A stretch of DNA of 64,000 nt. Source: Salinisphaera hydrothermalis C41B8. Its GTDB lineage: Bacteria > Pseudomonadota > Gammaproteobacteria > Nevskiales > Salinisphaeraceae. Within the stretch, counting starts at the first letter, position 1. The number at the start of each line of letters is the position of its first letter. Shown piece by piece: positions 1 through 64,000 of the stretch. The notes under the pieces are model-generated. The model ran no database searches and was not told the origin of the DNA. It saw only the letters and a list, made by a program, of their open reading frames with translations. The translations under genes were made by a program, and so were the position numbers. The stretch is from contig NZ_APNK01000009.1 in the NCBI RefSeq assembly GCF_000732535.1, forward strand, positions 62,001-126,000, read 5' to 3'.

Positions 1-1
1 C

Positions 2-283
2 GGCCGGCTGGTGGGGGAATTCGAACGCGGCACACACGTGCTCATCCGGCCGGAAACGATGACCGTGGTGCGCGAGGACGACGTCAACGCCGGGCCCAAC
101 GTCTTCGCCGCCGTCGTGCGCGAGCGGGTCTATCGCGGCCACGTGGCCGAGTACACGCTCGATCTGGGCAACGACACCGAGATCGTGGCCACCTGCAACA
201 ACGTGGGCGAGCCGATGTTCGACGTCGGTACCCGCGTGGCGGTGAAAGTGCAGACCTCGGGGGTGGTCACCTTCCATGCCTAG
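2..283 (+). CDS. Polyamine ABC transporter ATP-binding protein, C-terminal fragment (PotA/PotG type)
   Basis: Only the last 93 codons are present; the gene enters from the left edge, so the ATPase domain with its Walker motifs lies outside. What remains has the character of a TOBE-type C-terminal regulatory domain: beta-rich, with phrases such as HVLIRPETM and VVRERVYRGHVAEYTLDLG that typify PotA/PotG/FbpC-like ATPases. Its stop codon overlaps the start of the first permease by 8 bases, so the ATPase, permeases and binding proteins form one operon. The assignment to polyamines rests on the downstream genes. The ATPase would energise uptake from the inner face of the cytoplasmic membrane. Confidence 0.85.
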   Translation, partial: GRLVGEFERGTHVLIRPETMTVVREDDVNAGPNVFAAVVRERVYRGHVAEYTLDLGNDTEIVATCNNVGEPMFDVGTRVAVKVQTSGVVTFHA

Positions 284-1229
284 AACGCAAGACGCAAGAA
301 CGCAGGGCGCTTTCGCGACCCGCGCCAGCGAGTCGCCGAAGCGTCGCGAGCCGAGCCATTTCGGGCATCTCATGGCGGTGATTTCGCCGGGCGTGATCTG
401 GATCGTGGTGTTCCTGGTGCTGCCGAGCGCGTATCTGATGACGATCGCGTTCATGACCAACGGCACCTACGGTCTGCCGCGCATGCCGCTGACGCTCGAG
501 GCCTTCAAGGAACTGGCCGGCTTCGGCTTTCTGGGCTGGTCGCCCGGCAACCTCTATACCCTGATCCGCTCGATCTGGCAGACGGTGCTGTCGACCTCGC
601 TGGTGATCGTGATGGCTTATCCGATCGCCTACTACATCACCCGAGCGCCGGCGCGCATGCGGCCGTTGATGCTGCTGGCGGTGGTGGTTCCGTCCTGGAC
701 CAACCAGGTCATTCGAGCGATCGGCTGGATGAACATCCTGTCGCCGGGCTCGCCCGTGAGTGACCTGGCTGCCTCGATGGGGCTGATTCCGGCGCAGATG
801 GGCCTGTTCCCGTCGAAGTTCGCAGTGGTCGTGGGACTGGTCTACAACTTCATGCCCTTCATGGTGCTGCCGCTGTATGCGGTGTTCGAAAAACTCGACT
901 ACGCCCAGATCGATGCCGCCCGCGACCTGCGGGCCGGGCCGATCCGGACCTTCATCCATGCTGTGCTGCCGCAGACGTTGCCTGGGCTGCTGGCCGGCAC
1001 CGTGCTGGTGTCGATTCCGGCGTTCGGCATGTACGTCATTCCCGAACTGCTCGGCGGCGGCAAGTCCATGATGCTCGGTAATCTCGTGGCACGGCAGTTC
1101 GCCGCGGCTTCGAACTGGCCGCTGGGCGCGGCCGGCGCGTTGATCATGATCATCGCGACCCTGCTCGGCTTGCTGGTGCTGCGGCGCATGGGCAAGAAAC
1201 TCGGCGGTGATTCGCAGGTGGTGCTATGA
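276..1229 (+). CDS. Polyamine ABC transporter permease 1 (PotB/PotH type)
   Basis: The 317-residue protein has a charged cytoplasmic N-terminus of about 35 residues, then about six hydrophobic helices starting at VISPGVIWIVVFLVLPSAYL. The EAA-type coupling loop that docks the ATPase is visible around residues 213-237 (AARDLRAGP, then VLPQTLPG). Length and layout match PotB/PotH inner-membrane subunits. It overlaps the ATPase gene by 8 bases and the second permease by 4 (ATGA), indicating translational coupling. With permease 2 it would form the channel for putrescine or spermidine delivered by the downstream binding proteins. Substrate is inferred from context. Confidence 0.9.
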   Translation: MPRTQDARTQGAFATRASESPKRREPSHFGHLMAVISPGVIWIVVFLVLPSAYLMTIAFMTNGTYGLPRMPLTLEAFKELAGFGFLGWSPGNLYTLIRSIWQTVLSTSLVIVMAYPIAYYITRAPARMRPLMLLAVVVPSWTNQVIRAIGWMNILSPGSPVSDLAASMGLIPAQMGLFPSKFAVVVGLVYNFMPFMVLPLYAVFEKLDYAQIDAARDLRAGPIRTFIHAVLPQTLPGLLAGTVLVSIPAFGMYVIPELLGGGKSMMLGNLVARQFAAASNWPLGAAGALIMIIATLLGLLVLRRMGKKLGGDSQVVL

Positions 1230-2041
1230 GTTCGCGCGGTTTCCATCGCGGGATGCGGGCCTTCTGGTACGTGATGCTGTTCTTTTTGTACGCACCGCTG
1301 GCCGTCGTTGCCCTGTACTCGTTCAACAGCATCAACTCGTCGGCGGTGTTCGCGGGTGTCTCGTTGCGCTGGTATGCCCAGCTTTTTTCGGACGAGACCA
1401 TTCTGAATGCGTTCTACAACAGCCTGACGCTCGCCATCACATCGTCGATCATCGCCACCGTGATCGGCACGCTGCTCGGTTACGGCATGTACACCTACCG
1501 TAATCGTCGGCTGGGCTGGCTGATCTGGCTGGTGTATCTGCCGATCGTGATGCCGGACATCGTCTACGGCATCTCGCAGATGAGCTTCTTCACCTCGATC
1601 AGCAACGCCACCGGCCTGTTCCAGCTGGGGCTGGGCACGATGGTGATCGCCCATGTGAGCTTCCAGGTGCCGTTCGTGGCGCTGCTGATCTACTCACGTC
1701 TGGTCGGGCTCGACGCCATGCTGTTCGAGGCCTGTCACGATTTGTATGCCAAAGGCTGGCAGCGAGCGTGGTACTTCATCCTGCCCACGTTGCGGCCGGC
1801 GATCGTGTCGTCGTTCTTCCTCGCCTTCACGCTGTCGATCGACGACTTCGTGATCAGCTTCTTCACTTCGGGGCCGGAGAGCGTAACGCTGCCGATCTTC
1901 ATCTGGAGTGCGATCAAGAAGGGGGTAACGCCGGAGGTCAATGCCATCGCCACGCTCATGATTGGCGCGGTGTTCGCGGCGGCCGTCATCGCGCTGGCGT
2001 TCCAGTATGTGCGGGCGGCGCGTCCGCGCGCGGCCGATTGA
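1226..2041 (+). CDS. Polyamine ABC transporter permease 2 (PotC/PotI type)
   Basis: A 271-residue inner-membrane protein with an N-terminal helix (YVMLFFLYAPLAVVALYSF) and about five more. The EAA loop lies near residues 168-192 (FEACHDLYAKGWQRAW, then ILPTLRPAI). The segment FTLSIDDFVISFF is highly typical of PotC/PotI. The start codon overlaps the stop of permease 1 in an ATGA arrangement. It pairs with permease 1 as the second half of the translocation pore. Three binding-protein genes follow after 57 bases, so one transporter may be fed by several receptors. Confidence 0.9.
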   Translation: MSSRGFHRGMRAFWYVMLFFLYAPLAVVALYSFNSINSSAVFAGVSLRWYAQLFSDETILNAFYNSLTLAITSSIIATVIGTLLGYGMYTYRNRRLGWLIWLVYLPIVMPDIVYGISQMSFFTSISNATGLFQLGLGTMVIAHVSFQVPFVALLIYSRLVGLDAMLFEACHDLYAKGWQRAWYFILPTLRPAIVSSFFLAFTLSIDDFVISFFTSGPESVTLPIFIWSAIKKGVTPEVNAIATLMIGAVFAAAVIALAFQYVRAARPRAAD

Positions 2042-2098
2042 GGCCGCGCGCGTGCACGGTTTGGGGGGTTCGCGTTTCATTGCACTCAGGGGTACGAC

Positions 2099-3163
2099 AT
2101 GAAACGGATTTTGCAGAGCGTCGTTCTGGCGGCCGGGCTGGTCGTGGCGGCCGGTGCGGCGGCCGCGCCGGCGAAGAAGCTGTATTTGTACAACTGGTCG
2201 CAGTACATGAGCCCGAAGATCCTCAAGGCCTTCGAGCAGCAGTACCACGTCAAGATTGTGCGCAATTTCTATCACTCGAACCCGGAGCTGTTCGCCAAAC
2301 TCCGTGCCGGTGGCGATGCCCAGTACGACGTGATCTTCCCGTCGAACTACTACGTGCCCCGGCTGATCGCGACCGGCCTGATTCAGCCGCTCGACAAGAC
2401 GCTGATTCCGAACTACGACAATCTCATGCCGCGCTTCAAAAAGCCGCCGTACGATCCCGAGGGCAAATATGTGGCGGCTTATCAATGGGGCGATACGGGC
2501 ATCGTCTATAACACGAAGAAGCTGGGCGAGCAGCCACACAGCTGGTCGATTCTGTTCGATCGCAAGAACAATCCGGACTATCCGTTCGCCATGATGACCG
2601 ATGCCCAGGTGATGCTGGGCGCGGCTTGTGCCTATCAGGGCCATGGCTATGCCTGTCACGGCCGGGACCACTGGAAGCAGGCGGCGCAGCTCGTGCTCAA
2701 GACCAAGCAGCGACCGAATTTCAATGGTTTCCGCGACGGCGTACCAGTGTTGAAGCAGCTCGCCCGCGGCACGGTCGATGCGGCACTCACCTATAACGGC
2801 GACTATGTCTCGGAAAAACACAGCAATCCGCAGGGCTTGAAGGACACGACGTTCGTCGTGCCCAAGGAAGGCGCGGAGCTGTGGGTCGACAACATGGCGA
2901 TCCCGGCGCATGCACCGCATCCCAAGCTGGCCAACGAGTTCATCAATTTCGTGCTGGATGCCAAGCGCGGCGCCGAGCTATCCAACTTCAACTACTACGC
3001 GAGCCCCAATCAGGCGTCCAAGCCCTATCTGAATCCAGCGCTGGCGAAGCCGCCGGTGATGCCAACGCCGGCCGAGATGAAGGTGCTCAAGTTCACGCCG
3101 CCGCTCAGCGGCGACGATCTGCAGTTCGTCCAGCAGCTATGGACCGAGATCCGGTCGCGGTAG
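2099..3163 (+). CDS. Periplasmic polyamine-binding protein 1 (PotF/PotD family)
   Basis: A 354-residue extracellular solute-binding protein with a signal peptide ending near AAAA-APAKK. The mature protein opens with LYLYNWSQY, the PotF/PotD hallmark. Candidate polyamine-cage residues are Trp33, Asp235 (in YNGDY) and Trp262/Asp264 (in ELWVDNMAIP), matching the tryptophan and aspartate positions of PotD. Cys177 and Cys186 form a close pair conserved in all three paralogues here, plausibly a periplasmic disulfide. It is the first of three tandem copies with near-identical C-termini (QFVQQLW then acidic/basic end). Ligand preference between putrescine, spermidine or relatives cannot be read from sequence. 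Confidence 0.92.
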   Translation: MKRILQSVVLAAGLVVAAGAAAAPAKKLYLYNWSQYMSPKILKAFEQQYHVKIVRNFYHSNPELFAKLRAGGDAQYDVIFPSNYYVPRLIATGLIQPLDKTLIPNYDNLMPRFKKPPYDPEGKYVAAYQWGDTGIVYNTKKLGEQPHSWSILFDRKNNPDYPFAMMTDAQVMLGAACAYQGHGYACHGRDHWKQAAQLVLKTKQRPNFNGFRDGVPVLKQLARGTVDAALTYNGDYVSEKHSNPQGLKDTTFVVPKEGAELWVDNMAIPAHAPHPKLANEFINFVLDAKRGAELSNFNYYASPNQASKPYLNPALAKPPVMPTPAEMKVLKFTPPLSGDDLQFVQQLWTEIRSR

Positions 3164-3249
3164 CGGTCATGGCAGACTCGAACGAACGATCCACACACTC
3201 GGGCGTTGCGACGGCGCCGGGTTCTGTTTAACGGCAGGGGGCTTTCACG

Positions 3250-4338
3250 ATGACAACGGGAATCGGCCGGTTTGGCCTGAAACGACTGCTACCGGCGGCG
3301 CTGTTACTGCTGGCCGGCGTCAGCGGCGCGCAGGCCGCGCCCTATGGCGACAAGCTGATGCTGTTCAACTGGTCGGACTACATCAGCCCCAAGCTGATCC
3401 AGGCTTTCGAGGATAAATACCACGTCAAAGTGGTCCAGAACTTCTACGAGTCCAATCCGGAGATGTTCGCCAAGCTGCGGGCCGGCGGGGATGCCCAGTA
3501 CGACGTGATCGTGGCGTCGAACTATTATATCCCCCGCCTGATCGAGAGCGGCCTGATTCAGCCGCTCGACAAATCCGAGATCCCGAACTACAGCAACCTG
3601 ATGGCGCGCTTCCAGAAGCCGTCCTACGATCCGACCGGTAAGTACACAGCGGCCTATCAATGGGGCGACACGGGTATTGTCTACAACACAGAGAAACTGG
3701 GGCAGCAGCCGAACAGCTGGTCGATCCTGTTCGATCCCAAGGCGAACCCGAAGTATCCGTTTGCCCTCGGTAACGATGCCCAGGTCATGACCGGTGCCGC
3801 CTGTGCCTATCAGGGGCATGGCTATGCCTGTCAGGGACGCGACAACTGGAAGCAGGCCGCGCAACTGCTGCTCAAGACCAAGAAGCGTTCGAATTTCTCG
3901 GGCTTCGTCGATGGCACGCCGGTGCTGCGTCAGCTGGCCCGGGGCAGCGTCGCGGCCGGCGTGAGCTTCAACGGCGACTACCTGCAGGACAAGGCGAACA
4001 ATCCGCAGGCCTACAAGAATCTGAAGTTCGTGGTGCCCAAGGAGGGCGCCGAGCTATGGGTCGATACCATGGCGATTCCGGACAAGGCGCCACACGCGAA
4101 GCTCGCCAACAAGTTCATCAACTTCATTCTCGACGGCAAGAACGGCGCCACGCTGTCGAATTTCACCTGGTATGCCAGTCCGAACAAGGCCGCCACGCCG
4201 TATCTCAAGCCGGCGCTCAGAAAGCCGCCGAGCCAGCCGACCGCCGAGCAGATGAAGCATTTGCACTACACGCCTGCGCTCAAGGGCGACTCGTTGCAGT
4301 TCGTCCAGCAACTTTGGGGCGAGGTGCAGTCGCGCTGA
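3250..4338 (+). CDS. Periplasmic polyamine-binding protein 2 (PotF/PotD family)
   Basis: A 362-residue paralogue of the genes on either side. The signal peptide runs to about SGAQA-APYG and the mature protein starts with LMLFNWSDY, the version closest to canonical PotF. Proposed ligand contacts are Trp41, Asp243 (FNGDY) and Trp270/Asp272 (ELWVDTMAIP). The aromatic residue before NGDY is Phe here and Tyr in the other two, a possible specificity change. The cysteine pair is Cys185/Cys194. Its own gap of 86 bases from copy 1 leaves room for separate translation signals. Probably arose by tandem duplication and supplies the same two permeases. Confidence 0.92.
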   Translation: MTTGIGRFGLKRLLPAALLLLAGVSGAQAAPYGDKLMLFNWSDYISPKLIQAFEDKYHVKVVQNFYESNPEMFAKLRAGGDAQYDVIVASNYYIPRLIESGLIQPLDKSEIPNYSNLMARFQKPSYDPTGKYTAAYQWGDTGIVYNTEKLGQQPNSWSILFDPKANPKYPFALGNDAQVMTGAACAYQGHGYACQGRDNWKQAAQLLLKTKKRSNFSGFVDGTPVLRQLARGSVAAGVSFNGDYLQDKANNPQAYKNLKFVVPKEGAELWVDTMAIPDKAPHAKLANKFINFILDGKNGATLSNFTWYASPNKAATPYLKPALRKPPSQPTAEQMKHLHYTPALKGDSLQFVQQLWGEVQSR

Positions 4339-4396
4339 TCTGCCGGCCCCGCTTCATACAAGACATCCAATTAGCCAGCACGAGGACCCGACCATC

Positions 4397-5470
4397 ATGA
4401 AAACACGCCGATTCCTGACCCGACTGATCGCGGCGGCCGCCGTAGCGGCCGTTGCGCTGCCGGCCTTCGCTGACGATGCCAAGACGCTGTATATCTTCAA
4501 TTGGTCTCAGTACATGAACCCGAAGATCATCAAGCAGTTCGAGGCCAAGTATCACGTCAAGGTGGTCCAGAGTTATTACAACTCCCAGCCCGAGATGTTC
4601 GCGAAGCTGCGCGCCGGCGGCGATTCGCAGTACGACATCGTAGTGCCGTCGAACTACTACGTACCGCGTCTGATCCACACCGGCCTGATCCAGCCGCTCA
4701 ATAAGAAACTGATCCCGAACTACGACAACCTGATGTCGCGGTTCAAGGACACCAGCTACGACCCGAAGGGCAAGTACACCGCCGCCTACCAGTGGGGCGA
4801 CACGGGTATCGCCTATAACGTCAAGACGCTGGGCAAGCAGCCGGAAAGCTGGTCGATTCTGTTCGACCCGAAGGCCAACTCGAAGTATCCGTTCGAGATC
4901 GGCACCGATGCCCAGGTCATGTTCGGCTCGGCTTGTGCCTACCTCGGTTACAAATATGACTGCCAGGGCCGCGACAAGTGGACCAAGGCCGCCAAGCTCA
5001 TCCTGAAGACCAAGAAGCGCTCCAACTTCAGCGGCTTCCAGGACGCCACGCCCACCCTCAAGCAGCTCGCGCGCGGCAATGTGGCGGCTGGTATGGCCTA
5101 TAACGGCGACTATGCCTTCGACAAGAGCGAAAACCCCGAAGGCTTCAAGGACATCAAGTTCGTGGTGCCCAAGGAAGGCGCCGAGCTCTGGGTCGACAGC
5201 ATGGCGATTCCGGCGCATGCGCCGCATCCGAAGCTCGCCAACGAGTTCATCAACTTCATCCTGAACGCCAAGATCGGTGCCGAGCTGTCGAACTGGAACG
5301 CCTACGCCAGCCCGAACAAGGCCTCCACGCCGTATCTCGACAAGTCGCTGACCCAGCCGCCGGTCATGCCGACCGACGAGCAGATGAAGCGCCTGCATTT
5401 CACGCCGGCGATCGAAGGCGACAACCTGCAGTTCGTCCAGCAATTGTGGACGGAAGTGCAGTCGCGATAG
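4397..5470 (+). CDS. Periplasmic polyamine-binding protein 3 (PotF/PotD family)
   Basis: A 357-residue third tandem copy. The signal peptide ends near ALPAFA-DDAK, followed by LYIFNWSQY. Conserved candidate ligand residues are Trp36, Asp238 (YNGDY) and Trp265/Asp267 (ELWVDSMAIP); the cysteine pair is Cys180/Cys189 but the loop between them is changed (AYLGYKYD instead of AYQGHGYA), so this copy is the most divergent there. A strong hairpin follows the gene before puuA. Same overall role in periplasmic capture of polyamines; a distinct ligand range is possible but not shown. Confidence 0.92.
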   Translation: MKTRRFLTRLIAAAAVAAVALPAFADDAKTLYIFNWSQYMNPKIIKQFEAKYHVKVVQSYYNSQPEMFAKLRAGGDSQYDIVVPSNYYVPRLIHTGLIQPLNKKLIPNYDNLMSRFKDTSYDPKGKYTAAYQWGDTGIAYNVKTLGKQPESWSILFDPKANSKYPFEIGTDAQVMFGSACAYLGYKYDCQGRDKWTKAAKLILKTKKRSNFSGFQDATPTLKQLARGNVAAGMAYNGDYAFDKSENPEGFKDIKFVVPKEGAELWVDSMAIPAHAPHPKLANEFINFILNAKIGAELSNWNAYASPNKASTPYLDKSLTQPPVMPTDEQMKRLHFTPAIEGDNLQFVQQLWTEVQSR

Positions 5471-5478
5471 CAGTGGTA

Positions 5479-5503
5479 CCGGGCCGGCGTCGCGTCGGCC
5501 CGG
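5479..5503 (+). terminator. Intercistronic hairpin between binding protein 3 and the puuA-like gene
   Basis: Perfect 8-bp stem CCGGGCCG / CGGCCCGG with a 9-base loop, placed 8 bases after the stop of the third binding-protein gene. There is no T tract, so it is more likely an RNA-stabilising or partially terminating element than a full terminator. Such hairpins commonly keep binding-protein mRNA more abundant than downstream enzyme mRNA; that use here is inference. Confidence 0.45.
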
Positions 5504-5525
5504 AATCGGTCAACCCGGGAGATTT

Positions 5526-6890
5526 ATGAGCGAGGATACGAGCGATCCGCAGATCCGCGAATGGTTCAACACCCATCGCATCAGCGAGGTCGAATGCCTG
5601 GTGCCGGATATTACCGGCGAGGCCAAGGGCAAAATCATGCCGGCCGCCCGCTATCTCAATGGCGAGCGTCCGCGATTGCCCGATTCCATCTTTATCCAGA
5701 CCGCCACCGGCGATTATCCGGAGGACGACGAGGAAATCGCGGATCCGGCCGAACTGGACATGCAGCTCGATGCCGATCTGTCGACCTGTCGGCTCGTGCC
5801 CTGGGCCCGAGAGCCCACGGCGCAGATCATTCACGAGTGCAGCTATCTCAATGGCGAGCCAGTGGTGGTCAGCCCGCGTTACGTGCTGCGACGGGTACTG
5901 GCGCTTTACGAAGAGCTGGGGCTGCGGCCGGTGATTGCGCCGGAAATGGAGTTCTATCTCGTTCAGCGCAATACCGATGCCGACTACCCGTTGCAGCCGC
6001 CGGCCGGCCGCTCCGGGCGCCGCGAGATTTCCCGGCGCGCCTACAGCATCGATGCGGTGAACGAGTTTGATCCGCTGTTCGAGGATATGTACGACTACTG
6101 CGAGGCCGAGGCGCTCGATATCGACACCCTGATCCACGAGGAAGGCTCGGGTCAGATGGAGATCAACTTCGAGCACGGCGACCCGTTGGATCTGGCCGAC
6201 CAGGCCTTCCTGTTCAAGCGAACGCTGCGCGAAGTCGCGCTCGCCCACGGCATGTACGGCACGTTCATGGCCAAGCCCATGGCCGACGAGCCGGGCAGCT
6301 CGATGCATATTCATCAGAGCCTGATCGATGTCGCGACCGGCGAGAACGCGTTCGCCGACGAATCCGGCGAGCCGACCGAACTGTTCTATCAGTTCCTCGC
6401 CGGCATGCAGACTTATCTGCCGCCGGCGCTTGCGCTGTTGGCGCCGAACGTGAACAGCTATCGGCGCCTGATGCCGGATGTCTCCAACGGTTCGGCACCG
6501 ATCAATACCGAATGGGGCTACGACAACCGCACCGTCGGCCTGCGGGTGCCGCATTCCGGGCGTCGTGGCAAGCGCGTGGAAAACCGCATCGCCGGCGCCG
6601 ACGTAAATCCGTATCTGGCCATCGCAGCATCGCTGGCCTGCGGTTATCTCGGCATCCGCGATAAGCTGGAGCCGCGCGCGCCGGTGGCCGATTCCGCCCA
6701 TGCCAAGGGCCATCGACTGCCTTCGGATATGGGGCGTGCGCTGGAGGCTCTTGCCGACTGCACGCCGCTCAAGGAACTGCTCGGCGAGCGCTTCATCGAC
6801 ACCTATCTGGCGGTCAAGCGCACCGAGGAGATCGCGCATTTCAAGGTGATCAGTTCCTGGGAGCGGGAATACCTGCTGCTGCGCGTCTGA
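5526..6890 (+). CDS. puuA: Glutamine synthetase-like gamma-glutamylputrescine synthetase (PuuA type)
   Basis: A 454-residue member of the glutamine synthetase superfamily, with GGGAG placed just ahead of the ATG. Visible GS landmarks are EEGSGQMEINFEHGD (metal/glutamate ligands), SSMHIHQSL (ATP/metal histidines) and NRTVGLRVP followed by ENRIAGADVNPYLAIAA. The N-terminus lacks the classical GlnA layout and matches PuuA-type enzymes, which ligate glutamate to putrescine or other amines using ATP. Position directly after polyamine-binding proteins and before an acetylpolyamine hydrolase and PuuB-like oxidases strongly supports the polyamine role. Another amine or amino acid as acceptor cannot be ruled out. 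Confidence 0.88.
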   Translation: MSEDTSDPQIREWFNTHRISEVECLVPDITGEAKGKIMPAARYLNGERPRLPDSIFIQTATGDYPEDDEEIADPAELDMQLDADLSTCRLVPWAREPTAQIIHECSYLNGEPVVVSPRYVLRRVLALYEELGLRPVIAPEMEFYLVQRNTDADYPLQPPAGRSGRREISRRAYSIDAVNEFDPLFEDMYDYCEAEALDIDTLIHEEGSGQMEINFEHGDPLDLADQAFLFKRTLREVALAHGMYGTFMAKPMADEPGSSMHIHQSLIDVATGENAFADESGEPTELFYQFLAGMQTYLPPALALLAPNVNSYRRLMPDVSNGSAPINTEWGYDNRTVGLRVPHSGRRGKRVENRIAGADVNPYLAIAASLACGYLGIRDKLEPRAPVADSAHAKGHRLPSDMGRALEALADCTPLKELLGERFIDTYLAVKRTEEIAHFKVISSWEREYLLLRV

Positions 6891-6935
6891 TTTCTCGCCG
6901 GCTCAGGGCAGGCGCGCCCAATCGCTATCGACTGA

Positions 6936-6956
6936 CGGCGGCCCATCGGGCCGCCG
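6936..6956 (+). terminator. Intercistronic hairpin before the acetylpolyamine amidohydrolase gene
   Basis: Perfect 9-bp stem CGGCGGCCC / GGGCCGCCG around a 3-base loop (ATC), followed by a weak ATTTC. It ends 21 bases before the next start codon and just before its GGAG ribosome binding site, so it could act as an attenuator or partial terminator between puuA and the following gene. Confidence 0.5.
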
Positions 6957-6977
6957 ATTTCAATGGAGTCATGCGTC

Positions 6978-8009
6978 ATGCTGACGTTTCACGACCATCG
7001 TACGCAGAACCGTCGCTCGACCAGCGAACTGGCTGGCGGCGAGCTGATCGCTCCGCTGGAATGCCCCGAACGCGTCGACATGATCGCGGACCGTATCCGC
7101 GAGGTCGGGCTCGGCGACATCCGCGGCGCGACCATGCACGGCCTGGAGCCGATCGCGGCGGTGCACGACCCGGCCTATATCGATTTCATCGAGAACGCGT
7201 GGGCCGACTGGCGGGCCGCCGGTTACACCGGCGAGGCGATCGCCACGGTCTGGCCGACGCGGCGTACCCGCTCCGATTTCGTGCCGCAGAACATCGACGG
7301 CAAACTCGGCTATTACGCCCTGGCGGCCGAGACCGCGATCGAGGCCGGCACCTGGGAGGCCGCCCGTGCCAGCGTCGATATCGCGCTGACCGCGCTCGAC
7401 CATGTCCAGACTACCGGCGAAGCGGCCTTCGGCCTGTGTCGGCCGCCCGGCCACCATGCCGCGTTCGATCAATACGGCGGTTATTGTTTTTTTAACAACG
7501 CCGCGATCGCGGCCCAGGCCGCGCGCGAGGCCGGCGCGTCGCGGGTCGCGATTCTGGATGTCGATTACCACCACGGCAATGGCACTCAGCAGATTTTCTA
7601 CGATCGCGACGACGTGCTGTTCGTGTCGCTGCACTGCGATCCGGTGCACGAATTTCCGCATTATCTCGGCCGTCCCGACGAGCGCGGAGCGGGGGCCGGC
7701 GAGGGCTACAACCGCAATCATGCGTTGCCGCCGGGTACCGACTATACAACCTGGGTGGCCGAGCTCGAGGCCGCCATGAGCGGGATCGACGACTACGATC
7801 CCGATCTGGTGATCGTGTCGCTGGGTGTGGATACTTTCGAGGGCGACCCGATCGGCAGCTTCAAGCTCGTTTCGGATGATTTCACCGACTACGGCCGCCG
7901 TCTGGCCGGCATGAAACGGCCGACGCTGTTCCTCATGGAAGGCGGCTATGCGGTCGCCGAGATCGGCATCAATGCGGTCAACGTACTGGCCGGTTTCGAC
8001 CGTGGCTGA
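6978..8009 (+). CDS. Acetylpolyamine amidohydrolase / class II histone deacetylase-like (AphA type)
   Basis: A 343-residue zinc amidohydrolase of the HDAC fold. The start at 6978 is preferred over an ATG at 6963 because GGAG at 6965-6968 sits 9 bases upstream and the protein then begins MLTFHDHRTQ. Diagnostic pieces are CRPPGHHA (catalytic His-His), DVDYHHGNGTQQIF (zinc Asp/His), SLHCDP, and GVDTFEGDP (second zinc Asp). Bacterial members remove acetyl groups from acetylputrescine, acetylcadaverine or acetylspermidine. Location between puuA- and puuB-like genes fits a feeder step that converts acetylated polyamines to free amines. Its stop overlaps the next gene. Confidence 0.87.
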   Translation: MLTFHDHRTQNRRSTSELAGGELIAPLECPERVDMIADRIREVGLGDIRGATMHGLEPIAAVHDPAYIDFIENAWADWRAAGYTGEAIATVWPTRRTRSDFVPQNIDGKLGYYALAAETAIEAGTWEAARASVDIALTALDHVQTTGEAAFGLCRPPGHHAAFDQYGGYCFFNNAAIAAQAAREAGASRVAILDVDYHHGNGTQQIFYDRDDVLFVSLHCDPVHEFPHYLGRPDERGAGAGEGYNRNHALPPGTDYTTWVAELEAAMSGIDDYDPDLVIVSLGVDTFEGDPIGSFKLVSDDFTDYGRRLAGMKRPTLFLMEGGYAVAEIGINAVNVLAGFDRG

Positions 8010-9303
8010 GCGGGCGGCCGCTTATCCCGGTTCTTATTACGCGGCCTCGGTCGCCGAGCCGGGCGAGTATGCCGCGCTGGCCGGAGATCGCCGGGTGGAT
8101 GTGGCCGTGGTCGGCGGCGGTTTCACCGGTGTGGCCACCGCGCTCGAACTGGCCGAACGCGGCTACGACGTGGCGTTGGTCGAGGCGAATCGTATCGGCT
8201 GGGGCGCGTCCGGGCGCAACGGCGGCCAGGTCACCGGCAGCTTGTCGGGCGAGGCCGGGTTGAAGAAATACCTGCGCGATGTGCCCGGCGGCGACGTCGA
8301 TGCGTTCGTATGGGATCTGCGCTGGCGCGGCCAGCGCATCATCGAAGAACGTGTCCAACGCTACGGCATTGCCTGCGATCTCAAGCACGGGCATCTGCAG
8401 GCGGCGTGGAAGCCGGGCCATGTGGCCGCGCTCAAGGCCGATCGCGATGCCGCACAGGCGCGCGGCATGGGCGATGTCGTGCACTGGATCGAAAAAGCGG
8501 AGCTGCGCGATCTGCTGGATACGCCGCTCTACCACGGCGCGCTACGCAACGACGCCAACCTCCATCTGCACCCGCTCAATCTCGTGCGCGGCGAGGCCCG
8601 GGCCGCGGCCGACCAGGGCGTGGCGATCTTCGAAGACTCGCCGGTCGTCGATATCGAGCACGGGTCGCCCGCTCGGGTCGTCACCCGGGGCGGTGCGATC
8701 ACCGCCGATACCGTGGTGCTGGCCGGTGGTGCCTATCATCGCCTGGGCCGTGCCGATCTGGCCGGCAAGCTGTTTCCGGCCGCACTCGGCATCGTCACCA
8801 CCGCGCCGCTCGGGGAGACCGCACGCCGGATCAATCCGGACGATCTGGCGGTCTACGACACCCGCTTCGTGCTCGACTATTATCGCCTGACCGCCGACGG
8901 CCGGTTGTTGTTCGGCGGTGGGGCCAACTACTCGGGGCGCGAGTCGGAAGACATCGCGGCTTATCTGCGGCCGCGGCTGGAAGCGACCTTCCCGGCGCTC
9001 AAGGGCGTGGCCATCGATTACCAGTGGCAGGGCATGGCCGGCATTGTGCCCAATCGCATGCCGATGCTCGGGCGCCTGGGCGAGAGCGCCAACGTTTACT
9101 ACGCGCAGGGGTATTCCGGCCACGGCGTCGCCACCTCGCATATCGTCGCCCGCGTGCTGGCGGAAGCCATCCACGGCCAGGCCGCCACCTTCGATGCCTT
9201 TGCCGCGCTACCGCATGGCCGCGTGCCCCTCGGCGACCGTTTCGGCAACACGCTGCTGGCGCTGGGCATGACCTGGTACCGGCTGCTCGAAACCATCCGT
9301 TGA
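8002..9303 (+). CDS. puuB: FAD-dependent gamma-glutamylputrescine oxidase-like protein (PuuB type), copy 1
   Basis: A 433-residue DAO-family flavoprotein. The GTG start at 8002 overlaps the preceding stop by 8 bases and places the FAD-binding beta-alpha-beta motif VAVVGGGFTGVATALELAERG near residue 35, with the family signature GWGASGRNGGQ shortly after. Length equals that of PuuB enzymes, which oxidatively deaminate gamma-glutamylputrescine to the aldehyde. A conserved C-terminal flavin-site segment is GYSGHGVATSHI. The immediately following gene is a second member of the same family, separated by 10 bases, so substrates may be divided between them. Confidence 0.87.
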   Translation: MAERAAAYPGSYYAASVAEPGEYAALAGDRRVDVAVVGGGFTGVATALELAERGYDVALVEANRIGWGASGRNGGQVTGSLSGEAGLKKYLRDVPGGDVDAFVWDLRWRGQRIIEERVQRYGIACDLKHGHLQAAWKPGHVAALKADRDAAQARGMGDVVHWIEKAELRDLLDTPLYHGALRNDANLHLHPLNLVRGEARAAADQGVAIFEDSPVVDIEHGSPARVVTRGGAITADTVVLAGGAYHRLGRADLAGKLFPAALGIVTTAPLGETARRINPDDLAVYDTRFVLDYYRLTADGRLLFGGGANYSGRESEDIAAYLRPRLEATFPALKGVAIDYQWQGMAGIVPNRMPMLGRLGESANVYYAQGYSGHGVATSHIVARVLAEAIHGQAATFDAFAALPHGRVPLGDRFGNTLLALGMTWYRLLETIR

Positions 9304-9313
9304 GGCTCGGCCC

Positions 9314-10726
9314 ATGACCGCCGTCGATAGCGCGTGCAATTACTGGGTGGACAGCGCCGGTGAACCGGACGTGTGGCCGGTCGCCGAGGGCCGCCATGAC
9401 GCCGATGTCGTCATCGTCGGCGGCGGATTCACTGGGTTGTGGACCGCGTATTACCTGACCACGCTGCGCCCGGAGCTTGCCGTCACGGTGCTCGAGGCCG
9501 AAACGGTCGGCCACGGTGCGTCCGGACGCAACGGCGGCTGGGCGATCGGCAATCTCGCCGGGCTGGAACGTCTGATCGGCGATCTCGATCGGACCGCCCG
9601 GCATGCAATCTGCGCCCAGTTGGCCGACAACGTCGACGAGATCGGGCGGGTGACGGCGCGCGAGGCCATCGATGCCGATTTCCACAAGGGCGGCACGCTC
9701 GATGCGGCGGCACGTTATCCTCAACAAGTCGCGATGCAGAAAGCCCATCGCGACGCACTGATCGAACTCGGCCATGCGCCAGAGGACTGCGTCTGGCTCG
9801 ATGGCCCGGCGCTGGCTGAACGCGCCGCGTTCCGAGACGGCTATGGCGCGGTCTTCTTCCGGCATACGGCGAGCGTGCATCCGATGAAACTGGTGCTTGG
9901 CCTGGCCCGCGTGTTGGCGCAGCGCGGGGTGGCGATTTCCGAGCACAGCCGGGTCCGCTACCTCGCGCCGCATCACGTGATCACCACGAACGGTGCCCAG
10001 TTCAACGCGCGCCATATCGTTCAGGCGACGGAAGGCTACAGTGAGTGTCTGGCGGGGCTCGGCCGGCGTGTGCTGTCGGTGCGCAGTCTGGTCATCGCGA
10101 CCGAGCCGTTATCCGAGGCGGTGTGGGCGCGCGTCGGCCTGGGGGATCGGCCCACGTTCTGCGATGCGAGCCGGGTGATCAACTACGGCCACCGCAGCCG
10201 CGACGGCCGGCTGGTATTCGGCGCCCGCGGCGCCTATCCACTGGGCGGCACGCCCAAGCAGGATCATGCCATCACCCCGGCGGAGATCGAGATGCGCCGG
10301 CGCCTGCTCCTCGACCTGTTTCCGGGCCTGCCGGAGGACTTGGTCGTCACCCACGGCTGGGGCGGCTCGCTCGGCCTGTCGCGCCGATTCCGCCCGCATG
10401 CGATCGTCGATCCGCACACCGGTCTGGCGACCGCTGGCGGCTATGCTGGCGAAGGCGTGGCCGCCTCGCATTTGATGGGCCGAACCACGGCGGAACTGAT
10501 TGTCGGCGAGGACACGCCGCGCACGCGCGCGCCCTGGGCGCACGCCGATGCCGCCATCGACCAGGTGCTGGCGCGCTGGGAGCCCGAGCCGTTGCGCTGG
10601 CTGGCGGCCCAGACCATCTCGGCGTCCTATGGTGCCGAGGAATCGTTGTTGCGACGCGGCTGCGACGGCGCGCTGACGCGCTCGGTCATGCGGGCTAACG
10701 ATGGCTTTGCCGCCATCATCGAATAG
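9314..10726 (+). CDS. FAD-dependent amine oxidoreductase (PuuB/glycine-oxidase family), copy 2
   Basis: A 470-residue DAO-type oxidoreductase with VVIVGGGFTGLWTAYYL as dinucleotide motif and GHGASGRNGGWAIG as FAD signature; the late GYAGEGVAASHLMG matches the flavin-capping segment of this family. It lies 10 bases after copy 1 and ends the operon. The C-terminal about 60 residues (WEPEPLRWLAAQ onward) extend past the usual PuuB core. Function is likely oxidation of a gamma-glutamylated or free amine such as a spermidine-derived intermediate; the exact substrate is unknown. Confidence 0.82.
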   Translation: MTAVDSACNYWVDSAGEPDVWPVAEGRHDADVVIVGGGFTGLWTAYYLTTLRPELAVTVLEAETVGHGASGRNGGWAIGNLAGLERLIGDLDRTARHAICAQLADNVDEIGRVTAREAIDADFHKGGTLDAAARYPQQVAMQKAHRDALIELGHAPEDCVWLDGPALAERAAFRDGYGAVFFRHTASVHPMKLVLGLARVLAQRGVAISEHSRVRYLAPHHVITTNGAQFNARHIVQATEGYSECLAGLGRRVLSVRSLVIATEPLSEAVWARVGLGDRPTFCDASRVINYGHRSRDGRLVFGARGAYPLGGTPKQDHAITPAEIEMRRRLLLDLFPGLPEDLVVTHGWGGSLGLSRRFRPHAIVDPHTGLATAGGYAGEGVAASHLMGRTTAELIVGEDTPRTRAPWAHADAAIDQVLARWEPEPLRWLAAQTISASYGAEESLLRRGCDGALTRSVMRANDGFAAIIE

Positions 10727-10847
10727 CCCGGCCCGCGCGGTCGGTCCCGAGAGGCCGGGCGGCGCCGGCGTCGCGGCATGTTGACATGATGTCGCTATTC
10801 GCCTGACCGCTCGGTTCAGAGCTGAAATCAACCAGCCGTCGTGGCCT

Positions 10848-10873
10848 CGGGCGGTCGCCGATGCGACCGCCCG
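10848..10873. terminator. Convergent hairpin between the polyamine operon and the quinoprotein gene
   Basis: Perfect 11-bp inverted repeat CGGGCGGTCGC / GCGACCGCCCG with a 4-base loop CGAT, 12 bases beyond the stop of the minus-strand quinoprotein gene. A second weaker repeat GCCCGGCC / GGCCGGGC at 10726-10760 overlaps the end of the plus-strand gene. Lacking T tracts, they are only terminator-like. Confidence 0.5.
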
Positions 10874-10885
10874 GCAGCCAGCGGA

Positions 10886-12940
10886 TCAGTCGTCCGAGTC
10901 CTGCTTCGGTAGGGCGAAGGTCACGACCTGGTCGGAGACCTTGGGCATGAGGATCGAGTTGCCGCCCACCACGAAGGTCACGTATTCGCGCCCCTTGTAG
11001 TTATACACTGCGGGGATCGAAACCGCCGGCGCATCCACCTTGGAGCGCCACAGCACCTTGCCGGTCTTGAGATCCAGCGCGCGGACCCGCGAGTCCATCG
11101 AGGCGCCGATGAAGATCAGGCCGGACTGGGTGATCACCGGGCCGCCGATGGTCACCGAACCCCAGGACTTCGGCATATAGAAGCCGAACTTCTGAACCTG
11201 GCCGAAGGGTTCGTTCCAGAGTCGCTTGCCGGTGTTCATGTCGTAGGCCGCGATCGTGCCGTACGGCGGTTTCCAGCAGGGCATGCCGGCCCAGTTCAGC
11301 AACGGGCCGAGCTTCACGGCATAACGCGCGCCGGCCTGGGCATAGTAGCCACCGCCGCTTTCGCCGTTCTGGGCTTTCTGCTTATAGTCCGCGCGCTTGA
11401 TCAGCTGGTACTCGAAGGCGACGTGCGACGAGTTGACGACGAAGATGCCCTTGTTCGGGTCGGCCGCGCCGCCGCCCCACTCGCTGCCGCCCACGCTGGG
11501 CGGGAACGCCATCGAGCCCTTCAGGCTCGGTGGGGTGAACTTGCCTTCGTTGCGCAGGCTGTTCATCCGGCGGCTGCAGCTGCCGAGGCTCACGATGTTG
11601 GATAGCCAGTACGCACCCGGCGAATGATCGGGAATCACCGGCTTGGGATAAGGCACGACCGGCTGGGTCGGCGAGGCCTGTTCGCCCGGCACGTCGGATT
11701 TCGGGACCGGCTGTTCCTTGATCGGGTAGATCGGCGCCCCGGTCTTGCGGTTGAGCACGTACAGATAGCCCTGCTTGGAGGTCTGTACCAGCGCCGGGAT
11801 GGTCTTGCCGTCCTTGTGGATATCCATCAGCGTCGGCGGGGCCTGGGTGTCGTAATCCCAGAGATCGTGATGCACGAGCTGACGGCTCCACACCACCTTG
11901 CCGGTATCGATATCCAGCGCGGTCACCGAGGTGGCCAGCGGCAGCTTCTCTTTACGATCGCCGCCGTAGAAGTTCGGGCTCGGCGAGCTGACCGGGATAT
12001 AGACGATGCCGGTCTTCGGGTCGACCGACATCGAGGCCCATACGTTGGCCGTGCCGGTTTTCTTGATCACGTCCTTGGGCAGCGCATGGAACGTCCACTT
12101 GCGCTTGCCGGTGCGGGCATCGAGGGCGAACACGGTGCCGGGCGGCGCGGCCTGATAGGCCCAGTCCTTGCCGGCCCAGCCGATCAATAGCGTGTTGTGA
12201 TACACGGTCGGCGGCTGCAGCAGCGACAACGGCCACTTGTTGTTGGTCGTGTTCCATTGATTGACGTCGACCACGCCATCATCGCCGAAATTCGGGCACT
12301 TGAGGCCGGTATCGGCGTCGACCGCATAGAGCTTGGCGTCCATCGTGCCGATATAGACCATCTTCTGGCACGGCTGGTTCGGCTTCGGATCATCGGCCTG
12401 CCAGTACGCCACGCCACGATTCTTCATGTCGGGTTGGGTCAGCGCCTTGAGTTCGGCGTGCGGATTGAATTTCCACTTTGCCTTCCCGGTCGCCGGGTTC
12501 AGGGCAATGATCCGGTAGAACGGCGTGCCGATGTAGAGCGTGTCGTTGACGAACAGCGGCGTGGCCGACCAGACCGTCATCGGCACCTTGCCGCTGCCAT
12601 CGGAGACGTCACCGGTGTGGTATTCCCACACCTTCTTGAGCTTGTCGACGTTGTCCGGGGTGATCTGGTTCGCCGGCGAATATTTCTGGTCTTCGAGGTC
12701 GCCGTTGAAGGTAGCCCAGCTGTTCGGCGACGCCATCCAGGGGTCGGCGCCGCCGCCGGTCTGGCTGGCGGCAGGCCCGGTTTCGGTCCAGGAGCCGGCC
12801 TTGCCGGTGGTGGTGTTCTGAGCGTTGTCGGCCGAGCCGTTATCGCTGTTATCGCCGTTATTGGCGGCGTCGGTTGCGGCACCGGCCGCGACGGCGGTCG
12901 AGAGCAGCCCGGCGGCGAACGCGAGCATGAGTTTGTGCAT
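10886..12940 (-). CDS. Periplasmic PQQ-dependent dehydrogenase, glucose/quinate/shikimate family
   Basis: A 684-residue quinoprotein. The start at 12940 is chosen because GGGGAGA lies upstream and the protein begins with a signal peptide (MHKLMLAFAAGLLSTAVAAGA). A Gly/Asn/Asp-rich linker of about 45 residues follows, then an eight-bladed propeller with WNT-type repeats such as ALNPATGKAKWKF, ALDARTGKRKWTF and ALDIDTGKVVW. HHDLWDYD and GKFTPPSLKGS plus GGSEWGGGAADP are typical of membrane glucose dehydrogenase rather than alcohol dehydrogenase. It lacks the N-terminal membrane anchor of E. coli Gcd; a separate four-helix membrane protein is encoded 22 bases upstream. It would oxidise an aldose or polyol in the periplasm and pass electrons to quinone. 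Confidence 0.88.
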   Translation of the reverse strand: MHKLMLAFAAGLLSTAVAAGAATDAANNGDNSDNGSADNAQNTTTGKAGSWTETGPAASQTGGGADPWMASPNSWATFNGDLEDQKYSPANQITPDNVDKLKKVWEYHTGDVSDGSGKVPMTVWSATPLFVNDTLYIGTPFYRIIALNPATGKAKWKFNPHAELKALTQPDMKNRGVAYWQADDPKPNQPCQKMVYIGTMDAKLYAVDADTGLKCPNFGDDGVVDVNQWNTTNNKWPLSLLQPPTVYHNTLLIGWAGKDWAYQAAPPGTVFALDARTGKRKWTFHALPKDVIKKTGTANVWASMSVDPKTGIVYIPVSSPSPNFYGGDRKEKLPLATSVTALDIDTGKVVWSRQLVHHDLWDYDTQAPPTLMDIHKDGKTIPALVQTSKQGYLYVLNRKTGAPIYPIKEQPVPKSDVPGEQASPTQPVVPYPKPVIPDHSPGAYWLSNIVSLGSCSRRMNSLRNEGKFTPPSLKGSMAFPPSVGGSEWGGGAADPNKGIFVVNSSHVAFEYQLIKRADYKQKAQNGESGGGYYAQAGARYAVKLGPLLNWAGMPCWKPPYGTIAAYDMNTGKRLWNEPFGQVQKFGFYMPKSWGSVTIGGPVITQSGLIFIGASMDSRVRALDLKTGKVLWRSKVDAPAVSIPAVYNYKGREYVTFVVGGNSILMPKVSDQVVTFALPKQDSDD

Positions 12941-12962
12941 TAGGGTGTCTCCCCGGGGGCGT

Positions 12963-13322
12963 TCAGACATGGAGCGGCGAATCGACAAAGAGATGGATCA
13001 GCCAGCCGACGAGGGCGATCGCCATCAGTACGATCAGCCAAGTGGCGAGCAGGAAATAGGCGGCCAGGGCGGTGGCGAGTATGTCGATCAGCGCGAGCGC
13101 GAGCACCAGCCCGCGCAGGCCGCGGCCCATGCCGGTCGCGGATAAGATCATGGCCAGCACGAGCAAAACGGCCGACGATCCGAGGACGAGATAAGTCCCG
13201 AGCGTCAGCGCGATGCCGTTGCCGATCGAAAAAGCATACGCAGCGGCCACGATCACCGCGGCGAACGCGCTCGTGATCATGAGCCAGCCGCCGTAAGCGG
13301 TGTGAGAACTGGAACTCGACAT
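12963..13322 (-). CDS. Small four-helix membrane protein, possible anchor subunit of the quinoprotein
   Basis: A 119-residue very hydrophobic protein with four predicted helices at about 11-31, 38-60, 70-90 and 91-112, joined by short polar turns. It has no signal peptide and no recognised catalytic motif. It lies 22 bases upstream of, and co-directional with, the PQQ dehydrogenase, which lacks the multi-helix anchor that membrane glucose dehydrogenases carry at their N-terminus. The inferred role is a detached membrane/quinone-docking module; sequence identity to that anchor is not demonstrable by eye, so this remains a hypothesis. Confidence 0.7.
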   Translation of the reverse strand: MSSSSSHTAYGGWLMITSAFAAVIVAAAYAFSIGNGIALTLGTYLVLGSSAVLLVLAMILSATGMGRGLRGLVLALALIDILATALAAYFLLATWLIVLMAIALVGWLIHLFVDSPLHV

Positions 13323-13405
13323 GAAAGTTTCTCCCTGAAGCAGCCATGGGCGGATTGGAAAGGCCCCCTCGCCTCTCTCATCGCGGCTACCGTCGTATTC
13401 GACTT

Positions 13406-13434
13406 AAGTATTATCGATGTCACCGATAATACTT
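13406..13434. promoter_or_regulatory. AT-rich 11-bp inverted repeat upstream of the quinoprotein operon
   Basis: AAGTATTATCG / CGATAATACTT form a perfect 11-bp dyad with a 7-base spacer (ATGTCAC). It lies 84 bases upstream of the small membrane protein gene and 19 bases beyond the GGDEF gene stop. The AT-rich composition in a GC-rich genome and lack of a T tract suit a repressor or activator operator better than a terminator. Confidence 0.45.
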
Positions 13435-13452
13435 GCAATATGCAACCGTATG

Positions 13453-14577
13453 TTATGCCCGCTTGTTTGAAGGTATCGTCATCATCGCCCCGTCGTCGAA
13501 CAGCGAACGATTTCGCCCGTCGGCCTTGGCCGCGTAGAGCGCGCTGTCCGAACGGCCTAGCCATTCGTCCACCGAAAACGAAGGGGCCGAATCGAACGCG
13601 GCGCCGCCGCTAAAACAAATGGCGCCGTGATCCAGCGGCTGGCCCATGCATTGTTCGCGTAGCCGGTTATCCAGCGCTACGACCTGGCTGCGCGTCGCGC
13701 GCGGGATGAAAACGTTGAACTCCTCCCCGCCGCAACGCCCGGCCACCCCGCCATATGCGCGCGCCGTCTCGTTGAGCAGACGCGAAAAATGCTGCAGCAC
13801 GCGATCGCCGTAGGCATGGCCATAACTGTCGTTGACCTGCTTGAAATGATCCAGGTCGTAGGTCAGAAGAATCGCGCGATCGGGCCGCGATACACGCTCG
13901 ATGCCGTATTGATCGAGTACGCCATGAAAAGCGCCGTGATTGAGCAGGCCGGTGAGGCTGTCGCGCATGGCGGTATCGCGGGCATCGCGGTGTTCGCTCT
14001 CGAATCGCCGTAAATAACCGCCCATGAGAATCAGCAGTAGCGTGATCGAAAAATAGTAGGACACCGTGAGATCCAGCAGCCGCTGTCCCGGATCGGTGTA
14101 ACCCGGGATCCAGGTCGGGCGGCTGTGCGTGGCCAGGATCAGCATGGTCGGCACGAGCAGAAAGCCGGCAATCAACGCCACGCGTTGCCAGGGCCTCAGT
14201 ACGACAGCGCCCAGCGCATAGGCGGCGAGCAGGACGAAAAACATCAGCGTGGGCCCATCGGCGCCGCCGTTGTAGAGCCAGTTCATGGGCAACACGACGA
14301 ACAAGGCGAGCAGGCAGAACAGGGCCGCCATACCGTGGGTGCGCAGGGATTGTCGGGCATGGAACCACAATGCGTTCACCAGCACGCCGACCAGGGTCAG
14401 GGCGGTGACGTAAAAGATATCGGTGACGCCGGTTGCCGCATTGAATACGGCACTGAAATAAAAGCCCCACGGGGCGAAGAACAGGAAGGTCAGGTGCATA
14501 CGCTGCTCGGGCGTTTCCGCAGCGCCGAAGATCAGATGCCGGAATCCTTCCAGGCTTCGTTGTCGTATCGAAGTCAT
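13453..14577 (-). CDS. Membrane-anchored diguanylate cyclase (GGDEF domain)
   Basis: A 374-residue protein: about six hydrophobic helices in the first 200 residues (for example HLTFLFFAPWGFYFSAV), then a GGDEF domain. The active-site signature is RCGGEEFNVFIPR (GGEEF, a functional variant), preceded by DSLTGLLNHGAF and LTYDLDHFKQVNDSYGH, which hold the GTP/metal residues. No RxxD inhibitory site is evident just before GGEEF. It should make cyclic-di-GMP from GTP in response to a membrane-sensed cue. The ATG at 14577 gives a natural N-terminus; a GTG at 14613 is an alternative. Its link to the adjacent quinoprotein is unknown. Confidence 0.87.
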   Translation of the reverse strand: MTSIRQRSLEGFRHLIFGAAETPEQRMHLTFLFFAPWGFYFSAVFNAATGVTDIFYVTALTLVGVLVNALWFHARQSLRTHGMAALFCLLALFVVLPMNWLYNGGADGPTLMFFVLLAAYALGAVVLRPWQRVALIAGFLLVPTMLILATHSRPTWIPGYTDPGQRLLDLTVSYYFSITLLLILMGGYLRRFESEHRDARDTAMRDSLTGLLNHGAFHGVLDQYGIERVSRPDRAILLTYDLDHFKQVNDSYGHAYGDRVLQHFSRLLNETARAYGGVAGRCGGEEFNVFIPRATRSQVVALDNRLREQCMGQPLDHGAICFSGGAAFDSAPSFSVDEWLGRSDSALYAAKADGRNRSLFDDGAMMTIPSNKRA

Positions 14578-14763
14578 TCGTTCGTGTCGTCCGATGTCGG
14601 GCGCAACGCCCACGCTTGAATCGCCGTTCGCGTTCTAACCCAGCGTTTCGTGGTCTCATTGCATGCTTCAAGCCCGACGCATGAATGATGCGGCGATACG
14701 CGGCACCTGACCAGTGGTCATCCGGCGGGCGTGACGCGGTCGCGGCGAGCGCCGCGACCTTGG

Positions 14764-15702
14764 TCAGTCCGAAGCGAGCAGCTGTCGGGCGAGTGTGTCG
14801 TCGGTTACCAGCGTCTTGCCAATGCCAGCACGGAAGACCGCCAGTAAGGCTTCGGCTTTCTCGGCGCCGCCCACGGCGAGAATGAGGTTCGGAATCCGCA
14901 GGAGGTCCGGGTAGCCGAGCGCGAGCGTGCGATCATCCAGTGTGGTCACCAGCGACCCGTCGGCGCGCATGAACGTGCCCAACACCTCGGCCTTGACCCC
15001 GGCAGCGCTGAGCTGACGGCGATCCTCTGCGCTCAGGCTCTGCATCATCTGCGAGGCCGGTGGATCCCAGCTGCCGATCGCCACCGCGGCGACCGAAATC
15101 GAGCCGAACAGGCGGAATGCGGCCTCCACGCTGGGCTCCTTGCGCAGGCCATCCGCGGTCGCCTTGTCGCCGACCACCAGCGGCACGAAGATCGGATAGG
15201 CCTCGCCACCGCCGATTTCGCTCACCCGGCGCACCACGTCCAGTGAATTCTCGCTCGACGAGCCGACGATGCCGCCCATCTGGACCACAGTGCAGCGTGC
15301 CAGCTGCTCGATCTGCAGCGCCATGGCGCTGGTGGTTCGGCCCCAGCCGATCCCGAGCACATCGTCCGGCGAAACCAGTTCGCCGAGCAGGTTGGCGGCC
15401 GCCGCGCCGACACGCTGTCGAATGGCCGCGGGTTCCCGATCATGCTCGGACGAGCGCACCACGATGACCTGCTTGAGATCGAATTTGCGCTGCAGCTCGC
15501 GCGCCAGGCCGGTGTCGTAGGCCAGCGGCGCCTTGATGGTGAAACGCACGATGCCTTCCGAGACCGCGAGGTTGAGCAGACGCGCCACCTTGAAGCGCGA
15601 CAGCCCGAGATCCTCGGCGATCACCGTCTTCGGTGCGCCGTCGATATAAAACCGCTGCGCGACGGTCGCAGCCAGAACGCCGGTGTCGGGATCGATGGGC
15701 AT
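14764..15702 (-). CDS. SorC/DeoR-type sugar-responsive transcriptional regulator
   Basis: A 312-residue regulator with an N-terminal helix-turn-helix (AAPKT-like region: APKTVIAEDLGLSRFKVARLL) and a long sugar-phosphate-isomerase-like effector domain typical of SorC proteins (GIGWGRTTSAM, MGGIVGSSSENSLDVVRRV, LAVGGAEKAEALLAV). The start at 15702 (MPIDPDTG) places the HTH at residues 20-45; an open frame continues upstream but would run through the operator region. It is divergent from a sugar ABC transporter and very probably controls it, binding the paired repeats at 15741-15772. Effector would be the imported sugar or its phosphorylated product. Confidence 0.87.
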   Translation of the reverse strand: MPIDPDTGVLAATVAQRFYIDGAPKTVIAEDLGLSRFKVARLLNLAVSEGIVRFTIKAPLAYDTGLARELQRKFDLKQVIVVRSSEHDREPAAIRQRVGAAAANLLGELVSPDDVLGIGWGRTTSAMALQIEQLARCTVVQMGGIVGSSSENSLDVVRRVSEIGGGEAYPIFVPLVVGDKATADGLRKEPSVEAAFRLFGSISVAAVAIGSWDPPASQMMQSLSAEDRRQLSAAGVKAEVLGTFMRADGSLVTTLDDRTLALGYPDLLRIPNLILAVGGAEKAEALLAVFRAGIGKTLVTDDTLARQLLASD

Positions 15703-15740
15703 GGCGGTAAGGATAGCGTCTGCGACCAATAGGGCATAGC

Positions 15741-15772
15741 GCTCATATGAGCATTGTGTTGCTATTATGAGC
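15741..15772. promoter_or_regulatory. Paired palindromic operator between the SorC regulator and ABC transporter genes
   Basis: Two related 12-bp palindromes, GCTCATATGAGC (15741-15752, perfect) and GCTATTATGAGC (15761-15772), have start points exactly 20 bases apart, about two helical turns. They sit 38 bases from the regulator start codon and 136 bases from the transporter start. Geometry is what is expected for a tetrameric SorC regulator binding two sites on one DNA face. A TATTAT element inside the second copy could be the -10 box for rightward transcription. Confidence 0.6.
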
Positions 15773-15908
15773 ACGAAAAGATGCCGGGCGCCACCGGCCG
15801 CCGTCATCGCCCATCCGATGGGCGCGACAGGGCAGGCGCTCGGCAGAAAACAACGGCCGATGCAGCCGAGCGCATTCATGGAGGAGCACGCGACAGGCGT
15901 GACAGGCG

Positions 15909-17426
15909 ATGAGCGAGCCCATTCTCGAATGCCTTGAAATCGGCAAGCGCTTTGGTACCACCCCGGTGCTGAGCCGGATCGATCTGCGCCTGCAGATCGG
16001 TCGCGTGACCGCGCTCATGGGCGAGAACGGGGCCGGCAAGTCGACGCTGCTCAACATCATTGCCGGCCTGATCGCGCCGACCACCGGCGAGTTGCGGATC
16101 GACGGCGAGCCGGTGCGTGAGTTCACGCCCAGTGCCGGCCAGGCGCACGGCATTCAGATCGTTACCCAGGAACTGTCGCTGGTGCCGCATCTGACGGTGG
16201 CCGACAACATCTTCCTGGGCCGCGAGCTGACCGCCGGTTCCAAGCACGTCGGTTATCTGCAATCGCGCCGTATGTTCGACGAAGCCCAGGCGGCGATCGA
16301 TGCCTTCGGTGTGCCGATCAACGCGCGGGATCGGGTCGAGCAGATCAGCCTGTCCTATGCCCAGATCGTCGAGATCATCCGGGCTTATCATCGCCGGCCG
16401 CGCATCCTCTTGCTCGACGAGCCGACGTCCTCGCTGACCAGCAACGAAACACAGCATCTGTTCGATATCGTCGACAAGCTGCGCGCCGACGGCACGACGG
16501 TCGTGTTCACCACCCACAAGATGGACGAGGTCGAACGGATGGCCGATGACATCGCGGTGTTGCGCGACGGCGAGATCACGTTGAAAGCCGCGGCGCGCGA
16601 TCTGTCCTCGGCCGAGGTCGTCAATGCGATGGTGGGGCGCAAGCTGGCCGAGCAGCGGCTGGTATTGCCCGAGGTTGCGGATGTGCCGCCGGTGCTCGCG
16701 GTCGAACACTACGCCACGCGCGCGGCTGACGGCGGGGCCGATACGGCCTTCGATTTCGCGATTCGGCCCGGCGAGATCATCGGCCTGGCCGGCATCGCCG
16801 GGGCCGGGCGCACGGCGTTTCTCAAGTCGGTCTACGGTTTGCATCCCGCGCGCCAGGGGCGCGTGCGGCTGGCTGGCGCGGACTATGCCGATCGGTCGCC
16901 GTCGCGCTCACTGGCCCGTGGGTTGATCTATATCCCGGAAAGCCGCAAGGAGGCGGGCCTGGTGCTATCGCAGGGCATCGCCGCCAACGCGATCCTAGCC
17001 AATCTCGGCCGTTTTTCCGGCATCGCCGGCTGGCTCAAGACGTCGCGCGAACACGATGTCACGCGCGAAGCGCTGGAAGCGCTGCGCACCAAGTACGAAT
17101 CCACGCGCGCGTCGGTCGCCCAGCTATCCGGCGGCAACCAGCAGAAAGCGCTGGTCGCGCGCTGCCTGATCGCCGACGACCCGAAGGTGCTGTTACTGGA
17201 CGAGCCCACGCGCGGCATCGATGTCGGCGCCAAGGCCGATATCTACGAAATCATCGTCGAGTTGGCCCGCCACGGCGTGGCGATCGTGGTGTCGTCGTCG
17301 GAACTACCGGAGTTGATGACGCTGTCGCACCGCATCGCCGTATTCAAGGACGGCTTCATTGCCCGAACCTTCGAGCGTGACGCGTTCCAGGAGGCCGACA
17401 TCGTCCGGACCGCGATCGGCGCATGA
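15909..17426 (+). CDS. Sugar ABC transporter ATP-binding protein (RbsA/MglA type, two ATPase domains)
   Basis: A 505-residue fused double ATPase. The first half has Walker A GENGAGKST at residues 38-46 and Walker B ILLLDEPTSS; the second half has the degenerate P-loop GIAGAGRTAF usual for RbsA, the signature LSGGNQQKALVARCL and Walker B VLLLDEPTRGIDVG. This architecture is characteristic of CUT2 importers for monosaccharides such as ribose, galactose, xylose or polyols. It leads a three-gene transporter operon with permease and binding protein, divergent from the SorC regulator. Confidence 0.92.
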   Translation: MSEPILECLEIGKRFGTTPVLSRIDLRLQIGRVTALMGENGAGKSTLLNIIAGLIAPTTGELRIDGEPVREFTPSAGQAHGIQIVTQELSLVPHLTVADNIFLGRELTAGSKHVGYLQSRRMFDEAQAAIDAFGVPINARDRVEQISLSYAQIVEIIRAYHRRPRILLLDEPTSSLTSNETQHLFDIVDKLRADGTTVVFTTHKMDEVERMADDIAVLRDGEITLKAAARDLSSAEVVNAMVGRKLAEQRLVLPEVADVPPVLAVEHYATRAADGGADTAFDFAIRPGEIIGLAGIAGAGRTAFLKSVYGLHPARQGRVRLAGADYADRSPSRSLARGLIYIPESRKEAGLVLSQGIAANAILANLGRFSGIAGWLKTSREHDVTREALEALRTKYESTRASVAQLSGGNQQKALVARCLIADDPKVLLLDEPTRGIDVGAKADIYEIIVELARHGVAIVVSSSELPELMTLSHRIAVFKDGFIARTFERDAFQEADIVRTAIGA

Positions 17427-17471
17427 CCGCGACGATTCGGCGAGCCCGCGGTTCAGAAAGAGGATGACCCA

Positions 17472-18488
17472 GTGAGTACTGCCCCGACATCGACCCAGAA
17501 ACCGTCAGATGACGCCGCGACCGCGGCGCGTCGGCCGGCCTTTTTCAATCGCCAGCGGCTGGCCTCGCTGGTGGTCTGGATCGCGTTCGCCTGCTACGTG
17601 ATCCCGCTGGCGATCGCCCAGCCGCAGTTCATCTCCTTCTACAACATCATCTCGATCCTGATGCTGATCTCGGTCTATGCCTTGATCGGCTTCGGCGAGG
17701 GCGTGGTGGTGCTCTCGGGCGGGATCGATCTGTCGGTGGGCAGCATCGTGGGCCTTGCCGGCGTGGTTGCGGCGGTGATTCTGACCGGGCATTCGGGGGT
17801 CGGCTGGTGTCTGGTGGCGATTGCCGGCGGCGTGCTGGCCGGTTTGCTCATCGGCGCCTTCAACGGCATCGCGGTAGCGCTGCTCAATATTCCGTCGTTC
17901 GTGGCCACGCTCGGCACGCTGTCGATCGCCCTCGGCGTCGGCTATGTCTTCAGCGCCGGGCAACAGATCTCGATCGACAACGATCCGTTTCTGAATATCT
18001 CGATCAACGCGTATTTCGGCATTCCGATTCCGATCTACATCATGTTCATCGTGTTTCTGCTGCTCTGGCTGGTGCTGTCGAAGACCCGCTTCGGCCGCTA
18101 TATCTATGCCGTGGGCGGCAATATCCAGGCTGCCTTCGTCGCCGGCCTGCCGATCCGGCGCGTGCTGATTTCGGCGTTCGTGATCTCGGGCGGGCTGTCC
18201 GGGCTGGCGGGCGTACTGCTGGCCGCCCAGATCACCGCCGGTATCGCCTCGACCGGCTCCGGCTACGAACTCACCGCCATTGCGGCGCCGGTCATCGGCG
18301 GCATCAGCCTGGCCGGCGGCCGGGGCTCGATCGCCGGCGCGCTGTTCGGCGTGATCCTGCTGGGCACCATCGACAACGGCCTGACCATTCTCAATGTCTC
18401 GCCGTTCTATCAGCACATCATCCGCGGTTTCATCATCATCCTGGCGGTCTTTCTGGACACCATCGCCAGCCGAAGAAAGCTGGTCTGA
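17472..18488 (+). CDS. Sugar ABC transporter permease (RbsC type)
   Basis: A 338-residue inner-membrane permease with about eight to ten helices. The GTG start at 17472 has AGAGGAT upstream. Family marks are GFGEGVVVLSGGIDLSVGSIVGLAGV, FNGIAVALLNIPSFVATLGT and AAPVIGGISLAGGRGSIAGALFG, all typical of RbsC-like CUT2 permeases. One permease gene would form a homodimer with the double ATPase. It is 45 bases downstream of the ATPase gene and upstream of the binding-protein gene. Confidence 0.92.
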   Translation: MSTAPTSTQKPSDDAATAARRPAFFNRQRLASLVVWIAFACYVIPLAIAQPQFISFYNIISILMLISVYALIGFGEGVVVLSGGIDLSVGSIVGLAGVVAAVILTGHSGVGWCLVAIAGGVLAGLLIGAFNGIAVALLNIPSFVATLGTLSIALGVGYVFSAGQQISIDNDPFLNISINAYFGIPIPIYIMFIVFLLLWLVLSKTRFGRYIYAVGGNIQAAFVAGLPIRRVLISAFVISGGLSGLAGVLLAAQITAGIASTGSGYELTAIAAPVIGGISLAGGRGSIAGALFGVILLGTIDNGLTILNVSPFYQHIIRGFIIILAVFLDTIASRRKLV

Positions 18489-18565
18489 GCGTCGGGATGA
18501 AGCGCTTTACAACAAACCACAGCCGATGGGGCTGTGATCTCGAGCGAGAAAACAGGAGGACGATC

Positions 18566-19615
18566 ATGAAATCATCATTCATCAAGCGGGCCGGGGCCGC
18601 GCTGCTCGCGTTCGGCTGTGTGGCCCTGGCCGGGCCCGCGCTGGCAGCCCAGGCCAACAGTAACGACAGCAGCAAAAAGCCCGTGACGGTGGGCTTTACC
18701 GTCTATGCCATGTCGGGCTGGGTCTCCTCCGGCAAGGAAGGCGTGGACAAGGTGGCCAAGGCCAACAACGTCGACCTGCGCTGGGCCAGTGCGGACGGCT
18801 CGGTCGCCAGCCAGGTGGCCCAGGTCAAGCAGTTCATCTCGCAGAACGTGGACGCGATCATCATCGATCCGGTCGATTCTTCCGCGCTGGGCCCGCAGAT
18901 CAAGGAAGCCCGTGATAAGGGCATCAAGGTGATCGGCACCAATGTGAAGATCTTCCCGCCGGGCGAACAGTATCTGACCTCCTACGTTGGCCCGGACGAC
19001 GTGCTGGCCGGCGAGAACGAGACCAAGGCACTGGTCGAGAAGATCGGTGGCAAGGGCAATGTGGTGATCCTGAAGGGCCCGCTCGGCCAGTCGGCGACCA
19101 TCGATCGCACGAAGGGCATCGAGAACGTGCTCAAGCAGCATCCGGGCATCAAAGTGTTGGCCCAGCGCCCGGGCGACTGGAAGCGCGAGGAAGGCTACAA
19201 CATCACCGCTTCCTGGCTGTCGCGCTATGGCACCAAGATCGACGGCATCATTTCGGAGAACGACGACATGGCGGTCGGTGCGATCCGCGCCATGCGTCAG
19301 CGTCGTATCACCAACGTGCCGGTGGTCGGCGTGGATGGCATCGAGGCCGGCCTGAAGAACGTGGCCTCCGGTCGTCAGCTGGTCACCAATCTGCAGAATG
19401 CCCCGCTCCAGCTCGGCATGGCGCTGCAGGTTGCGGTCAACGCGGTGCACGGCCAGTCCGTGCCCAAGAAGATCATGATCCACATGCCGGTCGTGACCCA
19501 CGATAACGCCGACAAGTACATGAAGCAGATGTACGACAACCGGCAGCAGTTCATCGACGGCCTGCCGGAGCTGATCAACAAGAACCTGGCCTCCGGCCAC
19601 TACGGTCAGCAGTAA
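18566..19615 (+). CDS. Periplasmic sugar-binding protein (RbsB type)
   Basis: A 349-residue periplasmic binding protein of the LacI-like type-1 fold. The start at 18566 has a near-perfect AGGAGGA site at 18554-18560; the signal peptide ends near GPALA-AQANS. The motifs VDAIIIDPVDSSALGPQIKEA, GIKVIGTNV and VVGVDGIEAGLKNVASG follow the RbsB pattern. Substrate is not deducible; with a SorC regulator and a polyol-type dehydrogenase nearby, a sugar alcohol or rare sugar is plausible. Confidence 0.91.
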   Translation: MKSSFIKRAGAALLAFGCVALAGPALAAQANSNDSSKKPVTVGFTVYAMSGWVSSGKEGVDKVAKANNVDLRWASADGSVASQVAQVKQFISQNVDAIIIDPVDSSALGPQIKEARDKGIKVIGTNVKIFPPGEQYLTSYVGPDDVLAGENETKALVEKIGGKGNVVILKGPLGQSATIDRTKGIENVLKQHPGIKVLAQRPGDWKREEGYNITASWLSRYGTKIDGIISENDDMAVGAIRAMRQRRITNVPVVGVDGIEAGLKNVASGRQLVTNLQNAPLQLGMALQVAVNAVHGQSVPKKIMIHMPVVTHDNADKYMKQMYDNRQQFIDGLPELINKNLASGHYGQQ

Positions 19616-19759
19616 ATCTTTCGGCGGCGCCGTGTTCGTCGGGTGACGGACACGGTGGCCGCCCGTCTCATTCGTCGTTCGTTCATCGGGTTTGCGCCCG
19701 GTGCGGGTTCGCTCGGGCCCGGGTCGGCGACGAGACGTTCATCCCACGCGGTGATTCCC

Positions 19760-20524
19760 ATGGAATATCAAGGCTATGACAAGAATTTCGCGCTCACCGG
19801 CCGAACCGCGCTGATCACGGGCGGCGCGGCCGGTATCGGGCGTGCCATCGCCGAGCTGTATGTCGAAAAAGGCGCCCGGGTGGCGCTGGTCGACCGCAGT
19901 GAGCACGTCGCGGCCACTGCGGCCGAGCTCGGCGAGAACGCGGCGATCGGTATTCAGGCCGACGTGACCGACAGCGTCGACGTGCACGCGGCGGTCGAGC
20001 GGGTGGTGGCCGAATTCGGGCGTATCGACGTGCTGGTCAACAACGCCGGCGTGGTCGCGCTCGACTGGGCGGAAGAGCTCAGCGAGGCGGACTGGGACCT
20101 CACGCTGAACGTGAATCTCAAGGGCGTCTTCCTGATGTGCCAGACCGTGGGCCGGCATATGCTCGAATCCGGTGGCGGGCGCATCGTCAACATGGCGTCG
20201 CAGGCGGCCGAGGTCGCGCTCGACAAGCATCTGGCCTACTGCACGAGCAAGGCCGGCGTGGTCGGTCTGACCAAGGTGCTGGCTTCGGAATGGGGCCCGC
20301 GCAACGTCCGCGTCAACGCGATTTCGCCGACCGTCGCGCTGACCGAGCTTGGCCGCAAGGCATGGGCCGGTGAGGTCGGCGAACGGATGAAGGAAAAGAT
20401 CCCGGCGCGGCGTTTCGTCTATCCGGAAGAAATCGCCGGCTGTGCGCTGTATCTGGCCAGCGACGCCGCCGACATGATCAACGGCGCCAACCTGGTCATC
20501 GACGGCGGCTACAGCATTCAGTAA
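19760..20524 (+). CDS. Short-chain dehydrogenase, polyol/threitol dehydrogenase-like (GolD type)
   Basis: A 254-residue SDR. The ATG at 19760 starts MEYQGYDKNFALTGR, the natural SDR N-terminus; an in-frame upstream GTG would add about 39 arginine-rich residues without support. The cofactor motif TGGAAGIG, NNAG, and the catalytic Ser...Tyr160-X3-Lys164 (AYCTSKAG) are complete. Asp after the second strand (ALVDRS) favours NAD over NADP. Sequence character resembles dehydrogenases of glycerol, threitol and similar polyols. It lies 144 bases after the sugar-binding protein and likely oxidises the imported substrate. Confidence 0.85.
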   Translation: MEYQGYDKNFALTGRTALITGGAAGIGRAIAELYVEKGARVALVDRSEHVAATAAELGENAAIGIQADVTDSVDVHAAVERVVAEFGRIDVLVNNAGVVALDWAEELSEADWDLTLNVNLKGVFLMCQTVGRHMLESGGGRIVNMASQAAEVALDKHLAYCTSKAGVVGLTKVLASEWGPRNVRVNAISPTVALTELGRKAWAGEVGERMKEKIPARRFVYPEEIAGCALYLASDAADMINGANLVIDGGYSIQ

Positions 20525-20530
20525 ACGCAA

Positions 20531-20553
20531 GCGGCGGGAGCCGTTCCCGCCGC
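20531..20553. terminator. Terminator-like hairpin between the convergent dehydrogenase and transaminase genes
   Basis: Perfect 9-bp stem GCGGCGGGA / TCCCGCCGC with a 5-base loop GCCGT, 7 bases past the dehydrogenase stop. No T tract follows on either strand. Its place between convergent genes supports a terminator role. Confidence 0.45.
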
Positions 20554-20597
20554 GCGCATGCGATCAGCGTCAGAGCCGATTCCACTAGGGTCTGTTC

Positions 20598-21971
20598 TCA
20601 GTCGATGCTCGGGATGATATCGGCCAGCACATTGCAGATATGGTCGATATCGGCTTTTTCGGCGATGAAGGGCGGGCCGAGCTGGACCGTGTCGCCGCCG
20701 AAGCGGACATACAAGCCGCGATCCCAGGCCGCCATGGCGATCTGCCAGGGGCGCTTGCCGGGCTCGCCGGGCAGGGCTTCGATCTGGAAGGCGCCGGCCA
20801 GGCCCAGGTTGCGAATATCGACGATATGCTTCAACCCCTTGAGGTTGTGCAGCTGGTCCTCGAAATAAGGCGCGAGTTCGGCCGCCCGGGCGACCAGGCC
20901 ATCGCGTTCCATCACGTCCAGCGCGGCCAGCCCCGCGGCACAGGCCAGCGGATGCGCCGAATAGGTATAGCCGTGGCGGAATTCGACGTCGTACTCCAGC
21001 GGTGACGTCTCCATGAACGCATCGTGGATGGCGTCGGTGACCGCGACCGCGCCCATCGGGACCGAGCCATTGGTGATGTTCTTGGCCATGGTAAGGATGT
21101 CCGGCGTCACGCCGAACAGCTCGGCGCCGAAGGTCGCCCCCAGCCGGCCGAAGCCGGTCAGCACCTCGTCGAAGATCAACAGGATGTCGTGTTTACGACA
21201 GATCGCGGCCAGACGCTCCAGATAACCCTTCGGCGGCACGATCACGCCCGCCGAGCCGCTCATGGGCTCGACCATCACGGCGGCGATGGTCTCGGCCCCG
21301 GCGTCCTGAATCTGTTGTTCCAGCACGTCGGCCAGATCCGCGCCGTGCTCGGGGCAGCCGCGCGAGAAACGATTTTCCTCGAGCAGCGTATGCGGCAGAT
21401 GGCCGGTGGCCATCAGCTCGCCGAAGCCGGCCCGATTCGGTTCGATGCCGCCGACGCTGGTGCCGCCGACATTGACGCCGTGATACCCCTTCACCCGGCC
21501 GATCAGTCGGTTCTTCTCCGGGCGGCCGCGACGGGCCCAGTAGCCCTTGGCGATCTTGATCGCGGTATCGGCCGATTCCGAGCCCGAGTTGGTGAAAAAC
21601 ACGTGATCGAGCCCGGCCGGGGTGAACTGCTTCACCCGATTGGCCAGTTCGAAGCCCAGTGGATGGGCGTACTGAAACGGGGGCGCGTAATCGAGCGTGC
21701 GCGCGGCCTCGGCGATCGCCTCGGCGATTTCGGGCCGGCCGTGTCCGAAGCTGGCACACCACAGGCCGGACAGCGTGTCGTATTTCTTGGAACCGTCCTC
21801 GGCGGTGTAATAACAGCCCGCGGCGCCAACCAGTAGGCGCCGTTTCGACTTGAATTCGCGATTGGACGTGAACGGCATCCAGAAGGCTTCCATATCCGCG
21901 TCGGACAGCCGTTCGGCGCGGGCGCGCCAATCCGAAGAGACAGGGCGTTGAAACTGAGGCTGGGACGCCAT
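20598..21971 (-). CDS. Class III aminotransferase (omega-amino acid / beta-alanine--pyruvate type)
   Basis: A 457-residue PLP enzyme. Class III marks are FFTNSGSESADTAIKIA (phosphate cup), YHGVNVGG, IFDEVLTGFGR with Asp268 contacting the PLP ring nitrogen, and the Schiff-base Lys297 in TMAKNITNGSVPMGAV. The active-site region WMPFTSNREFK is characteristic of omega-amino acid:pyruvate transaminases that use beta-alanine, putrescine-derived omega-amines or 4-aminobutyrate. It could consume amines or gamma-aminobutyrate produced by the polyamine operon at the left, though it is transcribed alone. Confidence 0.88.
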   Translation of the reverse strand: MASQPQFQRPVSSDWRARAERLSDADMEAFWMPFTSNREFKSKRRLLVGAAGCYYTAEDGSKKYDTLSGLWCASFGHGRPEIAEAIAEAARTLDYAPPFQYAHPLGFELANRVKQFTPAGLDHVFFTNSGSESADTAIKIAKGYWARRGRPEKNRLIGRVKGYHGVNVGGTSVGGIEPNRAGFGELMATGHLPHTLLEENRFSRGCPEHGADLADVLEQQIQDAGAETIAAVMVEPMSGSAGVIVPPKGYLERLAAICRKHDILLIFDEVLTGFGRLGATFGAELFGVTPDILTMAKNITNGSVPMGAVAVTDAIHDAFMETSPLEYDVEFRHGYTYSAHPLACAAGLAALDVMERDGLVARAAELAPYFEDQLHNLKGLKHIVDIRNLGLAGAFQIEALPGEPGKRPWQIAMAAWDRGLYVRFGGDTVQLGPPFIAEKADIDHICNVLADIIPSID

Positions 21972-22185
21972 GAGGGAATCACCGGTTTGGGAGATGGATA
22001 ACGGAGCGGATCGGGTTGGAGCCCTTAGCCATTTGACGCCGTACCGCCGCCCGGATGCAACTCGGGTCTGTGTCGCACCCCGGCGGCGCCCGAGCGCCTC
22101 GAATGCACTCGGCTAGGGGTCGTGCGAAACCGCAACAAGCTCTAAGCTTGACCGGAGTGCGGGGTTTGAATCCGGGAGCAAGAGC

Positions 22186-23988
22186 TTGAGTGTCTCGCTG
22201 GTCGAAGTGGTGATCTTCCTTGCGGCCGCGGTCATCGCCGTGCCGATCGCTCAGAAGCTGCGGCTGGGCTCGGTGCTCGGTTATCTGCTGGCCGGTATGG
22301 TGATCGGGCCATGGGGTTTCGGCCTGATTGGCCAGGTCGACGAAGTGCTGCATCTGGCCGAGTTCGGCGTGGTGTTCCTGCTATTCATCATCGGGCTGGA
22401 AATGCAGCCACGACGTCTATGGGCGTTGCGCAAGGTGATCGTGGGGCTCGGCGGACTGCAGGTGCTGGCGACCGGCGTCGCGCTGTCGCTGGCGGCGGCG
22501 TGGATCATGCATCTGCCGCCGGCGCCGGCCGCAGTGGCCGGTTTCTCGCTGGCGCTGTCGTCGACCGCGTTTGCCCTGCAGATGCTGGGCGAGCGCGGTG
22601 AGCTCACCTCGCGCCATGGCCGCTCGTCGTTCGCGATCCTGCTGTTCCAGGATCTGGCGGTGATTCCCATCCTCGCGCTGCTGCCGTTGCTATCCATCGG
22701 TACGACCGAGATATCGCTGCTCGGCGGTATCGAGAAGACGGCCAAGGCGGCAGCCGTAATCGCCGGTTTGGTGATCGGCGGCCACTATGTTCTCAAGCCG
22801 GTGCTGCGCGTGGTGGCCGCCACACGCATGCAGGAAATCTTCATCGCCATGACGCTGCTGATCGTGGTCGGCACGGCCGCGGTCATGGAAGCTGCGGGTA
22901 TCTCGGTAGCGCTGGGCGCGTTCGTCGCCGGGGTGCTGCTCGCCGATTCCGAATATCGGCACGAACTCGAAGCCAACGTCGATCCGTTCAAGGATCTGTT
23001 GCTGGGTCTGTTTTTCATTGCCGTGGGCATGTCGATCAACCTGGGCCTGTTCGCCTCTCACCCCGGTTATCTGATCGCGCTGACGCTCGGTCTGGTGGCG
23101 GTCAAGGGCGCGATTCTGGCCGTACTCGCCCGCCGACAAGGGCTGTCGTGGGCGGCGTCGCGTAATCTGGCCGCTTATCTCGGTCAGGGCGGTGAATTCG
23201 CCTTCGTCATCCTGTCCACGGCGGTGGCCGGCGGCTTGTTCGTACAGCCGGAGGCCGACGTGCTGGTGGCGACGGTGACATTGTCGATGGTGCTCACGCC
23301 GTTCGCGGTTCAGGGCGTGGCCTGGTTCAACGCGCGCCGCGCCCCGGCGGATCAAACGCCGGACTACGAAACGCCGGCGGAATCCGAGCATCCGGTGATT
23401 ATCGCCGGCTTCGGGCGCGTGGGCGGGATCATCGCCCGCATGCTGCGCGCCAAGCGCATCGGCTTCGTGGCGCTGGAGGCCAACCCCGCCCAGGTGGATT
23501 TCGTTCGCCGCTTCGGCGCCAAGGTGTATTACGGCGATGCCTCGCGGGTCGACATGCTGCGCGCCGCTCGTGCCGAGGAGGCCCGCGTGCTGGTGCTGGC
23601 GATCGCCGACGTGGAGGTTTCGCTGCGTACCGTGCATATGGTGCAGACCCATTTCCCGCATCTCACCATCGTGGCGCGGGCGCGTGATCGCCAGCATGCC
23701 TATCGGCTCATGGATCTGGGGGTGACGGTCTTCCAGCGCGATACGTTCCTGTCCAGCATTGCTCTGGCTGGCGACACCATGCGGGCGCTGGGCATGCGTC
23801 GCGAGGAGGTCGAGCGCGCACAGAAGACCTTCAAGGCGCACGACGAGGCGCGCCTGGCCGAGCATTACGAAGTCGCCAACGACGAAGATCGTCTGGCCAA
23901 GCGCGTACGCGAGGCCGCAGTCGAGTTGGAGGAACTGTTCGAGCGTGACGAACTGGCCGCCGAGCCCGATGAATCCGGCGGGCGCTGA
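22186..23988 (+). CDS. Kef/YbaL-type cation:proton antiporter with RCK (TrkA-N) domain
   Basis: A 600-residue CPA2-family transporter. A TTG start with GGGAG at 22174-22178 is used since no ATG or GTG lies nearer the first helix. About twelve helices fill residues 5-380, including LGYLLAGMVIGPWGFGLI and ALSSTAFALQML. After a short linker the TrkA-N Rossmann domain begins with VIIAGFGRVGGIIARML (GFGRVG at 408-413). The C-terminus is acidic. It is likely a potassium/proton antiporter used in pH, osmotic or electrophile stress. No KefF/KefG flavoprotein partner is adjacent. Confidence 0.87.
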   Translation: MSVSLVEVVIFLAAAVIAVPIAQKLRLGSVLGYLLAGMVIGPWGFGLIGQVDEVLHLAEFGVVFLLFIIGLEMQPRRLWALRKVIVGLGGLQVLATGVALSLAAAWIMHLPPAPAAVAGFSLALSSTAFALQMLGERGELTSRHGRSSFAILLFQDLAVIPILALLPLLSIGTTEISLLGGIEKTAKAAAVIAGLVIGGHYVLKPVLRVVAATRMQEIFIAMTLLIVVGTAAVMEAAGISVALGAFVAGVLLADSEYRHELEANVDPFKDLLLGLFFIAVGMSINLGLFASHPGYLIALTLGLVAVKGAILAVLARRQGLSWAASRNLAAYLGQGGEFAFVILSTAVAGGLFVQPEADVLVATVTLSMVLTPFAVQGVAWFNARRAPADQTPDYETPAESEHPVIIAGFGRVGGIIARMLRAKRIGFVALEANPAQVDFVRRFGAKVYYGDASRVDMLRAARAEEARVLVLAIADVEVSLRTVHMVQTHFPHLTIVARARDRQHAYRLMDLGVTVFQRDTFLSSIALAGDTMRALGMRREEVERAQKTFKAHDEARLAEHYEVANDEDRLAKRVREAAVELEELFERDELAAEPDESGGR

Positions 23989-23992
23989 GCGT

Positions 23993-24874
23993 TCAGCGCC
24001 GGACGGCGCGGTCGTTGAGGTATTCGGTCAATGCAAACCCCGCCAGCAGCCAGAATCCGCCGACCAGCAGGCCGGCGGCCACGTCGCTGGTGAAATGCAC
24101 CGACAACAGAAGCCGGCTGAACGCAATCAGGGCAATCAGTGCGCCGCACCAATAGACCAGTTCGAAGCGCAGTCGAGTGCTGGGCAACACGCGTGCGATC
24201 GCATAGGCGATAAAGCCGTAGACGGCCATCGAGCCGGTGGCGTGCCCACTGGGAAACGAGGGCGTGATGGCACTGGCGAAGGTCAGAAAATCCGGACGCG
24301 GCCGATCGACGGCGTACTTGCCGACATAGGTCAGCGTTTCCGACCCCAGCACGGTCAGCAACAGCCCGGGAATATAAGTCGTACGCCGATCCGCCCAGAG
24401 AAAGGCGGTGGCAACCAATACGACGGCGACCAGCGTAGGAATATCGGCCAAATGCGTAATCTGGGCGAAGACATGCAGCAGATCGCTGTTGCGCAACGGC
24501 GCCAGGGCCGCGTTGACGTGGGCATCGAAGTGCACGATTTCTTCGCGTTCGATGACGTCCTCGGCCAGATCGCTACCGAGCGAGGCCAGATAGCCAGCCA
24601 GGATCACCATCAGTGTCAGCGGCAGCCCGGTGAAGCGGTCGGTGGCGAAGCGGGCGGCCACCCAGGCGCTCGTGCGCGGAAAGCGAGCGCTGAGGGTATC
24701 GGCAAGAAAGCGCCGCCCGGGCAAGGCTCGGCCGGTACGGCTAGCGGCCCGGCGGGTGGCCGGCGTGGCCCGGCGAATCGCCCACCAGACTAAACCGGCG
24801 ACCAGTCGGCCGACGACCAGCAACAACGCAAGTAGGCCGAGCAACCACCAGAATGACAGTGTGGGGTCCGACAC
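23993..24874 (-). CDS. PAP2-family membrane phosphatase
   Basis: A 293-residue integral membrane protein (GTG at 24874 with AAAGAG upstream; another GTG at 24922 would add 16 residues). The three PAP2 motifs are present: KYAVDRPRP, PSFPSGHATGSM and SRLLLSVHFTSDVAAGLLVG. Six helices are predicted, with a basic stretch after the first. Such enzymes dephosphorylate lipid phosphates, for example undecaprenyl pyrophosphate or phosphatidic acid, at the membrane surface. Its stop is only 4 bases from the convergent Kef gene. Confidence 0.88.
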   Translation of the reverse strand: MSDPTLSFWWLLGLLALLLVVGRLVAGLVWWAIRRATPATRRAASRTGRALPGRRFLADTLSARFPRTSAWVAARFATDRFTGLPLTLMVILAGYLASLGSDLAEDVIEREEIVHFDAHVNAALAPLRNSDLLHVFAQITHLADIPTLVAVVLVATAFLWADRRTTYIPGLLLTVLGSETLTYVGKYAVDRPRPDFLTFASAITPSFPSGHATGSMAVYGFIAYAIARVLPSTRLRFELVYWCGALIALIAFSRLLLSVHFTSDVAAGLLVGGFWLLAGFALTEYLNDRAVRR

Positions 24875-25004
24875 GAGGACTCTTTCTGCGACAGCGGGTG
24901 AATGCGTCAGTATACGGATCACGCGTGTTCGCGGGGTTTGTTAGCATCCGCCGTGATGCGCGCCACGATTCGGTGGCCGTTGCCATCGGGGATGCCACCG
25001 CAGC

Positions 25005-25799
25005 ATGAAATGGACGCGAACGACCGTGCGCTGGCTGGCTCGCGTGGGCTATGCCGCGCGCGGGTTGGTCTACCTCGTCTTCGGGGGACTCGCACTACAT
25101 GCCGCCTGGGAGCTGTCCGAGGCCGAGGACGTGCGTGGCAGCCTCAAGGCGATTCACCAGGAACCCGGCGGCGCCCTGGTGCTGCTCGCCCTGGCGGCGG
25201 GACTGGCCGCCTACGGCGCCTGGCGTCTGGTGCAGTCCACCCTGGATGTCGATCATCACGGCTGGGGACCGAAGGCGCTCGCCGTACGCGGCGGGCTGCT
25301 GGTGAGCGCGTTCAGCCACGCCTCGCTGGCCTGGGCCGGCATCAAGATTTCCATGGACTGGTCGAGCGGTTCGAGCCAGCCGGTCCAGCACGCCGTCTCC
25401 GCCACCTTCGACTGGCCGTATGGGCGGGAACTGGTGGCGGTGCTCGGCATTGTCATCATCGGGGCCGGCGTGGCGCATCTGCACAAGGCAGCGGTGGCCG
25501 GCTTTCGCAAGTGGTTCGATGCCTGGCCTGGCGCCATGTGGTGGATCGATCCGGTCAGCCGTATCGGTTTATCGGCGCGCGGTTTGTTGTTCCTCGGCAT
25601 CGGCGGCTTCGTGATCTATTCCGCGATCACCCTCGACCCGAGCGATGCCAAGGGCGTACAGGGGCTGCTGGTTTGGGTACAGCAGCACGGCTATGGCCGG
25701 ATCGTGCTGGCGGTCTGGGCCGTCGGCGTGATGTTGTTCGGCTGCTACAGCCTGATCGAGGCCTTCGTGCGCCGGGTCGGGCTCGGGGCCAAGGTCTGA
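25005..25799 (+). CDS. DUF1206 multi-pass membrane protein
   Basis: A 264-residue membrane protein made of three copies of a two-helix unit. Each copy opens with a related phrase (ARVGYAARGLVYLVFG, LAVRGGLLVSAFSHASLA, SRIGLSARGLLFLGIGG) and ends in a helix with Tyr/Trp-rich borders (AAYGAWRLVQS, GVAHLHKA, LFGCYSLIEA). This triple-repeat pattern is diagnostic of DUF1206, a family without assigned biochemical role. It stands alone between divergent PAP2 and convergent queA genes. Confidence 0.85.
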   Translation: MKWTRTTVRWLARVGYAARGLVYLVFGGLALHAAWELSEAEDVRGSLKAIHQEPGGALVLLALAAGLAAYGAWRLVQSTLDVDHHGWGPKALAVRGGLLVSAFSHASLAWAGIKISMDWSSGSSQPVQHAVSATFDWPYGRELVAVLGIVIIGAGVAHLHKAAVAGFRKWFDAWPGAMWWIDPVSRIGLSARGLLFLGIGGFVIYSAITLDPSDAKGVQGLLVWVQQHGYGRIVLAVWAVGVMLFGCYSLIEAFVRRVGLGAKV

Positions 25800-25809
25800 G
25801 CGGCCTGCT

Positions 25810-26832
25810 TCAGCGGATCAACATGGCATCGCCATAGCTCAGAAATCGATAGCCCGCCTCGACGGCGTGGGCATAGGCTGCCAGAACGTTATCGCGGCCG
25901 GCAAAGGCCGAGATCAGCATCAGCAGGCTCGACTGCGGTTCGTGGAAGTTGGTGAAGATGGCGTCCACCGCGTGGAACGTATCGCCGGGCTTGAGAAACA
26001 GCTGGGTTTCACCCTGATATGGGCCGAGCTGGTCGCCGTTGGCGCGCGCGGCCGTCTCCAGGCTGCGTACGGCGGTGGTGCCGACGGCGATCACGCGGCC
26101 ACCGGCGGCGCGTGCCGCGGCGGCCTGTTCGCATAATAAGGCGTCGACCTGCAGGCGTTCGGCGTGCAGCGTCTGTTGCCGTACATCGCCTTCGCGCAGA
26201 CGCTGATAGGTCCCCGAGCCGACATGCAGCGTGACATAGCCGAAATTCACGCCGCGCGCGGCCAGCGCATCGAGCAGCACCTCGTCGAAATGCAGGCCGG
26301 CGGTGGGCGCGGCCACTGCGCCGTCATGCCGGGCCCAGACCGTCTGGTAGCGCTCGCGGTCGGTGATTTCGTCCGGCCGGCGGATATACGGCGGCAGCGG
26401 CATGTGCCCATGCGCATCGAGCAGATCGTGGACCGAGGCGTCGCCGTCGAGCGCCAGCGTATACAGCTCGCCGTGGCGGGCGGCCACGCTCAGGCGATAA
26501 TCGCCGATCCGGATTTCGGCCTCGGCGCGCGGCGGTTTGTTGGCGCGGATCTTGGCGGTGAGGCGACGACTGTCGAGAATGCGTTCCAGCATCACTTCGA
26601 CCGCGCCGCCCGTCGCCTTGTGCCCATGCATGCGCGCGGCCAGTACGCGCGTATCGTTGAACACCAGCAGATCGTGCGGGTCGAGCAGGGCCGGTAGATC
26701 CACGACGCGGCGATCATCGACGGCGCCGCTTTGCCGATCGAGCGCGAGCAGGCGCGAGGCGCGACGCTCGGCGAGCGGCGCCTGGGCGATCGACGCCTCG
26801 GGCAGAACATAATCGAAATCGCGCTTGTCCAT
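25810..26832 (-). CDS. queA: S-adenosylmethionine:tRNA ribosyltransferase-isomerase
   Basis: A 340-residue enzyme beginning MDKRDFDYVLPEASIAQ, as expected for QueA; an open frame continuing upstream has no matching N-terminus. Conserved blocks include LVFNDTRVLAARMHG, YQTVWARHDGAVAAPTAGLHFDE, TLHVGSGTYQRLREGDV and LLMLISAFAGRDNVLAAYAHAV. It transfers and isomerises the ribosyl part of SAM onto preQ1-tRNA in queuosine biosynthesis. The usual partner tgt is not in this window. It is divergent from the GST-like gene with an 82-base gap. Confidence 0.95.
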   Translation of the reverse strand: MDKRDFDYVLPEASIAQAPLAERRASRLLALDRQSGAVDDRRVVDLPALLDPHDLLVFNDTRVLAARMHGHKATGGAVEVMLERILDSRRLTAKIRANKPPRAEAEIRIGDYRLSVAARHGELYTLALDGDASVHDLLDAHGHMPLPPYIRRPDEITDRERYQTVWARHDGAVAAPTAGLHFDEVLLDALAARGVNFGYVTLHVGSGTYQRLREGDVRQQTLHAERLQVDALLCEQAAAARAAGGRVIAVGTTAVRSLETAARANGDQLGPYQGETQLFLKPGDTFHAVDAIFTNFHEPQSSLLMLISAFAGRDNVLAAYAHAVEAGYRFLSYGDAMLIR

Positions 26833-26914
26833 GATCTTCGTCCGGCGATGGCGCCGCGATTGTGGCGTCGCCGCGCCTTGTGGACAAGCCGTAGTGTCCG
26901 CGGCGTCATGCGGT

Positions 26915-27535
26915 ATGATCGAAATCATGCTGTATCTGTACGAGTACGAAGGCTGTCCGTTCTGCGGCCGGGTGCGCGCTGCGTTGATGGAGCGCGTGCT
27001 CGAGGCCGTGGTCTTTCCCTGCCCGCGAGGCGGGCGGCGATTTCGCCCCCAGGCCGAATCCGTAGGCGGGCGCCAGCAGTTCCCCCTGCTGGTCGACGAT
27101 GCCCATGACACGGTGTTGTATGAATCCGGCGACATCATCCGCTACCTCGATGCGCTCGATCGGCCGGACGTTGCCGCGGCCGGCGCGCTGGGCGTGACCG
27201 CCGGGGCTGCGGTGCGCGGGTCATACGGCATGCAGGTGGCCGACGCGCGTGGCCGAACGCCGCCGGAATGGCTGCTCGAACTGTTCAGTGACGAGCGCAG
27301 CTCGCATGCCGGGGCCGTGCGCGGCCTGTTGGCAGCGCTGGAGTTGCCTTATGTGCTGCGCAGCCCGTACGCGCTGGCCGATGCGCCGGCGCCGGCCGAG
27401 TGGATACGGCGAAGCGCGCCGGCCGATGTCGATGCCGGGCGTCCGCCGGTCCCTACCTTGATCGATCCGAACACCGAACAGGCGCTGTTCGCGGCCGCCG
27501 AAATCGCCGATCATCTGAAAACGCATTACGCCTGA
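26915..27535 (+). CDS. Tandem glutaredoxin/GST N-terminal domain protein
   Basis: A 206-residue protein made of two thioredoxin-fold GST_N-like halves rather than one such domain plus a helical GST C-domain. The first half has an active CPFC motif (Cys14, Cys17) in LYEYEGCPFCGRVR, the substrate-binding cis-proline in QQFPLLVDD, and ESGDIIRYLDAL. The second half starts LLELFSDERSSHAGAVRGLL, keeps the VPTLIDPNTEQALFAAAEIADHL pattern but has no cysteines. ATG at 26915 is taken as start; 26927 is also possible. A glutathione-dependent redox or membrane-associated isomerase role is likely but unproven. Confidence 0.8.
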   Translation: MIEIMLYLYEYEGCPFCGRVRAALMERVLEAVVFPCPRGGRRFRPQAESVGGRQQFPLLVDDAHDTVLYESGDIIRYLDALDRPDVAAAGALGVTAGAAVRGSYGMQVADARGRTPPEWLLELFSDERSSHAGAVRGLLAALELPYVLRSPYALADAPAPAEWIRRSAPADVDAGRPPVPTLIDPNTEQALFAAAEIADHLKTHYA

Positions 27536-27573
27536 GCGCGCCGTCGCATCCGTCGGCGCCGGAGATTGTTCTC

Positions 27574-27978
27574 ATGTGGAATCGTCGAGCGCTGATTGTC
27601 GCGGCCGTGCTGGGCCTGGCCGGCTGCGCAAGCCAGAAACCCGTGCTCTATAGCCGCGGTGGTGGTATGCCGCCGGGCGGGCATCAGGCCGTTTCGGATT
27701 GTACCCAGCAGGCCAAGGCGGCGGGACTGGATTATTCCAAGGGCCGCATCGGTCGCAACGCCGTCGAAAACGGCGCCGTGGGCGGTGCCGGCGGCGCGGT
27801 GGCCGGCGCGATCTACGGCAATGCGGCAACCGGAGCCGCGGCCGGGGCGGCCGGCGGCGTGGCGGCCGGTCTGGTCCGCGATATGTTCCATCACGACAAT
27901 GGCCCGGCGCCGGCCTATCGGGCCTATGTGAATCGCTGTCTGCGCGATCGCGGTTACCAGCCGATCGGCTGGAATTAA
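27574..27978 (+). CDS. Glycine-zipper outer-membrane lipoprotein
   Basis: A 134-residue lipoprotein with lipobox LAGC (Cys18). The centre is a glycine-zipper: GAVGGAGGAVAGAIYGNAATGAA and further Gly/Ala repeats, which form membrane-inserting helices in proteins such as Rcp/OmsA types. The end, YVNRCLRDRGYQPIGWN, is the recurring C-terminal motif of this family, with a Cys that may pair with Cys43 in SDCTQQA. Role unknown, probably envelope-structural. Confidence 0.75.
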   Translation: MWNRRALIVAAVLGLAGCASQKPVLYSRGGGMPPGGHQAVSDCTQQAKAAGLDYSKGRIGRNAVENGAVGGAGGAVAGAIYGNAATGAAAGAAGGVAAGLVRDMFHHDNGPAPAYRAYVNRCLRDRGYQPIGWN

Positions 27979-28038
27979 CGCCCCGATCGCGCCCCGGCAG
28001 CGCTAAACTGATATGACCAATCCAGCCGGACAGACATC

Positions 28039-28470
28039 ATGAGCTTCTGGAGCGAGTTCAAGAGCTTCGCGGTGCGAGGCAATGTGATCGATCTAGCGGT
28101 CGGTGTGGTCGTCGGCGGTGCGTTCGGCAAGATCGTGACCTCGTTGGTCAACGATATCGTCACGCCGCCTTTGGGCATTCTGATCGGCGGCGTGGATTTC
28201 GCCAATCTCAAATTCACCCTGCGCCATGCGGTCGGCACCCAGCCGGCGGTGACGATCAACTACGGCAGCTTTATCCAGACGATGATCAATTTCGTAATCA
28301 TCGCCTTTGCGATCTTCGTCGTGATCCGGATGCTCAACAAGCTCAAGCGCAAGGAAGCCGAGGCGCCCAGCCTGCCGCCGGCACCTTCGCGCGAGGAAGT
28401 GCTGCTGACCGAGATTCGGGACGCGCTGCGCGAGCGCAACGCGTCCGACAGCCCGGGTAGCGAACGCTAG
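28039..28470 (+). CDS. mscL: Large-conductance mechanosensitive channel
   Basis: A 143-residue MscL with the canonical start [41 protein letters not shown]1 pore helix, periplasmic loop and TM2 ([18 protein letters not shown]) and a charged cytoplasmic helix. It opens under strong membrane tension to release solutes during hypo-osmotic shock, consistent with a salt-exposed lifestyle. Convergent with the next gene. Confidence 0.96.
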
Positions 28471-28492
28471 CCGGGCCTCGTGGCCGGGTTTT
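28471..28492. terminator. Terminator-like hairpin after mscL
   Basis: CCGGGCC TCGT GGCCGGG folds into a short hairpin with a single G-G mismatch, followed directly by TTTT. It begins at the mscL stop and overlaps the tail of the convergent SRPBCC gene region. Confidence 0.45.
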
Positions 28493-28940
28493 AGCCGCCC
28501 AGCCGCCGCGCCCAGATCTCGAGCGCGCCGCGATAGGCCAGACGCATCTGGGCCGCGAACACCGACGCCGTGAGTTCGGCGCCGAACGGCGTGGTGCCGC
28601 GCAGGCGCGAAGTCCAGTGGACCCGGGTGCGATTGCCGTCGCTACCCAGCGGCTGGAGCATGATGCGCGCGCCGATGTGATCGATCGGCAACGGGCATTC
28701 GATGATGCGATAGCCGAGCGACTCGCCGGGTTTGTATTCGGTGATGCGTTCGACCAGACGGATCGCCGGCAGCTGGATCACTCGCTCCGCGCCGACGCCG
28801 CCGCGCTCGGTTTCACCGGGTGTACGTAGCGAGACCGAGCGTATGCCCGGCAAGCTGGCATAGCCGGCATGATCGGCAATGACATCGAAAATCGTGGCCG
28901 CATCGGCTTCGAAATCACGGCTGACGTGTAGCGTTTGCAT
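28491..28940 (-). CDS. SRPBCC/polyketide-cyclase-like small protein
   Basis: A 149-residue protein of the START/SRPBCC fold, beginning MQTLHVSRDFEADAATIFDVIADHAGYASLPGI, which matches the ligand-cavity N-terminus of this superfamily (RatA/CoQ10-binding-like). A central VERITEYKPGESLGYRI and RVHWTSRLRG complete the pattern. Such proteins bind lipids, ubiquinone or aromatic ligands; no specific function can be assigned. Start at 28940 leaves an upstream arginine/alanine-rich frame unused. Confidence 0.75.
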   Translation of the reverse strand: MQTLHVSRDFEADAATIFDVIADHAGYASLPGIRSVSLRTPGETERGGVGAERVIQLPAIRLVERITEYKPGESLGYRIIECPLPIDHIGARIMLQPLGSDGNRTRVHWTSRLRGTTPFGAELTASVFAAQMRLAYRGALEIWARRLGG

Positions 28941-29102
28941 GACTCGATTCGCGTGAAAAGAGGCGCATCCTAGCGCGTTTTCGCCCGCTCTGTCGTCAGG
29001 CGTTGCCGCAGCGCGGGCAAGCGCGAGCCCGATGGGCGAGGTGAGCGGCGAACGAGCGGGCCCGAACGCGGTGCTCGTACGACGCATTCACAAGGCCTAA
29101 AC

Positions 29103-29108
29103 TATAAT
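29103..29108 (+). promoter_or_regulatory. Candidate -10 box for the lipoprotein gene
   Basis: Perfect TATAAT 26 bases before the lipoprotein start at 29135. The -35 region (around 29080, ACGACG) is a weak match at 17-18 bases spacing. Such AT-rich boxes are rare in this GC-rich window. Confidence 0.4.
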
Positions 29109-29134
29109 TCGAACCCATCTCGCGGGGAATGACG

Positions 29135-29530
29135 ATGAACACAGGCTCCACGATAGGGCGCGCCCTGGTGGCCGCTACCGGCTTGTTGATGTTGGCGGCC
29201 TGTATGGATCATCCGCCACCGCCGCGCCATCCCGGCCCGTACAAGAACCCGGTCGACGCTTTCGATGCGACGGACGCGCCTTATGATCCCAGCGGGCCGC
29301 AGGGTGCGAGCGGGCCGCTATCCGGCGACCTCGCGCATTTGCGTGATGCACGCGAGGCTTATGAGCACAGTCAGGCGGTTCAAGCCGCGCAGCGGCGCGA
29401 TCAGCAGGAAAAATGCCGTCAGCAGCCCAACGCCAAGCTGGTGCACATCAACGACGGCACGGGCGATCCGGATGCCGTGTATTGCCAGACGCCGCCGGAC
29501 GAGCCTTCAAGCGACAGCGACGGGCAGTAG
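29135..29530 (+). CDS. Small proline-rich lipoprotein, unknown function
   Basis: A 131-residue lipoprotein with lipobox LAAC (Cys23) followed by DHPPPPRHPGPY. The ATG at 29135 has GGGG at suitable distance; an ATG at 29129 is two codons upstream. The middle has a short helical, Gln/Ala-rich segment (AREAYEHSQAVQAAQRRDQQEK), and the end carries two cysteines. No family was recognised. Confidence 0.65.
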   Translation: MNTGSTIGRALVAATGLLMLAACMDHPPPPRHPGPYKNPVDAFDATDAPYDPSGPQGASGPLSGDLAHLRDAREAYEHSQAVQAAQRRDQQEKCRQQPNAKLVHINDGTGDPDAVYCQTPPDEPSSDSDGQ

Positions 29531-29581
29531 GTCGACCGTCCGGGGCTTGCATGAGCCTGCAGGCGTCGCCAGCGTCGACGG

Positions 29582-31093
29582 ATGAGCACGAATCAGAAAA
29601 CACGCGACCTCTGGGCACTCGATTGGCGTAACCGCGGCGCGGCCATGGGCGAGCCCTGGTATACGCAACAACAGCCGACGGCCATCGACGCACCGTATCC
29701 GGTGGCGTTCAACGACGATGTGGCCGCGCTACTGGATATCGACGCCGATCGGGCGCGCCGCGAGGGCTATGCCGAGGTGCTGTCCGGCAACCGCGTCCCG
29801 GAGGGCGCGGCGCCGGTGTCGCATCGCTACGGCGGGCATCAGTTCGGCATCTGGGCGGGCCAGCTGGGCGACGGCCGGGCGATCACGCTGGGGGATGTCG
29901 TCAACGCCCGTGGGCAGGTTTACGACATCCAGCTCAAGGGCGCGGGCAAGACCCCTTATTCACGGTTTGCCGACGGCCGGGCCGTGCTGCGCTCGACGGT
30001 GCGCGAGTATCTGGGCAGCGAAGCGCTGGCGGCCCTCGGTATTCCGACCACACGCGCGCTGGCCATCGTCGGCAGCCAGGCACCGGTTTATCGTGAAACA
30101 GTCGAGACCTCGGCCATACTGACTCGGGTCGCGCCGTCGCTAGTGCGTTTCGGCAGCTTCGAAATGCTGTTCTACAACCGGCAGTTCGACGAGCTCGCAC
30201 CGTTGGCCGATCACGTTATCGCCACACATCATCCGCGAATCGCCGCGATCGAAAATACCCATGAGCGCTATCGTGCCTGGGTCGAACACGTGATCGCCGT
30301 AACCGCCGAACTGGTGGCCGACTGGCAGGCCGTGGGCTTCTGTCATGGCGTGCTGAATACCGACAACATGTCGGTGCTGGGGCTGACGCTGGACTATGGC
30401 CCGTTCGGTTTCATGGACAGCTTTGACCCGCAGTGGATCTGCAACCATACCGACGAAGGCGGCCGCTATACCTATCAGCAGCAGCCGGCCGTCGGGCTGT
30501 GGAACCTCGGCCGTTTCGTGCAGGCCATCCTGCCGTTGCTGGCGGACGAGCCGGATGCGGCGGTGGAGATCGGCCAGGCGTTGCTCGAGCGTTATCGCGG
30601 CCAGTTCGACGAGGCATATCAGGCCCGCATGCGCGCCAAGCTCGGCCTGCTCGAGACGGTCGAGGGCGATGCTGAACTGAGCGAGCGCCTGCTCAAGCGC
30701 ATGGCGGCCGACGGCGCCGATTTCACGCGCACCTTCCGGGCGCTTGGCCATGTCTCGGCCGACCCGCAGGCGACCGGCGCGCCTTTCGTGGATGAGTTTG
30801 TCGATCGCGACGGCGCGCACGAGTGGCTGGCCGACTGGCGTGCCCGGCTCGGCAACACGAGCGAGGACGACGCCGCGCGCGCCGAGCGCATGCGACTGAC
30901 CAATCCGAAGTATGTGCTGCGGAATTATCTGGCGCAGCACGCCATCGAGCGCGCCCAGGACGGGGACTACAGCGAAATCGAACGCCTGCACGCGATTTTG
31001 CGCCACCCCTTCGACGAGCAGCCGGAACATGCAGACTATGCGCGCCTGCCGCCGGACTGGGCGCGGGGGCTGGTGTTGAGCTGTTCGTCATAA
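29582..31093 (+). CDS. selO: Protein adenylyltransferase SelO (YdiU, UPF0061)
   Basis: A 503-residue pseudokinase that transfers AMP from ATP to protein Ser/Thr/Tyr. Family blocks are SHRYGGHQFGIWAGQLGDGRA, QLKGAGKTPYSRFADGRAVLRSTVREYL, HGVLNTDNMSVLGLTLDYGPFGF (metal and catalytic residues) and the ending LVLSCSS. In eukaryotes the equivalent of Cys501 is selenocysteine; here it is TGT cysteine. In E. coli the enzyme modifies metabolic proteins in oxidative stress. Gene stands alone, followed by a convergent hydrolase. Confidence 0.94.
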   Translation: MSTNQKTRDLWALDWRNRGAAMGEPWYTQQQPTAIDAPYPVAFNDDVAALLDIDADRARREGYAEVLSGNRVPEGAAPVSHRYGGHQFGIWAGQLGDGRAITLGDVVNARGQVYDIQLKGAGKTPYSRFADGRAVLRSTVREYLGSEALAALGIPTTRALAIVGSQAPVYRETVETSAILTRVAPSLVRFGSFEMLFYNRQFDELAPLADHVIATHHPRIAAIENTHERYRAWVEHVIAVTAELVADWQAVGFCHGVLNTDNMSVLGLTLDYGPFGFMDSFDPQWICNHTDEGGRYTYQQQPAVGLWNLGRFVQAILPLLADEPDAAVEIGQALLERYRGQFDEAYQARMRAKLGLLETVEGDAELSERLLKRMAADGADFTRTFRALGHVSADPQATGAPFVDEFVDRDGAHEWLADWRARLGNTSEDDAARAERMRLTNPKYVLRNYLAQHAIERAQDGDYSEIERLHAILRHPFDEQPEHADYARLPPDWARGLVLSCSS

Positions 31094-31117
31094 AAGTACC
31101 GCAGCGCCGTCGCTGGG

Positions 31118-32242
31118 TCAGAGCTGCGCTGGCGCGAGGTCCTCGAACGGGTGTGGCCCGGTCCAGGCGGGCTCGAAATGGGCATCGACATATTCGGTGG
31201 GCACATCGGCTACCCGGGTATAGCGCCAGCGCGGCTGGCGATCCTTGTCGATCAGCAGGGCGCGTACGCCTTCCGGAAGATCGGGCCGCGCGCAGCATTG
31301 CAGCGCCATGGCCAACTCCGTGCGAGCCACCTCGGCGAGCGAGAGCAATGCGCCCCCTTCGAGTTGACGATGGATGAGATGCGCCGTGACCGGGCAGCCC
31401 GCGGCGATGTTCGCGCCGGCTTCGGCCAGCCAGGGGTCGTCGGCGTCCGCCAAGGCCGACAGGCCGGCGACGATCGTTTCGAGATCGGCGCCGGCGGTCG
31501 CGGCGCGTAGGGCATCCAGATGCCCCGCGATCGGTGCCTCGCCTGCAGTGGCGGCCGGCCGGTTCGCCTCGGCCCAGCGCAGTGCGTCGGTCACGGCCGC
31601 CGCGGGGTCCGACCAGTCCGGAACCGCCGCCAGCGCCTCGATCACATCCGGTTTGGCATCGTGCCCGATCGCATGATCGGCCAGCCCCGTGAACAACGCA
31701 TCGGCGGCGCCGAGCGTCGTGCCGGTGAAAGCGATGAAACGAGCCAGATAACGCGGCATACGATTGAAGAACCAGGTAGCCGCACAGTCTGGAAACAACC
31801 CGATCTTGATTTCGGGCATGGCCAGACGGCTGCTGCCGGTGACCACGCGATGCGAGGCGCCGGAAAACACGCCCATGCCACCGCCCATCACGATACCGTG
31901 GCCCCAGGCGATGCACGGTGTGTTCAGACGACGCAGGTCGTGGCAGAGGCGGTACTCGTGGGTAAAGAAACGATAGGGATAGTCGGCCTCGATTGCCCCG
32001 GTCGTGGCTCGATACAGATTGACGATATCGCCGCCGGCACAAAAAGCCTTGTCCGAGTCGGCGTCGATCAGAATGGCGACGATATCCTCGCGCGACTCCC
32101 AGCGATCGATCGCGGACTGAATGGCCTCGACCATCTCCAGCCGCAGAGCATTCAGGGCAGCCGGGTTGTCCAAAGTCAGGCGGCCAAGCCGGGCATTGTC
32201 GTTCAGTTTGATTTCAGTTTCGTGTACCCGGCTATCACTCAT
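31118..32242 (-). CDS. 3-hydroxyisobutyryl-CoA hydrolase-like (enoyl-CoA hydratase superfamily)
   Basis: A 374-residue crotonase-fold enzyme, longer than ordinary enoyl-CoA hydratases and matching HIBCH. Evidence: AFCAGGDIVNLY (oxyanion hole), AWGHGIVMGGGMGVFSGASHRVVTGSSRLAMPEIKIGLFPD (second oxyanion glycine and HIBCH Glu/Asp), and the extended C-terminal helical part ending with RWRYTRVADVPTEYVDAHF. It hydrolyses 3-hydroxyisobutyryl-CoA or 3-hydroxypropionyl-CoA in valine and propionate-related breakdown. This fits the nearby propionyl-CoA genes but is transcribed separately. Confidence 0.87.
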   Translation of the reverse strand: MSDSRVHETEIKLNDNARLGRLTLDNPAALNALRLEMVEAIQSAIDRWESREDIVAILIDADSDKAFCAGGDIVNLYRATTGAIEADYPYRFFTHEYRLCHDLRRLNTPCIAWGHGIVMGGGMGVFSGASHRVVTGSSRLAMPEIKIGLFPDCAATWFFNRMPRYLARFIAFTGTTLGAADALFTGLADHAIGHDAKPDVIEALAAVPDWSDPAAAVTDALRWAEANRPAATAGEAPIAGHLDALRAATAGADLETIVAGLSALADADDPWLAEAGANIAAGCPVTAHLIHRQLEGGALLSLAEVARTELAMALQCCARPDLPEGVRALLIDKDRQPRWRYTRVADVPTEYVDAHFEPAWTGPHPFEDLAPAQL

Positions 32243-32290
32243 GCCTGGTCTCCTCGATTCAGAACCCGTGGGGCGCGAGGCCTGATCGTA

Positions 32291-32319
32291 TCAACATCGA
32301 ACCGAAGTTATGCTAGATT
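32291..32319 (+). promoter_or_regulatory. Candidate sigma-70 promoter of the Lpp-like gene
   Basis: TCAACA (32291-32296) and TAGATT (32314-32319) separated by 17 bases, 59 bases upstream of the start codon, in an AT-richer stretch. A strong ribosome site CAGGAG precedes the ATG. Fits a highly expressed small lipoprotein. Confidence 0.4.
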
Positions 32320-32377
32320 TAGTCAGCACGGTCGGGGGTTTCCGGTCGGAGCAAAGCAATAATCAGGAGTTGCTATT

Positions 32378-32632
32378 ATGATCAAGACGGTTTTGAAGAC
32401 TGCCTTCGCTGCCGGCATCGTCGCCGCCGCTGCTGGTTGTGCCAGCCAGAACGGCCCGATGCAGTCGCAGATCGACCAGGCCACCCGTAAGGCCGAATCG
32501 GCCCAGTCGACCGCCAACGAGGCTCAGCAGACCGCCAACCAGGCGCTGCAGACCGCCAACGAAGCGAAGTCGATGGCTCAGGCCAACTCGCAGCGTATGG
32601 AGCGTATGTTCCAGACTTCTCAGCAGAAGTAA
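32378..32632 (+). CDS. Lpp/OprI-like major outer-membrane lipoprotein
   Basis: An 84-residue lipoprotein with lipobox AAGC (Cys21). The 64-residue mature part is a heptad-repeat helix rich in Ala, Gln, Asn and Ser (IDQATRKAESAQSTANEAQQ), as in Braun lipoprotein and OprI, which trimerise. The last residue is Lys84, the position by which Lpp is covalently joined to peptidoglycan. A strong terminator follows. The convergent next gene encodes an L,D-transpeptidase of the type that makes that link. Confidence 0.88.
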   Translation: MIKTVLKTAFAAGIVAAAAGCASQNGPMQSQIDQATRKAESAQSTANEAQQTANQALQTANEAKSMAQANSQRMERMFQTSQQK

Positions 32633-32663
32633 GCGCTTAAGCGGGCGGGCTTGTCCCGCTTGT

Positions 32664-32695
32664 AAAAAAGCCCTGCCGTTTGGCAGGGCTTTTTT
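32664..32695 (+). terminator. Strong intrinsic terminator after the Lpp-like gene
   Basis: GCCCTGCC GTTT GGCAGGGC forms an 8-bp GC stem flanked by AAAAAA and TTTTTT, which extend the stem and serve as T tract in both directions. Textbook bidirectional Rho-independent terminator, shared with the convergent L,D-transpeptidase gene. Confidence 0.92.
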
Positions 32696-32762
32696 GTGTC
32701 CGCCCGGCGAGGTCCTCGACCCGGTCTAAGCCGAGCCGGAACGGTGGGGCCGGCGGATCGAA

Positions 32763-33746
32763 TCAGCTCGACGCCGCGTCGGAGTGCGACGTGGTGTTCG
32801 GATTGTGCTTGCGTGGATCGGTGCCGATCGCCTCGGGGATGCCACGGCCCTGTTGTACGACCTTCTCGGCCGTCTCCCAATCGACCGGCGCCTTGGGCTC
32901 GTCCTTGGTCGCCGCAATCAGCGCTTGTACCCACGGCGTGTAGGACTGCACGGGCTTACTGTCGCCTTCGGGATGGGGCGGATGCACCTCCATCATCAGC
33001 GTATTGCCTTGCCAGCCGACTTTGTAGGGTTCGCTCACGATGTTCACGGGCGTGCCCTTGGGCACGAGTGCGAACAGCGTGGAAATATCCTCCGGGAACA
33101 GGCGAATACAGCCGTGGGAGACATGCATGCCGATGCCCGCCGGCTTGTTGGTGCCGTGAATTAGGTATGACGGCAGGCCCAGGCGCAGGGCGTACTGCCC
33201 GAGCGGGTTGTTCGGGCCGGCGGGGACCACGTCGGGCAGCGGATCGCCTTTCTTGGCATGCTCGGCCTTGATCGAGGCCGGGGGCGTCCAGGTCGGGTTC
33301 GGAATCTTCTGTGCCACGTGGGTGTGCGTCACCGGCGTGGCCCAGCCCTGGCGGCCGATGCCTACGGGAAAGGTGAAAACCTTGCCGGCGTATTTGCTTC
33401 CCTTGGGCGGGAAATAATAGATCCGCATCTCGGGCAGATTGATTACGATGCCCTTGCGCGGCACGTTGGGCAGGACGTATTCGGTCGGGATCACCAGCGG
33501 CGTGCCGTCGCCGGGCAGCCACGGGTCGACGTTCGGGTTGGCTTCGCGCAGGTCGCGATAGCCCACATCGTATTTACGGGCCAGGGCGACGAACGTATCC
33601 GATTTCTTGGTCTTGATGTGTTGCAGCTTGCCGACGACGTCCGAACCGGGGGGCGGCATGTCGTACACGGCGGCCAGCGCCGGCGTGGTAATGGCAACAA
33701 CAAGACACAGGCAGGCCAGCCGGGCAACCAAACGCAACAGACTCAT
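32763..33746 (-). CDS. L,D-transpeptidase (ErfK/YbiS/YnhG family) with LysM domain
   Basis: A 327-residue secreted enzyme: signal peptide to about TTPALA (residue 25), a LysM peptidoglycan-binding segment at roughly 42-88 (HIKTKKSDTFVALARKYDVGYRDL...NP), then the YkuD catalytic domain with His197 (LIHGTN) and the motif SHGCIR (His211, Cys213 nucleophile). The C-terminal about 80 residues are charged. Homologues attach Lpp to meso-diaminopimelate or make 3-3 crosslinks. Its convergent neighbour is an Lpp-like lipoprotein ending in Lys, making Lpp anchoring the likely job. Confidence 0.92.
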   Translation of the reverse strand: MSLLRLVARLACLCLVVAITTPALAAVYDMPPPGSDVVGKLQHIKTKKSDTFVALARKYDVGYRDLREANPNVDPWLPGDGTPLVIPTEYVLPNVPRKGIVINLPEMRIYYFPPKGSKYAGKVFTFPVGIGRQGWATPVTHTHVAQKIPNPTWTPPASIKAEHAKKGDPLPDVVPAGPNNPLGQYALRLGLPSYLIHGTNKPAGIGMHVSHGCIRLFPEDISTLFALVPKGTPVNIVSEPYKVGWQGNTLMMEVHPPHPEGDSKPVQSYTPWVQALIAATKDEPKAPVDWETAEKVVQQGRGIPEAIGTDPRKHNPNTTSHSDAASS

Positions 33747-33812
33747 TTCATCTCCAAACGACAGCGGTGGGCCGGTACGGCCACGCCGAAAGGCGCATCG
33801 GGTAGCGGGCGA

Positions 33813-34457
33813 TCAGGGCGACAGGCGCTCGATGCGCCAACCTGTTGATTCGTCCCGGACATAGCGTAGCCGATCGTGCAGTCGGCTGCGTCGCGCCTGC
33901 CAGAACTCGATGCGCTCCGGCGCGACGAGATAGCCGCCCCAGTGATCCGGGCGCGGCACTTCACGATCGGCGAAACGCGCCTCGACGTCGGCCAGCCGCT
34001 GGTCCAGTTCGGCTCGATCGGCCAGCCGCTGGCTCTGCAGCGACGCATGGGCGCCGAGCCGGCTGCCGCGGGAGCGACGCTGGAAATAGGCATCCGAGGT
34101 GGCTGCATCCAGTTTGCTCACCGCGCCGGTCACGCGGACCTGACGCTCGATCGGTTCCCACCAGAACACCAATGCGGCCCGCGGGTTCGCGGCCAGCGCT
34201 GTGCCCTTGTCGCTCTGGTAGTTGGTATAGAAGCGGAACCCGGCGTCGTCGAAGCCCTTCAGCAGCACGATGCGGGCCGAAGGGCTACCGTCGGGGTCGA
34301 CCGTGGCCAGCGTCATGGCCGTCGGTTCGCGCAGCCCGCAGTCGGCGGCGCTGGCGTACCAGTCTGCAAACAGGGCGAGCGGATCGGCCGGGACGTTGGC
34401 TTCGATCAGGTCGGCCCGGTCCAGGTCGCCCTGCCAGGCGCTGGGTTGGTCGCTCAT
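33813..34457 (-). CDS. pdxH: Pyridoxamine 5'-phosphate oxidase
   Basis: A 214-residue FMN enzyme that makes pyridoxal 5'-phosphate. Conserved PdxH segments are AMTLATVDPDGSPSARIVLLKGFDDAGFRFYTNYQSDKG, ALVFWWEPIERQVRVTG, and the ending RLRYVRDESTGWRIERLSP. It lies 6 bases downstream of the dodecin gene on the same strand. Vitamin B6 supply would serve the PLP transaminase elsewhere in the window as well as general metabolism. Confidence 0.95.
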   Translation of the reverse strand: MSDQPSAWQGDLDRADLIEANVPADPLALFADWYASAADCGLREPTAMTLATVDPDGSPSARIVLLKGFDDAGFRFYTNYQSDKGTALAANPRAALVFWWEPIERQVRVTGAVSKLDAATSDAYFQRRSRGSRLGAHASLQSQRLADRAELDQRLADVEARFADREVPRPDHWGGYLVAPERIEFWQARRSRLHDRLRYVRDESTGWRIERLSP

Positions 34458-34463
34458 CTTCGG

Positions 34464-34673
34464 TCAGCTGGCGAGGGTGAAGCCGATCTTGACCGTCACC
34501 TGCCAGTGCGCGATCTCGTCATCCTCGATGTGGCCCCGGGTGTCGACCACCTGGAACCAGCGCATGTTCTTGATGCTCTTCGAGGCTTCGGCAACGGCCT
34601 TGCGCACGGCATCTTCCTGGCTGGTTTCGGAGGAACCGGTCAGTTCGATGGACTTATAGACGTTGTCACTCAT
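34464..34673 (-). CDS. Dodecin, flavin-binding storage protein
   Basis: A 69-residue protein with the dodecin pattern: [27 protein letters not shown], then [30 protein letters not shown]. Trp residue in RWFQV is the flavin-stacking tryptophan. Dodecins assemble as hollow dodecamers that bind FMN or riboflavin pairs. Co-directional and 6 bases upstream of pdxH, whose product needs FMN. Confidence 0.93.
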
Positions 34674-34795
34674 CGCGGATCAGCGGTGGTTGGATGATGC
34701 GGCAAGCCTACGCCGAGCCCGATTCGCGCTCAAGCTTGTTCGTTCGGCATGCTGTGTTAAAAAAGCGGTGTTTTCACTTAACCACGGAGCGCGCC

Positions 34796-35782
34796 GTGAG
34801 AGCACTGCGGATCATCGACACCGAGGACGGCCCGCGCGGCCGGATCACGGAGATGGAACAGGCCGATCTGACCGCCGGCGAGGTGGTGATCGAGTCGCGT
34901 TATTCCAGTCTCAACTACAAGGACGCCCTGGCGATCACCGGGGCCGGCAAGATCGCGCGCAAGCGGCCGCTCAATGCCGGCATCGACGTGGCCGGCGTGG
35001 TGCAGGCCAGCGATGACACGCGGTTCGCGCCCGGCGACGAGGTGCTGGTGACCGGCTGGCAACTGTCGGAAACTCGCGACGGCGGCCTGGCCGACTACGT
35101 GCGCGTGCCCGCACATTGCGTGACCGCACTGCCGGCCGGCCTTACGGCCTGGGAAGCCATGGCGCTGGGCACGGCCGGTTTCACCGCGGGCCTGGCGATC
35201 TCGCGGCTGCGCGACAACTTCCAGAGCCCTGAGGCCGGCCCGATCCTGGTCACCGGCGCGTCCGGCGGGGTCGGTATGTTCGCCATCCAGATGCTGGCCC
35301 AGGCCGGGTTTTCGCCGGTGGCGGTGACGCGTCGCGTCGAGGCCCAGGGCCCGGCGCTGCGCGAACTCGGGGCCACCGACGTCATCGCGCCGGATACGCT
35401 CGATCTCGGCGGCAAGCCGCTCGGCTCCGAGACCTACGGCGGCGCAATCGATGCGCTCGGTGGCCCGGTACTGGCCGATCTGCTCGGGCATATCGTGCAA
35501 TTCGGCAATGTCGCAGCCATTGGACTGGCCGCCGGGCCCAAGCTTGAGACCACCGTGCTCCCGTTCATCCTGCGGGGGGTGTCGTTGCTCGGCATCAATT
35601 CGGTGGAATGCCCGGCACCGCGCCGCGAGGCGGTCTGGGGCGATCTGGCCGGCGAGCTCAAGCCGGCAGGGCTGGATCGCATCGCCCATGAAACCATCGG
35701 TCTGAACGATGTTCAGGCGGTCTGCGAGGCGATCATGGCCGGCGAGCACAGCGGCCGCACGGTGGTCGACGTCACGCGCTGA
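34796..35782 (+). CDS. acuI: Acryloyl-CoA reductase / YhdH-YhfP quinone oxidoreductase family
   Basis: A 328-residue medium-chain reductase. The GTG at 34796 has GGAG 6 bases upstream and gives the family N-terminus MRALRIIDTEDG; an earlier ATG at 34694 would add unsupported residues. Landmarks are SSLNYKDALAITGAGKIARKRPLNAGIDVAG, the NADPH motif TGASGGVGMFAIQ and GINSVECPAPRREAVW. AcuI enzymes reduce toxic acryloyl-CoA to propionyl-CoA. The methylcitrate synthase gene that follows 45 bases downstream supports that assignment over a generic quinone reductase. Confidence 0.85.
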   Translation: MRALRIIDTEDGPRGRITEMEQADLTAGEVVIESRYSSLNYKDALAITGAGKIARKRPLNAGIDVAGVVQASDDTRFAPGDEVLVTGWQLSETRDGGLADYVRVPAHCVTALPAGLTAWEAMALGTAGFTAGLAISRLRDNFQSPEAGPILVTGASGGVGMFAIQMLAQAGFSPVAVTRRVEAQGPALRELGATDVIAPDTLDLGGKPLGSETYGGAIDALGGPVLADLLGHIVQFGNVAAIGLAAGPKLETTVLPFILRGVSLLGINSVECPAPRREAVWGDLAGELKPAGLDRIAHETIGLNDVQAVCEAIMAGEHSGRTVVDVTR

Positions 35783-35827
35783 GCGCGCCAAGCTGGAAGC
35801 AATAACAAACCACGAGGAGTTTCTGTC

Positions 35828-36958
35828 ATGGCACAGAGCCAGAATACCGCCGGCCTGGCGGGCGTGACCGCCGGCAAGACCGCCATCTGCACGGTCGGGA
35901 AGGAAGGCGTCGGACTGACCTATCGCGGCTATGCCATCGACGATCTGGCGCGCCGCGCCGAGTTCGAGGAAGTGGCTTATCTGTTGCTCTACGGCGAGCT
36001 GCCGACGCGCTCCCAGCTGGAGGACTACAAGCGGCGCCTGGCGGCGCGGCGCGGCCTGCCGCAAGGCGTGAAGACCGCGCTGGAAGTGCTGCCGGCCGAT
36101 ACGCATCCGATGGATGTGATGCGCACCGGTGCCTCGGTGCTGGGCACGATCGAGCAGGAAAACGATCCGGCCGCCCAGCAGCACGATGTGGCCGATCGGC
36201 TGCTGGCCGCATTTCCGTCGATGCTGTTGTACTGGTATCACTTCACCCATTCGGGCGACCGCATCGAGGTCGAGACCGACGACGACCGTATCGGCGCGCA
36301 TTTCCTGCATTTGCTGCACGGCGTGCGGCCGGACGAAGAATCGATCAAGGCGATGTCGACCTCGCTGATTCTCTATGCCGAGCATGAATTCAACGCCTCG
36401 ACCTTCACCGCGCGGGTGATCACGGCCACGCTGTCGGATTTCTACTCGGCCGTGGTCGGGGCGATCGGCGCGCTGCGCGGTCCGCTGCACGGCGGCGCCA
36501 ACGAAAAAGCCATGGCGCTGATCGAGTCGTTCTCCGATCCGGATGATGCCGAGGCCGGGCTGCGCCGGATGCTGGCGAACAAGGAAAAGATCATGGGCTT
36601 TGGGCACCGGGTCTATAAGACCGGCGACCCGCGCAATCCCATCATCAAGGCCTGGTCGGAACAGCTGGCCGGCGACGATCCCGAGCGGCGCAATCTGTAT
36701 GCGATCTCGGAGCGCCTCGAGCAGGTCATGCAGGATGAAAAAGGCATGTTCCCCAATGCCGATTTCTATCACGCCACGGCCTATAACTTTCTCGGCATTC
36801 CGACCGAACTGTTCACGCCGATCTTCGTGATCTCGCGACTGACCGGCTGGGGGGCACATATCTTCGAGCAGCGGGCCGACAATCGCCTGATTCGCCCGAG
36901 CGCCGATTATATCGGGCCTGACACGCGCGAATTCGTGCCCATCGACGCACGCGGCTGA
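35828..36958 (+). CDS. prpC: 2-methylcitrate synthase / citrate synthase family
   Basis: A 376-residue citrate-synthase-fold enzyme of the short type (CitY/PrpC). Catalytic residues are in GPLHGGANE (His), GFGHRVYK (His) and NADFYHATAYNFLGIP (Asp). N-terminal LAGVTAGKTAICTVGKEGVGLTYRGYAIDDLA is PrpC-like. It condenses propionyl-CoA and oxaloacetate; activity with acetyl-CoA is possible. Close to acuI and upstream of a PrpD-like gene. Confidence 0.88.
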   Translation: MAQSQNTAGLAGVTAGKTAICTVGKEGVGLTYRGYAIDDLARRAEFEEVAYLLLYGELPTRSQLEDYKRRLAARRGLPQGVKTALEVLPADTHPMDVMRTGASVLGTIEQENDPAAQQHDVADRLLAAFPSMLLYWYHFTHSGDRIEVETDDDRIGAHFLHLLHGVRPDEESIKAMSTSLILYAEHEFNASTFTARVITATLSDFYSAVVGAIGALRGPLHGGANEKAMALIESFSDPDDAEAGLRRMLANKEKIMGFGHRVYKTGDPRNPIIKAWSEQLAGDDPERRNLYAISERLEQVMQDEKGMFPNADFYHATAYNFLGIPTELFTPIFVISRLTGWGAHIFEQRADNRLIRPSADYIGPDTREFVPIDARG

Positions 36959-36995
36959 TCGTGTCGAGACCGTCAACCATAATAAGGAGAACCGT

Positions 36996-37388
36996 ATGAT
37001 TCTGGCTTACTGGTGCGTGCTGATCGCCGCCTTCATGCCGCTGGGCTTCATCGGCTACGCGAAATTCGCCGGCAAGAACAAGATGGGCCCGCGCGAAAAC
37101 CATACGCCGCGCGAATGGCTGGATCGCACCGAAGGCGCCCAGAAACGCGCCTACTGGGCGCAGCTCAACAGCTTCGAGGCGTTCCCGCCGTTCGCGGCCG
37201 GCGTGATCATCGCTGTGATCGCGGGCGGCGCGATCGGGGCCGTCAATACGCTGGCGGTGCTGTTCATCCTCCTGCGGCTGATCTACGGCTGGTGCTATAT
37301 CACCGACCGCGCCACGTTGCGCAGCCTGGTCTGGTTCGCCGCCACGGCCTGCACCGTGGCCCTGTTCATCACCGCCGCCGTCGGCTGA
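36996..37388 (+). CDS. MAPEG-family membrane protein
   Basis: A 130-residue four-helix membrane protein. The segment ENHTPREWLDRTEGAQKRAYWAQLNSFEAFPPFAAGV is characteristic of MAPEG proteins, a group of glutathione-dependent or eicosanoid-type enzymes; bacterial members are mostly uncharacterised. Preceded by AAGGAG. It lies in the acuI-prpC block, 37 bases after prpC. Confidence 0.82.
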   Translation: MILAYWCVLIAAFMPLGFIGYAKFAGKNKMGPRENHTPREWLDRTEGAQKRAYWAQLNSFEAFPPFAAGVIIAVIAGGAIGAVNTLAVLFILLRLIYGWCYITDRATLRSLVWFAATACTVALFITAAVG

Positions 37389-37525
37389 GATCGCGCGCGA
37401 TGACCGGCCTGCCGTGACATCGGCGAAAGAGCGGATATCGCGGGCCGGGCAACGGCGTATGCTCGAAACTGAGCGCCCGTTTCTATCATGGCGGGCCAGG
37501 ACAACAGCGGCGCGCGAGGTGCGCT

Positions 37526-39352
37526 ATGCAGACGAAACGACTCAATCTGGTGGATACCGCCTGGCTCAACGTGGAAACGCCCAACGCGCCGATGCAGGTC
37601 GGCGGGCTGCTGACATTCAAGATCCCCGACGATGCGCCGGCGGATTTCTGTGAGCGCCTGGTCGAGCACTGGCGACGTTACCCAACGGCCTTTCGCCCCT
37701 GGAATCAGCGTTTGCGCTCCGGCCGCCTGCGCAGCGTCGTGCCCGAATGGGAGCTGCTCGACGAAATCGATGTCGACTATCACTTCCGGCATTCGGCGCT
37801 GCCGTCGCCCGGCGGCGAACTTGAACTGGGTACGCTGACTTCGCGGCTGCACAGTCACCCGATCGACTTCGACTATCCGCCGTGGGAATGCCATCTGATC
37901 GAGGGCCTGGAGGACCGGCGCTTCGCGATCTACCTCAAGGTGCATCATTCGCTGATCGATGGTGTGGCCGGCATGCGGCTATTGGCGCGCGCGCTCGACG
38001 GCACGGCCGAAACCCGCGGTCGACCGCCGTTCTGGGCGATCGAGCCGAAGAAGCGACCGCGTAAGCCGCCCGAGGAAGTCCGCCCCGGCCTGTATCGCGC
38101 GGTCGCCCAGATGATCGGCGGCACCCGGGAACAGGTGACGTCGCTTTCCGGATTCGCGGGCGTGGTCCGCGATATGCTGCGGGCGGCTCGCTCCGGCAGC
38201 AATGCGATGGGGCTGCCGTTTGCCGCGCCGAGTTCGGTGCTCAACGGCCGGATCACCGCGCCCAGACGGTATGCGACCCAGCTGTATTCGCTGGCCGAGC
38301 TGCGTGGGCTAGCGCGCAACGCCGGCGGCACGGTCAACGATATCGTGCTCACGATCTGCGGCACGGCGCTGCGGCGCTATCTGCTCGAGATCAACGCGCT
38401 GCCGAAAAAGGCACTGACTGCGGGTATCCCGGTATCCGTACGCACGGCCGACAGCGACGACCAGGATGAGCACGGTAATGCCATTACGTTCATCATTTCG
38501 ACGCTGGCCACGGACGAGCCCGACATGCGCAAGCGCTTCGAGACGATCGCAGCGTCGACGCGGGCGGCCAAGGCAAGCCTGGAGAAGTTATCCGCTTCGG
38601 CGATCACCCAGTACACGATCGCGTTGATGTCGCCGTATATCCTGTCGCTGGTTTCCGGCATGGCCGGGCGGACGCGGCCGGTATTCAACGTGACCGTGTC
38701 CAACCTGCCGGGGCCGCGCAAGCCGCTGTATATCAATGGCGCCGAGATGGAGGTGTTCTACCCGACGTCGCTGGTCACCCACGGTCAGGCGCTGAACATC
38801 ACCGTGCACGGCTATGCCGATACGCTGGGCTTCGGCTTCATCGGTTGTCGCGACAGCCTGCCGTCGCTGCAGCATATCGCGGTCTATGCCGGCGAAGCGT
38901 TGGACGAGCTGCGCCAACTCTACGGTCAGCCGGCCAGCGCGCCGGCAGCAAGCGCCGCCGAACCGGCGGAGGCCACGCCCGCTCAACCGGCCCCGACCAA
39001 GGCCCGGAGTCAGGGCAAGACCCAAGCCAAGACCCAAGCCAAGACCCAAGCCAAGACCCAAGCCAAGACCCAAGCCAAGACCCAAGCCAAGACCCAAGCC
39101 AAGACCCAAGCCAAGACTGAGGCTCGCAAACGATCGACTGGCACGTCCGCGCGTAGCCGGGCCAAACCCCGCCAGGCCAAAACCAGCCAGTCCAGCGGGG
39201 ATGGCAAGGCCGCCGGCAGCGGTCGCAGCGCCACCCGGCAGAGCAAGAGCGGGGCGAAAAACGCGTCCAATAAAACGCGCAGCCCACGCCAGGCCGCCAA
39301 GACGACCCAGGACAAGAAAACGACCGGCCCGTCGAGCGATTCGAATGACTGA
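37526..39352 (+). CDS. Wax ester synthase/diacylglycerol acyltransferase with long basic C-terminal tail
   Basis: A 608-residue protein. Residues 1 to about 465 are a complete WS/DGAT with catalytic HHSLIDG at 140-146, [11 protein letters not shown] before it, and [18 protein letters not shown]. It joins fatty alcohols or diacylglycerol with acyl-CoA to make storage lipid at the inner membrane and lipid droplets. The extra about 140 residues are rich in Lys, Ala, Thr, Gln, Ser and Arg, and include eight perfect KTQA repeats (498-529), resembling the histone H1-like tails of PhaF/AlgP. Most WS/DGATs end near residue 460. The tail is in frame and has normal GC-rich codons. Confidence 0.9.
39017..39112 (+). 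repeat. Eight perfect 12-bp tandem repeats in the WS/DGAT tail
   Basis: Unit AAGACCCAAGCC, eight uninterrupted identical copies, encoding Lys-Thr-Gln-Ala each time; a ninth degenerate unit (KTEA) follows. Unit length of 12 keeps the frame under slippage, so copy number can vary between strains without breaking the enzyme. Confidence 0.97.
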
Positions 39353-39390
39353 CGAGCCGTCGCATCCGATTTCAACCAACTGCAGGTGTT

Positions 39391-40836
39391 ATGAGCCACG
39401 ATAACCGTTCCGCCTCGCGCGTCCCCTTCGATACCGTCATCACCCGCATCGCCGATTATGTCTGCGACGCCGAGATTGACAGCGCCGAAGCCCTGGAAAC
39501 CGCCCGCTACTGCCTGATCGACACTCTGGGCTGCGGCCTGCAGGCGTTGTCTTACCCGGCCTGCACCAAGCTCATGGGGCCGGTGGTCGAAGGCGCCACA
39601 CTCGACAACGGCGCGCGCGTACCGGGCACGTCCTATGCCCTGGACCCGGTGACGGCTGCCTTCAACATCGGCTGCATGATCCGCTGGCTGGACTTCAACG
39701 ACACCTGGCTGGCTGCGGAATGGGGTCATCCGTCGGACAACCTCGGCGGCATCCTCGCCGTGGCCGACTATGTCTCCCGGCGCAACATTGCCCGGGGCGA
39801 GGCCCCGCTGACCCTGCGTGATGTGCTGGTGGCCATGGTCAAGGCGCATGAAATCCAGGGCGTGCTGGCCCTCGAAAACAGCTTCAACCGGGTCGGTCTG
39901 GATCACGTCCTGCTGGTGCGCATCGCCACCTGTGCCGTGGTCACGCAGATGCTCGGCGGGACCAGGGACGAGGTGACCAACGCGGTGAGCCACGCGTTTA
40001 TCGATGGCGGCGCGCTGCGCACCTATCGCCATGCGCCCAATACCGGCCCGCGCAAGTCCTGGGCGGCCGGCGACGCGACCTCGCGCGGCGTGCTGCTGGC
40101 GTTGCGTGTGCTGCGCGGCGAAATCGGCTATCCGTCGGCGCTGACCGCGCCGACCTGGGGTTTTCAGGATGCGCTGTTCCGTGGTGAAGAAATCACGCTC
40201 GGCCAGGACTTCGGCAGCTATGTCATGGAGCAGATCCTGTTCAAGATCAGCTTCCCGGCCGAATTCCATGCCCAGACTGCGGTAGAGGCCGCACTGACGT
40301 TGCACCCGGAAGTGGTCGACCGGCTCGACGATATCGACCGTATCCGGATCGAGACCCAGGAATCCGGCGTGCGCATCATCGACAAGACCGGCCCGCTGGA
40401 TAACCCGGCCGATCGCGACCACTGCATTCAGTACATGGTGGCGGTTCCGCTCATCTTCGGTCGCCTGACCGCAGCTGACTACGAAGACAATGTCGCCGCC
40501 GATCCGAGGATCGATGCGCTGCGCGCCAAGATGGAAGTAGTCGAGAACGAGCGCTTTACGCGCGAGTATCTGGAAGCCGACAAGCGCGCCATCGGCAATG
40601 CCGTGCAGGTGTTCTTCAACGACGGATCGGCGACCGAGAACGTCTCCGTCGACTATCCGATCGGGCATCGCCGGCGTCGCGACGAGGGGATTCCCGAGCT
40701 CAAGAAAAAGTTCGCGGCCAATTTGGCGCTCAAGATCGCGCCGAAGAACGCAGGCCGGATTCACGAGATCGTCGCCGATCAGGCCCGGACCGAAGCCACG
40801 GCCGTACCGGATTTCACCGATCTATTCGTTGTCTGA
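39391..40836 (+). CDS. prpD: 2-methylcitrate dehydratase (MmgE/PrpD family)
   Basis: A 481-residue MmgE/PrpD protein, the usual length. Characteristic parts are [100 protein letters not shown] and [20 protein letters not shown]. It dehydrates 2-methylcitrate in propionyl-CoA breakdown. It is separated from prpC by MAPEG and WS/DGAT genes; prpB and prpF/acnD are not in the window. Confidence 0.92.
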
Positions 40837-40868
40837 ACGACCAGGCGGGGCTGACACAGGAGGAGACC

Positions 40869-41222
40869 ATGGCTGAACCCGTTATCGGATGCCCGATTTC
40901 CGGCGAGCTGGCCGATCGTGCTCGGCAGACCATCAAGGATCTGCGGCATGCGCCCGAGCAGGTGCATCGCGACCATGTCGTCGAACTCATCCTCGAATTG
41001 ACCGAGACGTCCTTCGACTATCATTTTCAGCGACCGCTACGATCGCTGGGCGTGGGGTTCGCAACGCGCAAGAGCATCGACTACGGGCTGAAGGGCGCGA
41101 TGCGGGTGATTCGATCGAGCATGCAGCGCGTGATTCGCGGGTTGGAACACGATCACTACGCGAAAGTGGCCGATTTTCTGGAGGACGCCTACTTTCCGGA
41201 AGCGGCCGGCGATCGATCCTGA
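40869..41222 (+). CDS. Helical protein of unknown function downstream of prpD
   Basis: A 117-residue soluble protein, start preceded by AGGAGG (40858-40863). It is mainly helical with a single cysteine near the start (VIGCPISG) and a middle segment ETSFDYHFQRPLRSLGVGF followed by SIDYGLKGAMRVIRSSMQRVIRGL. No family was recognised. 32 bases separate it from prpD, so it is probably in the same transcript. Its stop lies within a terminator-like hairpin. Confidence 0.7.
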   Translation: MAEPVIGCPISGELADRARQTIKDLRHAPEQVHRDHVVELILELTETSFDYHFQRPLRSLGVGFATRKSIDYGLKGAMRVIRSSMQRVIRGLEHDHYAKVADFLEDAYFPEAAGDRS

Positions 41223-41240
41223 GACGTCAGGATCGTCGCC
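41208..41240. terminator. Convergent hairpin after the prpD-linked gene
   Basis: GGCGATCGATCCTGA and TCAGGATCGTCGCC pair over 14 bp with a one-base bulge and a loop GACG. The left arm covers the stop codon of the plus-strand gene; the right arm is 15 bases from the stop of the minus-strand His-rich gene. No T tract. Confidence 0.5.
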
Positions 41241-41255
41241 GACCGTAGCCGCTGA

Positions 41256-41624
41256 CTACCAGCGGCCAAACACGCCGCGGTCATCGTCGTCGTGGTGCCA
41301 GCCGTCGCGGGCGTAGCGATGGTCATAGCGATGATCGTCGCCATAACGGCGATGATCATAGTGATCGCGATGCTCGCCGCGCCAGCCGTAGCGATGGTCC
41401 CGGTCGTAGCGATAGTGGCGATAGTCGCGCCGGTCGTGATCCCGGTAATGGTCGTGATCGCGATGAAACGTGCGATGCATGTCGTCACGATCGTGGTGTC
41501 GATAGTGATCGAAGTCGTGGGCCTGGGCGGCACCGATGCCGGTGGCGAGCAGCGCCAGGACGGCCAGCGGCGCGCTGAACCGCGTGAGCCAGCGCGAGCG
41601 AGACTGGGTATTCGTCTTGTTCAT
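41256..41624 (-). CDS. Secreted His/Asp/Arg/Tyr-rich protein, unknown function
   Basis: A 122-residue protein. Start at 41624 is preferred as GGAG lies upstream and a signal peptide follows (SAPLAVLALLATGIGAAQAH). The mature part of about 80 residues is almost wholly His, Asp, Arg and Tyr in short repeats such as HYRDHD, DRDHRY and DDHRYDHRY, with no hydrophobic core. It may bind metal ions in the periplasm or be intrinsically disordered. A comparable composition occurs in RcnB-like proteins, but the RcnB domain itself is absent. Confidence 0.65.
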   Translation of the reverse strand: MNKTNTQSRSRWLTRFSAPLAVLALLATGIGAAQAHDFDHYRHHDRDDMHRTFHRDHDHYRDHDRRDYRHYRYDRDHRYGWRGEHRDHYDHRRYGDDHRYDHRYARDGWHHDDDDRGVFGRW

Positions 41625-41682
41625 GAGGATCTCCGTGCCGAGCGCGATGCTCGTTTCGTGATACTGAAGCCAGTCTAGGCGC

Positions 41683-41711
41683 ATCGTATGAATCGTTCAT
41701 TAATAATTTAA
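41683..41711 (-). promoter_or_regulatory. Candidate promoter of the His-rich gene
   Basis: On the minus strand, TTAAAT (41711-41706) and TACGAT (41688-41683) are 17 bases apart, about 60 bases upstream of the start codon, in an AT-rich island. A dyad ATGAA-TCG-TTCAT (41688-41700) lies between the boxes and may be an operator. Confidence 0.35.
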
Positions 41712-41802
41712 CGACGCGCGAAAGCGCGGTATCAAGAGATCGCGAGCCCGGTGAATCGGGGCGAGCCGGCCCCGGGGCGGCCAGCGATGACGTTCAACCC
41801 GT

Positions 41803-41808
41803 TATAAT
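41803..41808 (+). promoter_or_regulatory. Candidate -10 box for glnS
   Basis: Perfect TATAAT 71 bases before the glnS start codon, within CGTTATAATTCG. The -35 region is not recognisable. Most likely the core promoter for glnS. Confidence 0.45.
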
Positions 41809-41878
41809 TCGCCGCTGTTTCGTCGACGGGCCGCATGGCTCGTCGATCTTCGCGACGCGTATTGACGAGCCGGCCGCT

Positions 41879-43588
<1,710 letters not shown>

Positions 43589-43636
43589 GCGGTCTGGACG
43601 GCTGACGCGCTGGCGGCTGCGGTACTGATCCGACGC

Positions 43637-43753
43637 GTGCTCACGCTGCCCGGCGGCGGTGTCTGGCTGTTCGACGGCACAGAGCTGCACGTGCGGCCCG
43701 CGGTCGCGGATTTGTCGCCCCGGCTGGAGGGTGCCGGCCACGTCTCGGCTTGA
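43637..43753 (+). other. Possible small open frame downstream of glnS
   Basis: A GTG at 43637 begins 38 codons (VLTLPGGGVWLFDGTELHV onward) that end at TGA 43751-43753. The frame is the glnS frame and remains open right after the glnS stop, with the high third-position GC of real genes. No start with a good ribosome site was seen and no family was recognised. It could be a small gene, a decayed extension, or chance. Confidence 0.3.
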
Positions 43754-43805
43754 AAAACGGTATGCTGCCCGGCTTTGCCGGGATCACATCGGGGGATCGA
43801 TCATC

Positions 43806-44453
43806 ATGGCCATGACCGACTGGAACGCCTGTGCACAACGGTTGCATGCCGGGATGGACGCACTGGGCATGTCGGGCGAGGCCGAGACGGGCGACCGCCT
43901 GATCGATTATCTGCGCGAGCTGAACACCTGGAACGCGACCTACAATCTCACCGCCGTACGCGATCCGGAGGCGATGGTGACGCGGCATCTGCTGGATTGT
44001 CTGGCCGTATCGGATTTCGTGGTGGGCGCCAATCTGGCCGACGTCGGTGCCGGGCCGGGGCTGCCCGGGCTGGTGCTGGCGATTGCGCGGCCGCAGCTGG
44101 CGGTTACGCTGGTGGAATCGAATCGCAAGAAGGCGTCGTTTCTGCGTCACGTGCGGCGTCAGCTCGGCCTGGAGAATGTCGAGGTGGTTCAGTCGCGGGT
44201 CGAGGACTTCAAACCCGCGCGGCGTTTCGACTGCGTCATCACGCGCGCTTTTGCCACCGCCGGCGATACCGTGCGCGGCTCGGGTCATCTGATCGCGCCA
44301 GGCGGCCGGTTCGTGCTCATGAAAGGGCGCGATCCGGCCGCTGAAATGGATGATTTGCCGCTGGATTTCCGGCATGTCGAAACCGTGGCCGTGACCGTGC
44401 CGGGGCTCGGCGCAGAGCGGCATGTGGCGATTCTCGAACCCGGGTTGATCTAG
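43806..44453 (+). CDS. rsmG: 16S rRNA m7G527 methyltransferase
   Basis: A 215-residue RsmG (GidB). Start at 43806 has GGGGGA 10 bases upstream. Motifs: WNATYNLTAVRDPEAMVTRHLLDCL, the SAM site DVGAGPGLPGLVLAI, LVESNRKKASFLRHV and VITRAFA. It methylates 16S rRNA at G527. It starts the typical rsmG-parA-parB run, but mnmG, the usual upstream neighbour, is replaced by glnS. Confidence 0.95.
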   Translation: MAMTDWNACAQRLHAGMDALGMSGEAETGDRLIDYLRELNTWNATYNLTAVRDPEAMVTRHLLDCLAVSDFVVGANLADVGAGPGLPGLVLAIARPQLAVTLVESNRKKASFLRHVRRQLGLENVEVVQSRVEDFKPARRFDCVITRAFATAGDTVRGSGHLIAPGGRFVLMKGRDPAAEMDDLPLDFRHVETVAVTVPGLGAERHVAILEPGLI

Positions 44454-44558
44454 CGATCAGCCGTTCGGGCCGGTCACGGCTCGTTCGCGCATGCGATAGA
44501 CTCGGGTCGCGCACGACTCGGGGTTGTTTCACCGGCGCCAAACGCCAGGCATGTTTTC

Positions 44559-45398
44559 ATGAGCAATATCATCGCCATAGCCAACCAGAAAGGCGGTGTG
44601 GGCAAGACCACCACCGCGATCAATCTGGCCGCCGCCCTGGCCGAGGCCGAGCAGCGCGTGCTGCTGGTCGATATGGATGCCCAGGGCAATGCCACCATGG
44701 GCGTGGGCGTGGACAAGAACGCGCTCGAGGCGACGGTCTGCGATTTTCTGCTCGGCGACAAGGGCGTGGCGGAAGCGCTGGAAGTGGTGGCCGACGGCTC
44801 GTTCTATCTGCTCGGCGCCAATGGCGACATGACCGCGGCCGAAGTCGGTCTGCGCGAGCGTGGCGGCGGGCGCTCGGCCTTGAAGAACGCCCTGGCTTCG
44901 ATCGCCGACAGCTTCGACTATGTCGTAATTGACTGCCCACCGGCCCTGTCGATGCTCACCGTGAACGCGCTGGTCGCGGCGCGCGGGGTGATCATTCCCA
45001 TGCAGTGCGAGTACTACGCGCTTGAAGGGTTGTCGGCGTTGCTGGAGACGATCGACAGCGTGCGCCAGCGCATCAATCCCGAGCTGACCGTCGAGGGCGT
45101 GTTACGCACCATGTACGACGGGCGCAACCGGCTCACCGGCGATGTATCGGCGCAGCTGATCGACTATTTCGGCGATTCGGTCTACAAGACCGTGATCCCG
45201 CGTAACGTACGTCTGGCCGAGGCGCCGAGCCATGGCTTGTCGGTACTGGAATACGACAGCAGCGCCACCGGCTCGGCCGCCTATCGATCGCTGGCCGCCG
45301 AATTGCTGGGGCGCGACGACAGCGAAGTGATGACCGCGCCGACCGGGGGCGCGCGGCGTGCGGTATCCTCGCTGTTCGGGCGACGCGGTAAGCGCTAG
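44559..45398 (+). CDS. parA: Chromosome partitioning ATPase ParA (Soj)
   Basis: A 279-residue Walker-type ATPase. The deviant Walker A is ANQKGGVGKTTTAINLA near the start; DMDAQGNATMGVGV and VIDCPPALSMLTVNAL follow as A' and B motifs. No N-terminal HTH, so this is the chromosomal Soj type. It positions origin regions together with ParB and parS. Confidence 0.95.
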   Translation: MSNIIAIANQKGGVGKTTTAINLAAALAEAEQRVLLVDMDAQGNATMGVGVDKNALEATVCDFLLGDKGVAEALEVVADGSFYLLGANGDMTAAEVGLRERGGGRSALKNALASIADSFDYVVIDCPPALSMLTVNALVAARGVIIPMQCEYYALEGLSALLETIDSVRQRINPELTVEGVLRTMYDGRNRLTGDVSAQLIDYFGDSVYKTVIPRNVRLAEAPSHGLSVLEYDSSATGSAAYRSLAAELLGRDDSEVMTAPTGGARRAVSSLFGRRGKR

Positions 45399-45545
45399 CG
45401 CCAGGCGCGCACCGTCGCGCCCGTCGTAACGTGGCGGTGGGCCGAAACCGGCTGCCGCGTGGTTTTACAATGAGTGGCAACAGCCGACAGGCCGCCAGCG
45501 CGTTGCGTACGACGGGCGGCGGCGCCAGACCATCAGGGCGAAGCT

Positions 45546-46403
45546 ATGGCACAGAAGAAGCGGGGCCTCGGCCGGGGCCTGGAATCCCTGCTTGCGAACG
45601 ACTATGAACAGGCGGCGGCTTCCGGCGCGCTGACCGAAGTCGCGCTCGACGATCTCTCGCCCGGGCGCTATCAGCCGCGCCGCGACATGGACGCCGATGC
45701 GCTGGAAGCGCTGGCCGCGTCCATTCGGGCGCAGGGTGTGGTCCAGCCGCTGGTTGTGCGTCGACGCGACGACGATCCCGAGCGCTACGAGATCATCGCC
45801 GGCGAACGCCGGTGGCGCGCCTCCCGCATGGCCGGGCTCGAAACCGTGCCCGCGGTGGTGCGCGAACTCGCCGATGACGCGGCCATGGCGATCGCCCTGA
45901 TCGAGAACATTCAGCGCGAGGATCTCAACCCGCTGGAAATCTCGGCCGCGCTCAAGCGCCTGATCGAGGAATACGGCATGACGCATGCCGCCTGCGCTGA
46001 AGCCGTGGGCCGTTCGCGGGCCTCGGTGTCGAACTTGCTGCGTCTTGCGGATCTGAATGCCGATGTCGCCGATCGGCTGCGGGGCGGCGAGATCGAGATG
46101 GGCCATGCACGCGCGCTGCTGGCGCTGACGGGCGACGAACAATCCGCCGCGGCCGAGCGCGTGGTCGCCCGTCGCCTGACCGTACGCCAGACCGAATCGC
46201 TGGTGCGCACCATGCTCGCCGGCGAGACGTCGGCCGCGCCGAAGCCCGAACGCGACGCCACGGTCGAACGCCTGGAATCGAGCCTGGCCAAGCGGCTGGA
46301 GGCCGGCGTGCGCATCGAGCCCGATCGTCGCGGCGGCGGGCGCGTGGTCATTCGCTATAAATCGGCCGAAGAGCTGGATGCCCTCGTGGGACGCTTCGAC
46401 TGA
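45546..46403 (+). CDS. parB: Chromosome partitioning protein ParB (Spo0J)
   Basis: A 285-residue ParB starting MAQKKRGLGRGLESLL at 45546 rather than the upstream in-frame ATG. The N-terminal nuclease-like CTPase domain has QPRRDMDADALEALAASI, YEIIAGERRWRASRMAGL and ALIENIQREDLNP; a helix-turn-helix follows (MTHAACAEAVGRSRASVSNLLRL) and a dimerisation end. It binds parS, slides as a CTP clamp and works with ParA. Confidence 0.95.
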   Translation: MAQKKRGLGRGLESLLANDYEQAAASGALTEVALDDLSPGRYQPRRDMDADALEALAASIRAQGVVQPLVVRRRDDDPERYEIIAGERRWRASRMAGLETVPAVVRELADDAAMAIALIENIQREDLNPLEISAALKRLIEEYGMTHAACAEAVGRSRASVSNLLRLADLNADVADRLRGGEIEMGHARALLALTGDEQSAAAERVVARRLTVRQTESLVRTMLAGETSAAPKPERDATVERLESSLAKRLEAGVRIEPDRRGGGRVVIRYKSAEELDALVGRFD

Positions 46404-46529
46404 CAGTCATCGAGCGTGGAATCGATACCACATTGGTCTCGAATTGGTTGTCATGTACATGGAGCGTGCGCGTAACTACGCGCCAACTGGAGCTAACTCG
46501 CAAATTCTTCGGGGCGACCCGAAAACTTG

Positions 46530-46559
46530 TTGAAATCCGCGAGTGAAACAAGGTAGCCT
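46530..46559 (+). promoter_or_regulatory. Candidate promoter of the atp operon
   Basis: TTGAAA (46530-46535) and TAGCCT (46554-46559) with an 18-base spacer, 60 bases upstream of atpI. The 215-base gap after parB holds no gene. Confidence 0.35.
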
Positions 46560-46618
46560 CGCGGCTCGAACAAAGGGAACAACGCGTCCGGGAACGCAGC
46601 CTCAGCGAGCGACAATCG

Positions 46619-47005
46619 ATGCGAAACGTAGTGACTCGATTGCTGCTCATGCAGTCGGTCGCCGCTGTATGTGTGGCGATCCTGGTAAGCGTGGTTTATG
46701 GGAGTGGTGCCGCTGTAGCCGCGATCTACGGTGGGCTTGTCGCATTGATCATGACGTTAATGCTGGCTTGGCGAATCGGCCAGGCTTCGCGCTCGGACCG
46801 GGCCATGCGGTGGCTCGTTCTAGGCGCGGCAGAACGCATGATCATGGTATGTATCGCGTTCGCGGTGGGAATTGGTGTGCTGGGCCTCGTGCCGGTGCCG
46901 ATGTTGATCGGGTTCGGCGTATCAGAGCTGGCCTACTATCTGGCCGCCGGGCCGATGCGTCGATACATGCTCGAACTGATGGGAAGACGATACGATGGCC
47001 AATAG
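46619..47005 (+). CDS. atpI: ATP synthase accessory protein I
   Basis: A 128-residue four-helix membrane protein at the head of the atp operon (LLLMQSVAAVCVAILVSVVYG, AAIYGGLVALIMTLMLAWRI, then two more helices). AtpI proteins help c-ring assembly or magnesium handling. It overlaps atpB by 11 bases. Confidence 0.87.
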   Translation: MRNVVTRLLLMQSVAAVCVAILVSVVYGSGAAVAAIYGGLVALIMTLMLAWRIGQASRSDRAMRWLVLGAAERMIMVCIAFAVGIGVLGLVPVPMLIGFGVSELAYYLAAGPMRRYMLELMGRRYDGQ

Positions 47006-47855
47006 CGGCGGCGGTTCGGCCGAATACATCACGCATCATCTGACCGACTGGTGTGTCGGCTGCACGGCGGATCATCAGCCGTCCGGGCTGGTCGACTTCG
47101 GCGCGTTCACGATCGATTTGATCATCGTCGGGCTGATTTGCGCCGGGCTGGTGGCCCTGCTTGCGCTATTCATTCGCAAGCGGCTCACGGTCGAGGACCC
47201 GAGCGGCATTCAGATGGCGATGGAAGCCGGCGTGGAATACGTCAGCGACCAGGTAGGCCAGGTCTTCCACAAGCGCAACGATTTCGTGGGCGCGATGGCG
47301 TTGACGATCTTTCTGTGGGTGGCGGCCATGAACCTGGCCGACATCATTCCGGTCGACCTCGTGCCGAGCGTGCTCGGTGGTATCGGTCATCTGCTCGGCT
47401 TCGAGCATGTCTACTTCCGTATCGTGCCGACCGCCGCGCTGGATACGCCGTTCGCCATGGCGATCGTGGTGTTCGCGATCATGGTGTACTACCAGTTCCG
47501 TGCGAACGGCGCCAAGGGTTACGTCAAACGTTTCCTGACGCATCCGTACGGCAAATACGCGGCGCCGGCTAACATTCTCACGACCCTGATTGACGATCTG
47601 TCCAAGCCGGTGAGTCTCGCGCTTCGACTGTTCGGCAACATGTTCGCGGGCGAGCTGATCTTCGCGCTGCTGGCGATGCTGACGCTGTCGGCGCTATCGC
47701 CGCCGAGCGCGATGGTCGCGGTCTGGGCGCCGCTGCATTTCCTGGGCGGTTTCATCTGGAGCGTGTTCCATCTGCTGATCGTGTTCCTGCAAGCCTTCAT
47801 CTTTGCCGTGCTGTCAATCGTCTATTTGGGGATGGCGCAGCAGACCGATCACTGA
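46995..47855 (+). CDS. atpB: F1Fo ATP synthase subunit a
   Basis: A 286-residue membrane subunit with about five to six helices. The essential arginine is in SLALRLFGNMFAGEL and the conserved Glu/Gln proton path continues to FLQAFIFAVLSIVYLGMA. It forms the half-channels for ion passage to the c-ring. N-terminal extension (SNSGGG.. EYITHHLTDW) is common in this lineage. Confidence 0.96.
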   Translation: MANSGGGSAEYITHHLTDWCVGCTADHQPSGLVDFGAFTIDLIIVGLICAGLVALLALFIRKRLTVEDPSGIQMAMEAGVEYVSDQVGQVFHKRNDFVGAMALTIFLWVAAMNLADIIPVDLVPSVLGGIGHLLGFEHVYFRIVPTAALDTPFAMAIVVFAIMVYYQFRANGAKGYVKRFLTHPYGKYAAPANILTTLIDDLSKPVSLALRLFGNMFAGELIFALLAMLTLSALSPPSAMVAVWAPLHFLGGFIWSVFHLLIVFLQAFIFAVLSIVYLGMAQQTDH

Positions 47856-47898
47856 CAGGGTCGGAGACTTCGGCGGTCAATCGCCTGGAAAAATTGAT

Positions 47899-47926
47899 CC
47901 GCTCGCGGCAGATTCGTCGCGAGCGG
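47899..47926 (+). other. Intercistronic hairpin between atpB and atpE
   Basis: Perfect 9-bp stem CCGCTCGCG / CGCGAGCGG with a 10-base loop. A second partial hairpin pairs TCGGGTC and GACCCG near 47940-47970. The atpB-atpE gap is 243 bases, the longest in this operon, and holds no gene. Confidence 0.5.
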
Positions 47927-48098
47927 CGAGTTACGCCGGTCGGGTCTGGATTCGACCCGGCGGTGGAAGGTGCCGCGGCCGATCACGGCGCCGGCTGGAG
48001 AAAGCGGGTCGCGAGATCCGAACATCGCTGGGGTGGGTCGGCCGGGAATCCGATCTCATCCGTCGTTAAGCTAAAAATGTCGACAAGGAGTAGCAATC

Positions 48099-48392
48099 GT
48101 GCATTCGGATCCACAACAAATTGCTGAGATCGTCGCCGCGACGGCCGTCGCCGTGGGTCTCATGCTGGCCGCCGCCGGTCTCGGCTCGGCCATCGGCTGG
48201 GGCCTGATCACCTCGAAGGCGCTGGAAGGCATCGCCCGTCAGCCGGAAATGCGTCCGCAGCTGATGGTCAACATGTTCATCTTCGCCGGCCTCATGGAAT
48301 CCTTCCCGTTCATTCTGTTCGGTGTGGCCATGTGGTTCCTGTTCGCCAACCCGTTCGTGGGCACGCTGTCTAGCCTCGCCGGCGGCGGTTAA
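48099..48392 (+). CDS. atpE: F1Fo ATP synthase subunit c
   Basis: A 97-residue two-helix proteolipid with GTG start and AAGGAG 8 bases upstream. The loop is IARQPEMRP and the ion-binding carboxylate is Glu67 (AGLMESFPF). The sodium-binding Gln of helix 1 is replaced by Trp34, so proton coupling is more likely. Multiple copies form the rotor ring. Confidence 0.95.
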
Positions 48393-48406
48393 GGCCGGAG
48401 CGCGTC

Positions 48407-48883
48407 ATGGTCGCTATAACCGGAACCCTGATCGTCCAGATCCTGGTCTTCCTGGCACTTGTCTTCTTTATCAAGAAGGTGCTTTGGGGCCCGGTGACGC
48501 AAACGATCGACGAGCGCCGCCAGAAGATCAGCGAAGGTCTGGCCGCGGCGGAACGTGGACGTCTGGAACTCGACGAGGCTGTCAAGGAAGCCGAGTCGCG
48601 TCTGTCGAAGGCTCAGGAAGAAGCCCGCGAGCTTCTGGCCACGGCCCAGCGCCAGGCTAACGAGACGCTCGACAAGGCTCGCAGCGATGCGCGTGCCGAG
48701 GGCGATCGCATCGTGGCCGCTGCGCGTGAAGAGGTCGACCAGGCCGTCGCGTCCGCCAAGGAAGAGTTGCGTCGTGAAGTCGGCGAGCTCGCCGTGACTG
48801 GCGCCGAGCGCATCTTGAAGCGCGAGATCGACGCCAAGGCGCACAACGACATCATCGACGACCTCGTGGCGGAGATTCGTTAG
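48407..48883 (+). CDS. atpF: F1Fo ATP synthase subunit b
   Basis: A 158-residue stator subunit with one N-terminal helix ([19 protein letters not shown]) followed by a long charged coiled coil rich in Ala, Glu, Arg and Lys. Dimer links Fo to F1 delta. Begins 14 bases after atpE. Confidence 0.95.
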
Positions 48884-48885
48884 TC

Positions 48886-49428
48886 ATGGCCGAGCGCTAT
48901 ACCCTGGCCCGGCCCTACGCCGAGGCGGTCTTCGAGCTGGCTCAGGCGTCCGGCAGCGACGGTTTGTCGCAGTGGTCGGACGCGCTAGCCGCGTTGTCGG
49001 CCATCGTGGCGAACGAGTCGGTCGCGGCGCTGATGAACAATCCGCGTGTCTCCGACGGGGTGTTGGCCGATGCCATCATCGAAACCGGAGCATCGGACTT
49101 CAGCGAGCAGGCGCGTAATTTCGTGCGTCTGCTGATCGACAACAATCGTCTGTCGTTGGCGCCGGAGATCGCGGAGTTGTTCGAGATCGAGCGTGCCGCG
49201 GCCGAGGATCGGCTCGACGTCGAGGTGACCTCGGCGGTCGAGTTGTCCGATGCCCAGCAGAAGGCATTGGGCGAAGCGCTCGAGAAGCGCTTCGATCGCA
49301 AGGTCGCGATGACGTTCGCGCAGGACGATTCGGTGATCGGCGGTGCCGTGATCCGGGCCGGCGATCTCGTGATCGATGGCTCGTTGACGGCCCAGCTCGC
49401 GCGGATGCGCCAGTCTCTCGCCCATTAA
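48886..49428 (+). CDS. atpH: F1 ATP synthase subunit delta
   Basis: A 180-residue protein opening with YTLARPYAEAVFELAQASGS and ending with DDSVIGGAVIRAGDLVIDGSLTAQLARM, both standard AtpH signatures. It caps F1 and binds the b dimer. It is 2 bases from atpF. Confidence 0.95.
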   Translation: MAERYTLARPYAEAVFELAQASGSDGLSQWSDALAALSAIVANESVAALMNNPRVSDGVLADAIIETGASDFSEQARNFVRLLIDNNRLSLAPEIAELFEIERAAAEDRLDVEVTSAVELSDAQQKALGEALEKRFDRKVAMTFAQDDSVIGGAVIRAGDLVIDGSLTAQLARMRQSLAH

Positions 49429-49482
49429 GGTCGACGCCGTCGCGTGGCGCACGCGGCGAGAAGGATAAAGAGGAAGACATCA

Positions 49483-51024
<1,542 letters not shown>

Positions 51025-51062
51025 AACGCCGCGGCGTGATGCAGTTCAACGGAGTTCGCTAG

Positions 51063-51923
51063 ATGGCCGGTGCCAAGGAAGTCAAGACCAAGATCAAGAG
51101 CGTTCAGAATACGCAAAAGATCACCAAGGCCATGGAAATGGTCGCGGCCTCCAAGATGCGCAAGGCCCAGGAGCGCGTGGAGGCAGCGCGTCCGTACGCT
51201 GCCAAGATCCGGCGTACGGTCGGGCATGTCGCCAAGGCCAACATCGGCGGCAAGCACGAGTTTCTGGTCGAGCGTGAAGCCAAGCGGGTCGGGATCATCG
51301 TGATCTCGACCGACCGCGGTCTTTGCGGCGGTCTGAACATCAACCTGTTCCGTCGCGTTCTGGGCGAGATCCGGAGCTGGAGCGAAGACAACGTCGATGT
51401 CGACCTGGTCGTGATCGGGCGCAAGGGGCTGAGCTTCTTCAAGCGGTTCGCGAAGGTTAAGGCCGACGTGGTCGATCTAGGGGATCAGCCGCATCTGCAG
51501 GATCTGATCGGTACCGTGAAGGTAATGCTCGACGATTATCGCGAGGGCAATCTGGATCGCGTGTTCGTCATGGGTAACGAGTTCGTCAACACCATGACGC
51601 AGCGTCCCTATCGCCAGCAGCTGCTGCCGGTCGAGGAAAGCGAGGACAACGAACTGTCCGACCGCTGGGATTACATCTACGAGCCGGAAGACAATGGGCT
51701 GGTGGACGACATTCTGGTGCGCTTCGTCGAATCGCAGGTCTATCAGGGCGCGGTCGAGAACGTGGCCTGTGAGATGGCCGCGCGGATGGTGGCAATGAAG
51801 TCGGCCTCGGACAACGCGGGCGACATCATCGACGACCTCCAGCTGGAGTACAACAAGCAGCGCCAAGCGGCGATCACGCAGGAGCTGTCGGAAATCGTGG
51901 CCGGCGCAGCGGCGGTCTCCTAG
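51063..51923 (+). CDS. atpG: F1 ATP synthase subunit gamma
   Basis: A 286-residue rotor shaft subunit: [32 protein letters not shown] at the start, [16 protein letters not shown] in the middle, and [31 protein letters not shown] coiled-coil end. Confidence 0.97.
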
Positions 51924-53396
<1,473 letters not shown>

Positions 53397-53415
53397 TCAA
53401 GGCGCCTGCGTCGCA

Positions 53416-53440
53416 CGGCGGCCGCCCTGTGCGGCCGCCG
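53416..53440 (+). other. Intercistronic hairpin between atpD and atpC
   Basis: Perfect 10-bp stem CGGCGGCCGC / GCGGCCGCCG with a 5-base loop CCTGT, 19 bases after the atpD stop and 32 before atpC. No T tract. Likely an mRNA stability or partial termination element. Confidence 0.55.
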
Positions 53441-53472
53441 CTTGTGAATCGTCATTGGCATAGGCAAGTGTT

Positions 53473-53889
53473 ATGAAAATTCACGTCGATGTCGTCAGCG
53501 TGGAAGGCGAGATCTTCTCCGGCTCGGCCAGCATCGTTTTCGCGCCCGCCGAAATGGGCGAGATCGGCATTATGCCGCGCCATGCGCCGTTGCTGACACG
53601 GCTCAAACCCGGCAATCTGCGCATCCGCGACGAGAACGATAACGAAGAGCATGTGTTCGTTTCGGGCGGCCTGCTGGAAGTCCAGCCGCATCTCATCACC
53701 GTGATGGCCGATACCGCCGAGCGCGCCGAGGACATCGATGAGGCGGAGGCCGCCAAAGCCAAGGAGCGGGCTGAACAGGCCGTATCCGAAGCCGAGGACA
53801 AGATCGATCTGGAGCGCGCGCAGCTCGAACTGACCGAAGCCGCCGCACGGCTCGATATGGTCCGCCGCCTGCGGAGCCCTTCGCGTTAA
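53473..53889 (+). CDS. atpC: F1 ATP synthase subunit epsilon
   Basis: A 138-residue protein with beta-sandwich pattern KIHVDVVSVEGEIFSGSASIVFAPAEMGEIGIMPRHAPLLT and a C-terminal two-helix inhibitory part (ERAEDIDEAEAAKAKERAEQ). Rotor subunit that can inhibit ATP hydrolysis. End of the atp operon. Confidence 0.95.
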   Translation: MKIHVDVVSVEGEIFSGSASIVFAPAEMGEIGIMPRHAPLLTRLKPGNLRIRDENDNEEHVFVSGGLLEVQPHLITVMADTAERAEDIDEAEAAKAKERAEQAVSEAEDKIDLERAQLELTEAAARLDMVRRLRSPSR

Positions 53890-53942
53890 GACGTGCGTCC
53901 GCGCTCGATTCGCTGCGCTTAAATCCGGTGAATCAGTCGGTT

Positions 53943-53982
53943 AGAACGGCCCGGTGTCTTGAGGAAGGCGCCGGGCCGTTCT
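53943..53982 (+). terminator. Terminator of the atp operon
   Basis: A 12-bp perfect stem AGAACGGCCCGG / CCGGGCCGTTCT with a 16-base loop, followed by ATATTGTT. It starts 54 bases after the atpC stop and separates it from the outer-membrane barrel gene. Confidence 0.7.
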
Positions 53983-54027
53983 ATATTGTTGCGGCGCGTC
54001 AAAACCGCATTCCGCATCGTGCTCGTC

Positions 54028-55260
54028 ATGAAACACTCGGCCGAACAGATCGCTCGCGCTTACGGCGCCGCTCTGGCGGTGGCCGCATGCTGCGTGCTGG
54101 GCAGCGCCCACGCGTCGGATCTCGATACGTTTTCGGTATTCGATTCACCTGACCTGAACCGTCAGATCCATGGCCGGCAGCATATGGTCGATCTATCGGC
54201 CGGCCCCATGCGCTTGGGTGACGCATCGGCTTTCTTCGGTGTCGACTCGCTCAGTGACGATGCCAATCACTACCTGACCAGCGGATTGCAGTGGAAAAGT
54301 GCTGATAGCGGTACGCCGCTGCTGACTGTCGGCGCGATGCATACCTCGGCTCGGGGGGCGAATATCGGCAGCCAGACGCTGATGCGGGCGGAGACGCAGC
54401 TGCAACTGGGTAACCGCTGGTATTTGCCGGATCTGACGTTCGAAGCCGATCAGTTGTCGAGCAGCGGCACTACGGGCTCGGTACTCAACGGCCGCGCGAC
54501 CCACCTGGGCGTCGGGCGGCGTTTTGGCGCCAGCGAATATCGAATCGCTTATTTCCAGGCCGGTCGCGGTTATCAACCCTGGGGGAGCGCGCTGACGGCC
54601 GGCGACCGCGGCGTCGAAATGGCAACCGCCTATGATCTGGGCCGGCGCTGGCGGCTGTCGAACACCCTCATGATGCATGACGGGGATATTGCCACCGGAA
54701 CCCGGTACGGCCTGGTCGATAAATGGAGCTTGAGCGGTATCCAGCGCCAGGCCGCGATCGGACAACCCTGGCGTTTCAGTGCCCAGATCGGCGACGCCGG
54801 CATTGTCGACCCGACCGGTGAGACGCCGCTGTCGCTGGAACTGGCCTCCCGAACGCGTCGCTGGCGAGACTGGCATATCGATTCTGCGCTGGGCTGGTAT
54901 CAAGGTGACGTGACGGCGCCGGACGCCATGCCGGTGGATGGCGGACTATGGCAGGTGTCGGCGCGCCACGATCTCGACCTCGCCGGAGTGCGCACGAGCT
55001 TTCAGCCGAGCTTTTCGATCGGCGGCAGCCAGTACGGCGATCAGTTTCTGGGCAGTCGTACCGGGTTGGCCATGGGCTTTCCGGGCCTGCTCGATAACGT
55101 TGCCCTGAGCGTCGATTATCTATCCGCCGGCTGGGGGCCGATCGACCATCGTTCGGATATGCAGATGACGCTCCAGATCACCCAGAACGCGGGCACCGTC
55201 TTGCCGCAGCTCGACTCACTGGTTGGTCGGTTGCGGGGCCGCTGGTTCGGTCGGGACTGA
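54028..55260 (+). CDS. Putative outer-membrane beta-barrel protein
   Basis: A 410-residue protein. Start at 54028 avoids reading through the atp terminator and gives a signal peptide (YGAALAVAACCVLGSAHAS). The rest is strand-rich with alternating polar/hydrophobic segments and frequent Trp, Tyr, Gly and Arg (LTSGLQWKSADSGTPLLTVGAM, EYRIAYFQAGRGYQPW, WHIDSALGWYQGD). It shows the amphipathic beta pattern of outer-membrane barrels, though the end is WFGRD rather than a final aromatic. No family recognised. It is followed after 268 bases by the glucan genes opgG and opgH. Confidence 0.65.
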   Translation: MKHSAEQIARAYGAALAVAACCVLGSAHASDLDTFSVFDSPDLNRQIHGRQHMVDLSAGPMRLGDASAFFGVDSLSDDANHYLTSGLQWKSADSGTPLLTVGAMHTSARGANIGSQTLMRAETQLQLGNRWYLPDLTFEADQLSSSGTTGSVLNGRATHLGVGRRFGASEYRIAYFQAGRGYQPWGSALTAGDRGVEMATAYDLGRRWRLSNTLMMHDGDIATGTRYGLVDKWSLSGIQRQAAIGQPWRFSAQIGDAGIVDPTGETPLSLELASRTRRWRDWHIDSALGWYQGDVTAPDAMPVDGGLWQVSARHDLDLAGVRTSFQPSFSIGGSQYGDQFLGSRTGLAMGFPGLLDNVALSVDYLSAGWGPIDHRSDMQMTLQITQNAGTVLPQLDSLVGRLRGRWFGRD

Positions 55261-55528
55261 GCCCCGGGAAGTCACGCCAGAGTGGAAAGCATGCCCGGCC
55301 TGCCGCGTCGGGCGACGCGATTCAGCACGGGTATCGGGTGTCGGGTTATTCTGGGGGCGCAGGTGATGGCTCCGGGGCAGGGCGAGCCCTATTCATTTTC
55401 CGGTCATCGAGTTTCGCGTGTCATATGCAGCTTATGGCCGAACTCGGCCCATGGTTCGGCGCCGCGGTTGGCCTTGCCGCTCTTTTGGGGGGAGCGGGCG
55501 TCGCGTTACAGCAAAGGATTTCGTCTTA

Positions 55529-57301
55529 ATGCGCATTCTTTCGATCCAGACCCGACGTGCGATGGGCGGTATCGCGCGTTCGAGCGGTGTGATGCTGCTC
55601 GGTACCGGCCTTTTGTTCGCCGTCTATGCCAATGCGGCAGCGGCCGATACATCGAACGGCCATGCCGACAAAGCACAGTCGGGGGACCAAGCCAAGCCAG
55701 TCGACAAGTCGCAGAAAACTGGCAAGTCACAGAAAAATAGCCAGAGCGACGACTCTGGCGGCAACAAGTCAACCGGAAACAATAACGGCGGTAGCGCGAA
55801 AAAAGGCGACCAGAGCGCGGCTCCGGATCAAACGGAACTCTCCGGGCCGTTTTCCTACGACAAGCTGATCGATCAAGCCAAGGCGTTGGCGAAGAAGGAC
55901 TACCAGGCGCCGGCCAAGGTGCCGCAGTTTCTGACCAAACTCAGCCCCGACCAGCTGTCTCAGATCAGCTTCAAGCGTGACGATGCGCTCTGGCACGATC
56001 AGAAGCTGCCGTTCCAGGTGATGTTCTACCATCCGGGTTCGTACTACGAGCACGCGGTGACGATCCATGTGATCAAGGACGGCAAGACCACGACGGTCCA
56101 GTTCGATAAGAACGACTTCAACTACCCGAACGATGACCTGAAGAAAAAGGTGCCCGACGATCTCGGTTATGCGGGTCTGAAATTGCTGCATACCCTGGGC
56201 GATCCGAAGAAGATGGACGAGGTGGTGTCGTTCCTCGGGGCCTCGTATTTTCGGGCGCTGGGTGCAGACGAACATTACGGCCTGTCGGCGCGCGGCCTGG
56301 CGATCAATACCGGCAACACCCAAAAGGGCGAGGAATTCCCCAATTTCACCCAGTTCTGGCTGGTCGATCCGGGCGACAAGTCCAAGGACATGACGCTTTA
56401 TGCGCTGCTCGATTCGCCGAGCGTGACCGGGGCCTATAAGTTTGTCATCACCCCGGGACAGGCGACACACACCCATGTCGAGGAAACGTTGTTCACGCGC
56501 AAGGACATCGCCAAGCTCGGCATCGCGCCGCTGACCAGCATGTTCACCTGGGGCGAGAACAGCCTGGCGCGCATCAACGATTATCGCCCGGAGGCGCATG
56601 ATTCGGACGGCATGCTGATCTCGTCGGCCAACGGCGAATGGCTATGGCGCCCGCTGGTCAATCCGCAAAAGCTGTGGATGAACCAGTTCGATGCCAATAA
56701 CGTTCGTGGCTTCGGCTTGATGCAGCGGGATCGCAATTTCGATGACTATCAGGATCTGAATTACGAATACGAAAAACGCCCGAATGCCTGGGTGACGCCC
56801 GATGGCGACTGGGGCAAGGGTCATCTCGAACTGGTGGAGATCCCCTCCGACAGCGAGGTCAACGACAATATCTCACTGTACTGGGTGCCGCAGGAGCCGG
56901 TGAAGGCGGGTCAGCGTCTGCACTTCGCCTACGACATCAAGTGGTCCAGCGATCTGGCGGTACCGAAGTCGCTCGGCCATGCGATCGCCACGCGCGTCGG
57001 CATGGCTGCAGTCGCGCCCGGACAACAAAAAAACCAGGTGCGCGTGGTCATCGATTTCGTTGGGGGCGAGCTGTCCAAGCTGACCGACGCCAATTCGGTG
57101 CAGCCGAAAGTCAACGCGACGCGAGACGTCACCCTCAACAATATTCAAGCTGTGCGTAATCCGCATACCGGCGGCTGGCGGCTCTCTTTCCTCGTACCGA
57201 CCAGCGCGCTCGACAAGCCGCTTGAGCTCAGGGCCTATCTGGCTGACGCCAACGGCGGCGGTCTGACCGAGACCTGGAGCTATCTGCTGGCGACGCCGTG
57301 A
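55529..57301 (+). CDS. opgG: Periplasmic glucan biosynthesis protein OpgG (MdoG)
   Basis: A 590-residue secreted protein. Start at 55529 (MRILSIQTRRAMGG) has AAAGGA upstream; signal peptide ends near YANAAAA. A low-complexity linker of about 60 residues (Lys, Ser, Asn, Gly, Asp) precedes the OpgG domain, which starts FSYDKLIDQAKALAKKDY and includes LGASYFRALGADEHYGLSARGLAINTG and FGLMQRDRNFDDYQDLNYEYEKRPNAWVTP. It branches or processes osmoregulated periplasmic glucans. The linker makes it longer than the E. coli protein. GTGA overlap with opgH. Confidence 0.93.
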   Translation: MRILSIQTRRAMGGIARSSGVMLLGTGLLFAVYANAAAADTSNGHADKAQSGDQAKPVDKSQKTGKSQKNSQSDDSGGNKSTGNNNGGSAKKGDQSAAPDQTELSGPFSYDKLIDQAKALAKKDYQAPAKVPQFLTKLSPDQLSQISFKRDDALWHDQKLPFQVMFYHPGSYYEHAVTIHVIKDGKTTTVQFDKNDFNYPNDDLKKKVPDDLGYAGLKLLHTLGDPKKMDEVVSFLGASYFRALGADEHYGLSARGLAINTGNTQKGEEFPNFTQFWLVDPGDKSKDMTLYALLDSPSVTGAYKFVITPGQATHTHVEETLFTRKDIAKLGIAPLTSMFTWGENSLARINDYRPEAHDSDGMLISSANGEWLWRPLVNPQKLWMNQFDANNVRGFGLMQRDRNFDDYQDLNYEYEKRPNAWVTPDGDWGKGHLELVEIPSDSEVNDNISLYWVPQEPVKAGQRLHFAYDIKWSSDLAVPKSLGHAIATRVGMAAVAPGQQKNQVRVVIDFVGGELSKLTDANSVQPKVNATRDVTLNNIQAVRNPHTGGWRLSFLVPTSALDKPLELRAYLADANGGGLTETWSYLLATP

Positions 57302-59772
57302 ACAGTACGAACGAACCCTTGGATGCACCGCTCGGCCGGGTCGATGCCTATCTGGCCGGTCTGAATTTGGAGCCGGCGCGTCGGCGCGAGCTGCGCGAGC
57401 ATGTCGCAGCGACCGCGCCGGCCACCCATGCCGAGGCACTGGAGCGGCTCTACGACGCCCTTGCCGAAGACGGTGACGGCCAGGGCGACGAGGCGGCGCT
57501 CGCCGCGCGTATCGAAGCCGCCTATCCACGCCTGGCCGATCGGCGGCATGCCGTGGGTGGGGGTGGCTACCGCGGCGCGTCCATGCCGCGGCTCAATCGC
57601 TGGTCGATGTCGCCGGCCAATATGGACCGGCGCCCGTGGCGATTTCTCGGCCGCATCATGCCGAGCGTGGAGCGTCGTCGGCGTTTGCCCAAGGCGGTGC
57701 CGAGTCGCCTGCGCAATATCGTGCGCCTGCGCCAGTTTTTCCTGTTCTTCCTGGTGGCGTTCCCGGCCGCCGGGGCGACGTTCTACATGCTCACGACCCT
57801 GCCGCATCAAGGCAAGTCGGCGTTGGAGATTGTCATTCTGGCGTTGGGCGCGTTGCTGTTCGCCTGGATTCTGGTCGGCTTCTGGACTGCGTTGGCCGGC
57901 TTCTTCGTCCTGTGGCGGGGCGACAAGTATCTGATTTCGGCCGATCAGTCAGCGCCGCCGGCGGAGGATCACGCGCGTACCGCGATCGTGATGCCGATCT
58001 ACGAAGAGGACGTGCCGCGTACGTTCGCCGGACTCGCGGCGATCTATGAATCGCTGGAGGCCACGGGCCGCCTGGACGAGTTCGATTTCTTCGTGCTGAG
58101 CGACTCGGTCAAGCCCGATACGATTGCCGCAGAGGAACGGGTCTGGGCAGAAACCTGTCGGTCACTGGATGCCTTCGATCGGCTGTTCTATCGTCGCCGA
58201 CGGGCACGGGTGAAGCGCAAAAGTGGCAATCTGGCCGATTTCTGCCGGCGTTGGGGCGGCCATTATCGCTACATGATCGTGCTCGATGCCGACTCGCTCA
58301 TGGTCGGCTCCACGCTCACCGCTATGGTCGATCGGATGCAGGCCAATCCGAGCGCCGGTCTTATTCAGACGCCGCCGACCGCGGTCAACCGGTCGAGCTT
58401 TTTGTCGCGCGTGCAGCAGTTCGCCACGCGCGTGTATGGCCGCATGTTTGCCGCGGGCCTGCATTACTGGCATCTGGATAATGCGCATTACTGGGGGCAC
58501 AACGCCATCATTCGTATTGCGCCGTTCATGGCGCACTGTGCTCTGCCGCGCCTGCCGGGACGCGGCGCGCTCTCCGGCGAGATTCTGTCGCACGACTTCG
58601 TCGAGGCCGCGCTCATGCGCCGTGCCGGTTGGGGCGTTTATATTGCCTACGATCTGCCGGGCAGCTACGAGGAAGTCCCGCCGACGCTGATTGACGAACT
58701 GGGCCGCGACCGGCGCTGGTGCCAGGGCAACATCCAACATCTGCGGCTGTTGTTTTCCGACAACCTCGCGCCGGCGCATCGCGCGTTGTTCGCCAACGGG
58801 GTGATGGCCTACACCTCGGCGGCGATCTGGTTTGTGTTTCTGGTGTTGTCCTCGACCGAGGCCATGCTGGAAGCGCTCAAGACGCCCGACTATTTCCCGT
58901 CGCCCGGCGCGTTGTTCCCCTCGTGGCCGGTATGGCAGCCGATCTGGGCCGTCAGTCTGTTCTGTGCCACGCTCGTGGTGTTGTTCCTGCCCAAGATTCT
59001 GGGCATGGCGATGATCATCGCGCGCGGCCAGCAGAAGGATTTCGGCGGCGTCGGCAATCTGATCGGCTCGACGCTGATCGAGATCGTGCTGACGTCCCTG
59101 CTGGCGCCGGTCCGCATGCTCTCGCATACGTTGTTCGTGTTCACTACGCTGATTGGAAAACAGGTGAAATGGAACAGCCAGCAGCGAGCCGACTCGCAGG
59201 TGCCGTGGCTGGCCGCCCTGCGTTTTCATTTGCCGGGCATGCTGCTCGCGGTGGCTTGGGGCGCGGCGCTCTATATTTATACGCCGGGCTTTTTCCCCTG
59301 GCTGTTGCCTATCCTGTTGCCCCTGTTCTGCGCGCCGGTGATTACGGTGATTACCTCGCGGGTGGATATCGGCGTGTGGATGCGTAATAACGGACTCGAA
59401 CTGATTCCCGAGGAAGAGAATCCGCCGGCGGAGCTGCGCCGGGTCATCGAGATCGAGCGCGAAACCCGCGAAGCCGATTTTGCCGACATTGTCGTCGATC
59501 CCAGTCTGTCCGCCCTGCATATTGGACTTCAGGGCAGCCCGCGGCGGCTCGATCCGGGGGTTGCCAGCTATCGCGACGAACTGGCCCAGCGCGCCCTCAA
59601 CGAAGGGCCGGATAGCCTGAGCGTGCGCGAGCAACGCGATCTGCTGGCCGACCCCCAACGGCTCGATTGGCTGCATCGCGCGCTGTGGACCGGTGACGCG
59701 CTGCCGGCCTGGGTGGCGGATCGCCTGCGCGGCGAATCCGCGCTTACGTCAGTCACCGCTTCGGCGGTATAG
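57298..59772 (+). CDS. opgH: Glucan glucosyltransferase OpgH (MdoH)
   Basis: An 824-residue membrane glycosyltransferase. GTG start overlaps the opgG stop. Cytoplasmic N-terminus, then helices (FFLFFLVAFPAAGATFYML and others). The GT2 domain has IVMPIYEED, LDADSLM (DxD), and RDRRWCQGNIQH for the QxxRW-type motif. It makes the linear beta-1,2-glucan backbone from UDP-glucose for export to the periplasm. Important in low-osmolarity conditions. Confidence 0.94.
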   Translation: MNSTNEPLDAPLGRVDAYLAGLNLEPARRRELREHVAATAPATHAEALERLYDALAEDGDGQGDEAALAARIEAAYPRLADRRHAVGGGGYRGASMPRLNRWSMSPANMDRRPWRFLGRIMPSVERRRRLPKAVPSRLRNIVRLRQFFLFFLVAFPAAGATFYMLTTLPHQGKSALEIVILALGALLFAWILVGFWTALAGFFVLWRGDKYLISADQSAPPAEDHARTAIVMPIYEEDVPRTFAGLAAIYESLEATGRLDEFDFFVLSDSVKPDTIAAEERVWAETCRSLDAFDRLFYRRRRARVKRKSGNLADFCRRWGGHYRYMIVLDADSLMVGSTLTAMVDRMQANPSAGLIQTPPTAVNRSSFLSRVQQFATRVYGRMFAAGLHYWHLDNAHYWGHNAIIRIAPFMAHCALPRLPGRGALSGEILSHDFVEAALMRRAGWGVYIAYDLPGSYEEVPPTLIDELGRDRRWCQGNIQHLRLLFSDNLAPAHRALFANGVMAYTSAAIWFVFLVLSSTEAMLEALKTPDYFPSPGALFPSWPVWQPIWAVSLFCATLVVLFLPKILGMAMIIARGQQKDFGGVGNLIGSTLIEIVLTSLLAPVRMLSHTLFVFTTLIGKQVKWNSQQRADSQVPWLAALRFHLPGMLLAVAWGAALYIYTPGFFPWLLPILLPLFCAPVITVITSRVDIGVWMRNNGLELIPEEENPPAELRRVIEIERETREADFADIVVDPSLSALHIGLQGSPRRLDPGVASYRDELAQRALNEGPDSLSVREQRDLLADPQRLDWLHRALWTGDALPAWVADRLRGESALTSVTASAV

Positions 59773-59809
59773 TCGCGCCAGCGAGCCGATTCCGGGGGAT
59801 CACTACATC

Positions 59810-61186
59810 ATGAGCCTGCATATCGTCATCCTGGCTGCCGGCCAGGGCAAACGCATGAATTCGGCCTTGCCGAAGGTATTGCAGCCCCTGGGCGATCGGC
59901 CCTTGCTCAAGCATGTGGTCGAGGCCGCGCAGACGCTGGACCCCGACCGCATCCACGTGGTTTACGGTCACGGCGGCGAGGCGGTCCAATCTGCCCTCGG
60001 CTATCTCGACGTGAACTGGGTCCATCAGGCCGAGCAGCTCGGCACCGGTCATGCCGTAGCCCAGGCCATGGACGCCATTCCCGACGATGCACGCGTGCTG
60101 GTGCTATACGGCGACGTGCCGTTAGTCCGGGCAGCTACGTTGTCGCATCTGGTGACCGCGGCCGGCGGCGACAAGCTGGCGCTTTTAACCGTGGTGCTCG
60201 ATAACCCGGCCGGTTATGGTCGCGTGCTGCGCAACGACGACAATCGCGTGGTTGGCATCGTTGAAGACAAGGACGCCAACCGCGAGCAGCGCCACATCCA
60301 GGAAACCAATACCGGCTTGTTGTGCGCCCAGGCGCGGCATCTGCGCGACTGGCTGGCACGCCTGACCAATACCAATGCCCAGGGCGAGTATTATCTGACC
60401 GATTGCATCGCTTTGGCCGCCGTCGATGGCGTGCCCGTGGTCGCCGGTCAGGCCGGCACCGCTGCCGAAACGCAGGGCATCAACAACAAGCTGGACCTGT
60501 CTCGTGCCGAGCGTCTGTATCAGCGCCGTCAGGCCGAAACTCTGATGGCCCAGGGGTTGACCCTGCGCGACCCGGATCGCTTCGATCTGCGGGGGAGCCT
60601 GCGCGCCGGACGCGATACCACCATCGACGTCAACGTCGTGATCGAAGGTGAGGTCGTGCTCGGCGATGGCGTAACCATCGGCCCCAATTGCGTGCTACGG
60701 CACTGTACGATCGAAGATCACACCCAGATCGCCTCGCATACGGTGATCGAACATGCGACCGTTGGCGCCCGCTGTCAGATCGGGCCGTTCGCCCGACTGC
60801 GCCCGGATACACGCGTCGCCGATCGCGCCAAGATCGGCAATTTCGTGGAAACGAAAAAGACCGACGTGGGCGAAGGTAGCAAGATCAACCACCTGAGCTA
60901 TGTTGGCGATACCCGCGTCGGCCGCGACGTGAATATCGGGGCCGGCGTGATCACCTGCAATTACGATGGGGCGAACAAGCATGTCACCCGCATCGGCGAT
61001 GGCGCGTTCATCGGCTCCGATTGCCAGCTGGTGGCGCCGGTCACGGTCGAGCGCGGTGCGACCGTCGGCGCTGGCACAACGCTGACCCGCAATGCGCCGG
61101 CCGACAAGCTGACCGTCGGGCGGGCCCGCCAGACCACCATCGACGGCTGGCAACGACCCAAGAAACACACGCCCGGCCATCAATAG
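59810..61186 (+). CDS. glmU: Bifunctional GlcN-1-P acetyltransferase / GlcNAc-1-P uridyltransferase
   Basis: A 458-residue enzyme starting at 59810 with GGGGGAT upstream. N-terminal uridyltransferase domain: LAAGQGKRMNSALPKVLQPLGDRPLL; then a hexapeptide-repeat left-handed helix with KIGNFVETKK, GDTRVGRDVNIGAG and the active histidine region. Makes UDP-GlcNAc for peptidoglycan and LPS. Upstream in-frame ATG is inside the opgH end and rejected. Confidence 0.96.
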   Translation: MSLHIVILAAGQGKRMNSALPKVLQPLGDRPLLKHVVEAAQTLDPDRIHVVYGHGGEAVQSALGYLDVNWVHQAEQLGTGHAVAQAMDAIPDDARVLVLYGDVPLVRAATLSHLVTAAGGDKLALLTVVLDNPAGYGRVLRNDDNRVVGIVEDKDANREQRHIQETNTGLLCAQARHLRDWLARLTNTNAQGEYYLTDCIALAAVDGVPVVAGQAGTAAETQGINNKLDLSRAERLYQRRQAETLMAQGLTLRDPDRFDLRGSLRAGRDTTIDVNVVIEGEVVLGDGVTIGPNCVLRHCTIEDHTQIASHTVIEHATVGARCQIGPFARLRPDTRVADRAKIGNFVETKKTDVGEGSKINHLSYVGDTRVGRDVNIGAGVITCNYDGANKHVTRIGDGAFIGSDCQLVAPVTVERGATVGAGTTLTRNAPADKLTVGRARQTTIDGWQRPKKHTPGHQ

Positions 61187-61208
61187 CCGGACAAGAGGCA
61201 AATAGTTT

Positions 61209-63035
61209 ATGTGCGGAATCGTAGGCGCCAGTGCGCAGCGTGAGGTTGCGCCGATCCTGCTTGAAGGGCTGCGACGACTGGAATATCGCGGATACGACTC
61301 CGCCGGTATGGCGCTGGTCGACCATGGCCGGATCGAGCGTACGCGAGCCGTGGGCAAGGTGGCGGCACTCGCCGAGCGGCTGGGTGAGCACAACCCGGGT
61401 ACGCTTGGCATTGCCCATACGCGCTGGGCCACTCACGGCGGCGTCAACGAGGCGAATGCCCATCCGCATGTTTCGAACGGCCGCGTGGCGGTGGTGCATA
61501 ACGGCATCATCGAAAATCACGAAGCACTCCGATCGCGGCTGCGTGACGCCGGTTATCAGTTCGACTCCGAGACCGATACCGAAGTCGTCGCCCATCTGAT
61601 CGACAGCTATCGTGCCGACGGGAGCTCGCTTGCCGAGGCCGTGCGTCGCGCCGTGGCCGAGTTGCACGGGGCCTATGCCCTGGCCGTCGTCGCTGCCGAC
61701 GATCCCGAAACACTCGTTGCCACGCGTCGCGGTTCGCCGCTGGTCCTGGGCGTGGGGATTGGCGAACACTTCGTGGCCTCCGACGTGGCGGCTCTGCTGC
61801 CCGTGACGCGACGTTTCGTCTATCTCGAAGAAGGCGACATGGTCACGCTCACCCCGGACTATTTCGAGGTCACCGATGCCGACGGGCGCGTGCTCGATCG
61901 GCCTGTGCAGGAATCGGTCCTTTCGATCGAGGCGACCGAGAAGGGTGCCTATCGCCACTTCATGCTCAAGGAAATCCACGAGCAGCCGCGCGCCCTCACC
62001 GATACCTGGCAAGGGCGCCTATCCGACAACAACGTGCTCGCCTCCAGTATCGGTCCAGAAGCCGAAGCGCTGCTGGCCCGCGTGGAAGCAGTGCATATCG
62101 TGGCCTGCGGCACCAGCAGCCATGCCGGCATGGTCGCGCGTTACTGGATCGAGGCCGAAGCGCGCCTGCCCTGTAATGTGGAGCTGGCCAGTGAATATCG
62201 CTATCGCGACCCGGTCGTGCCTCGGAACTGTTTGTTTGTCACGCTGAGCCAGTCGGGCGAGACGGCCGACACGTTGGCCGCGCTGCGTTATGCCAAGAGC
62301 CTTGGTGAAGGCGCGGGTTATCTGGCGACGCTAGCCATCTGCAACAAGCCGGAAACCTCGCTCACGCGCGAATCCGACCTCATCATGATGACCCGTGCCG
62401 GTCCCGAGATCGGCGTGGCCTCGACCAAAGCCTTCACCACCCAACTGATGTGCCTGCGGATGCTGACCGCCATGATCGGTCGTGGCCCGGATCGCGCCGA
62501 GCGCGTAGTGGGCGATATCCGTGGCGTGGGGTCTGCGGTTGAGCGTGTACTTGAGCTCGATTCGGCCATCAGCCATCTTGCGGAGCATTTCGTCGACAAG
62601 CAGCACGCCCTGTTCCTCGGCCGCGGCCCCATGTATCCCATCGCCATGGAAGGCGCTCTCAAGCTCAAGGAGATCTCCTACCTCCACGCCGAGGCTTACG
62701 CCGCCGGCGAACTCAAGCATGGCCCGCTCGCCCTGGTCGACGAAGACATGCCGGTGGTGGCCGTCGCGCCGAACAACGAATGGCTGGAAAAAGTGAAATC
62801 CAACCTGCAGGAAGTTCGCGCCCGCGGTGGCAAGCTCTACGTCTTTGCGGACGAAAACTCCGGCCTTGAGACCGAACCCGGCATCACCGTCCTGGATATG
62901 CCGCACGTACCCGATACCGTTGCCCCCATCGCCTACACGATCCCGCTGCAGCTACTGGCCTATCACGTGGCCGTGGCCAAGGGGACAGATGTGGATCAGC
63001 CCAGAAATCTTGCCAAGTCGGTGACTGTGGAGTAG
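61209..63035 (+). CDS. glmS: Glutamine--fructose-6-phosphate aminotransferase
   Basis: A 608-residue enzyme. Cys2 (MCGIVGAS) is the glutaminase nucleophile; [14 protein letters not shown] is typical. Two SIS domains hold [17 protein letters not shown] and [24 protein letters not shown]. The final residues [12 protein letters not shown] are the conserved TnsD-recognised end. Makes glucosamine-6-P, feeding GlmM and GlmU. 22 bases after glmU, so the two form an operon. Confidence 0.97.
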
Positions 63036-63062
63036 TAACAGTTCTTATTTTTTTCGTTTAAA
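62990..63062 (+). other. Probable attTn7 site at the 3' end of glmS
   Basis: The last codons of glmS encode the conserved end recognised by TnsD in Tn7-like transposons; insertion normally occurs about 25 bases after the stop. The DNA just after the stop changes abruptly to AT-rich and leads to a defence gene. No clear Tn7 terminal repeat was seen. Confidence 0.45.
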
Positions 63063-63071
63063 AAAAATAAG
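63044..63071. terminator. AT-only inverted repeat after glmS
   Basis: CTTATTTTTTT and AAAAAAAATAAG pair around a 5-base loop CGTTT, 9 bases after the glmS stop. The stem lacks GC pairs, but the T and A runs could serve weak termination on both strands. Confidence 0.4.
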
Positions 63072-63262
63072 TTGAGTCTATATAAAGTTTGAGCCGCAAT
63101 CGGATTGTTTGATTAATAAGTATACTTCACGACCAATTTTTAAAGTCTGTAGCGGAGCTTCCCGTAATCAGGCGGATCGAGAGGAGCTGCGACAGGCGTT
63201 TCGTCATGTCGCGGTCGAATCAGGCTCTCCGGCCGTCTAACACACTCGGCCTCGGTGTCAGT

Positions 63263-64000
63263 TCAGAACGGCGTCCGTGGGCTTATTGCCTCTTGCTCGA
63301 CCATGCTTGGCATTTCTCTGATACCGGTGGCCACTTCACACCAACCTAGCTCCTCGGCCATTGCGACCATTCTGCGTATTTGACGATAGCTACCGGGGGC
63401 TTGGCGAACCGTCTCGGGCAAGCGACATGGGTCCATTAGCCAAGGTCTGAGAATGCGTTCCGGCATGGACTCTTCGGCAATCGAGGCCGCAACGATTTTC
63501 GCGATTCGCAGGCCGCCCTCGTCGATATCGCCCCAATGCCAGAAGCGCGTGTGGTTACTGCAGCATTTAGCGATGCAGCGAAGAGCGCGTCGTAACGACG
63601 GCGACGGCATCCCCGCCGTATATATCACCATTGCATCGGTGAATTCGTTCAAGCCGCGACTGACCTCATTGAATGTCGTGAGGTTTTCGATTGTGAGCAC
63701 ATGGTCTGGGGCTGGGCCGTCGATCCGGGCCAGCTGGTCGGGTGCAATGCCCAGGTAAGGTGGCGTGAGTGTGATGCGCTGACCATTTGTCAGCACCAAC
63801 GTCCCGCGCCCGCCGATCAGCAAGGTTTGCGGGTGTTTCACTAGCCCGATACGGGGTAGCACCGCTTCGACTTCGCTCACGGGCGGCTCGTCGCCGCGGG
63901 TGAGCTCATCGAGAATCGGTACCAAGGCGTTCTCGATGTGTTTGGTGTCGCCGAACATGTCGGCGCTGAGCCGTCGGACCGGCGTCTCCACGGCGGCATC
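63263..64000 (-). CDS. jetD: Wadjet anti-plasmid system protein JetD (partial)
   Basis: The frame is open to the right edge, so only the C-terminal about 245 residues are seen; the N-terminal DUF3322-like part would lie outside. The visible DUF2220/Toprim-like domain has the acidic motifs VLTIENLTTFNEV (Glu) and FWHWGDIDEGGLRIAKIV (DxD), plus GGRGTLVLTNG. JetD is the nuclease that cleaves circular DNA sensed by the JetABC SMC-like complex. Last gene of jetABCD, so jetA, jetB and jetC are expected beyond the edge. Convergent with glmS across an AT-rich junction. Confidence 0.8.
   Translation of the reverse strand, partial: DAAVETPVRRLSADMFGDTKHIENALVPILDELTRGDEPPVSEVEAVLPRIGLVKHPQTLLIGGRGTLVLTNGQRITLTPPYLGIAPDQLARIDGPAPDHVLTIENLTTFNEVSRGLNEFTDAMVIYTAGMPSPSLRRALRCIAKCCSNHTRFWHWGDIDEGGLRIAKIVAASIAEESMPERILRPWLMDPCRLPETVRQAPGSYRQIRRMVAMAEELGWCEVATGIREMPSMVEQEAISPRTPF

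Follow-up and report, generated by a model that had tools for sequence, protein, structure and literature searches.

A WS/DGAT acyltransferase of Salinisphaera hydrothermalis C41B8, encoded as a 608-residue open reading frame with an ATG start at 37526-39352 (+) of the window (the whole stretch of 64,000 nucleotides analysed here), ends in a basic tail of 142 residues, which is an extreme case of a recurrent and apparently little-described trait of gammaproteobacterial WS/DGATs. We propose, with a probability of about 0.4, that this polycationic and mostly disordered tail may serve as an electrostatic anchor which holds the enzyme on an anionic surface.

An intact enzyme with a basic extension

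According to the original prediction the gene encodes a full WS/DGAT with the motif HHSLIDG at residues 140-146, and the family searches agree with this. In a Pfam scan PF03007 (residues 6-274, 218.5 bits) and PF06974 (residues 317-462, 116.6 bits) both scored above their curated cut-offs, TIGR02946 matched residues 6-465 with 418.2 bits against a cut-off of 310, and the active-site motif HHxxxDG was found at the predicted position (37943-37963), with H140, H141, D145 and G146 invariant in the alignment A1. Judged by its sequence, the window protein is a normal WS/DGAT, and its predicted enzyme domain is intact. It shares the catalytic body up to residue 467, HHxxxDG included, with the AtfA family, whose solved structures 6CHJ (E=2.7e-94 across residues 6-463) and 7NXG match it only as far as residue 463, so that its extra part comprises residues 467-608; it differs from them by this 142-residue basic tail, which lies beyond the solved structures.

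The earlier description of about 140 residues rich in Lys, Ala, Thr, Gln, Ser and Arg is confirmed by the composition of the tail (A30 T20 K20 S18 Q16 R10 G9 P9 D4 E3 N3), from which V, I, L, M, F, W, Y and C are all absent and which has a net charge of +23, or 0.16 per residue. A Pfam scan of the tail found no domain, and a search for its homologues elsewhere in the same genome gave no match under E 0.03. Inside the tail the DNA unit CAAGACCCAAGC forms an array that reads as (AKTQ)n and has no synonymous divergence among its repeats, the exact copy number being uncertain, as it depends on a 91-contig assembly. AlphaFold2, run on a thin alignment of 12 sequences, gave pLDDT <50 at residues 471-502 and 538-608; across the array it modelled a long helix (residues 498-537, pLDDT about 60-76), to which we attach little weight, because perfect repeats are often over-predicted as helices.

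Table 1. Features of the WS/DGAT locus in the window and of related loci in genus g163
Feature	Position	Strand	Basis
prpC/citrate-synthase-type gene, upstream, position conserved	35828..36958	+	synteny
MAPEG-like membrane protein by look, upstream, position conserved in genus	36996..37388	+	synteny
WS/DGAT catalytic and C-terminal domains, residues 1-467	37526..38926	+	PF03007, PF06974, TIGR02946, 6CHJ
Basic C-terminal tail, 142 residues, mostly predicted disordered	38924..39349	+	composition, AlphaFold2 pLDDT
Tandem repeat of the array unit, 12 bp x 8.5, 100% identity	39016..39117	+	Tandem Repeats Finder
Stop codon TGA, 38 bp before prpD	39350..39352	+	
prpD-like gene, downstream	39391..40836	+	synteny
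HAD-PlsC fusions beside WS/DGAT, g163	L282:9323-11119, L286:9006-10856, L288:9171-10874, L290:9476-11227		

The tail is real and exceeds chance

The tail is real in-frame coding sequence. The catalytic reading frame runs through it unbroken to the stop codon, with a high GC3 (0.77). A frameshift or assembly error, which was to betray itself by a tail missing from the orthologues of close relatives, is ruled out by this frame, the GC3, the stop codon, the downstream gene and the orthologues in 13 other genomes of the genus, which are tailed at the same site.

Lysine accounts for 14% of the tail residues; the figure is 3.0% for nine nearby genes of the window (binomial 1e-8), and a base composition of 64% GC would predict 1.7% (binomial 5e-13). 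This enrichment persists when the AKTQ array is cut down (4e-5 and 7e-8, respectively). The net charge of its last 140 residues (+23) places the window protein highest among 338 predicted proteins, sampled from about 460 kb, or about 11% of the genome, and called by a simple codon-usage script of which a few calls may be wrong. The mean of the sample is near -2, and basic ends as a genome-wide trait are thereby ruled out. The same sample contains a DeaD/DbpA-type RNA helicase (G000:C23:29087-31012, i.e. L270:9087-11012, minus strand) with a strongly basic C-terminal tail, whose last 60 residues (net +19) stand at the top of the 338 proteins at that length.

The gene lies in a conserved block, compared in those Salinisphaera genomes that have enough flanking sequence and with neighbours named by look or similarity rather than by a family scan, which consists of LD-transpeptidase, pdxH, quinone oxidoreductase-type, prpC-type and MAPEG-type genes, the WS/DGAT, and then glnS and rsmG. 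A prpD-like gene stands between WS/DGAT and glnS in four genomes only (G000, G009, G012 and G010); the conserved flanks together with this patchy occurrence suggest a gain or loss at the site. Further along the window, at 41256-41684 (-), lies an open reading frame for a small protein that begins much like a signal peptide and is very rich in His, Asp, Tyr and Arg over the rest of its length; it may be exported and bind metal.

Turnover of the tail within Salinisphaera

An orthologue of the enzyme occurs in all 14 genomes of Salinisphaera, Salinisphaera sp. GH4 (L034) among them, and its C-end is basic in every one (net +2 to +23). By contrast, paralogous WS/DGATs of these genomes have short ends that are near neutral or acidic, with a net charge between -4 and +2. 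The lengths of the orthologous tails span a sevenfold range (20, 25, 27, 36-45, 63, 88 and 142 residues), most sister orthologues having only 20-45 tail residues and a net charge of +2 to +11. Lysine is several-fold above expectation in most of these tails despite the 64% GC; in the orthologues of G002 and G013, with about 20-27 tail residues, it is near expectation. The motif TAK[KR][KR], present in 8 of 13 orthologue tails, is missing from the window protein.

In the closest species (G009, a one-contig genome) the core of the enzyme is 92% identical and the tail has 88 residues, from which the AKTQ array is absent; the array is therefore recent, and the comparison of the two predicted proteins shows that the extra tail length in the window species is partly the product of a recent in-frame repeat expansion. 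The pN/pS ratio is 0.42-0.79 in the tail and 0.03-0.10 in the core, and the aligned genes likewise show a tail whose sequence turns over quickly and whose composition is retained.

Such a pattern would also be produced by a largely neutral tail of low complexity, changed in length by slippage in repeats coding for Lys, Ala, Thr and Gln and contributing at most to solubility, and this explanation, which we consider somewhat unlikely, draws on the perfect DNA repeats without synonymous divergence, the lack of the array in the closest species, the tail pN/pS of up to 0.79, the sevenfold length range and the many WS/DGATs that manage without a tail. However, drift at 64% GC would lead to a tail rich in Arg, Pro and Gly with about 2% Lys, and not the 14% seen; moreover, basic tails are kept throughout the genus, as they are on each of the 30 WS/DGATs sampled from another gammaproteobacterial genus (g163), and the Salinisphaera paralogues are never tailed in this way.

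Basic tails recur among gammaproteobacterial WS/DGATs

A search of WS/DGAT homologues for such tails and a comparison of their phylogeny, both put forward by the original prediction, found tails that recur on the core tree. We gathered 198 C-ends by HMM and sorted the 188 gammaproteobacterial ones, of which 70 have a net charge of at least +5; as the survey took the best-scoring matches first and is non-random, 70/188 is no population estimate. The threshold is reached by 9 of 13 distinct Salinisphaera orthologues, none of 13 Salinisphaera paralogues, 29 of 111 other WS/DGATs from the same order, 2 of the 21 remaining ones of the class and all 30 of genus g163, which are Lys-tailed and come from genomes picked on account of two basic tails among them; among WS/DGATs from Mycobacterium and Gordonia the count is 0/34. 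Short basic tails are common in the order to which the enzyme belongs; long ones occur in one further gammaproteobacterial genus, g163, whose tails are shorter than the window tail but richer in Lys, with up to net +29. On a core tree in which many branches are weak and gain is indistinguishable from loss, the trait requires 20 changes, 14 of them imposed by branches with good support, whereas shuffling raises the number to about 61, and therefore the basic tail recurs.

These counts rule out a basic tail unique to the window protein. The earlier view that it is not usual for the family holds for its extreme length, the longest among the surveyed C-ends, and fails for its kind, which recurs across the genus and in the 70 C-ends mentioned. 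Descriptions of basic tails of WS/DGATs were not found in a small search of the open-access literature, subscription journals lying outside it. In the genome G082, which belongs to the same order, the WS/DGATs L192 on C42 and L218 on C4 have tails of 127 and 96 residues rich in Ala, Lys, Pro and Ser, which resemble AlgP and histone H1 more than the window tail does.

Comparison with granule- and droplet-tethering proteins

Polycationic C-termini are known from several proteins of storage bodies. The C-termini of PhaF and PhaM are histone-like (PMC13052382), AlgP has KPAA repeats and associates with polyphosphate granules (PMC9239181), and MLDS of Rhodococcus jostii binds lipid droplets to DNA via a Lys-rich C-terminus with PAKKA (PMC5504291). 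With these precedents for granules and for lipid droplets, the tail of the window protein might bind DNA non-specifically and link droplets or the enzyme to the chromosome, for their spacing and their sharing at division, as the original prediction had it. The AKTQ array, modelled as a helix, places one Lys per four residues, which is the KPAA spacing, and some tails of g163 and same-order WS/DGATs come far closer to H1 or AlgP, with stretches such as AAKKAPAAKKAPAAKKASATKK in L159 and AKAPAKAKAAARKSPAK in L192. Yet none of the results points to DNA rather than to another anionic partner; the motifs PAKKA, AKKA, S/TPKK, KPAA and AAKP, all sought in the window tail, occur there zero times each, the charge density is modest, the orthologous tails, mostly short and weakly charged, would make weak tethers, and a droplet-sited rather than a membrane-sited enzyme has to be presumed, for which reasons we regard a nucleoid tether as unlikely.

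The resemblance to known systems is therefore partial. Like PhaF, PhaM and AlgP, which are linked to granules, the window protein has a basic C-terminal tail, and the spacing of one Lys to every fourth residue is common to AlgP and the AKTQ array; unlike them, it has no phasin domain, carries AKTQ instead of AAKP or KPAA and has a lower charge density. PhaC is present in Salinisphaera, but in a search limited to the family PF05597 this phasin domain was absent from the window protein and from all 14 genomes of the genus, and PhaF itself therefore plays no part there; a PF05597 phasin partner is ruled out on this ground, as well as by the lack of any evident Lys-rich protein beside phaC. The actinobacterial MLDS/TadA/HBHA proteins are likewise linked to lipid droplets and Lys-rich at the C-terminus, MLDS binding DNA and HBHA phosphoinositides (PMC5504291, PMC6176652). 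These are no acyltransferases, and their tail is placed on separate droplet proteins, whereas the window tail sits on the acyltransferase itself, is less Lys-rich and is without the PAKKA of MLDS.

Some other polyanion or partner, such as polyphosphate, RNA or an acidic protein, may be bound instead, with a condensate or clustering of the enzyme as the outcome. Polycations of this sort bind many polyanions, the granule association of AlgP is a case in point (PMC9239181), and the basic tail of the RNA helicase in the same genome sample agrees with it; we nevertheless rate such a partner as very unlikely.

A proposed electrostatic anchor on a lipid surface

WS/DGAT has been described as soluble and amphiphilic, with electrostatic interactions as its sole attachment to the membrane (PMC5407786). 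Since its membrane hold is known to be of this nature, and a polycation without hydrophobic residues would add to it, we place an electrostatic anchor first among the readings. The tail would keep the enzyme, itself soluble, on an anionic surface. The likeliest candidate is phospholipid, either in the inner membrane or in the droplet monolayer, where the diacylglycerol and fatty alcohol substrates would lie and nascent droplets would form. A longer tail would give a wider reach and a stronger binding. Bulk charge and flexibility alone would be needed and no exact sequence, which fits the free variation in tail length.

This anchor is supported by the contrast between the 14 basic orthologues and their near neutral or acidic paralogues from the same genomes, by the recurrence of basic ends among gammaproteobacterial WS/DGATs, and by the retained Lys, which counts in its favour as 64% GC would neutrally give Arg. 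Also in its favour, a Lys-rich tail in HBHA is required both for phosphoinositide binding and for the formation of lipid inclusions, though the binding of PIP2 needed, according to the authors, more than positive charge alone (PMC6176652), which speaks against the anchor. Against it are also the lack of a hydrophobic or amphipathic element that could be inserted into a droplet monolayer and the short tails of G002 and G013 with their unremarkable Lys content. A basic tail is lacking from the majority of gammaproteobacterial WS/DGATs and from every actinobacterial one sampled, so that catalysis in the family is independent of it. It is prior knowledge that makes lipid appear more likely than DNA as the partner of the tail.

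A second tailed lipid enzyme and implications

Next to WS/DGAT, a divergent gene at four loci of g163 encodes a HAD-PlsC fusion (PF12710+PF01553), which has a basic tail of its own (87-130 residues, net +14 to +30, rich in Lys and Arg) with one or two copies of the motif [KR]VSA[RK], found also in several WS/DGAT tails of g163. HAD-PlsC beside WS/DGAT is a type of neighbourhood already known, and HAD-type hydrolases were proposed, so far without proof, as a source of diacylglycerol for WS/DGAT (PMC10351704). The shared tails suggest a common site of action for the lipid pathway in g163; coming from another genus, they have no direct bearing on the window protein, and a search of Salinisphaera for a tailed HAD-PlsC fusion gave just weak partial matches across the HAD part.

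It may even be speculated, as a quite improbable extension, that gammaproteobacterial WS/DGATs, and in one genus HAD-PlsC as well, repeatedly gained H1/AlgP-like tails which would site neutral-lipid synthesis on the nucleoid or on a shared polyanionic scaffold. If so, the tailed enzyme itself would do what the separate MLDS and HBHA do in actinobacteria. To our knowledge, the placement and inheritance of neutral-lipid droplets in bacteria are poorly known except in Rhodococcus. Since the enzyme that completes the pathway recurrently carries a basic tail, this tail would offer a simple handle on droplet placement, for which natural material is at hand in the variants of the genus with tails of 20-142 residues, a tail-less paralogue from the same genome and a second tailed lipid enzyme in another genus.
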